Assembly: GCA_937981915.1 (NCBI GenBank)
Contig: CALJMD010000259.1
Location: 1 to 34,620, forward strand
DNA length: 34,620 nucleotides
Reading direction: 5' to 3'
Origin: an uncultured Acidimicrobiales bacterium
GTDB lineage: Bacteria; Actinomycetota; Acidimicrobiia; Acidimicrobiales; SZUA-35
The position numbers were made by a program, and so were the translations under genes. The notes beneath the pieces were generated by a model. That model did not search any database. It was given only the letters and a program-made list of their open reading frames with translations, and was not told where the DNA came from. Numbering within the stretch: the stretch's first letter is position 1; the number at the start of each line of letters is the position of its first letter. Positions 1-34,620 of the stretch are shown here, piece by piece.

Positions 1-1
1 G

Positions 2-277
2 GTCGAACGACTCAGTCGGCCCCATCACCCGCTGGGTAACGGTGCTTTGCTAACGTCAGTAGCCGTGCGATCAGACGGTATTTCAACTCGCCAGGGGCGC
101 CGATTTCGTCTGCCGGTGCCCCGCTCACTCATCACCGGAGCGGACGCAGGACCTGAAGCAGAACGAGCGCCGCGTCCGCCGAGCCCCCCTCCTGTGCCGA
201 CGACGGTGAGCCGCAGCCCGCTTCGCTCGCTACCCGGCAAACCCGATATGCGGATCAAAGAGGACAACCTCGGTTGA
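2..277 (+). CDS. Possible 3' end of an upstream ORF (partial, doubtful)
   Basis: This frame is open from the left edge of the window to a TGA at 275-277, giving about 91 residues rich in Pro, Arg and Ser with no motif that I recognise. It could be the tail of a gene starting outside the window, or simply non-coding GC-rich sequence without stops. The opposite strand is also open here, which weakens the case. Nothing else is visible between the left edge and the sulfatase start. Confidence 0.2.
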   Translation, partial: VERLSRPHHPLGNGALLTSVAVRSDGISTRQGRRFRLPVPRSLITGADAGPEAERAPRPPSPPPVPTTVSRSPLRSLPGKPDMRIKEDNLG

Positions 278-296
278 CGCCAGCTAAGGCGGAGCG

Positions 297-1724
297 ATGA
301 CAACGGCCCCGAACTTTCTGTTCGTGATGAGCGACGATCACGCCTGCCACGCCATCTCCGCCTACGGCTCACTGCTCAATCAGACCCCTCACCTGGATCG
401 GCTGGCCGGTGAAGGGATGCGTTTCGACGCAGCGTTTTGCACGAATTCGATTTGTGCTCCGAGTCGAGCGGCGATCCTCACCGGTACCTATAACCATCGC
501 AACGGGGTTACCACACTCGACGCCCCGCTTGATAACGGCCTATGGACGTTCCCTCAGGCTCTCCAGGCGGCCGGATACCAAACGGCGCTGTTCGGAAAGT
601 GGCATCTTGGCCACGGGCGTGGGGCTGATCCGAGCGGTTTCGACAAGTGGCGTATCCTGCCGGGACAGGGTCACTATCACAATCCGGTCTTCTTGGAGGC
701 CGACGGAGTTGTGGTCGAGCGGGGAGGCTACGTCACCGACCTCATAACCGACGACTGCATTGACTACCTTGACGGCCGAGACAGGTCGAAGCCCTTTGCA
801 CTGCTTTGTCATCACAAAGCACCACATCGCAGTTGGGAACCAGCACCCCGCCACTTCGACCTCTACGACGACGTCGAGATGCCTTATCCGCCGACGTTCA
901 CCGATGATCTTGACGGTCGGGCTGAGGTGGTGCAGGCGGTCAAGATGAGAATGATGGACCTTGATCCGATCATCGACCTGAAGTCACCGGTGCCGCCGGG
1001 TCTCGACCGGGAAGAGGAAATTCGGTGGCGTTACCAGCGGTACATCAAAGAATATCTTCGAGTGGTAGCGGCAATCGATGAGAGCGTGGGGCGACTGCTC
1101 GACTACCTCGATGACGACGGGATCGCCGACAACACCGTCGTCGTCTACACGTCAGATCAAGGATTCTTCCTTGGTGATCACGGGTGGTTCGACAAGAGGT
1201 TGATGTATGAAGAGTCGCTGGCCATGCCGCTACTGGTCCGATACCCGGACATGATCGCTGCCCAGTCGGTTTGCGACGACATCGTGGTGAACGTGGACTT
1301 CGCACCGACGATTCTTGAGTTGGCGGGGGTCGAGCCTCCTGGCGACCTGCAAGGGACATCTGCCGTTCCGCTCCTGGAAGGAAACGCCCCGGAGGGCTGG
1401 CAGGACTCGATGTACTACCGATATTGGATGCACAACGATCCGTCGCATAGCTGTCCGGCACACTTTGGGTTACGCACCCGGACCCACAAGCTGATTTGCT
1501 ACTACAACGACCCGATGGGCCAGCCCGGTGCAAGCGGACCATCAAACCCGGTGGAGTGGGAATTGTTCGACCTGGTCGCCGATCCACATGAAGTAATCAA
1601 TCTGATCGACACCCACGAAGGGCGCCTGATCGCCGCCGAGCTTCACCAGCAGTTAGTGGAGCATCGCCGACGAGTCGGCGATGTTGACGAAACCATCCAG
1701 CTGGCGCCGCCAACGTCAAACTAA
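297..1724 (+). CDS. Sulfatase family hydrolase, cysteine type, no signal peptide
   Basis: This is a 475-residue arylsulfatase-like enzyme that would hydrolyse a sulfate (or possibly phosphonate) ester; the substrate cannot be read from sequence. The alkaline-phosphatase-fold metal site starts at Asp13-Asp14. The CxPSR signature is present as C53-A-P-S-R57, so Cys53 should be converted to formylglycine. Further family motifs are GKWHLG near residue 100 and the metal-binding Asp287 in YTSDQG, followed by GDHGWFDK. The length is normal for the family. No N-terminal signal peptide is visible, so it is predicted to be cytoplasmic. A formylglycine-generating enzyme is not encoded in the window. The ATG at 297 has an AAGG purine stretch at 286-289. 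The stop codon overlaps that of the convergent minus-strand gene. Confidence 0.9.
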   Translation: MTTAPNFLFVMSDDHACHAISAYGSLLNQTPHLDRLAGEGMRFDAAFCTNSICAPSRAAILTGTYNHRNGVTTLDAPLDNGLWTFPQALQAAGYQTALFGKWHLGHGRGADPSGFDKWRILPGQGHYHNPVFLEADGVVVERGGYVTDLITDDCIDYLDGRDRSKPFALLCHHKAPHRSWEPAPRHFDLYDDVEMPYPPTFTDDLDGRAEVVQAVKMRMMDLDPIIDLKSPVPPGLDREEEIRWRYQRYIKEYLRVVAAIDESVGRLLDYLDDDGIADNTVVVYTSDQGFFLGDHGWFDKRLMYEESLAMPLLVRYPDMIAAQSVCDDIVVNVDFAPTILELAGVEPPGDLQGTSAVPLLEGNAPEGWQDSMYYRYWMHNDPSHSCPAHFGLRTRTHKLICYYNDPMGQPGASGPSNPVEWELFDLVADPHEVINLIDTHEGRLIAAELHQQLVEHRRRVGDVDETIQLAPPTSN

Positions 1725-3271
1725 CGCAACCGTTTTGGCCCGCTCCGCTTGTTGGCCTTTGAGTTGGCCGCAGAGCGTGTCACGGCAACCGCGATCTGTT
1801 TTCGGCCTCGGAGTTTCGTCTTCTTGACCTTGCGCTGACCGGGAGGCTCTGTCGCAGAGTGCACCGTTGGATCTGGTTCCGGCTCCGGCTGAACCGACGA
1901 CTCCGCCGGCTCGCTTGTATCAAGACTCTCCGGCACCCCCTCAGCCAAGTCCGAGTCTTGGGTGTCAGTATCACTTGCGTCCGGCTCGTCAGCCTCGGCC
2001 TCGTCGACGTCCTCGTCGGTGTCGTTTCGGCCGTCTGACTCGGAATCGCTACCGCTTTCGGTGTCATCTCCGGTCGAAATCGGCTCGGGCTCGGGTTGGT
2101 CGCTTGCAGCGGCGTCGGGATCGGTTGGTAGTTCGGTGGTTGGCGATGACGGGGTTGCGTCTACTTCGTCGATCTCAAGCTCGGTCGGCGGCGACGCAAG
2201 CACTTCTACCGTCTCGATGGTCGGTTTGGTCGATGACGTGGTACTCGATGAACTGGTGCTCGACGAGCCGGTGGTTGATGGTCCGATGCTTGATGAAGCG
2301 GCACTCGCTGAGGTCCGGCTCGACGAAATGCTGCTCTCCGCAGCGGAACTAGATGAGCCAGTGCTTGGTGACGCCGTTGGCCCGGACATCGTCGTCGGGT
2401 CGGAGCTTGCGTCGGTGATGGTTGGCCGGGTTCTCGAGCTGGTGCCGCCGTTGCGGGGCAGAGCGGCGTTGGTCGGGGCAGGGGAGACCTGAGAGCTAGA
2501 GGCTCGTCGCGTGGGCGTTTCGCCCGCAGGGCTGGGAGTCACCTCGACGTCGGCTGGTTCGCCAGTTGCAGCTGTTTCAGCAGTGTTGGCGGTAGTAGGC
2601 GTAGTGGTAGTACTGGTAGCAATAGCCGATGTCGGTACCTTGGGGCTGGCGCTGACGGCGAGACGCCGCGGTGCCAATGGCAGGGCTTGCTCTGCCTCCA
2701 CTCGTCGTGCCGCCGAAGGCGGGTTTGGATCGACAGCCTTCGTGTCGGCCGCCACCGTGATCGACCCGCTCGATCGTTGGTGTCCCGGATCGGGTGTCAT
2801 GGCAAACAGGATTGCCAGGATCACGAGCGTGCTGAGTAGGCCAAGCCCCAGCAATTGGGCGGGTCGGAATGCCCGAATCGGAATCTCCATCGGCCACCAC
2901 GGGAGCGGCGAACCGATATGCACGGCATGGGGTGAATCGGCGCCGCGGTCGGACACCTCAAAGGGCACCGGATCCGGTGCATCAACAACTGGTGAAGAGA
3001 ATCTGCTGGCTCCGGCACCGGCCTCAGCATCGGGATGCGGAGACGCTACCGATGAGACCGATGTCGGCGTCTCGAGGAGAGACTCGACTGGGATCTCGAT
3101 CGTGGTGGTGAAGTCAGTCAGCGGCGGATCAGCTGACACGAGAACGAGCCTGCCAGATCGGCCAACCCCTGTCGGAGATAGAGGAATAACTACCCAGTCG
3201 GGAACGACTGGGTGGGAGTCGAATGGCTCTGATTGTTGCTGCAGTGGATCGTGTGGCTCAGGCCAGGCCAC
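1721..3271 (-). CDS. Single-pass membrane protein with long Ser/Thr-rich and acidic outer region
   Basis: The 516-residue product is not a family I recognise. About 135 mostly polar residues are followed by one strong membrane segment at about 138-158, preceded by Arg133 and Arg136, which suggests N-terminus inside and C-terminus outside. The outer part is low complexity: a Ser/Thr/Ala/Pro stretch (about 165-370), an Asp/Glu-rich stretch (about 375-475) and a basic tail rich in Lys and Arg (about 478-516). Such Ser/Thr tracts in actinobacteria often span the wall and may be glycosylated; that is inference. The start is GTG at 3269-3271 with no clear ribosome site, so it is uncertain. The overlapping plus-strand ORF at 2511-3503 lacks comparable structure. 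Its TAG shares bases with the sulfatase stop. Confidence 0.65.
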   Translation of the reverse strand: MAWPEPHDPLQQQSEPFDSHPVVPDWVVIPLSPTGVGRSGRLVLVSADPPLTDFTTTIEIPVESLLETPTSVSSVASPHPDAEAGAGASRFSSPVVDAPDPVPFEVSDRGADSPHAVHIGSPLPWWPMEIPIRAFRPAQLLGLGLLSTLVILAILFAMTPDPGHQRSSGSITVAADTKAVDPNPPSAARRVEAEQALPLAPRRLAVSASPKVPTSAIATSTTTTPTTANTAETAATGEPADVEVTPSPAGETPTRRASSSQVSPAPTNAALPRNGGTSSRTRPTITDASSDPTTMSGPTASPSTGSSSSAAESSISSSRTSASAASSSIGPSTTGSSSTSSSSTTSSTKPTIETVEVLASPPTELEIDEVDATPSSPTTELPTDPDAAASDQPEPEPISTGDDTESGSDSESDGRNDTDEDVDEAEADEPDASDTDTQDSDLAEGVPESLDTSEPAESSVQPEPEPDPTVHSATEPPGQRKVKKTKLRGRKQIAVAVTRSAANSKANKRSGPKRLR

Positions 3272-3373
3272 GCCGCTTGGGTTGGTTGTTTCTGGTCAGC
3301 GATGTCCAACAAGCTGTTTGCTTGTAGTGACGGCGCAGCGGGTGTGCCTGACGAACAACACGGCGGAACGTAG

Positions 3374-4627
3374 TTGCGGGACAGAACACAGGCGCATGGA
3401 GCGGGACCACTTCTTCGAGCGGGGCAACGACGACTTCACCCGTGTGCCCGCGTTGTGCTCTACCGCCCGTCGACGATCGTTGCTGTGGCGGCGATCGCGG
3501 TAGCAGCCGCGGTGTCAGCTTCACTCCTTATCTCCGGCGTCGACGAGATCGGCGATCCAACCGCGGTGTCGGTGTCTGCGGGTACCGATGAGGAGAACAC
3601 GTCGGCCACTATCGGAGTCGCGCCGCCTCCGGCGGGTCCGCTCCGATCCCGGATTCAGGTTTCACCGACGAGTAGCGCGCCGCCGGATCGACCTGAGGAT
3701 TCCGCCGTTGCCGTGCTTCTGCCGTTGTTCAAGCGCCTCGAACCGGGAGAGAGCATAAATGACGCGGCGCCGGAGGTTACTGCTGAGTCGACGCAGAGTG
3801 TTCAAAGTGAAGAGCCAGCGCAGGACGCGACGGTCGACGTTGTCGATGAGCCGCAGCAGGCAGCGCCGCCGCTTCGCGTACGGAAACCGATATCCGATGA
3901 GCGGTTTTCCCGGTTTGTCAGCAGCAGACAATTCGACGAAGTGTCCACTATTGCCGATGGCGTCGTGCACGGTCGCTACATCGAGCAAGGGCAACGAATC
4001 AATGTATTGCTTGTGCATCGCTCAGGCGGGGCTCGGCTGGCCGTCAGTCCCGGTGGCCGGGAAAAGGCCACGGTCGGACAGTGGGCGGCCGAAGTGGGGG
4101 CAGTAGCTGCGGTCAATGGCAATTGGTTTGAACCCTTTGACGGCCCCGCTGTTTCCGGTGGGGTGGCCTATGGCGGACGAGACCACCGATACACGGCGCT
4201 GTTCGGATTCACCGCTGACGGAGATCTAGCTACCGATCACCACCGCAAGACCCGTGATTCGGTGGACAAGCGGGTTGTCGAGGGTGTTGCCGGTCACCCC
4301 ACGCTGATTCTGGACCGCGTCGTGACCACTGACTTTGGTGGTGACCCGACGTTCACGTCTCGTCACCCTAGGACCGCCATCGGCGCTACTGGCAGCGTCG
4401 ATGTTCTGCTGCTGGTGACGGTGGACGGCCGAAGCAAGGAGGCCAAAGGGATGACGGGCCTGGAGACGGCGCGGTTGATGGAGCGTCTCGACGCTCACCA
4501 CGCTGTCATGTTGGACGGTGGTGGGTCGTCGGCGATGTGGATAGCCGGACAAGGCATGGCTAATACCCCTTCGGACCCCGGGCGGAGGGTTGGTAACCAG
4601 ATCGCCGTGCTCAGTGGCGACAGGTAG
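3374..4627 (+). CDS. Membrane-anchored or exported phosphodiester glycosidase (NAGPA-like) domain protein
   Basis: The 417-residue protein has a hydrophobic segment at about 34-55 (signal peptide or anchor), a low-complexity linker to about 170, and a C-terminal domain from about 190. That domain carries the hallmarks of the NAGPA/DUF2233 family: NGNWF (248-252), GHPTLILD, RHPRTAIG (330-337), LLVTVDGR, DGGGSSAM (381-388) and a final R-x-VGNQIAV. The family includes the human enzyme that uncovers mannose-6-phosphate by removing GlcNAc from a phosphodiester; bacterial members are presumed to act on cell-envelope glycans, and the substrate here is unknown. The start is unsure. TTG 3374 has GGAA at 3365-3368 just upstream, but GTG 3455 would give a more typical short signal sequence. 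An ATG at 3396 opens a different, short frame (see findings). Confidence 0.8.
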   Translation: MRDRTQAHGAGPLLRAGQRRLHPCARVVLYRPSTIVAVAAIAVAAAVSASLLISGVDEIGDPTAVSVSAGTDEENTSATIGVAPPPAGPLRSRIQVSPTSSAPPDRPEDSAVAVLLPLFKRLEPGESINDAAPEVTAESTQSVQSEEPAQDATVDVVDEPQQAAPPLRVRKPISDERFSRFVSSRQFDEVSTIADGVVHGRYIEQGQRINVLLVHRSGGARLAVSPGGREKATVGQWAAEVGAVAAVNGNWFEPFDGPAVSGGVAYGGRDHRYTALFGFTADGDLATDHHRKTRDSVDKRVVEGVAGHPTLILDRVVTTDFGGDPTFTSRHPRTAIGATGSVDVLLLVTVDGRSKEAKGMTGLETARLMERLDAHHAVMLDGGGSSAMWIAGQGMANTPSDPGRRVGNQIAVLSGDR

Positions 4628-4708
4628 AGGTTTCCGACCATAAACCTTCTGATTCGGTAAAAGTTACTAGCGCGTAACCTCCGCGGGCGGTACCTTGTCT
4701 AACTGGCT

Positions 4709-6358
4709 ATGGAAACAATTGTGGGGCGGATTCAGCATGCCGCCAAGGGTGATCACAAAGTAACGTTCGTCACCGGCTCCGAGCCGGTAACCAAGACGTG
4801 GGCGGACCTCCATGAAGAAGCTCGCTCGGTTGCGGCAGGCCTGCAGGCCCGCGGCATCACCGAGGGCGATCATGTGGCCGTCCTCAGTCCGACCACGGCT
4901 GATCTTCTCACCGCCTTTCAAGCTATTTGGCTTTGCCGGGCCACTCTGGTGGTCTTACCCCTGCCTATGCGTTTGGCATCCCTTGACGACTTCACTTCGG
5001 CAACCAAAGGTCGGGTGCGGGCCGCCGAGTGCGCTGCGGTAATCGTGGATTCCGACTTGGCCCCATTTGTTGAGGTCGGGCCGGAAGATCCTCCGGTCTT
5101 TGCCCTTGGAGACCTGGTCGCCGAACAGCGCTCGTCGGCCGAGTTCATCCAGCCTGAGTATCACCGAGACGACATTGCCGTCCTGCAGTTCACCAGCGGA
5201 TCGACGTCAGAGCCGAAGGGGGTGGTGCTTCCCAACCACGTCTTAGCGGCAAATCTCGACGCCATCGTCTCCGCCGGCGAGGTAGACGTGGACGAGGACG
5301 TGATGGTCTCGTGGCTGCCTCTCTATCACGACATGGGCCTGGTCGGGTTCTGCATTCTCCCCATGACCGCCGGGATCGATCTGGTTCTGGCCGCTCCGCA
5401 GGACTTCTTGGCCTCACCCGGGCGTTGGATGGAGTGGATCTCCACCTACGGCGGAACGGCCACCGCCGGTCCAAACTTCAGCTGGGTGCTGGCCACTCGA
5501 GCACTCCGGCGTGGCGAGCAACTGGATCTGTCCACTTTGCGCATCGGGTTGAACGGTGCCGAACCCGTCGATCCCGACTCGGTCCGATCCTTCATCGAAG
5601 CGGGGGAGCGGCACGGTCTTCGCCCCGGCGCAGTCTTTCCCGCATTTGGCATGGCCGAAGTAGCAATCGCCGGCTGCTTTCCCATTCCGATGTCCGGACT
5701 TAATACCGACACCGTCAACTCAGCGGTGCTGGAGTCAGAACACAAAGCTGAACCGATCGAAGCCGGACACCCCGATGCCAGGGAGATTGTCGTTTTGGGT
5801 CGGCCTGTCCCGGGACTTGAGTTTCGAATCGTTGACCCGGAAACCAATGATGTTCTCGACGACCGCCTGGTCGGTGAGCTACAGATCCGCGGCACGTCGG
5901 TCACGCCCGGCTACTACAAGCGCCCGGATGCCAACGCCGAACTGTTCGACGGAGACTGGTTGCGTACCGGCGATCTCTCCTACATGATCGACGGCCAAAT
6001 GGTCATGTGCGGTCGGATCAAAGACCTCATCATTGTCGGCGGACGCAACGTCTACCCGCAAGATGTTGAGCGCGCCGTCGGCGGGATCGAAGGCATCCGA
6101 GCTGGCAACGTGATTGCGTTTGGTTCCCCCGGGCGCAACGGGAAAGAGCGTCTTGTCGTCGTCGCCGAGTCTCGGGCCGAGGGCGACCTTGACGCCATCC
6201 GAACCCAGGTCTCGGAGAAGTCGGTTGAAAGCGTTGGCGTGCCGTGCCGCGACGTAGTGCTGGTCAAACCCAGTTCCTTGCCGAAGACCAGTTCGGGCAA
6301 GCTGCAACGGTCACTGTGTCGTCAGCAGTACAACGACGAAACGCTTGAACTGATCTAA
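4709..6358 (+). CDS. Fatty-acyl-AMP ligase / acyl-CoA synthetase-like adenylating enzyme
   Basis: The 549-residue ANL-superfamily enzyme activates a carboxylic acid, probably a fatty acid, with ATP. Visible motifs are the P-loop FTSGSTSEPKG (161-171), SWLPLYHDMGL (201-211), NGAEPV (282-287), FGMAE (313-317), the hinge/core region GDLSYMIDGQ (421-430) with GRIKDLIIVGGRNVYP, and the catalytic Lys531 in PKTSSGK. The LPLYHDMGLVG and NGAEPVD variants are typical of fatty-acyl-AMP ligases, which pass acyl-adenylate to a carrier protein rather than to CoA. No polyketide synthase or carrier protein gene lies nearby, so the acceptor is unknown. No ribosome site precedes the ATG. A TACCTT hexamer at 4691-4696 would fit a -10 box for a leaderless or near-leaderless transcript, which is speculative. 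Confidence 0.88.
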   Translation: METIVGRIQHAAKGDHKVTFVTGSEPVTKTWADLHEEARSVAAGLQARGITEGDHVAVLSPTTADLLTAFQAIWLCRATLVVLPLPMRLASLDDFTSATKGRVRAAECAAVIVDSDLAPFVEVGPEDPPVFALGDLVAEQRSSAEFIQPEYHRDDIAVLQFTSGSTSEPKGVVLPNHVLAANLDAIVSAGEVDVDEDVMVSWLPLYHDMGLVGFCILPMTAGIDLVLAAPQDFLASPGRWMEWISTYGGTATAGPNFSWVLATRALRRGEQLDLSTLRIGLNGAEPVDPDSVRSFIEAGERHGLRPGAVFPAFGMAEVAIAGCFPIPMSGLNTDTVNSAVLESEHKAEPIEAGHPDAREIVVLGRPVPGLEFRIVDPETNDVLDDRLVGELQIRGTSVTPGYYKRPDANAELFDGDWLRTGDLSYMIDGQMVMCGRIKDLIIVGGRNVYPQDVERAVGGIEGIRAGNVIAFGSPGRNGKERLVVVAESRAEGDLDAIRTQVSEKSVESVGVPCRDVVLVKPSSLPKTSSGKLQRSLCRQQYNDETLELI

Positions 6359-7551
6359 TCGGTCGAGATCTGCTTATCGGCGGTTTCCGGCTCGGGGTCG
6401 ATCGACTCTGATGCTAGTTCGACGTCGTCCGCCAACTCGACTGCAGGTTGAAGACCGTCGCCGTCTTCGGCGTCATCCGATAGTGATATCAGGGGAGCTA
6501 CCCACCTTGCTCCGGGGTCGGCGTCAATGAGCAGCGCTTTGGTTAATAGCGTCATCGGCACCGCCAGGAGAGCGCCGAGCGCACCCATCACCCAACCCCA
6601 GAAGATCAACGAGACGAACGTCAAGGTGGCCGAGAGGCCAACGGCGTCACCCACGATCTTTGGTTGAATCACCGACTGCACGATCGTGTTGATGGCGAAG
6701 TAGACGACGATAACCCACACCGAAAGTTGCCACCCGCCCTCGAAGAACGCCAGGAACGCAGGCGGACCCAGTCCAAGCACGAAACCAATGTTCGGGATGT
6801 AGTTAGTGATGAGGGCCAGAACACCCCACACAAATGGCAGCGGTACCCCGAGTATGAGCAGTGCCGTGACGTCCAGAGCAGAGACGATAAGCCCAAAGAT
6901 GGTGGAGACGACAAAGTAGGCCCGCGTCTGACGGGCGAACTTGCGAAGCGCTTCGGCGATAGCCGGCCGGGCTACCGCAACCCGGTCCAAGGTCTCGATC
7001 CATTTTCCGGTGTCCATGACCATGAACAACATGGTGATGAGTACCAAAATGATGGCACTGCTCACGCTTAGCAGGCTGGAGAGTGCGCTTGTTACCTGGC
7101 CTACTACCGATGCGACGTCGATGCCGTCAACGACCTCGCCGATGTCTTCATTGGTGAAGCCGAAGCGAGACATCAAGGATTCGACCTCTGTTTGAAGCTC
7201 ACCGAATCGAGACGTGTACTCGTCGCTTCGTAGAAGCAGTGCCAGCTCGGTGCCAGTCCAGACCAGGGCCATGAACATAATGCTGAGCACACCGAATGAG
7301 GAGATGAGCAAAGCAACGGCTGCCAGCCAGGATGGAGCGCCCTTCCGGCATAACGCCGTATAGATCGGACTAACGACGACCACCACAACCAAGGCCAGGA
7401 AGATGGGCCCTATCGATGACGCGAAGGCCCGGATGCCGGCAATGCCTATGAAGCCGGCGGCGACCGTCAACAAAATGGCTAGACCCCGCGGAAGCTGGAT
7501 GTCCAGCGGCCGACCTGGCAATGAAGGTTCCACCGTTACCCGCTCTTTCAC
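6355..7551 (-). CDS. AI-2E / PerM family transporter
   Basis: The 398-residue polytopic membrane protein has roughly eight hydrophobic segments: paired at about 23-65, at about 78-107, at 160-182, then a cluster from 212 to 345. A soluble loop at about 110-155 precedes the last half. The motif NYIPNIGFVLGLGPP (from residue 250) and the final GxxMGxLGALLAVPMT segment are typical of the AI-2E transporter family. Members have been linked to autoinducer-2 export, Na+/H+ antiport or efflux, so the name does not prove signalling. The acidic C-terminal tail (about 358-398) is an extension of low complexity. GTG at 7549-7551 directly abuts the TAA of the LLM oxidoreductase gene, so the two are probably co-transcribed. 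The stop overlaps that of the convergent acyl-AMP ligase gene. Confidence 0.88.
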   Translation of the reverse strand: MKERVTVEPSLPGRPLDIQLPRGLAILLTVAAGFIGIAGIRAFASSIGPIFLALVVVVVVSPIYTALCRKGAPSWLAAVALLISSFGVLSIMFMALVWTGTELALLLRSDEYTSRFGELQTEVESLMSRFGFTNEDIGEVVDGIDVASVVGQVTSALSSLLSVSSAIILVLITMLFMVMDTGKWIETLDRVAVARPAIAEALRKFARQTRAYFVVSTIFGLIVSALDVTALLILGVPLPFVWGVLALITNYIPNIGFVLGLGPPAFLAFFEGGWQLSVWVIVVYFAINTIVQSVIQPKIVGDAVGLSATLTFVSLIFWGWVMGALGALLAVPMTLLTKALLIDADPGARWVAPLISLSDDAEDGDGLQPAVELADDVELASESIDPEPETADKQISTD

Positions 7552-8565
7552 TTAGCCCGCTTGCAGCGCTGTAAACACGCTGCGCCAACGATCCTGGTCG
7601 CTTTTGTAGGGGGCGTAGAAGGAAATTCGATCAATGCAGTCGCCGTAGCGCCGGAGCAGCTCGGGAGCGATCTGCTCAGGTTCACCTACGACGGCGAAGG
7701 TGTTCAGAATCTCGTCGTCGATAAGAGCACCCATCTCTGTCCACTGCCCTTGCTTCGACAGAGCGTTGAGCTCGTCTTGAAGTTCACCCCAACCATGGGT
7801 CTCGAGCACCGGGCGGTACGCAGGTGTCGAACCGTAGAACGCGATCTGCTGGCGGGTGGCGGTGGCTGCCGCTTCCATCTCGTCCTCGTTGTTGCCGGTG
7901 ACCACAAACGACGGTCCGGAGATCTCGAAGCCTTCCATGGTTTTGCCAGCTCGTTCCCGGCCTTCGGCCAGAGCCGGGAGCGTCACCTCCCGAAGGAAAC
8001 GTTCGGTGGTGAACCCATGACAGATGAAACCGTCACAAACCTCGCCGGCTGCTTTGGTCATCAACGGGCCCACACCGGCCAGGAACACCTTCGGCACCCC
8101 GTGTGGGTTGGGGCCCGGATTGAAGAATGGCGTCATGAGGGTGTGGGAGTAGAAGTCGCCTCGAAATTCCAGCTTGGTGCCGTTTTGCCAGCAGTCCCAG
8201 ATGGCGCGAATCGCTTGAACCATCTCGGTCATGCGAGCGGCTGGTTTGGACCACTCCATCGAGAAGCGCTTGGTGATGTGCGGCTTGATCTGTGATCCCA
8301 AGCCGAGGATGAAACGGCCGGAGTAGGCATGTAGGTCATACGCCGTGTTAGCCAACGTCATGGGGTTGCGGGCGAATGCCACGGCAATGGACGTGCCGAT
8401 CTCAATCGACTCGGTGTGCTCGGCCGCCAACAGCAGGGGCAGGAACGGATCATGACTGGTTTCCGCTGCCCAAAAACCGTTGTAACCGGCGGCCTCCTGC
8501 TCTTTCGCCAAACCTGGAATGGCAGACAAATCGCCGCCAAGACCTACTCCACCATCAACCTTCAC
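7552..8565 (-). CDS. LLM class (F420-dependent type) oxidoreductase
   Basis: The 337-residue luciferase-like TIM-barrel protein belongs to the bacterial luciferase family, close to the actinobacterial F420-dependent subgroup. Supporting segments are the N-terminal AAGYNGFWAAETSHDPF, GTSIAVAFARNPMTLANTAYDLHAYSGRF and LGLGSQIKPHITKRF, and KVFLAGVGPLMTKAAGEVCDGFICHGFTTERF. The C-terminal FAVVGEPEQIAPELLRRYGDCIDRI is a common end for this family. Cofactor F420 rather than FMN is inferred from subgroup and lineage; the substrate is unknown. The start is GTG at 8563-8565 with GAGAGG about six bases upstream. It is the first gene of a two-gene minus-strand unit with the AI-2E type transporter, and is divergent from the thioredoxin-like gene across 156 bases. 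Confidence 0.88.
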   Translation of the reverse strand: MKVDGGVGLGGDLSAIPGLAKEQEAAGYNGFWAAETSHDPFLPLLLAAEHTESIEIGTSIAVAFARNPMTLANTAYDLHAYSGRFILGLGSQIKPHITKRFSMEWSKPAARMTEMVQAIRAIWDCWQNGTKLEFRGDFYSHTLMTPFFNPGPNPHGVPKVFLAGVGPLMTKAAGEVCDGFICHGFTTERFLREVTLPALAEGRERAGKTMEGFEISGPSFVVTGNNEDEMEAAATATRQQIAFYGSTPAYRPVLETHGWGELQDELNALSKQGQWTEMGALIDDEILNTFAVVGEPEQIAPELLRRYGDCIDRISFYAPYKSDQDRWRSVFTALQAG

Positions 8566-8721
8566 GGTTCAACCTCTCGTTCTCCGGCCTGTCTGAATTC
8601 GGCCGACCTTTGTGACGCCCCACAGCGGTGTTCTCAGACGTGTGCTGCTCGCACAAGCCTCCACCTGATCCTGTCGGCGCCTACCGCGTGCTCGCAACCT
8701 TAGTAGCTGGAAACCGATAGC

Positions 8722-9456
8722 GTGAAGGCAATGATGATCGATGTTCAGGACGCCACCTTCGAGGCCGAAGTACTGCAACGTTCGATGACCACGCCGGTGG
8801 TAATCGACTTGTGGGCGCCGTGGTGCGGGCCGTGCAAGACCCTCGGTCCGATCATCGAGAAAGTGGTCAACGAGACCAACGGCAAAGTCGTTCTGGCCAA
8901 GATCAACGTGGATGAGAATCCGCAGGCATCGGCCGCATTCCGGGTGCAATCGATCCCGGCTGTGTACGCCATGAAAGACGGCCAAATCGTTGACGGCTTC
9001 ATGGGGGCCCAACCCGAAGCCACAATCCGAGAGTTCGTCGACAAGCTTCTCGACGGCAGTGATCCGGAAGCCTCGGCTCAGATCCAGGCTCTTGTGGCCC
9101 AAGGTGACGAAGAGTCTCTGCGGCAAGCCGTTGAACTGGACGGTGAGAGCGTAATCGCCGTCGGCTCATTAGCAGCTTTGCTGCTCAGCCAGGACCGGGC
9201 TCGAGAAGCAGTCGAGGTACTGACAGCCGGGCCTGAGGATGAGCAACTGCAGCCGTTGTTGGAAGCGGCCCGCGAGGCTGCATTCCCAAGTGACGCCCAA
9301 AACCAGACCGAACAGCAACTGACTGAGTTGCTGCCCAAGGTAAAAGAGGACGAGGACGCCAAGTCCACCTTCCTCGAGTTGCTGGATGAGCTTGCTGTGG
9401 GCAATCCCGAAGCAGCCGCTACCTGGCGGCGCAAGTTGGCTAGCCAACTCTTCTAA
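8722..9456 (+). CDS. Thioredoxin-domain protein with TPR-like C-terminus (CnoX/YbbN-like)
   Basis: The 244-residue protein has an N-terminal thioredoxin fold (about 5-110) with the active site WCGPC (Cys35 and Cys38) and the cis-proline Pro79 in SIPAVYAM. The C-terminal half (about 115-244) is helical and acidic, and resembles the TPR extension of YbbN/CnoX chaperedoxins, which hold unfolding substrates and reduce or protect their cysteines. With both cysteines present, redox activity is likely. No signal peptide is visible, so it should be cytoplasmic. GTG 8722 is chosen with GGAAA at 8709-8713; ATG 8731 is an alternative three codons in. A GC-rich stem follows the stop. The gene appears to be transcribed alone. 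Confidence 0.9.
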   Translation: MKAMMIDVQDATFEAEVLQRSMTTPVVIDLWAPWCGPCKTLGPIIEKVVNETNGKVVLAKINVDENPQASAAFRVQSIPAVYAMKDGQIVDGFMGAQPEATIREFVDKLLDGSDPEASAQIQALVAQGDEESLRQAVELDGESVIAVGSLAALLLSQDRAREAVEVLTAGPEDEQLQPLLEAAREAAFPSDAQNQTEQQLTELLPKVKEDEDAKSTFLELLDELAVGNPEAAATWRRKLASQLF

Positions 9457-9462
9457 GTTCTC

Positions 9463-9476
9463 GGGGCATCGGCCCC
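9463..9476 (+). terminator. Candidate stem-loop terminator after the thioredoxin-like gene
   Basis: GGGGC (9463-9467), loop ATCG and GCCCC (9472-9476) form a perfect 5-bp GC stem seven bases after the stop. A second small stem, CGGCG/CGCCG, follows at 9480-9495. There is no clear T-run, as is common for actinobacterial terminators. Confidence 0.4.
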
Positions 9477-9546
9477 TCTCGGCGCATTACCGCCGACTCA
9501 GCTCAATCGGCTACACCGAGCTCGAGCACACGTCTTCCCCCACGAA

Positions 9547-9559
9547 ATCAACTGTTGAT
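9547..9559. promoter_or_regulatory. 13-bp palindrome just upstream of comEA
   Basis: ATCAAC-T-GTTGAT is a perfect inverted repeat around one central base, ending 14 bases before the comEA ATG. It is followed by the ribosome site GAGGGGG at 9563-9569. Its length and symmetry suit a dimeric repressor operator, but it is a single copy and no cognate regulator is known. Confidence 0.3.
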
Positions 9560-9573
9560 GTAGAGGGGGCGGT

Positions 9574-10452
9574 ATGCCCAGAAACGATCTCTCTTCGCCG
9601 AGCCCGGGACCCTCCAGACTGTCGGTCCCCGAAACAAGTCATCATCCGCCCGATCTTGACGTTGTCTCCTCGGAACACGTCGCTTCGTCCGGCGTGGCAT
9701 CTCGACTGTCGCTGATAGCCGACCGCTTCGACGGACTTCGAGACCGGCCAAGGGCTGGTTCGGCAATTGGTGCAGTCTGCTTAGTTGCCGCCGCTGCCTT
9801 GTGGTGGATGGGACGTCCGGTGGATCCGCCGATGGTGGAACTGACAATTCCGCTTGCCAGCGAGGTGGCTCAAGACCAGCCGGAGCCTGACCCCGCTGCC
9901 GGGGAGTCGTCGACAGCGTCGTCAGTCGGGCCGAGGGCGAAGATGGAGCAGGACCTTGTTGCGACTGGCGACGAGGCGAGCGTGGAGACAGTGACCGATG
10001 TGGTGGTTCATGTCTCCGGTGGCGTTGCCCGCCAGGGGCTGGTCACCCTGCCGTCGACGGCTCGAATCGCCGACGCCCTCAGCGCTGCCGGTGGGCCGAC
10101 CGGAGACGCTGACCCGCACCGACTCAATCTGGCTGCCCCGGTGGCAGATGGTCAACACATCCACGTGCCCTTGGAAGGTGAGGAACCCGACCAGCCTCTT
10201 GTTGAGGGCGGTGACAACGGCGGCGGGATTGGTGTCGGTGTCGGCAGCGAGGCCAGCGGATTAGCCGTGAACGTCAATACCGCTGATCAAGCCCGCTTGG
10301 AAACCCTGCCGGGGGTCGGCCCGGCGACGGCCCGGGCCATCATCGACTGGCGAGGCGACAATGGGCGGTTTGATCGCGTCGAGGACCTACTGCTGGTTTC
10401 CGGTATCGGACCGGCCAAGTTGGAACTGCTGCGAGACATGGTCGTCACGTGA
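9574..10452 (+). CDS. comEA: ComEA family DNA-binding competence protein
   Basis: The 292-residue protein has a cytoplasmic N-terminus of about 60 residues, one membrane segment at about 63-79, an SLBB-like domain at about 140-200 (VVVHVSGGVARQGLVTLPSTARIADAL...), a Gly-rich linker and a C-terminal double helix-hairpin-helix (about 229-290). The last includes VNVNTADQARLETLPGVGPATARAIIDWR and a final VSGIGPAKLELL. This is the standard actinobacterial ComEA layout. The protein binds incoming double-stranded DNA at the outer face of the membrane and hands it to ComEC. The ATG at 9574 has GAGGGGG upstream. Its TGA overlaps the comEC GTG by 4 bases, indicating translational coupling. Confidence 0.92.
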   Translation: MPRNDLSSPSPGPSRLSVPETSHHPPDLDVVSSEHVASSGVASRLSLIADRFDGLRDRPRAGSAIGAVCLVAAAALWWMGRPVDPPMVELTIPLASEVAQDQPEPDPAAGESSTASSVGPRAKMEQDLVATGDEASVETVTDVVVHVSGGVARQGLVTLPSTARIADALSAAGGPTGDADPHRLNLAAPVADGQHIHVPLEGEEPDQPLVEGGDNGGGIGVGVGSEASGLAVNVNTADQARLETLPGVGPATARAIIDWRGDNGRFDRVEDLLLVSGIGPAKLELLRDMVVT

Positions 10453-12491
10453 CCACGTCGATCACCGAAACAAGAGCCGATGGCGTGGCCATTAGCGAGA
10501 CGGATGTTGTGATGATGGCCGCCGCGCTTTGGCTGGCAAGCGCCGCCGGACATTACTTCGACCAACTTGCTTCGATGCCTCTGGCCGTCGTCATGGTTGT
10601 GGTGGTAGCACTGGTGGCGAGCGTCGCCGGAGTCACAGCGTGGATCGTTGGGCGGCGTCGAGCGATCGTCATCGTCTTGATCGGTGGCCTCGTCGGCTTC
10701 GGGACAGGAGTGCGAGCCGAACGAGGCTACGAACCTGTCCGACCGGCTGTCGTGAATTCGTCAGCTGACGTGGTCACCGATCCGATTCGTCGCAGCGGGG
10801 GAACGTGGGTTGTTCTGCGATTGAGTGACGGAACCCGGGTCGAAGCGGGAGCGTTCGGGCCTATGGGGCACCGGCTTAGTCGGTTGGCGTTTGGCGATGC
10901 CGTCTCGGTCAGCGGAACCGTTCGGCCCTTCGATGGAAGGGCGTGGTTGAAGTCCCGCCATATCGAAGGAGCGATGACGGTCGAAACGCTGGAGAAAACG
11001 TCGGGCCCGGCATGGTTCGTTGCCCCTGCGGCTGAGGTGCGGCGCCTCATCGTCGACGGATCGCAGTACTTGCCTCGAGAGCTTCGCCCCCTCTATACCG
11101 GCCTCGTCACCGGTGATGATCGGGCACAGGGGAGCGGCCGTCGGGCGGTTTTTCGGGCCGCTGGCTTGGGACATCTCGTCGCCGTTTCTGGACAAAATGT
11201 CGCCTTTGTGTTGGCCGTCGCCGGGCCGTTGACAAGATCGTTGCCGCGCCGGCTTCGCCTGCCGTTCATCTTGATGGTGTTATTACTGTTTCTGCTCGTC
11301 ACTCGCATGGAGCCCTCGGTGCTACGAGCGGTAACCTGCGCAGGCATTTCAACCTGGGCCGCGCTCACCGGCCGTGAACGGTCGGGCCTCTCCGTGCTGG
11401 CGGTGGCCTGTATCGGTCTGCTGGTCGCTGATCCGTTTCTAGCCGTAGTGGTGGGGTTCCAGCTATCGGTTGTTGCGTCGTTGGGGATCTTGTCCGTCAC
11501 TCCGCTACTGATCGACCGTCTACCCGGCCCGGCGTACGTGGTTCAGCCGCTGGCGGTCACCCTCGGAGCCCAGATTGCTGTCTCTCCACTCTTGGTGGTC
11601 TACTTCGGGGCAATCCCGCTCGTCACCTTGCCGGCCAATCTGGTTGTCGGCTGGGCTGCCGGAGTGGTCATGATGTTGGGTTTGACGGCCGGCATCCTTG
11701 CCGGACTGCTCACGAGGGTCGGTTCAGACTCGATGGGGGCGACACTGGTGGTCGCCGAACCCCACCCGCTTCATGATGTTTCAGCATGGGCTCGGCGCTT
11801 CGGGTCACTGCTCGCTGACTGGTTGCAGTTGCCCAGTGAGATACTGCTGCGCTGGATCGATTGGTCGGCAACGCAGGCCGTCTTTGTACCACTTCCCGTC
11901 ATTGGGCTTTCAGTGGCACTTGTTGGTTGTGCGCTTGGCGTGGCCTGGTTCGTTCGGCCCCGAGCCGGATGGATGTTGCGGACAGTCGAAGTCTTGACGC
12001 TCGGGTTCGCCTTGTCCATCGCGGTGATGGCGACACCGAGCGCTCCCGATTCGCCTAGCGAGCTGCGCTCTGGTTGCCTTTGGCTGCCAGACGTCAAGAC
12101 GCTCATAGTGCGCCCGCCGTGCGGGTCGGACCTGGCCGAAGCTGTCATCTCCGCTCGAATCCGCTCGGTTGATCTGGTGGTGGTGACGGGAGGAGGAAGA
12201 CCGGTCGAGGCGGTTGCCGCCCTTCGCGAAGTCGCCGACGCTCGGCTGGTAGTGGCTCCTCCACTGCACAACGTGGTGGACGCCAGGCGGGTTGAAGGGC
12301 CTCTCGACCTTCGCCTCCCGTCATGCATGCTGACTGCGTCGGACGGTGATGTCAGGTGTGGGCAGATCGTGTTGCAGCTCCGCCCGAGCTCGGACCGGGA
12401 GAACTTGTCCGTCGAGGTGTGCAGCGCGACGCTGGGCGAGTCGCCGGTTGTTGACTGCCGTCACCAGGCCTTACAAGAAGTTGACGGCTGA
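10449..12491 (+). CDS. comEC: ComEC/Rec2 family DNA uptake channel with degenerate C-terminal domain
   Basis: The 680-residue polytopic protein would form the channel that carries single-stranded DNA across the membrane. N-terminal membrane segments (about 22-90) are followed by an OB-like soluble part (DUF4131 type, about 100-190). The competence domain runs from about 213 to 525, with TGDDR (221-225) and AGLGHLVAVSGQNV (238-251). The C-terminal 140 residues sit where the metallo-beta-lactamase nuclease domain normally lies. Segments such as VDLVVVTGGG (574-583) resemble its fold, but the HxHxDH metal motif is absent, so nuclease activity is not expected from this chain. The GTG start overlaps comEA by 4 bases. 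I saw no sign of a frameshift. Confidence 0.9.
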   Translation: MTTSITETRADGVAISETDVVMMAAALWLASAAGHYFDQLASMPLAVVMVVVVALVASVAGVTAWIVGRRRAIVIVLIGGLVGFGTGVRAERGYEPVRPAVVNSSADVVTDPIRRSGGTWVVLRLSDGTRVEAGAFGPMGHRLSRLAFGDAVSVSGTVRPFDGRAWLKSRHIEGAMTVETLEKTSGPAWFVAPAAEVRRLIVDGSQYLPRELRPLYTGLVTGDDRAQGSGRRAVFRAAGLGHLVAVSGQNVAFVLAVAGPLTRSLPRRLRLPFILMVLLLFLLVTRMEPSVLRAVTCAGISTWAALTGRERSGLSVLAVACIGLLVADPFLAVVVGFQLSVVASLGILSVTPLLIDRLPGPAYVVQPLAVTLGAQIAVSPLLVVYFGAIPLVTLPANLVVGWAAGVVMMLGLTAGILAGLLTRVGSDSMGATLVVAEPHPLHDVSAWARRFGSLLADWLQLPSEILLRWIDWSATQAVFVPLPVIGLSVALVGCALGVAWFVRPRAGWMLRTVEVLTLGFALSIAVMATPSAPDSPSELRSGCLWLPDVKTLIVRPPCGSDLAEAVISARIRSVDLVVVTGGGRPVEAVAALREVADARLVVAPPLHNVVDARRVEGPLDLRLPSCMLTASDGDVRCGQIVLQLRPSSDRENLSVEVCSATLGESPVVDCRHQALQEVDG

Positions 12492-12539
12492 CCGTCAGGC
12501 GATAACCAGGCGATAGTTCGACGTGGCACACTTGTTGAG

Positions 12540-13793
12540 GTGTTCAGTCGAGGAGATGCGGCAACCTTGAAGGAGCGTGCTGCGAGGGCGTTGACCGTGG
12601 CTGCGCTGGCGTTGGCGCTCGTTGCTGGGTCTGCTTCTTGCTCGCGGGCTGAAGATGGCTCACCAGCCACTAGCTCGGCGGCGGGTGATTCGGTCGGTGG
12701 TAATCCGGATCCGGCTGGACCGAGTAGTTCTGTTGTCGGCTCCACGACCATGCTTTCGACCGAAGCGCCTTCGTCAGAACTTGGTCCCTCTACGTCAATC
12801 GCCACGTTGGCCGAACCCGAGGCGGAAACCAACGTCGACGTGTTGACCGACTTTGTTGAGCGACGGACCGGCCTTCTGTTCAGTGCCCCGCCAGTCATCG
12901 ATTACAGCGCGCCAGATCCGAGTGAGCTGAACCTCGATGCGGACTTCTTCGCCGACGAGGAAATGTGGCGGCTTCTCACCGTCTTTGGTCTCATCACCCC
13001 ACAGGCAGACAGAATCGCTGCGGCTCAGGCCCGAATCGAACAGATTCGTGGGGCGTGTTGCCCGGTGCAACTCTATGACACTGATGATCACCCACTTCTG
13101 ACCAGTGTGGTGGCCGTCCACGAACTCACGCATCTGGTTGACGAGGGGCGAATGGAGCAGATGCCGTTCGGACCGGAAGATGAGGTGGTCGGTCTGGCCA
13201 GGGCCGTGTCGGAAGGGAACGCTCAACGAGTGGCCCTCGACTATCAGCAGCTGTTGGAAGACATCGGCGCCGCGCCGGACCGGTTTGTCGTGGGCTGGAG
13301 TCACCCGGACATACCCGATGCGTTTCTTCAGATACTGGAGTTTCCCTACGAGGAGGGGTATCTGTTTTCCGCGCAGTTAGAAGAGATCGGCGGCCTCGAT
13401 CAAGTGGCTGAGTCGTTCCGTCGGCCGCCACTGTCATCGAAACAGATCTTGGATGTCGACTCTTACCTCTCGGCGGAGCGACCAACCCCGGTTCGTCCGC
13501 CTGACAGCGGACAGGGCGAACCAATCCAACGGGGCGTGGTCGGGGCGTTCCTGCTCAAACTTCTGTTGGAACAAACCATGTCGGCCTCAGCGGCCGTTGA
13601 TCTCGCCACTCAATGGAGTGGAGACTCCTACACCGTCTTCGACGGCGAAGGAGACACCTGTGTTGTCGTCGACATGGTGATGGAATCGGTTGAGGCAACC
13701 GAGCAGCTCCGTCGTGTCGCCCCTGACCTCGACTTAGATGCTGCGACCGGCGAGAACGGATCTCTGCGACTGTCGCGCTGTACCTCCGATTAG
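12540..13793 (+). CDS. Putative lipoprotein with HExxH metallopeptidase-like motif
   Basis: The 417-residue protein has an N-terminal hydrophobic stretch (about 17-33) ending at Cys34 in GSASC, an imperfect lipobox. A Ser/Pro/Thr-rich linker (about 35-100) follows, then a folded domain. HELTH at 194-198 matches HExxH, and Glu225 in RAVSEGNAQR could be the third zinc ligand, as in gluzincins whose glutamate lies about 25-35 residues downstream. I infer a surface-anchored zinc peptidase or a related non-catalytic protein; I do not recognise the family. The start is uncertain: GTG 12540 lacks a well-placed ribosome site, while TTG 12567 has GAGGAG at 12549-12554. It lies 48 bases after comEC and 35 before the folP-like gene, so it may be read with them. 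Confidence 0.7.
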   Translation: MFSRGDAATLKERAARALTVAALALALVAGSASCSRAEDGSPATSSAAGDSVGGNPDPAGPSSSVVGSTTMLSTEAPSSELGPSTSIATLAEPEAETNVDVLTDFVERRTGLLFSAPPVIDYSAPDPSELNLDADFFADEEMWRLLTVFGLITPQADRIAAAQARIEQIRGACCPVQLYDTDDHPLLTSVVAVHELTHLVDEGRMEQMPFGPEDEVVGLARAVSEGNAQRVALDYQQLLEDIGAAPDRFVVGWSHPDIPDAFLQILEFPYEEGYLFSAQLEEIGGLDQVAESFRRPPLSSKQILDVDSYLSAERPTPVRPPDSGQGEPIQRGVVGAFLLKLLLEQTMSASAAVDLATQWSGDSYTVFDGEGDTCVVVDMVMESVEATEQLRRVAPDLDLDAATGENGSLRLSRCTSD

Positions 13794-13828
13794 GGCTGAA
13801 CGGCGGCTCGCCTCGATACGGTGAACGT

Positions 13829-14689
13829 GTGATTCTTGAGTTGGGGTCGGCTCGTTTCGATGTCACCTATCGGGCGCTGGTGATGGGCATCTTGAACCGC
13901 ACGCCCGACAGTTTCTACGACAACGGCCAGTATTGGGATTTTGACGAGTTCTTGCGCAAGGCGGAACGCCTGGTCGACGACGGTGCTGACTTTCTCGATG
14001 TTGGGGGAGTGAAGGCCGGTCCCGGCGACGAAGTGACCGAGCAGGAAGAACTCGACCGAGTTGTTCCAGCCATCGAAGCCCTCTCGGCTCGTTTCGATGT
14101 GCCGCTGTCGATCGACACGTGGCGTTCGACGGTGCTGCGTTCGTGCCTTGACGCCGGAGCGTCGTTGGGCAACGACATTTCCGGGTTTGCCGACCCCGAG
14201 TACCTCACGGTTGCTGCTGAGTCCGGTGCATCGGTCGTAGCCACACATATCCGCTTGGCCCCTCGGGTTCCCGATCCAGATCCGATTTACAGCGATCTGG
14301 TTGTTGACGTCGTCAACTTTCTCACTGACCGGGCCCGGTTGGCGGAGGAAGCCGGGATACCCAAGCAACGAATAATCGTCGACGCCGGCCTCGATCTGGG
14401 CAAGATCAAGATGATGTCGTGGGAGCTGCTTCACAGTTCAGCCCCTCTGGCCTCTCTCGGCTATCCGCTGTTGTTGTCCGCGTCCAACAAGCGCTTTCTG
14501 TTCGAGTTGTTGGAAACCGACCGGCACGACATCGAGGCGGGAACCATGGCGGCCCACACCGTTGGCATCTCGCTGGGTTGTCGCATTCTGCGGGCTCACG
14601 ATGCGAAGGCGGCGAGACGGACCGCGGATGTCATGGCCCGACTCCTGCAGATGCGCTCCGAGTCCGGTGTTGGCGCGGTGGCGGGCTAG
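13829..14689 (+). CDS. Dihydropteroate synthase family protein, FolP2-like
   Basis: The 286-residue TIM-barrel protein has the DHPS N-terminal signature VMGILNRTPDSFYDNG (18-33), DVGGVKAGPGDE (57-68), SIDT (94-97) and ND at 115-116. Folate DHPS condenses p-aminobenzoate with the pterin pyrophosphate. Here the loop DVGGESTRPG is replaced by DVGGVKAGPG, and the Ser-Arg-Lys of the active site is Ser219-Asn-Lys221. Both features match the mycobacterial FolP2 paralogue, which has been reported to lack DHPS activity. Folate synthesis is therefore not assured, and no other fol genes are nearby. The start is GTG 13829. The stop is three bases before the holA GTG, so the two are almost certainly co-transcribed. 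Confidence 0.85.
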   Translation: MILELGSARFDVTYRALVMGILNRTPDSFYDNGQYWDFDEFLRKAERLVDDGADFLDVGGVKAGPGDEVTEQEELDRVVPAIEALSARFDVPLSIDTWRSTVLRSCLDAGASLGNDISGFADPEYLTVAAESGASVVATHIRLAPRVPDPDPIYSDLVVDVVNFLTDRARLAEEAGIPKQRIIVDAGLDLGKIKMMSWELLHSSAPLASLGYPLLLSASNKRFLFELLETDRHDIEAGTMAAHTVGISLGCRILRAHDAKAARRTADVMARLLQMRSESGVGAVAG

Positions 14690-14692
14690 GTC

Positions 14693-15694
14693 GTGGCCGT
14701 CATCTTTGTCAAAGGCGATGACCCGGCGCTGCTTTCGCAGACCATTCAACGCTATGTCGGCGAGTTGGTGGGCGACGGTGACCGGGGGCTCATGGTCGAA
14801 GAGGTTTCCGAACCTGACTACGGCGACGCTGGCGATCTGACACTCGGTCCGTTGATAAACGCGGCGCAGACGTTGCCGTTCTTAACCGAACGCCGGGTGG
14901 TCGTAGGCCGCAACCTCGGTCTGTTCGGGACCAAGGTGGCGGTTGCCCCCCTCGTTTCGTTGTTGGAGGTACTCCCCGATACCACTGACCTGGTCCTGGT
15001 GTGGGAGCACGGCTCGTCGGGCGCCCGACTTTCGGCAGTACCAAAGGTCCTTACTGAGGCGCTCAGCGCTGCAGGGGCCGAGTTGGTCGGCGCAACCCCC
15101 GGTGGGCGCGGGCGAAAGAAGGCACTGGACGAGATGCTGGCCGCCGCTCCCGTTCGACTCGATGGATCGGCCAAGGCTGCCATTGCCGACAACGTTGGTG
15201 ACGAACTGGGCCAAGTGGCTTCGCTGATGGAGCTCTTGGTCTCAACGTTTGGTGACGAAGCGTCGTTGAGTAGCTCCGATGTGAGCCCGTTTCTCGGGGT
15301 CGGAGCAGATGTTCCCCCCTGGGAATTGACCGACGCAATCGACAAAGGTGATATTGCAACTGCGTTGGAGCGTCTCGCCAGAATGCAGCACGGAGGGCGA
15401 CGCCATCCTTTGCAGACCATGGCAACGCTGCATACCCACTACCAGCGGGCCTTGAAGCTGCAAGGGGCAGGCGTGTCTAACGAAAAGGACGCGGCGGTTC
15501 TGCTCGGCATGAAAGGCTCGACGTTCCCAGCCAAGAAAGCCATGGACCTAAGCCGAAGACTGGGGCGCGAGCGTCTGGGCCGCGCGGTCGAGTTGTTAGC
15601 TCAAGCCGACCTGGACACGCGAGGTGGCTCTGCGGTGCCCGGCGACGCGGTGATAGAGATCCTGGTGGCCCGATTGGCGCGACTGAGCGCCTGA
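14693..15694 (+). CDS. holA: DNA polymerase III delta subunit
   Basis: The 333-residue protein is the clamp-loader delta subunit, which opens the sliding clamp. It begins with the typical VIFVKGDDPALLSQTIQRYV. It continues with the degenerate AAA+ fold (about 1-200), including an LVLVWEHGSSG segment at the Walker B-like strand. The C-terminal collar domain (about 210-333) includes DIATALERLARM, HPLQTMATLHTHYQRALKL and FPAKKAMDLSRRLG. The length fits the family. Placement after comEC and before rpsT-lepA is the usual actinobacterial order. GTG 14693 follows the folP-like stop by three bases. It converges on rpsT with 28 bases between the stops and no visible terminator hairpin there. Confidence 0.92.
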   Translation: MAVIFVKGDDPALLSQTIQRYVGELVGDGDRGLMVEEVSEPDYGDAGDLTLGPLINAAQTLPFLTERRVVVGRNLGLFGTKVAVAPLVSLLEVLPDTTDLVLVWEHGSSGARLSAVPKVLTEALSAAGAELVGATPGGRGRKKALDEMLAAAPVRLDGSAKAAIADNVGDELGQVASLMELLVSTFGDEASLSSSDVSPFLGVGADVPPWELTDAIDKGDIATALERLARMQHGGRRHPLQTMATLHTHYQRALKLQGAGVSNEKDAAVLLGMKGSTFPAKKAMDLSRRLGRERLGRAVELLAQADLDTRGGSAVPGDAVIEILVARLARLSA

Positions 15695-15722
15695 CCAGGC
15701 CGTTCGAAAGATCGGTTGTCCG

Positions 15723-15983
15723 CTAGCCTTCGGCGGCGTTGCGGACCCGAGCGACCAGTCGGCTCTTGCGACGAGCGGCGGCGTTCTTGTGAATCACGCC
15801 CTTGGTGGCTGCCCGATCGATGCGCTTGACGGTCTGACGCAAGGCCTCGGCCTCGTTGTCAGTCCCGGCAGCGGCGATAGCGGCCTTCTCGCGGGTGAGA
15901 AGCTCAGACCGGACGGCGCGGTTACGAATCCGACGCTTCTCGTTCTGGCGATTTCGCTTGATTTGGCTCTTGATGTTGGCCAC
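15723..15983 (-). CDS. rpsT: 30S ribosomal protein S20
   Basis: The 86-residue basic protein binds 16S rRNA early in small-subunit assembly. The N-terminus [20 protein letters not shown] and the ending [15 protein letters not shown] are diagnostic. I place the start at GTG 15981-15983, because S20 proteins begin (M)ANIKSQ and AGGA lies seven bases upstream; a TTG two codons earlier is not needed. It is divergent from lepA and convergent with holA. Confidence 0.95.
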
Positions 15984-16029
15984 GAACAAATCCTACTGTC
16001 TGAGAGAGACCGTGCTTGGGAACCAGATA

Positions 16030-16057
16030 ATCATAGCGGTCCTGGTGTTCAGCCCAA
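16030..16057 (-). promoter_or_regulatory. Candidate rpsT promoter
   Basis: On the minus strand TATGAT (16035-16030) matches the -10 consensus at five of six positions. TTGGGC (16057-16052) lies 16 bases upstream as a weak -35. A transcript would start about 40 bases before the rpsT GTG. On the plus strand, GATAAT at 16026-16031 could serve lepA, but no -35 was seen. Confidence 0.4.
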
Positions 16058-16086
16058 CGCGGCGCACGCTAGCGTTTGAAGAAGTC

Positions 16087-17880
16087 ATGGCTCCTGTCTC
16101 GATTTCGAACATTCGCAATATCGCCATCATCGCTCACATCGATCACGGCAAGTCGACGCTGGCTGATCGCCTGCTGGAGATTTGTGGTGCGGTCGAGGCC
16201 CGCGAGATGCGCGATCAGTACCTGGATACGATGGATCTGGAACGCGAACGGGGGATCACCATCAAGCTCCAGAGCGTCAAGCTGGAGTGGAAGAACCACG
16301 TCATCAACCTGATCGACACTCCGGGTCACGTTGACTTCGGCTACGAGGTCAGCCGTTCCCTCGTCGCCTGCGAGGGAGTCGTGTTGGTGGTGGACGCCGC
16401 TCAAGGCATCGAGGCGCAGACCTTGGCCAACACCTATCTGGCCATCGAGAACGATCTTGAAATCGTTCCGGTTCTGAACAAGCTCGATTTGCCTGCTGCT
16501 GACCCCGATCGATACGCCCAGGAGATGGAGCAGGTCATCGGTATGCCCGCTGAAGACGTGCTTCGTATCTCGGCCAAGACCGGGATGGGGGTCGAAGGTC
16601 TTCTCGACGCCATCATCGAGCGGGTCCCTCCGCCCGTGGGTTCGGAAGATGACCCGCTACAAGCCTTGATCTTTGACAGCCATTTCGACACCTACCGGGG
16701 CGTGGTTTCCAGCATTCGGGTGGTGAATGGCCGGATGAAGACCGGTGAGAAGCTCCGTTTCATGCAGGCGGGCGCCGTTCATGAAGCCGACGAAATTGGG
16801 TCGCGCACCCCGGACAACACTCCGGCTGAGTCGCTCGGCCCCGGTGAAGTCGGCTACCTGATAGCGGGGATCAAAGATGTCCGAGAGGCTCGCTCCGGTG
16901 AGACGATCACGTCGGCCAACAGTCCGGCCACCGAGGTGCTGCCCGGCTATCGGGAACCGCAACCGATGGTCTTTTGCGGTCTCTATCCGATCGAGGCAGA
17001 CGACTATGAGAACTTTCGAGAGTCGCTCGACAAACTCCGACTCGATGACGGCAGTTTCACCTTCGAACCGGAGACGTCGGGTGCGCTGGGCTTCGGTTTC
17101 CGCTGCGGCTTCCTCGGCCTCCTACACATGGAGATCGTCAGGGAACGGCTCCAGCGCGAGTTCGATCTGAATCTGATCGCCACCTCGCCTTCGGTGGAGT
17201 ATCGAGTGACCCTGAACAACGGCGAGGAGATGCTTATCGACAATCCTTCTCTCCTTCCGGCATCAGGCGACTTTCAAAAAATTGAAGAGCCGTACCTTCG
17301 AGCCTCGATGATTGTCCCCTCGGACTACACCGGGACCATGATGGAGCTCTGCCAGTCCCGACGCGGGCAGATGGAGAAGATGGAGTATCTCTCGCCCGAG
17401 CGTCTCGAGCTGGTGTATCGGATGCCGCTGGCCGAGGTTGTTGTTGACTTCTTTGACCAGCTCAAGAGCCGTAGCCAAGGCTACGCCAGCCTCGACTACG
17501 AAGCCGAGGGCTACGAGCCAGGCGACCTGGTCCGAGTCGACATCTTGTTTAACGGCGAGCAGGTCGATGCCTTCTCCACCATTGTTCATAGGGACAGTTC
17601 GTACGAGTACGGCCGGAAGACAGCTGAGAAACTCAAGGCCATCATCCCTCGGCAACAGTTCGAGGTTCCGATTCAGGCCGCCATTGGCGGTCGCATCATC
17701 GCACGGGAGACGGTCAAGGCGTTCCGCAAGGACGTGACCGAAAAGCTGTACGGCGGCGACATCACCCGCAAGAACAAGCTGCTCAAGAAGCAGAAGGAAG
17801 GCAAGCGGAAGATGAAGAGCATCGGCCGCGTCGAGATTCCTCCCGACACGTTCATTCAGGTGCTCCGTCTCGACGACTAG
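16087..17880 (+). CDS. lepA: Elongation factor 4 (LepA), ribosome-associated GTPase
   Basis: The 597-residue GTPase acts on elongating or stalled ribosomes and promotes back-translocation or correct 30S assembly. G motifs are visible near the start: [25 protein letters not shown] and [12 protein letters not shown]-like domains follow, with GYLIAGIKD, and the LepA-specific C-terminus ends in [25 protein letters not shown]...[11 protein letters not shown]. The frame is open from 15856, but the ATG at 16087 gives the usual LepA N-terminus ([16 protein letters not shown]) and length. Earlier starts would overlap rpsT antisense. A weak purine stretch, GAAGAAG, lies just upstream. The hemW gene that often follows lepA in actinobacteria is not between lepA and hrcA here. 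Confidence 0.95.
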
Positions 17881-17906
17881 GTTGAGGGGCCGTCGAGACG
17901 GCAACC
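17880..17906 (+). terminator. Weak bulged stem-loop directly after lepA
   Basis: GCCGT (17889-17893) and ACGGC (17898-17902) pair around CGAG. GGTT (17880-17883) and AACC (17903-17906) can extend the stem across a bulge. No T-run follows, so termination is uncertain. Confidence 0.25.
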
Positions 17907-17957
17907 GAACGGCAGACTTCTGCGCCCACGACCGACGTCGATAGACTGAAGGTGACC

Positions 17958-18017
17958 ATGCACGGACTTGTATCACAGCACCGACGCCGCACCTCCGAAG
18001 TCGGTTGTCGTGATTGA
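17958..18017 (+). CDS. Small upstream ORF overlapping the hrcA start
   Basis: ATG at 17958 is preceded by GAAGG (17948-17952) at good spacing. It encodes the 19-residue peptide MHGLVSQHRRRTSEVGCRD and ends at TGA 18015-18017. The stop lies just inside hrcA if hrcA begins at GTG 18010, so ribosomes finishing this ORF could restart at the hrcA start. It may be a real leader peptide, or the small frame may hide a different hrcA start. I recognise no homologue. Confidence 0.35.
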   Translation: MHGLVSQHRRRTSEVGCRD

Positions 18018-19017
18018 CGACCGGAAGGCGTCCGTTCTTCGCGCTGTCATCGAGCGGTATACCGAGACGGCGCAGCCGGTCGGTTCGACCGCTGCTGCCA
18101 AGGCGGCCGGGCTGAAAGTGTCGCCGGCCACCGTTCGTAACGACATGGCGGTGCTTGAAGCCGAGGGTTACCTGGCTCAGCCGCACACCAGTGCTGGACG
18201 GATTCCCACGGAGAAGGGCTACCGATTTTTCGTCGACAGTCTCGACGCCAGCCTCCTGGCCGGTGCCGACGCTCGCGACGACGGACGGACGATCGCCCAC
18301 TTCTTCCAAGACCTACGGGGCGAGATCGAACAAGTCATGCAGGACACGGCGAGTCTGCTGACCAGCGTGACCGACTACGCCGCCGTCGTGGTCGACGACA
18401 GCGGGGAGGCAGCAACCGTACGGTCGGTACAACTTGTCTCACTGGCCGATCGGGTGGTCATGTCGGTGACCGTGCTCTCCAACGGTCAGGTAATGAAACA
18501 CACCTTCGACTTCGATGCCGACATCGATGATCGAGTTGTGGCCCACGCAGGGGCAATGCTCAATGAGTCCGCAGTAAGTTTCACCCTGGCCGAGGCCAAG
18601 TCGGTGCCTCCGTCGGGCGACAACGCCGTGGACGCACTGGTCAGCCAATTCTTCGACGCCATCTTCGACCAACCACACGACGGCGAGCGAGTCTACGTCG
18701 AAGGGGCGTCAAAGGTGGCAAACGCCTTTGAGGCGGTTGACTCGGTGGGCCAGGTGCTCACCATATTGGAACAACAGCTGGTCGTGGTGAGTCTCCTCGC
18801 CGACGTGATGGAACGAGGATTGTCGGTCGCCATTGGAACCGAAACGGGGGTGGAACCGCTGTCGGAGTGTAGCTTGGTGGTGTCCCCCTACAAGATTGAC
18901 GGCGAGCACGCAGGCTCGATCGCCGTTCTTGGGCCGACCAGAATGAACTACCCACAAGCCATGTCCGCAGTGGCCGCAGTGAGCAACCAGCTCGGACGAC
19001 GGCTGAGTGACGGATAG
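18010..19017 (+). CDS. hrcA: Heat-inducible transcription repressor HrcA
   Basis: The 335-residue repressor normally binds CIRCE operators and controls chaperone genes. The N-terminal winged helix is typical: DDRKASVLRAVIERYTETAQPVGS, then VSPATVRNDMAVLEAEGYLAQPHTSAGRIPTEKGYRFFVD. The C-terminal part carries the usual LEQQLVVVSLL and a late VLGPTRMNYPQAMSAVAAVSNQLG. The frame opens at TTG 17968, but GTG 18010 aligns best with known HrcA N-termini. No clear ribosome site precedes it, while one does precede the overlapping small ORF. I searched the upstream region for the CIRCE half TTAGCACTC and did not find it. dnaJ follows after 33 bases. Confidence 0.92.
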   Translation: MIDDRKASVLRAVIERYTETAQPVGSTAAAKAAGLKVSPATVRNDMAVLEAEGYLAQPHTSAGRIPTEKGYRFFVDSLDASLLAGADARDDGRTIAHFFQDLRGEIEQVMQDTASLLTSVTDYAAVVVDDSGEAATVRSVQLVSLADRVVMSVTVLSNGQVMKHTFDFDADIDDRVVAHAGAMLNESAVSFTLAEAKSVPPSGDNAVDALVSQFFDAIFDQPHDGERVYVEGASKVANAFEAVDSVGQVLTILEQQLVVVSLLADVMERGLSVAIGTETGVEPLSECSLVVSPYKIDGEHAGSIAVLGPTRMNYPQAMSAVAAVSNQLGRRLSDG

Positions 19018-19050
19018 GCGACGACAGCTGCAACGACGGCTGGATTTCTC

Positions 19051-20154
19051 ATGGACTACTACCAAATCCTCGGCGTAGAACGCTCGGCAACACCAGACGA
19101 CATCAAGCGCGCCTACCGCAAACTGGCCCGCGAGCTTCACCCTGACGCCAATCCCGGCGATGCTGAAGCCGAGTCACGGTTCAAACAGGTGGCCGAGGCG
19201 TACGAAGTTCTCAGCGACGCCGAGAAGCGTGCCCGCTACGACCGCTTCGGCACGAGCGCCAACCGAATGAGCGGTGGTGGCGGCGGCGACCCCTTCGCCG
19301 CCTCGGGGCTAGGCGACCTTTTCGACGCTTTCTTCAACGCCGGAGCTCGCTCGGAGGCCGGACCTCAGCGCGGCGCCGACTTGGAAGTCGTCACTCAACT
19401 ATCGCTTGAAGATGTTGTCAACGGCGTGGCCAAGGAAGTGTCGGTTCGCACTGCGGTTGCCTGCGACACGTGTGAAGCCACCGGTGCCGCCCCAGGTTCG
19501 CATGCTCTTCGATGTGACCAGTGCGGGGGAACCGGTCAGGTTCGCCAGGTGCGCCAGTCGATCTTGGGCCAGATGGTGACCACGACGACGTGTGCCCGCT
19601 GCTCAGGTGAAGGTGTCACCATCTCTGATCCGTGCCACGTCTGTTCCGGTGAGGGACGTCGGGTCGAGGAACAAACCTATGTAGTTGACATCCCACCAGG
19701 AGTCGACGACGGCGCGACGCTCAGGCTGACTGGCAGGGGAGCGGTTGGCCGCCGAGGAGCTGGCGCGGGCGATCTTTACGTACTTGTTCAGGTCGAGCCA
19801 CATCCGACCTACCGTCGTGACGGCGACAACATTCTCGCTGAGCTGCATGTGCCCATGACCCAGGCTGCCCTTGGAGCAAAAATCAGCTTCGCCGCCATCG
19901 ACGGCGAAGTCGAGGTCACGGTTCCGGCCGGGTCTCAAACCGGCACGGCGTTTCGGTTCCGGGACCGAGGTGTTCCGAAGCTTCGAGGTCGGTCTCGCGG
20001 CGATCTAATCCTGGCTCTTGTCGTCGACACCCCGACCGAGCTGACACCTGAGCAGGAAGCACTTGTGCGTCAACTGGCGGAATCCAGGGATGAACCGGTT
20101 GATGACCCGTCCGATGGGGTGCTTGACCGTCTCAAGTCCAAGTTCGGCAACTAG
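19051..20154 (+). CDS. dnaJ: Chaperone DnaJ (Hsp40)
   Basis: The 367-residue co-chaperone stimulates DnaK ATPase and presents unfolded substrates. The J domain (1-67) has HPD at 30-32. A Gly/Phe-rich stretch with GGGGG follows (about 70-100). The zinc region has four CxxC pairs at Cys138/141, 155/158, 181/184 and 195/198, and the C-terminal substrate-binding domain follows. The ATG start is clear. It sits between hrcA and rsmE without dnaK or grpE, matching the second DnaJ of actinobacteria, called DnaJ2 there. Control by HrcA is expected from position but no operator was seen. Confidence 0.94.
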
Positions 20155-20169
20155 ACGGCTTCGCTGGCA

Positions 20170-20868
20170 ATGTCGAGCGGTTCGCTAAGCGAGCTTCGTA
20201 ACAACCCCCTCGTCTTTGTCGAAGATCTCGAGCAACCCTGGCTGTCCGACGGCGACGCCAGACACGTAACGAAGTCGCTGCGGCTGCGCTCCGGTGCCCG
20301 GCTAGCAGCCGGTGACGGCGACGGTCGCTGGCGCTGGGTTCGCCTGACTGACGGTGGCGAGCTCGAAGTTGAGGATCAAGTAGTTCGTTCAGATCCGTCG
20401 AGAAACCAGGTGCTTACCGTTGCCTTTGCCCCGGTGAAGGGGGACCGCAGCGATCTGATTGTTCAAAAAGTGACTGAGCTGGGCATCGATCAGATAGTGC
20501 CGGTGCATACCGCTCGTTCCGTTGTGCGCTGGGATGCCGAGCGGGCAGCCAAACAGGTTGAACGTCATCGACGGATCGCACGTGAAGCGGCGATGCAGTC
20601 CCGCCGAACCCACCTGCCCGACATTTCGACCATGATGCCGCTGATGGAACTTGTCGGGGGTCGGAACGATGTGGCCTTTGCCGAACCTGGTGGGCGTCCT
20701 CTCAGTGCCACTGACCGGCCGCCTTCATGTTTAGTGATTGGCCCTGAAGGTGGGTTCGATCCAGGAGAGTTGGAAGGTCACGAAACGGTCGGACTTCCTG
20801 GGCGTATTCTCCGTACGGAAACGGCAGCCATCGTCGGTGCCGCCGTATTGGCCGCACGCTTCGACTAG
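20170..20868 (+). CDS. rsmE: 16S rRNA m3U1498 methyltransferase RsmE
   Basis: The 232-residue SPOUT-class methyltransferase methylates N3 of U1498 in 16S rRNA. The N-terminal PUA-like part contains DARHVTKSLRLRSGARL. The catalytic domain shows FAPVKGDRSDLIVQKVTELGIDQIVPVHTARSVV, then REAAMQSRRTHLP, and the knot motifs IGPEGGF and GRILRTETAAIVGAAV near the C-terminus. Length and motifs are canonical. It starts 15 bases after dnaJ and is probably co-transcribed with it. A 145-base gap containing a candidate promoter separates it from the next gene. Confidence 0.93.
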   Translation: MSSGSLSELRNNPLVFVEDLEQPWLSDGDARHVTKSLRLRSGARLAAGDGDGRWRWVRLTDGGELEVEDQVVRSDPSRNQVLTVAFAPVKGDRSDLIVQKVTELGIDQIVPVHTARSVVRWDAERAAKQVERHRRIAREAAMQSRRTHLPDISTMMPLMELVGGRNDVAFAEPGGRPLSATDRPPSCLVIGPEGGFDPGELEGHETVGLPGRILRTETAAIVGAAVLAARFD

Positions 20869-20911
20869 CTGCGAGCCGCCTGCGACGAACCTGAACCAAC
20901 ACTAAAAGTGG

Positions 20912-20940
20912 TTGAAGTTGCGTAGAGTGGCGGGTAGCTT
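20912..20940 (+). promoter_or_regulatory. Candidate promoter of the BldD-like gene
   Basis: TTGAAG (20912-20917) and TAGCTT (20935-20940) are separated by exactly 17 bases, a fair match to a housekeeping promoter (TTGACA, TANNNT). A transcript would start near 20947, leaving a leader of about 67 bases. The sequence just before the -35 is an imperfect inverted repeat (CCAACAC/GTGGTTG). Confidence 0.4.
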
Positions 20941-21013
20941 TTGAGGTGCCGTAGTCAACGTTGTGCCGCCAAGGGCCTGCGATGTCGCCGCCGGCGTGTG
21001 AAAGGACTGAGAA

Positions 21014-21592
21014 GTGAGCAACGAGAGTTCTTCTCCCTCCGACCCGTCCTCTTCATCTGACGAGTCCGGCGAGCAGGCCTCCGAACTCGATGAGGCCACC
21101 GTTCAATACGGTCTCCGAGTTGGTGAACGGCTTCGTTCGATACGTCGCCAGAAACGTCTGTCGTTGCAAGACGTCGAGGCATTGTCATCCCACGAGTTCA
21201 AGGCCTCAGTGCTCGGAGCCTACGAACGAGGGGAGCGGGCGATATCAGTAGCACGGCTGCATCGACTTGCCGGCTACTACAGCGTCCCCGTCGATCAGCT
21301 CTTGCCTCGAACAACCTCATCCAAGCCTGATGTGGTGGACCTGACATCGGATGCCCCGATGCTGAACGGTGTCACCATTCAACTTGAGGCGGTGAAAGAG
21401 GTCCCAGCCCCGGAAGGCGAGATGCTCCGCAGGTATCTGGACATGATTCAGGTACAGCGAGGTGACTTCAACGGTCGAGTGCTTACGGTCCGTCAGGATG
21501 ATTTGCGGGCGGTGGCATGCATCCTCGGGGTCGAAATTGAGGTGGCGGTAGGACGTTTGCGTGATCTGAAGCTCGTTCACGCCTCCGACTAA
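21014..21592 (+). CDS. bldD: BldD-like transcriptional regulator with c-di-GMP-binding signature
   Basis: The 192-residue protein has an acidic Ser-rich N-terminal arm (1-28), a helix-turn-helix domain of the XRE/BldD type (about 30-98) and a C-terminal domain (about 118-190). The HTH contains GERLRSIRRQKRLSLQDVEALS and EFKASVLGAYERGERAISVARLHRLAGYYSVPVDQLLP, which I recognise as very close to Streptomyces BldD. In the C-terminal domain R149-G-D151, eight residues, then R160-Q-D-D163 fits exactly the RxD-x8-RxxD motif that binds a c-di-GMP tetramer in BldD. It is therefore likely a c-di-GMP-dependent repressor. The start is GTG 21014 with AAAGGA at 21001-21006. It sits alone between rsmE and phoH. 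The N-terminal arm is longer than in Streptomyces. Confidence 0.88.
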   Translation: MSNESSSPSDPSSSSDESGEQASELDEATVQYGLRVGERLRSIRRQKRLSLQDVEALSSHEFKASVLGAYERGERAISVARLHRLAGYYSVPVDQLLPRTTSSKPDVVDLTSDAPMLNGVTIQLEAVKEVPAPEGEMLRRYLDMIQVQRGDFNGRVLTVRQDDLRAVACILGVEIEVAVGRLRDLKLVHASD

Positions 21593-21722
21593 AAATTGCC
21601 CGACACGTCGGTGACTCTGTTGCCATAGTGGCAGCGTTGGCCGTTCTCCGCACGTTGCGCCCGGTTAGTAGCTGTGAGCCTTATCCTGCGCCGCGAAAGA
21701 CAGGCGCTGCAACAACCAGAAC

Positions 21723-21728
21723 TATACT
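21723..21728 (+). promoter_or_regulatory. Candidate -10 box for the phoH operon
   Basis: TATACT matches the -10 consensus at five of six positions and lies 30 bases before the phoH ATG. No convincing -35 hexamer was seen at 16-19 bases upstream. The 166-base gap holding it also contains small inverted repeats (CGAC-AC-GTCG and GCCA-TAG-TGGC). Confidence 0.4.
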
Positions 21729-21758
21729 TTTGGGTTCCCCCACGATGGCAAGGACTGC

Positions 21759-22703
21759 ATGAATCCACCGTTGAAAATCGAAGTGCCCGACAATGGCCTC
21801 ATGGCCGGTCTACTCGGACAGCGGGACGAGAACCTTCGAGTCATTGAAGACAGCTACAACGTGGAGATTCACGTTCGCGGTAACGAGATCACCGTCGACG
21901 GTCACGATGCGTCAGCGGCTACCGATGTCATCGCCGAACTCATCGAGTTGCTACAACAAGGCGGCTCCATCGAATCGTCCGTGGTCAAACGATCGATCGA
22001 CATGATCGGGCAGAACGAGCGACCTTCGAAAGTGCTGACCGACCGGGTTTTGACCACCTACAGGGGTAAACCGGTCAAGCCGAAAACCGCCGGGCAAAAG
22101 CATTACGTCGACGCCATCAGAAAGAATCTGGTGACCTTCGGGATCGGTCCCGCCGGAACCGGAAAGAGCTGGCTGGCGGTTGCATCGGCAGTGGCCGCCT
22201 TACAGGACAAGCAGGTGGAACGCATCTTGTTGACTCGCCCCGCCGTTGAGGCTGGCGAGCGGCTCGGTTACCTGCCCGGTGACTTGATGGACAAGGTGGA
22301 CCCGTATCTGCGGCCCCTTTATGACGCTCTGCACGACATGGTTGGTGCCGAGCAGATGAGTCGCCTGTTCGAGCGAAACGTCGTAGAGGTTGCGCCGTTG
22401 GCGTTCATGCGCGGGCGGACGTTGAACGACAGCTTCATCATTCTCGATGAAGCCCAGAACACCACTCCGCAACAGATGATGATGTTCCTCACCCGGATCG
22501 GTTTCAACTCGAAGGCCGTTATTACCGGCGATACGACTCAGGTCGACGTTTCCGGCAGCAAGAGCGGCTTGGACGGGCTGGAACCCGTGCTAGGCGGTAT
22601 TGACGACCTCGACTTCGTGCGTTTGACGTCATCCGATGTGGTCAGGCACCGTATCGTCCAAGACATCGTCGACGCCTACGCCCGGAACCAGCAACGGGCA
22701 TGA
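21759..22703 (+). CDS. phoH: PhoH family ATPase
   Basis: The 314-residue protein is a cytoplasmic P-loop ATPase of the PhoH/YbeZ family, probably acting with YbeY in RNA processing. An N-terminal KH-like region (about 1-85, with GLLGQRDENLRVIEDSYNVEIHVRGN) is followed by the ATPase domain. That domain has Walker A GPAGTGKS (130-137), LLTRPAVEAGERLGYLPGD, Walker B FIILDEAQN (about 226-234) and VITGDTTQVD. Length and motifs are canonical. ATG 21759 has AAGGA at 21750-21754. Its TGA overlaps the ybeY ATG by four bases. Confidence 0.94.
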   Translation: MNPPLKIEVPDNGLMAGLLGQRDENLRVIEDSYNVEIHVRGNEITVDGHDASAATDVIAELIELLQQGGSIESSVVKRSIDMIGQNERPSKVLTDRVLTTYRGKPVKPKTAGQKHYVDAIRKNLVTFGIGPAGTGKSWLAVASAVAALQDKQVERILLTRPAVEAGERLGYLPGDLMDKVDPYLRPLYDALHDMVGAEQMSRLFERNVVEVAPLAFMRGRTLNDSFIILDEAQNTTPQQMMMFLTRIGFNSKAVITGDTTQVDVSGSKSGLDGLEPVLGGIDDLDFVRLTSSDVVRHRIVQDIVDAYARNQQRA

Positions 22704-23176
22704 GCCGCCTCGAGGTTGCGGTGGCAAACCGAAGCGCTGAAGCCGACATTGACCTCGAACGCTGGAGCGGCGTGGCCGGCGACACGCTGGCCGGTGAGGG
22801 CATCACTACCGGTGAACTCGGACTCACTTTCATCGATAGCGACGAAATGGCCGACCTGAACCACGCACATATGGACAAGACTGGTCCCACCGATGTGTTG
22901 GCGTTCCCGCTGGACGGTGCTGACTTCTTTGATCTGCCGTCGAACGACGTGCCGGTTTCGCTCGGCGATGTCGTTGTTTGCCCCTCGGTGGCCCGGGCTC
23001 AGGCCCCTGAGCATTGCGGCAGCGTCGAGGCTGAACTGGCACTGCTGGTGATCCACGGCGTCCTGCATGTGCTTGGTCACGACCACTACCTGGATGAGGA
23101 GCGGGCCGTCATGTTGGCCCGGGAGCACGTCCACATGGAGCGGTTGGGGTTCACTCACCCCGAGTTCCCCCAATGA
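22700..23176 (+). CDS. ybeY: Endoribonuclease YbeY
   Basis: The 158-residue metal-dependent RNase matures 16S rRNA 3' ends and takes part in ribosome quality control. The zinc-binding motif HGVLHVLGHDH gives ligands His119, His123 and His129. FIDSDEMADLNHAHMDKTGPTDVLAFP is the other family signature. ATG 22700 overlaps the phoH stop and the TGA overlaps the corC-type ATG, each by four bases (ATGA), so translation is coupled through the operon. Confidence 0.94.
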   Translation: MSRLEVAVANRSAEADIDLERWSGVAGDTLAGEGITTGELGLTFIDSDEMADLNHAHMDKTGPTDVLAFPLDGADFFDLPSNDVPVSLGDVVVCPSVARAQAPEHCGSVEAELALLVIHGVLHVLGHDHYLDEERAVMLAREHVHMERLGFTHPEFPQ

Positions 23177-24483
23177 CGTCAGCTGATTTCATGTTCGTCG
23201 ATGGTCTGGCCATCGGAGCTCTAGTGCTGTTGGCCGTGGTGGCCGCCGTTCTCGTTGCTGCGGAAGAGGCGTTCGCTCGCTCCAGCGTGGCACGGGCCGA
23301 GTCCCTGTCCGACTACGACACGCAGCGAGCGAACCGACTGAGCGCCCTGCTGTCGCTTCCTGAGCAAGAGGTTCGCAACCCATTGCGCCTCCTGGTGGTC
23401 GTATTCCAGCTGAGCGAGGCGGCATTGGCCGCCATTTTGGTCTTCCGGTTCTTCAGCCAACCGCTGTCCACCGTCCTCACCGTAACCAACCTGCTGTTTA
23501 TGTTCGTGGCCACCGAAGCGTTGCCCCGAACGTGGTCGATCCTCAACATCGATCGCACAGCTCTCGCCCTTGTCGGCCCGGTTGGCTCACTGCTGGGCTT
23601 CGCCCCGACTCGGCTCCTGGCTCGGGCCCTGATCAGATTGACCAATGTTGTCATGCCCGGCAAGGGCCTACGACAGGGGCCGTTCGCCGTCCCTGAAGAG
23701 CTGATTGCGTTGGCCGATGCCGCGGTGGAAGACGACGTGATTGACGAGAGCGAGCGAGATCTGATCGAGTCGGTGATCGAGTTTGGCGACACCATTGTCC
23801 GTGAGGTCATGGTGCCACGAACCGACATGGTCACCGTAGAGATGGGATCTACGGTGGAAGAGGTGTTGGAGAAAGCATCTGTCGTCGGATTCTCCCGTGT
23901 TCCCGTCGTTGGCGACAGCATCGACGATGTCATTGGACTGGCCTACGTCAAAGACCTCATTCGCGCCGAACTCGATGGCCACGCCGGACGTGCCATCGAT
24001 TCGGTGTTGCGTCGCGCCCCGTTCGTTCCCGAGACCAAAAAGGTTGCCGAACTCCTTCGTGAGATGCAACAGGAGACCTATCACATGGCAATCGCCGTCG
24101 ACGAGTACGGCGGTATCGCCGGGCTTGTCACCCTTGAAGACCTGATCGAAGAACTGGTCGGTGAAATCGTTGACGAATACGACGTCGAAGAACCGTTGGT
24201 CGAGCGCCTGGTCGACGGCTCGTTGCGGGTGGACGCCCGCATACTGGTTGACGAAGTGAACGACTTGGGCGGCTTGCACCTACCTGAAGGCGACTGGGAC
24301 ACAGTCGGCGGCTTGGTGTTCGACGTCTTCGGTCGGGTTCCCACCGTGGGTGAGACGTGCGACGTTGACGGTCACTATTTGAAGGTCGAGAGAGTGCAAG
24401 GGCGACGAATAACCAAAGTCCGTGTGTCCCGCCAGTCAGTGGCCGTAGCGGCTTCGAGCGAAGCCGAAAGGGCTAAATCATGA
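23173..24483 (+). CDS. Hemolysin/CorC family membrane protein with CNNM, CBS and CorC domains
   Basis: The 436-residue protein has an N-terminal CNNM transmembrane domain (about 1-150, hydrophobic segments near 10-30, 75-115 and 125-150). Two CBS domains (about 195-325) follow, containing VREVMVPRTDMVTVE and IAVDEYGGIAGLVTLEDLIEELVGEIVDEYD, and then a CorC_HlyC domain (about 340-420, with DTVGGLVFDVFGRVP). The family is implicated in Mg2+/Co2+ transport or efflux, with nucleotide sensing by CBS; hemolysin is a historical name. It overlaps both ybeY and era by ATGA tetranucleotides. Confidence 0.92.
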   Translation: MTSADFMFVDGLAIGALVLLAVVAAVLVAAEEAFARSSVARAESLSDYDTQRANRLSALLSLPEQEVRNPLRLLVVVFQLSEAALAAILVFRFFSQPLSTVLTVTNLLFMFVATEALPRTWSILNIDRTALALVGPVGSLLGFAPTRLLARALIRLTNVVMPGKGLRQGPFAVPEELIALADAAVEDDVIDESERDLIESVIEFGDTIVREVMVPRTDMVTVEMGSTVEEVLEKASVVGFSRVPVVGDSIDDVIGLAYVKDLIRAELDGHAGRAIDSVLRRAPFVPETKKVAELLREMQQETYHMAIAVDEYGGIAGLVTLEDLIEELVGEIVDEYDVEEPLVERLVDGSLRVDARILVDEVNDLGGLHLPEGDWDTVGGLVFDVFGRVPTVGETCDVDGHYLKVERVQGRRITKVRVSRQSVAVAASSEAERAKS

Positions 24484-25361
24484 ACGATACGACAGCACCG
24501 TCAACAGAACCCGAGCAGACGTTCCGGTCCGGATTCGTGGCAATCCTCGGGCGCCCGAACGTGGGAAAGTCAACGCTGCTCAACCAGATTCTTGACGAGA
24601 AGGTCACGATCGTCTCGAACAAGGCGCAGACAACGCGACACCAGATCCGAGGGGTGCTGACGACAACCGAGCACCAACTGGTCTTCGTTGACACGCCTGG
24701 AATCTCCAAGGCTCGGACCGAGCTGGGGGTCAAGCTGAACGAGACTGCACGAGATGCCTACGGCGACTGCGACGTAGCTTGCCTGGTGATCGACGGCCGC
24801 TCGGGATTCGGTCGTGGAGACGCTTTCCTGGCCGAGTCGCTCGACCCCGCCAGGTCGATCGTCATCGTCAATAAGATCGATGGACTCCCGAAAGAGAAGG
24901 TACTGAAGCAGCTGGCCGCTACCGCTCCGCTCGACTTCTCCGCCTACTTCCCAGTGTCAGCGTGGACGGGCAGGGGCGTCACGGAGCTGGTCGAACACTT
25001 GGCCTCTCGACTGCCACTCGGTCCGTTGTGGTACCCGAGCGACATTGTCACCGACGTTCCCGAAGCCTTTGTCGTGGCCGAGCTGGTGAGAGAACAGCTA
25101 CTGCACGCTACTAAGGAAGAAGTGCCTCACTCGATTGCCACCAGGGTCGTTGAGTGGGAGTGGCCCCGAATCAAGGTTGAAATACTGGTGGAGCGGGAGT
25201 CACAGAAGGGCATTGTCATCGGCAAGAGCGGATCGATGCTCAAAACGGTCGGCAGCAATGTTCGCAAGCAGCTGCCGTCTGGTGTCTACCTCGAACTCGT
25301 GGTCCGGGTCGAAAAGAACTGGCAGCACGATCGAGGTCTGATCGAGCGTCTCGGTTACTGA
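24480..25361 (+). CDS. era: GTPase Era
   Basis: The 293-residue GTPase binds the 3' end of 16S rRNA and assists 30S maturation. G motifs are GRPNVGKS (24-31), DTPGISKAR and NKIDGLPK. The C-terminal KH domain contains VEILVERESQKGIVIGKSGSMLKTVGSNVRKQL. The ending VRVEKNWQHDRGLIERLGY is canonical. Its ATG lies within the stop of the CorC-family gene, closing a four-gene chain with phoH and ybeY that groups late ribosome assembly factors. Confidence 0.95.
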   Translation: MNDTTAPSTEPEQTFRSGFVAILGRPNVGKSTLLNQILDEKVTIVSNKAQTTRHQIRGVLTTTEHQLVFVDTPGISKARTELGVKLNETARDAYGDCDVACLVIDGRSGFGRGDAFLAESLDPARSIVIVNKIDGLPKEKVLKQLAATAPLDFSAYFPVSAWTGRGVTELVEHLASRLPLGPLWYPSDIVTDVPEAFVVAELVREQLLHATKEEVPHSIATRVVEWEWPRIKVEILVERESQKGIVIGKSGSMLKTVGSNVRKQLPSGVYLELVVRVEKNWQHDRGLIERLGY

Positions 25362-25416
25362 CCAAATCCGGAAGGCCGTTAACCAATTGCTCCCTCAATC
25401 GTGCTGCCAGGGGTCA

Positions 25417-25463
25417 GGACATCGTTGTCCGTCCGTCAAGCTGAGGTCAACTGGATAGTTGAC
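25417..25463. terminator. Two inverted repeats between era and glnB
   Basis: GGACA-TCGT-TGTCC (25417-25430) and GTCAACT-GGAT-AGTTGAC (25446-25463) are perfect stems of five and seven base pairs. They lie between the convergent ends of era and glnB, so they may terminate both transcripts. Neither is followed by a T-run on either strand. The second could also be a protein site. Confidence 0.35.
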
Positions 25464-25484
25464 TGAAGGGGAAGATGTCGGCTT

Positions 25485-25892
<408 letters not shown>

Positions 25893-27272
25893 CTAGACCG
25901 CAGCTGTCATCAAGTCCGGTCCGTAGCCGGTGCTTCCGTGCTCGGCTACGTCAAGTCCCATCTTTTCTTCCTCTGCGGAGACCCGCAGCAAGCCTGCGGT
26001 CTTCAAAGCAGTGAACAGGGCGAAGGCGGCACCAAAGACGACCACGCCGATCGCTACGCCGCCGATCAACTGGTCAACCAGCAGTCCGGCACCGCCTCCG
26101 TAGAGCAGGCCGGCTGCATCCTCTGCGCCGTTGATTGGGCTAGTGGTGGCGAACAAGCCGGTTGCGAGGAGCCCCCAGAAGCCGCACAGGCCGTGAACCG
26201 AGAAGGCGCCGACGGGATCGTCGATCTTCTGTCGTTCGACGGTGAGGACCGAGAACACCACCAGGGCTCCGGCAACAAGGCCGGTAATGCAGGTGCCGAT
26301 CCAGTCCATTTCGCCGATGCCGGAGCAAATGGCTACCAGGCCGGCCAAGAGACCGTTGCCGGCCATGGACACATCGGGCTTGCCTCCGAGAATCCAAGAG
26401 GTGGCCATTCCAGCGATACCGCCGGTAGCGGCTGCCAAGGCGGTGTACACGGCGATCAGGGGTACGGCCATGTCGGCCTGAAGTTGCGAGCCGGGGTTGA
26501 AGCCAAACCAGCCGATGAAGAGGATGAGCACGCCGGTGATGGCCAGTGGGATGCTGTGGCCGGGCATGGCTCGTGGCTTGCCGTCATCGCCGTATTTGCC
26601 AATGCGTGGTCCGAGCACGATGGCTCCGGCCAGGGCGGCGAAACCGCCGGTCATGTGGACCAAGCCTGATCCGGCAAAGTCGACGAAGCCGAGGCTGTCG
26701 AGCCAGCCTCCTCCCCACTTCCAGCTGACGATCATCGGGTAGAGAACAGCAGTGATGATTGCTGAGTAGGCCAGATAGCCAACGAACTTGGTGCGACCGG
26801 CGACTGCGCCAGACACGATCGTGGCGGCTGCGGCGGCAAAGGCAGCCTGAAAGAGGAAGTCAACAGGCACAGCAAGCGGATAGAAGCCATCGTCGGCTAC
26901 CGCTTCCGGTGAAATGTCGACAAGGAAACCTTCGGTGAGCCCGGCGATGCCGAGACCGGCGGAACCGATCCACCCGTTGAAGTCGCCCGGGTAGGCGATA
27001 CCCCACCCGATTGCGGCGAACAGGGCAATTCCGAGGCTCGCATCCATGAGGTTTTTCATCATGATGTTCGCCGCGTTCTTGGCTCGTGTGAGTCCAGCTT
27101 CGAGTAAAGCGAAGCCGACTTGCATCATGAGCACAAGCACGGCGGCGACGAAGATGAAGATGTTGTCGAGTACGACCATGTTCATGAAACCGCTTGGTTC
27201 GGTTCGGTCGTACTGCGACGCTATGTCGGCTGCTTGAGCAGCCAGCGCGCCGAGCGCTATCTCGCCTAGCAT
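25893..27272 (-). CDS. amt: Ammonium transporter Amt
   Basis: The 459-residue membrane protein with about eleven transmembrane segments conducts ammonium. The twin pore histidines are His206 in GSGLVHMTGG and His360 in FSVHGLCGFWG. Other family signatures are FALLEAGLTRAKNAANIMMKN and GWFGFNPGS. ATG 27272 is preceded by GGAGGA in a strong ribosome site. glnB follows on the same strand. The cytoplasmic C-terminal tail ends after an EEEKMGLDVAEHG motif, the usual region contacting PII. The 100-base upstream gap carries a promoter-like element and a direct repeat. Confidence 0.95.
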   Translation of the reverse strand: MLGEIALGALAAQAADIASQYDRTEPSGFMNMVVLDNIFIFVAAVLVLMMQVGFALLEAGLTRAKNAANIMMKNLMDASLGIALFAAIGWGIAYPGDFNGWIGSAGLGIAGLTEGFLVDISPEAVADDGFYPLAVPVDFLFQAAFAAAAATIVSGAVAGRTKFVGYLAYSAIITAVLYPMIVSWKWGGGWLDSLGFVDFAGSGLVHMTGGFAALAGAIVLGPRIGKYGDDGKPRAMPGHSIPLAITGVLILFIGWFGFNPGSQLQADMAVPLIAVYTALAAATGGIAGMATSWILGGKPDVSMAGNGLLAGLVAICSGIGEMDWIGTCITGLVAGALVVFSVLTVERQKIDDPVGAFSVHGLCGFWGLLATGLFATTSPINGAEDAAGLLYGGGAGLLVDQLIGGVAIGVVVFGAAFALFTALKTAGLLRVSAEEEKMGLDVAEHGSTGYGPDLMTAAV

Positions 27273-27337
27273 TTTGTGTCTTTCCTCCGCTAAGTAGGGG
27301 TTGTGGCCATGAACGTACTGAGGTCAGATTTCCCGGG

Positions 27338-27365
27338 CATGTATGAACCGTTAAGCAGATGTCAG
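27338..27365 (-). promoter_or_regulatory. Candidate amt promoter
   Basis: On the minus strand CTGACA (27365-27360) matches TTGACA at five of six positions. TACATG (27343-27338) lies 16 bases downstream as a weak -10. A transcript would begin about 60 bases before the amt ATG. Confidence 0.35.
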
Positions 27366-27370
27366 CAGAT
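27354..27370. promoter_or_regulatory. 10-bp-phased direct repeat over the amt -35 region
   Basis: AGCAGAT occurs at 27354-27360 and again at 27364-27370, spaced exactly one helical turn. The pair straddles the candidate amt -35 box. Tandem direct repeats at this spacing are the usual binding mode of OmpR/PhoB-type winged-helix proteins, and such a gene ends two bases beyond the second copy. Confidence 0.35.
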
Positions 27371-27372
27371 TG

Positions 27373-27966
27373 TTAGCTGTTTCTTAATGGCTGGTTCGGT
27401 TGGGCGGTCGATCTGGCCATGCCGAGAGCGCGAGTGGCGACTTCACTGGTGTGGGTTGGGGTCGGAGCTTGGTGGTTGACTCTGTCCAACAAGTAGCCCC
27501 GCTTGCGAACCGTGTTGATCTCAAGTCCGACAGCGGTGACCCGCGGTCGCAGCTTGTGTAGATAGACGTCGAGTAGATTGCGGCTCACCTGCTGGTTTGG
27601 CCAGGCGGCGTTCTGTAGTGAGTCCCGGTCGACGACGGTCCCATACCTGCCGACGAGTTCGGCCATCAACTTGACCTCGACGTCGGACAACGCCAGCCAT
27701 CCTTGCTCGGTTCGGAGGACCCCGTCGTCGTCGATGATCAGGGGGTCGAGGTTGTCAACCGATCCGGTGAAACGTGCTCCGAGTGAAGTTAGGCGAGCGT
27801 CAAGGTCGGCTTGGCTGTAGGGTCGCCGAATCCAATCCTCGAGGGGATCGGTGACGACGGGCGGTGGTTGATCCGCTTCGAGTAGAAGAAGCCGAGGGAC
27901 ACTTCGTTGTGCCAGCGCTCGTCTGCGATCATCCTCGGCGGGCCAGTTCAATGTTTCGACTGACAT
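27373..27966 (-). CDS. Winged-helix (OmpR/PhoB-type) regulator with half-receiver N-terminus
   Basis: The 197-residue protein has a C-terminal OmpR-type DNA-binding domain (about 78-162): LALSDVEVKLMAELVGRYGTVVDRDSLQNAAWP, then a recognition region SRNLLDVYLHKLRPRV and the wing INTVRKRGYLL. The N-terminal part is only about 65 residues. Residues 22-63 (PRLLLLEADQPPP ... EDWIRRPYSQADLDARLTSL) resemble the last half of a receiver domain, with Arg48-Pro49 where receivers have Lys-Pro. The part that would carry the phosphorylated Asp is missing. A 35-residue polar tail follows the wing. No histidine kinase is nearby. Placement just upstream of amt-glnB on the same strand suggests a nitrogen regulator analogous to GlnR, which is also an atypical orphan response regulator; this is inference. 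Confidence 0.8.
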   Translation of the reverse strand: MSVETLNWPAEDDRRRALAQRSVPRLLLLEADQPPPVVTDPLEDWIRRPYSQADLDARLTSLGARFTGSVDNLDPLIIDDDGVLRTEQGWLALSDVEVKLMAELVGRYGTVVDRDSLQNAAWPNQQVSRNLLDVYLHKLRPRVTAVGLEINTVRKRGYLLDRVNHQAPTPTHTSEVATRALGMARSTAQPNQPLRNS

Positions 27967-28005
27967 GCTCGAACCCTAAAAGGGCTTTGTTACACGGTTG
28001 TTTCC

Positions 28006-28021
28006 CGGCCGTTACGGGCCG
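28006..28021 (-). terminator. Candidate stem-loop downstream of the DinG-type helicase gene
   Basis: CGGCC (28006-28010), a six-base loop and GGCCG (28017-28021) pair perfectly about 50 bases after the helicase stop and upstream of the winged-helix gene. There is no T-run. Confidence 0.3.
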
Positions 28022-28071
28022 AACAAGCGTGTTATTGACGTGTCGAGATGCTTGTCGACGACGTTGCTGGG

Positions 28072-30105
28072 CTAGGTGCGAAGTTCTTGAAGAAACTTGA
28101 TGACTTGTGAGCGGTCTTTTGTTCTGGTGAACGGCGGCATTGCCCCGATGAGGTCCCACCGGTACGACTTGTTAGTGGCAAGTCGCGGATCGAGAACGGC
28201 CACTACACCTCGATCTGATGTTGTTCGTACCAGTCGCCCCGCGGCCTGCGCCAACAACATCTGAGCTCGTGGCAGATCAACCATCCGGAAGGCGGCAGCC
28301 CCGGCCAGGTCCCGCCGAGCCTGGGTCACCGGGTCATCGGGTCGGGGGAACGGGATCCGATCGATGGTGACCAGGGTGAGGGTTTCTCCTGGCAGGTCGA
28401 TGCCCTGCCAGAACGACATGGTGGCCAGTAAAACCGAAGACGGATCGGCTTTGAACGTCTCAACAAGGGCGGCCTTTGATGCTTCTCCTTGGACCAGAAT
28501 TGGGAAGTCCAATTCGTCCTTCAGGCGTTCGGCAGCGGCGTCCATGGCGGAGAAGCTGGTGAAGAGCCCAAGGGTTCGGCCGCCGGCAGCCGTGATCAGT
28601 TCCACCATTTCGTCTTGTGTTGCCCGGCGGTAGTCAGGACTACGAGGGGAAGGCAGGTCGACTGGGCAGTACAAGACGGCGTTGGTCTCGTAGTCAAACG
28701 GTGATTCGACTTTCATGGGCGTTCCGGCCTTGGCCCCGAGCCCCAACTGGGCTCCGAAGGCGTCAGGCAGCGTGGCGCTGGTCATGATTACTGACCGCTC
28801 GGGCCAAAGTGTGTCGGCTAAAACCCGGTCGTAGGTCAGCGGTGTTTTTCGCAGGACTGGCGCATCGGGCTTGCCGTCTACCCACAAAACGCTTTCACCG
28901 GATTCGGTGGAGGAGTCGTCGCCAGCTTGATTTGCTAGGAGCTCGTCGACGTCGGTGACAAGTCGAGTGAGTGAGCGCTGTAGCCGCTCGATTCGTGCGG
29001 CGACGTTTGAGCCTTCAGATGCATCGAGTTTTCGCAGCGTGTCCATGACCGACATGCACCGTTGTCGTGCGGATGCGGCGATGCGCTGTAGTTCGGCGTT
29101 GACGGCGATTCGGTTGCCAGCGTCGGGCCGGAGCAGACTGTCGAGTTCGCTGGCAGACCGATCGAGGGGTTCACTTGCCTCTTCGTCGGTGAGCATTGAA
29201 CGAACGCGACGGGCCGCTGCTCGCAGTCTTCCACCGCTGAATTCGACGCCGCAAGTGGCTGAAAGCGTGTCGGGCAGCTGGTGGGCTTCGTCGAAGATGA
29301 CCACGTCGTGTTCCGGCAGGAGAACACCACCCGATGAAAGATGTAGCCCGTAGTAGTGATGGTTGGTGACGATCACGTCCGCAGCCATGGCCCGTTGTCT
29401 GGCACGTTCGGAGTAGCACTCACCGCCTGACGGGCATCGGGTCGCCCCGGGGCACTCGTCGCCGGACACGCTGACTGCTCGCCATATGTCGGCGGCGGGG
29501 GCATCGTCCAACTCTTCGCGATCGCCCGTTTCGGTTTCGGACGCCCAGGCCAAGATGGGCTTCAACCGGTCTGGGTTGCGACCTCCGAGGAGGCTCAGCT
29601 GGTCGGAGCGTTTTGTCTCCACCAACTCGTTGAGTTGCTGTTGGCAGAGGTAGTTGCTGCGTCCTTTCAACACGGCTGCGGTCAACTGCCGACCCAGCCC
29701 TTCGTTGACGAGTGGAACGTCCTTGTCGACCAGTTGACCTTGTAGGGCGATGGTCGCAGTAGCGACGACGGTCTTCAGGTCGGCGTCAAGCGGCGGCACC
29801 AGGTAGGCCAGAGATTTGCCGGTGCCTGTCCCGGCTTCGACGAGAAGTACCGAAGATGTACGGGGCGCGACGTCATCATCAGTTTCGTCAGCAGTTTCAC
29901 TGTCGGCTTCATCGACCTTTTCGCTGTCGGTTTCATCGACCGTTTCACTGTCCGCGGCGTCGCCCGCTCCCACGGTTCGCCAAACTGCTTCGGCCATCTG
30001 TAGCTGCCCGGGCCGCAGTTCTCCGCCCCCCGGTAGGTGGGCGGTTACGGCACTAAGGAGCCGTTCGACCTGTGCGGTTGTGTCATGCTGGTGCGTATTG
30101 CTCAT
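28072..30105 (-). CDS. DinG-type ATP-dependent DNA helicase (XPD-like)
   Basis: The 677-residue superfamily 2 helicase probably unwinds forked or damaged DNA 5'-3'. Positions from Met 30105: Walker A GTGTGKS (92-98), four cysteines for an iron-sulfur cluster (154, 218, 224, 230), DEAH (272-275), motif III-like VIMTSATL, and C-terminal TMSFWQGIDLPG and LAQAAGRLVR. Between the N-terminal Q-region and Walker A is an acidic insert containing three 8-residue repeats. The frame is open to 30243, but the ATG at 30105 (or 30114) sits just after a TATAGT -10 box, whereas earlier starts would add a non-helicase sequence. It is divergent from the Thr-rich protein gene. Confidence 0.92.
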   Translation of the reverse strand: MSNTHQHDTTAQVERLLSAVTAHLPGGGELRPGQLQMAEAVWRTVGAGDAADSETVDETDSEKVDEADSETADETDDDVAPRTSSVLLVEAGTGTGKSLAYLVPPLDADLKTVVATATIALQGQLVDKDVPLVNEGLGRQLTAAVLKGRSNYLCQQQLNELVETKRSDQLSLLGGRNPDRLKPILAWASETETGDREELDDAPAADIWRAVSVSGDECPGATRCPSGGECYSERARQRAMAADVIVTNHHYYGLHLSSGGVLLPEHDVVIFDEAHQLPDTLSATCGVEFSGGRLRAAARRVRSMLTDEEASEPLDRSASELDSLLRPDAGNRIAVNAELQRIAASARQRCMSVMDTLRKLDASEGSNVAARIERLQRSLTRLVTDVDELLANQAGDDSSTESGESVLWVDGKPDAPVLRKTPLTYDRVLADTLWPERSVIMTSATLPDAFGAQLGLGAKAGTPMKVESPFDYETNAVLYCPVDLPSPRSPDYRRATQDEMVELITAAGGRTLGLFTSFSAMDAAAERLKDELDFPILVQGEASKAALVETFKADPSSVLLATMSFWQGIDLPGETLTLVTIDRIPFPRPDDPVTQARRDLAGAAAFRMVDLPRAQMLLAQAAGRLVRTTSDRGVVAVLDPRLATNKSYRWDLIGAMPPFTRTKDRSQVIKFLQELRT
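29878..29949 (-). repeat. Three 24-bp in-frame repeats inside the helicase gene
   Basis: The 72 bases encode SETVDETD, SEKVDEAD and SETADETD. The units are near-identical at the DNA level, with repeated TTTCA-CTGTC-TCATCGACC-like blocks when read on the plus strand. It is a possible length-variable acidic linker. Confidence 0.7.
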
Positions 30106-30132
30106 GGCTCTCATCTGGCCGGGAAGCTTTAC

Positions 30133-30138
30133 ACTATA
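30133..30138 (-). promoter_or_regulatory. Candidate -10 box for the helicase gene
   Basis: TATAGT on the minus strand (30138-30133) matches the consensus at five of six positions and lies 27 bases before the ATG at 30105. No -35 was recognised. The same 91-base divergent gap must also hold the promoter of the plus-strand gene at 30197. Confidence 0.35.
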
Positions 30139-30196
30139 TGGCTGTGCCCGGGTGGGCTCATGTACGTGATCGCCTGGTGAGGATGTAAGGGAAGCG

Positions 30197-31879
30197 ATGA
30201 ACGATAGAGCCAAGCCGGCTCGGTCGCTAGAGCAGAACGGCAAAACCCCATTAAGCGAATGGGGAAGCGAGGTCGGCGATTATCAGGACTCAGCCGATAT
30301 CGACGACGCGTTTGCCGAGCTGTTGGAAAAGTCGCCCGTGCGTTCGTCTGAGGAAGAGCAATCAGCCGGTGGCAATGAAGCTCGCCTGAGTCCGGACGAT
30401 CTTCCCGGATCCGATGTCTCCGAGTCTGAGGTTCCTGTAGCGGCGCCGGCCGTTGAGCCGGTGGCTCCAGCCGGGCCGACTGAAACCGATGGTGATCTAC
30501 CACCGGAGGCCGGAGCCTTCTCTCTGCTTGGCTACTTGCTTGAGTCGGGCGAGGAAAGCGACTCGCCGATCCAGGGCGATGGAGCAGACGACCCACCTCT
30601 GGAGAGCGACGCTGTCGACGAGATCAATCCCGACGCACTCGATGACGCCGAGGCACCTGATGACGCCGAGAGCGGTGACGTTGACCGTCAGGACGAGGCC
30701 GAACTCGACGACAGCCAAGAGGATTCCGACCTCGGAGTCCAGCTGGAGGAACCTGTAGACGCCGGTTTGGTCATCGTCGAACGCTCGCGGATCGTCGACT
30801 CCGGCCCCGAAGAGGTGGACCGTGAGCCCGAGCCGGGACTTGAATTCGCTCCTCCCAGCCAGAGGCACCCTGGCGATCTCGCCGGTTCCACTCTGTACTC
30901 ATCCGATGGCTATGACTCCGACGACTTCGGAGGAATGGACGACACCAAAGAGAACACGGGGCTTGCCAGCTCGTTTTGGGAGGACACCGCGAATGCTCCC
31001 GCCTGGCACCCGGACGCTCCCACCAATCTTCAGCACTCCGCTGTTGTCCCCGAAAGCTGGGAATCGCCGTCACTGCCGTCAAGGACGGTTAGGAGCCCCG
31101 GAGAGCGACGCCGACCGCAGACCGCGCTCGACGTCGTCGGCGAGCTTACTGACCGCCCAGGCTTCTGGAAGTCGATGGCTGCGCTCGCCGTCGTCGGCAT
31201 CGGCGGTGCGTTCTACTCGATTGGGTTCTTCGACGAGGTCCTGGGTGGCGGCGGAGAGACGACGACGGCACAGGTAGTGCGAAGCGGTGCAACGCTTCCG
31301 GAGACCGAGATTGACAACGAGCCGCCCGATGCCCTTGGCGACTTGCAATCGGCGCTGACCGATGATGCCGGCGACTTGGCCATCAGTACCGGAAGCGGCG
31401 GTGAGGATGAACCTGCCGCTCCGACTCGTCGCGTTGACCGCAGTTCTTCGGACGCAGTTGCGACGACGGCGTCCACCGAGCCGGCAACATCGACGAGTAC
31501 CTCTACCACCGAGCCGTCAGCCAGTACCTCTCAGCGTCAGACCTCCACTACGGCCCGGTCATCTACGACCTCAACTCGGCGGAGTTCGACGACCACCACG
31601 TCGCAACCCGCCACGACGAGGCAGCCGACCACGACCCGACCAGTTACCACGACGACGACGACCGAAGCTACTACTACCACTCGTCGAACCCCGCCGAGCC
31701 GAGGTCGTCCAACTACGACGACAACCACTACAACAACCACGACTGCGCCGACCACAAGCTCGACCACGACTGCTTCGACGACAACGTCAACGTCTCAGCC
31801 GACCACCTCGACCAGTGAACCGACAACCACGACGACCGAGGCCACAACCTCGAGCACCGAGGCAGGCGGCGGCGAGTAG
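30197..31879 (+). CDS. Single-pass membrane protein, acidic inside and Thr-rich outside
   Basis: I do not recognise a family for this 560-residue protein. Residues 1-320 are very acidic (repeated D/E with S, P, A) and likely disordered. ERRRP at 303-307 precedes a single membrane segment at about 324-345, so the positive-inside rule puts the acidic part in the cytoplasm. The outer part begins with a Gly-rich linker and ends in about 150 residues dominated by Thr and Ser (about 410-555), encoded by imperfect ACN triplet runs. Such a tail may cross the wall and be O-mannosylated, which is inference. ATG 30197 has AAGGGA about five bases upstream. It resembles the protein at 1721-3271 in layout though not in detail. 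uppS follows after 105 bases. Confidence 0.75.
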   Translation: MNDRAKPARSLEQNGKTPLSEWGSEVGDYQDSADIDDAFAELLEKSPVRSSEEEQSAGGNEARLSPDDLPGSDVSESEVPVAAPAVEPVAPAGPTETDGDLPPEAGAFSLLGYLLESGEESDSPIQGDGADDPPLESDAVDEINPDALDDAEAPDDAESGDVDRQDEAELDDSQEDSDLGVQLEEPVDAGLVIVERSRIVDSGPEEVDREPEPGLEFAPPSQRHPGDLAGSTLYSSDGYDSDDFGGMDDTKENTGLASSFWEDTANAPAWHPDAPTNLQHSAVVPESWESPSLPSRTVRSPGERRRPQTALDVVGELTDRPGFWKSMAALAVVGIGGAFYSIGFFDEVLGGGGETTTAQVVRSGATLPETEIDNEPPDALGDLQSALTDDAGDLAISTGSGGEDEPAAPTRRVDRSSSDAVATTASTEPATSTSTSTTEPSASTSQRQTSTTARSSTTSTRRSSTTTTSQPATTRQPTTTRPVTTTTTTEATTTTRRTPPSRGRPTTTTTTTTTTTAPTTSSTTTASTTTSTSQPTTSTSEPTTTTTEATTSSTEAGGGE

Positions 31880-31926
31880 CCGCCAGTCGCAGTTCGTTTC
31901 AGCAATGGCTCCAATCCAGCCCGACA

Positions 31927-31972
31927 CCCCGAAGCTTGGGGCCGAGACGCCGATCAGCCGCTTTGAGCGGCT
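31927..31972 (+). terminator. Two tandem stem-loops upstream of uppS
   Basis: CCCC-GAAGCTT-GGGG (31927-31941) is followed by the perfect 7-bp stem AGCCGCT-TTG-AGCGGCT (31956-31972), then AACTTTGG. The second ends 12 bases before the uppS ATG. It may end the preceding transcript or fold over the uppS translation start, which otherwise has no clear ribosome site. Confidence 0.45.
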
Positions 31973-31984
31973 AACTTTGGACTA

Positions 31985-32743
31985 ATGACTGATCCCGTCC
32001 GGAACGATCTCCCGATCCCTCGTCACGTTGCCTGCGTGATGGACGGAAACGGACGTTGGGCCCAACAGCGCGGCCTGAAGCGCACTGACGGACACGCCGC
32101 TGGGGAGAACGCCCTCATGGAGGCAGTCGACGGAGCGCTTGAGCTTGGTGTCGGCTGGTTGACCGTCTACGCGTTTTCAACGGAGAACTGGCGCCGCCCG
32201 TCCGATGAGGTCCGGTTCTTGATGAGGTTCAACGAGGATCTTCTCGTGCGCCGCCGGGACGAGCTGAACGAAAAAGGGGTCAGGATACGGTTCATTGGTC
32301 GCCGGGACTGGAAGGTTCCCAAGCGTCTTCTCCGCCACATGGACCAGAGTGCGGCGTTGACCGCAGACAACCGTCGGCTCACTCTGACCGTGGCATTCAA
32401 CTACGGAGGACGGGCGGAATTGGTCGATGCGATCAAGAAGCTGCTCGAGACCGAGTCGAACCCGGGCGCGGTCGATGAGGCCATGATCGAAAAGCACCTC
32501 TACGACCCTGAAATGCCGGAAGTGGATCTGTGGATTCGAACTTCAGGCGAGTACCGGACATCCAATTTCTTGATGTGGCAGTCGGCGTACGCCGAAATGA
32601 TCTTCACCGAGACCTTCTGGCCCGACTTCAGTCGACAGACATTGTTTGACGCCGTCTCCGAATTCCAGACCCGGGAACGACGCTTCGGCGGCCTTGCCCT
32701 ACCTGATGCGGTGGACGAGGTCGACGTTCCCCGCACGGCGTAG
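31985..32743 (+). CDS. uppS: Isoprenyl transferase (undecaprenyl or polyprenyl diphosphate synthase)
   Basis: The 252-residue cis-prenyltransferase makes the lipid carrier for peptidoglycan and other wall glycans. The signature HVACVMDGNGRWAQQRG contains the catalytic Asp20. Other family blocks are GWLTVYAFSTENWRRPSDEV, FNYGGRAELVDAIK and RTSGEYRTSNFLMWQSAYAEM. The product chain length (decaprenyl in mycobacteria, undecaprenyl elsewhere) cannot be told. recO follows after 21 bases, the conserved actinobacterial uppS-recO neighbourhood, with the order reversed relative to many genomes. Confidence 0.95.
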   Translation: MTDPVRNDLPIPRHVACVMDGNGRWAQQRGLKRTDGHAAGENALMEAVDGALELGVGWLTVYAFSTENWRRPSDEVRFLMRFNEDLLVRRRDELNEKGVRIRFIGRRDWKVPKRLLRHMDQSAALTADNRRLTLTVAFNYGGRAELVDAIKKLLETESNPGAVDEAMIEKHLYDPEMPEVDLWIRTSGEYRTSNFLMWQSAYAEMIFTETFWPDFSRQTLFDAVSEFQTRERRFGGLALPDAVDEVDVPRTA

Positions 32744-32764
32744 CGGTTCGCCGTCTATCGGTCC

Positions 32765-33493
32765 GTGCCGCTCTATCGAGATGACGCAGTAGTACTTCGC
32801 ACCCACAAGCTGGGCGAGGCCGACCGAATTATTGTGCTGCTGACCCGGGGCCGCGGCAAGGTCAGGGGAGTGGCCAAGGGCGTGAGGCGGACAAAAAGCA
32901 AATTCGGATCTCGCCTTGAGCCCGGTTCGATTGTGCAAGTCCAGCTCTACGAGGGTCGAAATCTCGACACGATCACTCAGGTGCAGCGGACCGACACCCC
33001 GTCGCAGTCCCGCACCGATCTCGCCCACTACGGACGCCTCACCGTCCTTTTGGAGATCATTGATTCGGTAACGGTCGAAGGAGAATCGAATCCGGCGCTG
33101 TTCAAGTTGTTGACCGGGGCGGCCCGCGAGTTGGCTCGGCGACCCAACCCGATGATCGTTCCCGCTTTCACCATGCGGCTGCTCGCCTTGGAAGGCGTAC
33201 AGCCGTCGTTCGACCGTTGCGTCCGCTGCGGCGCCACCGAGGGCATCGTCGGTGTCAACTTGGCTGAGGGCGGCGTCATATGTCGAGCCTGTCCACCCAC
33301 AGGCGAAAAGATGAGCGCCGAGGCGCTGGAGGTCTTTCGATCACTGGCCGCAGGGAGAGTCAGAGATGTTCTCGACGACACGCCGTTGGCGCTCCAGCAC
33401 GACATTGAGAGTTTGGCCGGCCGAGTGGTGGAGCAGTATCTGGAGCGTCGGCTAAAGACGTCGGCCGTGCTGTACCAACATCTTCAGACGTAG
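32765..33493 (+). CDS. recO: DNA repair protein RecO
   Basis: The 242-residue RecFOR pathway protein helps load RecA onto single-stranded DNA. The N-terminal OB fold begins YRDDAVVLRTHKLGEADRIIVLLT and continues with GVAKGVRRTKSKFGSRLEPG. A four-cysteine zinc site is present at Cys152, 155, 173 and 176 (RCVRCG ... ICRACP). Length and order are canonical. GTG 32765 is the chosen start. It converges on the acidic protein gene with 15 bases between the stops. Confidence 0.94.
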   Translation: MPLYRDDAVVLRTHKLGEADRIIVLLTRGRGKVRGVAKGVRRTKSKFGSRLEPGSIVQVQLYEGRNLDTITQVQRTDTPSQSRTDLAHYGRLTVLLEIIDSVTVEGESNPALFKLLTGAARELARRPNPMIVPAFTMRLLALEGVQPSFDRCVRCGATEGIVGVNLAEGGVICRACPPTGEKMSAEALEVFRSLAAGRVRDVLDDTPLALQHDIESLAGRVVEQYLERRLKTSAVLYQHLQT

Positions 33494-33526
33494 AGGCAGT
33501 CCGGTCAACTAGACCTCTGCTGCCTC
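33493..33526. terminator. Inverted repeat across the convergent recO / acidic-protein ends
   Basis: GAGGCAG (33493-33499) and CTGCCTC (33520-33526) are perfectly complementary around a 20-base loop that contains the second stop codon. An alternative pairing, AGAGG with CCTCT, is also possible. It may act as a terminator in both directions, though the large loop makes this weak. Confidence 0.25.
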
Positions 33527-34522
33527 GGTTTCCATGCTGAGCCACTCACCGATGGCGCTGTCATAGCGAACCCAGGCTTGCTGAGCGTCGTTCCAACAAA
33601 TCCAAGCGTTCCAGTCTTCACTCCAGACCGGGGCAGCCGGGTCGGCGTCTGAAATCTGGCTTGGCCCGTCGGATGCTTCGACTTCTTCGGCTTGGTCGGT
33701 CTCGGCTTCGTCGGTTTCGGCTTCTGTAGGTTGTTCGGCTTCGACTTCCGCCGCTACCTCGGATTCGACATCTTCCGCTTCGTCGGTTTCGACCTCGGCC
33801 GGTTGTTCGGCTTCGGCTTCTACCTCTTCGACGATCTTTGCTTCTGCTTCTGCCTCTACCTCGATGTTGTCGGCTGTCTCGGCCTCGATGCTCTCGGCTG
33901 CGATGGGCGCTGCGACGTCGACTTCGGTTGGTTCGGAAACTGAATCGGCTTCGTCCGCTGGGGGATCGTTCTCCAGAGCAACCGGCTCTGGTGTCGTCTG
34001 TGTGTCGGCGGCCGATCGTCGGTGGCTCGGCAACGGATAGCTGGTGGAAGCTGAAGCCTCAGGCGAGGCCGCTGCCTCAACGAGTCGGCTCTTGAGTGTG
34101 TCTGTCGGTTCGCTGGCGTCCGGGCTAGAGGCCTCGATCGTGGTCGAGTCGCTCTCGATCTCTTCCGAACTGACTGGTTCGGGGCTGATGTCCTCAGCGG
34201 CGATTTCTTCGGGGTTGACGTCTTCAGAAGAAATCTCGTTCTGCCCGTCCCCTGCATGCTCGTCCGCGCCGTCGTCATGTTCCTCGATGAGTTCCTCGAC
34301 GGCAAACGTTGAGACGGTGCCTTCAACCCAGTCGTCGTCGGACGAGGCACTGTCGGCGGGATCGGGGTCCTGAACGTCGATTTCCAGAAGCTGCCCTACC
34401 TCCGTAACCTCGGGTGCAACATCGTCGGCGGACCGCTCCGGTGCGCTGTCGGCGAAACTGCCGTCGGCACCGCCTTCGAGACTTTCGTGGTTTTCGTCGA
34501 CGCTGCTATCGGCACTGCTCAT
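33509..34522 (-). CDS. Very acidic repetitive protein with Trp-rich C-terminal repeat
   Basis: I do not recognise a family for this protein, 337 residues from ATG 34522. Most of it is Glu/Asp/Ala/Val/Ser-rich, with degenerate repeats such as VEAEAEQPAEVETDEAED and VEAEQPTEAETDEAET, and it is probably disordered. It has no membrane segment. The last 40 residues change character: six Trp in about 28 residues, forming two 10-residue units (WICWNDAQQA and WVRYDSAIGE) and a final W. The ATG has GAGGTG six bases upstream, the best ribosome site here, and a GTG at 34531 is within it. However, the frame has no stop up to the right edge of the window, so the gene may begin outside it and this entry may be partial. 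Confidence 0.65.
   Translation of the reverse strand: MSSADSSVDENHESLEGGADGSFADSAPERSADDVAPEVTEVGQLLEIDVQDPDPADSASSDDDWVEGTVSTFAVEELIEEHDDGADEHAGDGQNEISSEDVNPEEIAAEDISPEPVSSEEIESDSTTIEASSPDASEPTDTLKSRLVEAAASPEASASTSYPLPSHRRSAADTQTTPEPVALENDPPADEADSVSEPTEVDVAAPIAAESIEAETADNIEVEAEAEAKIVEEVEAEAEQPAEVETDEAEDVESEVAAEVEAEQPTEAETDEAETDQAEEVEASDGPSQISDADPAAPVWSEDWNAWICWNDAQQAWVRYDSAIGEWLSMETEAAEV
33542..33634 (-). repeat. Coding region of the aromatic 10-residue repeats
   Basis: These bases encode the Trp-rich end of the acidic protein. Two units follow the pattern W-[IV]-x-[WY]-[ND]-x-A-x-x-x and the array ends in a third Trp. The regular spacing of aromatic and Asp/Asn residues suggests a small folded or ligand-binding module. 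Confidence 0.55.
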
Positions 34523-34620
34523 GTCAAACACCTCGCTAGACGGCTCTGGAACCGAGAACGCAGGCCGTATGTCACCGTTGTCGGTCGACTCGATGAGTTG
34601 GTTTAGATGATTGTCCGGTG

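Follow-up and report, generated by a model that had tools for sequence, protein, structure and literature searches.

The locus described here raises two questions: what is the acidic protein whose reading frame runs off the right edge of its contig, and what does the Trp-rich tandem repeat at its C-terminus do? The window (the whole stretch analysed, 34,620 nucleotides) is the entire contig C259 of a 4.07-Mb Acidimicrobiales MAG assembled in 484 contigs. The frame at 33509-34618 on the minus strand encodes 369 residues and is indeed open to the right edge, continuing for 29 codons beyond a GTG at 34531, as originally predicted. When the same genome was searched with the N-terminal region of L054, the sister protein, matches appeared at two sites: C165:7504-8097 (68% identity) and the edge of the window. 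The final 141 bases of contig C165 and those of the window are exact reverse complements, with one copy on each contig; because this overlap joins the window to C165, where the true start lies, the full protein is 529 amino acids long. The suspicion that the N-terminus was outside the window was therefore correct, and the in-frame stop just right of the window that would have spoken against the prediction is absent, the frame continuing into C165. The estimate of about 295 acidic residues before the repeat holds if counted from the GTG, while 326 precede it within the window. The features of the gene are as follows.

34480-34620, no strand: exact 141-bp overlap shared with one end of C165, a contig from the same genome (sequence identity)
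33509-34618, minus strand: C-terminal 369 codons of the RDD-linker-module membrane protein (codons 1-160 of 529 are on C165)
33644-34618, minus strand: acidic, presumably disordered linker (33% identical to that of the sister species L054)
33530-33643, minus strand: C-terminal Trp-repeat module DPAAPVWSEDWNAWICWNDAQQAWVRYDSAIGEWLSME (matched by the profile at E 2.4e-17 in the same genome; predicted four-strand meander)
33596-33625, minus strand: unit 1, WSEDWNAWIC (alignments A1 and A5)
33566-33595, minus strand: unit 2, WNDAQQAWVR (alignments A1 and A5)
33536-33565, minus strand: unit 3, YDSAIGEWLS (alignments A1 and A5)

The half of the protein encoded on C165 matches the RDD family (PF06271; L124:1501-2118, 50.0 bits against a cut-off of 24.1, E 4.8e-13), which makes the window's own gene a member of that family by the Pfam cut-off. 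From the N- to the C-terminus the protein consists of an RDD membrane domain, an acidic linker (322 residues, of which Glu makes up 19% and Asp 12%; net charge -93), and a Trp-repeat module some 36 residues long. The module had no match among Pfam or NCBIfam models, in line with the initial impression that it fitted no familiar motif, and literature searches on the module and the RDD family, at the level of listings, returned no description of it. The protein is an RDD-family member carrying an unlisted module; this architecture, and the recurrence of the module in other proteins, can hardly be doubted.

The general unit of the repeat is [WYH]-[DNS]-x-x-x-x-x-W-[ILV]-x, ten residues, three in tandem, and the aligned module reads P-x-W-[SDN]-x-x-x-x-[AT]-[WYF]-[ILVM]-x-W-[DNE]-x5-W-[LMV]-x-[HYFW]-D-x5-W-x-P-[ILM], isolated deviations occurring at several positions. 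The period of ten exceeds chance: of 20,000 shuffles of the window's 38-residue module, a fraction of 0.00015 equalled its self-similarity at shift 10, and the mean over the 30 modules of alignment A5 was +1.13 at shift 10, all other shifts from 3 to 15 giving -0.69 or less. Exactly one extra ten-residue unit is present in the relatives L037 and L051. Thus, the repeat is real and its period was correctly recognized from the segments WICWNDAQQA and WVRYDSAIGE and the closing Trp; there are, however, three units rather than two, and the alanine of the pattern first proposed, W-[IV]-x-[WY]-[ND]-x-A-x-x-x, is not conserved among relatives.

No other part of the protein is as well conserved as the module. 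In comparison with L054, identity is 69% in the RDD part (110/160), 33% in the linker (107/325), and 84% in the C-terminal part (37/44), so that the absence of the repeat from close homologs, which would have discredited it, is not what is seen. The tail of the window's protein, used as a single query, had a match at E <= 0.1 in at least 39 of 61 related genomes, the weakest of these matches being possibly due to chance. A profile of 20 modules gave one match in the own genome (E 2.4e-17) and matches in at least 30 of the 395 genomes of the class; the broader profile A5 reached at least 31 of the 395 at E <= 1e-4, under nine family labels (f1, f3, f12, f23, f27, f29, f35, f43, f53). All these genome counts are lower bounds, as usually 19 candidates were scored per genome. 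In a sample of the phylum, 11 of 396 genomes had matches at E <= 0.001, and five were kept, all from the window's order. Six others (L096-L101) were rejected as partial: five were inside frames of 877-934 residues, molybdopterin oxidoreductase-like as judged by eye, and one inside a frame of 108 residues. Among 19 candidate stretches from viral contigs none was confirmed as the module. The named relatives (19 loci) come from Acidimicrobiales, Acidimicrobiia or other actinobacterial MAGs.

The carriers are membrane proteins of more than one kind. Pfam RDD was detected in 42 of the 47 module proteins scanned, and RDD carriers with the C-terminal module occur in several families of the class. The RDD-less proteins among the 47 include the window's own cut protein, L046 and L047 (cut by contig ends), and L014, an MFS transporter; other non-RDD carriers are L104 (MFS, E 1.5e-41) and L111 (LppM-like, 17.8 bits, below the cut-off of that family). 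The module ends zero to seven residues before the stop codon in every full match tallied, the only exceptions being the six rejected frames. Some 36 residues long, it recurs as a separately conserved unit that closes off, at the very C-terminus, membrane proteins otherwise unrelated to one another. The module of L014 is closest, among 21 compared, to the RDD module of the same genome (19/34 identical); the nearest module to that of L104 is from another genome, and for L111 the nearest is some module other than the RDD one in its genome. These comparisons do not show recent transfer of the module within genomes. Adjacent tandem pairs of RDD-module genes were observed in the genomes of L039 and L048, and two module-bearing RDD frames each in L112 and in L095/L103. 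Four proteins (L020, L022, L115, L118) have lost the last third of the RDD profile and retained the linker and the module.

The gene has two conserved neighbors in the window:

32765-33493, plus strand: recO, convergent neighbor in conserved synteny (Pfam RecO_N/RecO_C; cluster c2 in 16/20 loci)
31985-32743, plus strand: uppS, isoprenyl transferase, in conserved synteny (Pfam Prenyltransf, 8.5e-80; cluster c4 in 15/20 loci)

The synteny sample comprised 20 loci (the window and 19 others), in 17 of which a glycyl-tRNA synthetase-like gene, assigned by eye, is also a neighbor. Given this conservation, the RDD-module gene is an old chromosomal resident beside housekeeping genes; the latter give no direct clue to the function of the module. 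In L061, L064 and L071 the order and orientation of uppS and recO next to the RDD gene are opposite to those in the window, a local inversion. The window also encodes, at 30197-31879 on the plus strand, another acidic protein of low complexity, which has one likely membrane helix and a long tail rich in Ser/Thr; its gene lies between uppS and that of a DinG-type helicase. Many related loci have at this position a different protein that aligns poorly (clusters c8, c10, c13 and singletons).

The module very probably folds into an antiparallel beta-meander of four strands, with one short hairpin per unit. An AlphaFold2 model based on 20 aligned tails placed strands at positions 11-13, 18-23, 28-33 and 38-41 of 49 residues, with pLDDT of 88-91 for blocks 11-40 and pTM of 0.54, and a second model, from nine linker-plus-module tails with L066 first, gave the same four strands (pLDDT up to 93). 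In the latter, the linker segment PPPPLHR...APIW had a block pLDDT of 69-74 and the spacer between it and the module 48-50; the value near 70 for the linker motif may result from conservation alone.

It is likely that the module faces the cytoplasm, as three kinds of carriers agree on this side. First, MFS proteins have a cytoplasmic C-terminus. Second, L111 consists of a signal-like hydrophobic segment ending in VATGC (a lipobox as judged by eye), a long middle part, a helix followed by RKSK, and the module. Third, the RDD variants L020, L022, L115 and L118, which match the 137-position RDD profile only to approximately positions 80-92, have two hydrophobic helices before the linker and the module, with Lys/Arg within about ten residues after the second helix. 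However, a crude count combining hydropathy and the positive-inside rule placed the C-terminus outside in seven of 13 proteins, and the accessible part of the literature treats RDD topology as unsettled (PMC7568657).

Strong conservation, the lack of a match in two domain libraries, and the position on the tails of several membrane proteins give the module the look of a docking module. Our preferred reading, with a probability of roughly 45%, is a docking module of a new bacterial type that membrane proteins carry on their cytoplasmic tail; its ligand and function we infer as follows. The RDD part would anchor the protein in the membrane, and the module would be held out on a flexible acidic tether on the cytoplasmic side. 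The aromatic face of the sheet may bind a short proline-rich peptide, in the manner of OCRE and WW domains, the ligand being either the P-x-P-x-H-R motif of the protein's own linker, whereby the protein would close on itself or cluster, or a proline-rich partner. Docking of the tail could recruit or restrain a partner; a precedent is SppI, an RDD protein whose tail acts on a partner.

The linkers contain a candidate for such a ligand. Amid fast-changing sequence, the islands SRLV and YPLPSHR are invariant in the window, L053 and L054:

34016-34039, minus strand: linker island YPLPSHRR (PxPxHR motif), candidate proline-rich ligand, conserved in the window, L053 and L054

In the linker slices of the 19 named loci, PxPx[HR]R was found in 12 and AP[VI]W in 15, where shuffled sequences would give 0.32 and 0.10, respectively; over whole ORFs the former is present in 13 and missing from L061, L062, L064, L069, L070 and L071. 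Both motifs were absent from the last 150 linker residues of all 27 proteins outside the named loci. They are hence a property of one clade and not of the module as such, and PxPx[HR]R cannot be the universal ligand, since it is missing both outside the 19 loci and from six of these. PPPPxHR-like motifs (YPLPSHR in the window), confined to a part of the family, would be plausible ligands in cis or in trans; that the module reads peptides, with the linker motif as its ligand in one clade, is a tentative suggestion from these comparisons, for which the odds seem somewhat short of even. In a second clade (L022, L055, L056, L115, L118) the linkers carry another motif, F-[DE]-x-L-x-L-P-E-S-S-L-[SA], which suggests that these linkers have several short binding motifs.

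The most extensive version of this proposal is a bacterial, probably convergent counterpart of OCRE and WW domains. Built of three chignolin-like hairpins, it would be an exchangeable tail carried on the cytoplasmic side by RDD, MFS and LppM-like proteins, would read PPPPxHR-type motifs in the acidic linkers of these same proteins, and would thereby network them at the membrane in Acidimicrobiia; in its entirety this version is rather unlikely.

Among the other explanations, C-terminal oligomerization, with blade-like meanders of neighboring chains stacking or pairing edge to edge and so clustering the protein, fares best, and is still unlikely. The structural matches are mostly single beta-propeller blades or kelch, the edge strands of the predicted sheet are free, and an extra unit is tolerated in L037 and L051. 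These matches are all weak, though: Foldseek gave nothing at E <= 0.001 (E above 1) for the model of the module or that of the linker plus module, and the VIA comparison of 22 rows derived from Foldseek matches to the module alone peaked at Z 3.3, with the designed AF.p17 (3wkn). Moreover, a blade-like meander is a common arrangement, and a varying number of units would disturb a closed ring. Profile matches in PDB to the PHF20L1 tudor domain, the calcitonin receptor and kelch-type designs were rejected as motif-level only, covering 8-16 residues or a repeated short turn, and the L037 tail had no phmmer match in PDB up to E 10.

Binding to the membrane interface, by which the Trp-rich tail would fold onto lipid headgroups or the RDD domain itself, is improbable. 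It would explain the very high Trp content and the fact that all carriers in the examined set are membrane proteins, but a conserved Asp at the start of each turn, the overall acidity, and linkers of up to several hundred residues do not point to lipid binding.

Quite improbable, too, is that the tail modulates one specific membrane enzyme and is not a general peptide reader. This is suggested by the RDD context and by Bacillus subtilis SppI, an RDD protein whose C-terminus, according to the accessible part of PMC7568657, is needed to control the SppA protease. Yet the C-terminal end of SppI comprises only about 25 residues, the module is also found on MFS and LppM-like proteins, and no protease gene was recognized among the conserved neighbors in the 20 loci.

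Finally, an origin from a divergent DUF2510 (PF10708) moved to the C-terminus of RDD proteins is hardly credible, for even though both are small Trp/Asp modules tied to RDD proteins in the same genomes, the initially suspected likeness fails in profile-profile comparison (hhalign probability 0.3%, one column aligned), on which it was rejected, none of 20 members was hit at E <= 10, and DUF2510 differs in being a single unit at the opposite end of the protein with other Trp spacing. DUF2510 is present in 20 of 21 genomes, with 12 matches in the own genome, including a frame of 223 residues (C73:18514-19104) with DUF2510 directly before RDD, where a Trp module on the N-terminal side mirrors the C-terminal one.

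Small beta modules that read peptides are characteristic of eukaryotic signaling and, to our knowledge, little known in bacteria. A 36-residue module that is more conserved than the membrane domain it is attached to and is common to unrelated membrane proteins offers a handle on the largely uncharacterized RDD family, as well as on how cells work in a class represented here mostly by MAGs. It is also amenable to simple biophysics, its naturally occurring tandem hairpins being very similar to the smallest designed beta-hairpin.

Comparison with known systems starts with the RDD proteins. The characterized members are short (178 residues in H. andaensis, PMC5996927), compared to 529 here, and the accessible parts of PMC7568657 and PMC5996927 mention neither a long acidic linker nor a Trp module for SppI or the H. 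andaensis protein. The latter protein is an ion antiporter according to the same part of PMC5996927. The known functions of the family, antiport and protease control, allow a role for the tail but do not fix it.

Smaller structures offer partial parallels. The third hairpin of the module, YDSAIGEW, fits by eye the pattern Y-D-x-x-x-G-x-W of chignolin (GYDPETGTWG), and the designed hairpin protein AF.2A1 (2rt4) gave a profile match with E 0.098; chignolin, however, is an artificial single hairpin, while the module is predicted to fuse three in one sheet. Kelch repeats share hairpins with Asp, a turn and Trp, but need several blades for a propeller, whereas the module is a single meander; the best kelch Pfam score was 13.7 bits against a cut-off of 25.3. 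The WW domain is a small Trp sheet that can read proline; its Pfam model hit none of 20 members at E <= 10, a search in which HMMER filters may drop weak matches.

The closest parallel is the OCRE domain (PF17780), the only Pfam family that recurred repeatedly apart from the weak kelch matches, and always below its cut-off of 24.7 bits. It was detected at E <= 10 in five of 20 members (best E 0.0079), in five of ten tails in a further scan, and in L046; the best score, 19.0 bits (E 0.0014), belonged to the L037 tail, and the window's own tail had no OCRE match in Pfam. The likeness first noted from the repeat thus finds weak support in scores, none of which reaches the cut-off. The OCRE structure 2mxw ranked seventh among Foldseek matches to the linker-plus-module model (E 3.5, not significant), and the 22-row VIA table built from matches to the module alone contains no OCRE chain, an absence that does not decide against OCRE. 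On the basis of these sub-cut-off scores and the non-aligning DUF2510 profiles, the protein is filed as an RDD-family member with an unlisted module that is possibly OCRE-like in its working. In RBM5 and RBM10, OCRE arranges tandem aromatic repeats as an antiparallel meander, as is predicted for the module, but it has eight-residue Tyr-based units, six strands and an N-terminal extension, where the module has ten-residue Trp/Asp units and four predicted strands, and it resides in splicing factors, the module on the tails of bacterial membrane proteins. The antiparallel aromatic sheet of OCRE binds four prolines flanked by arginines, as described in the accessible part of PMC5127646, and it is this ligand that the PPPPxHR-like linker motif of some members resembles.
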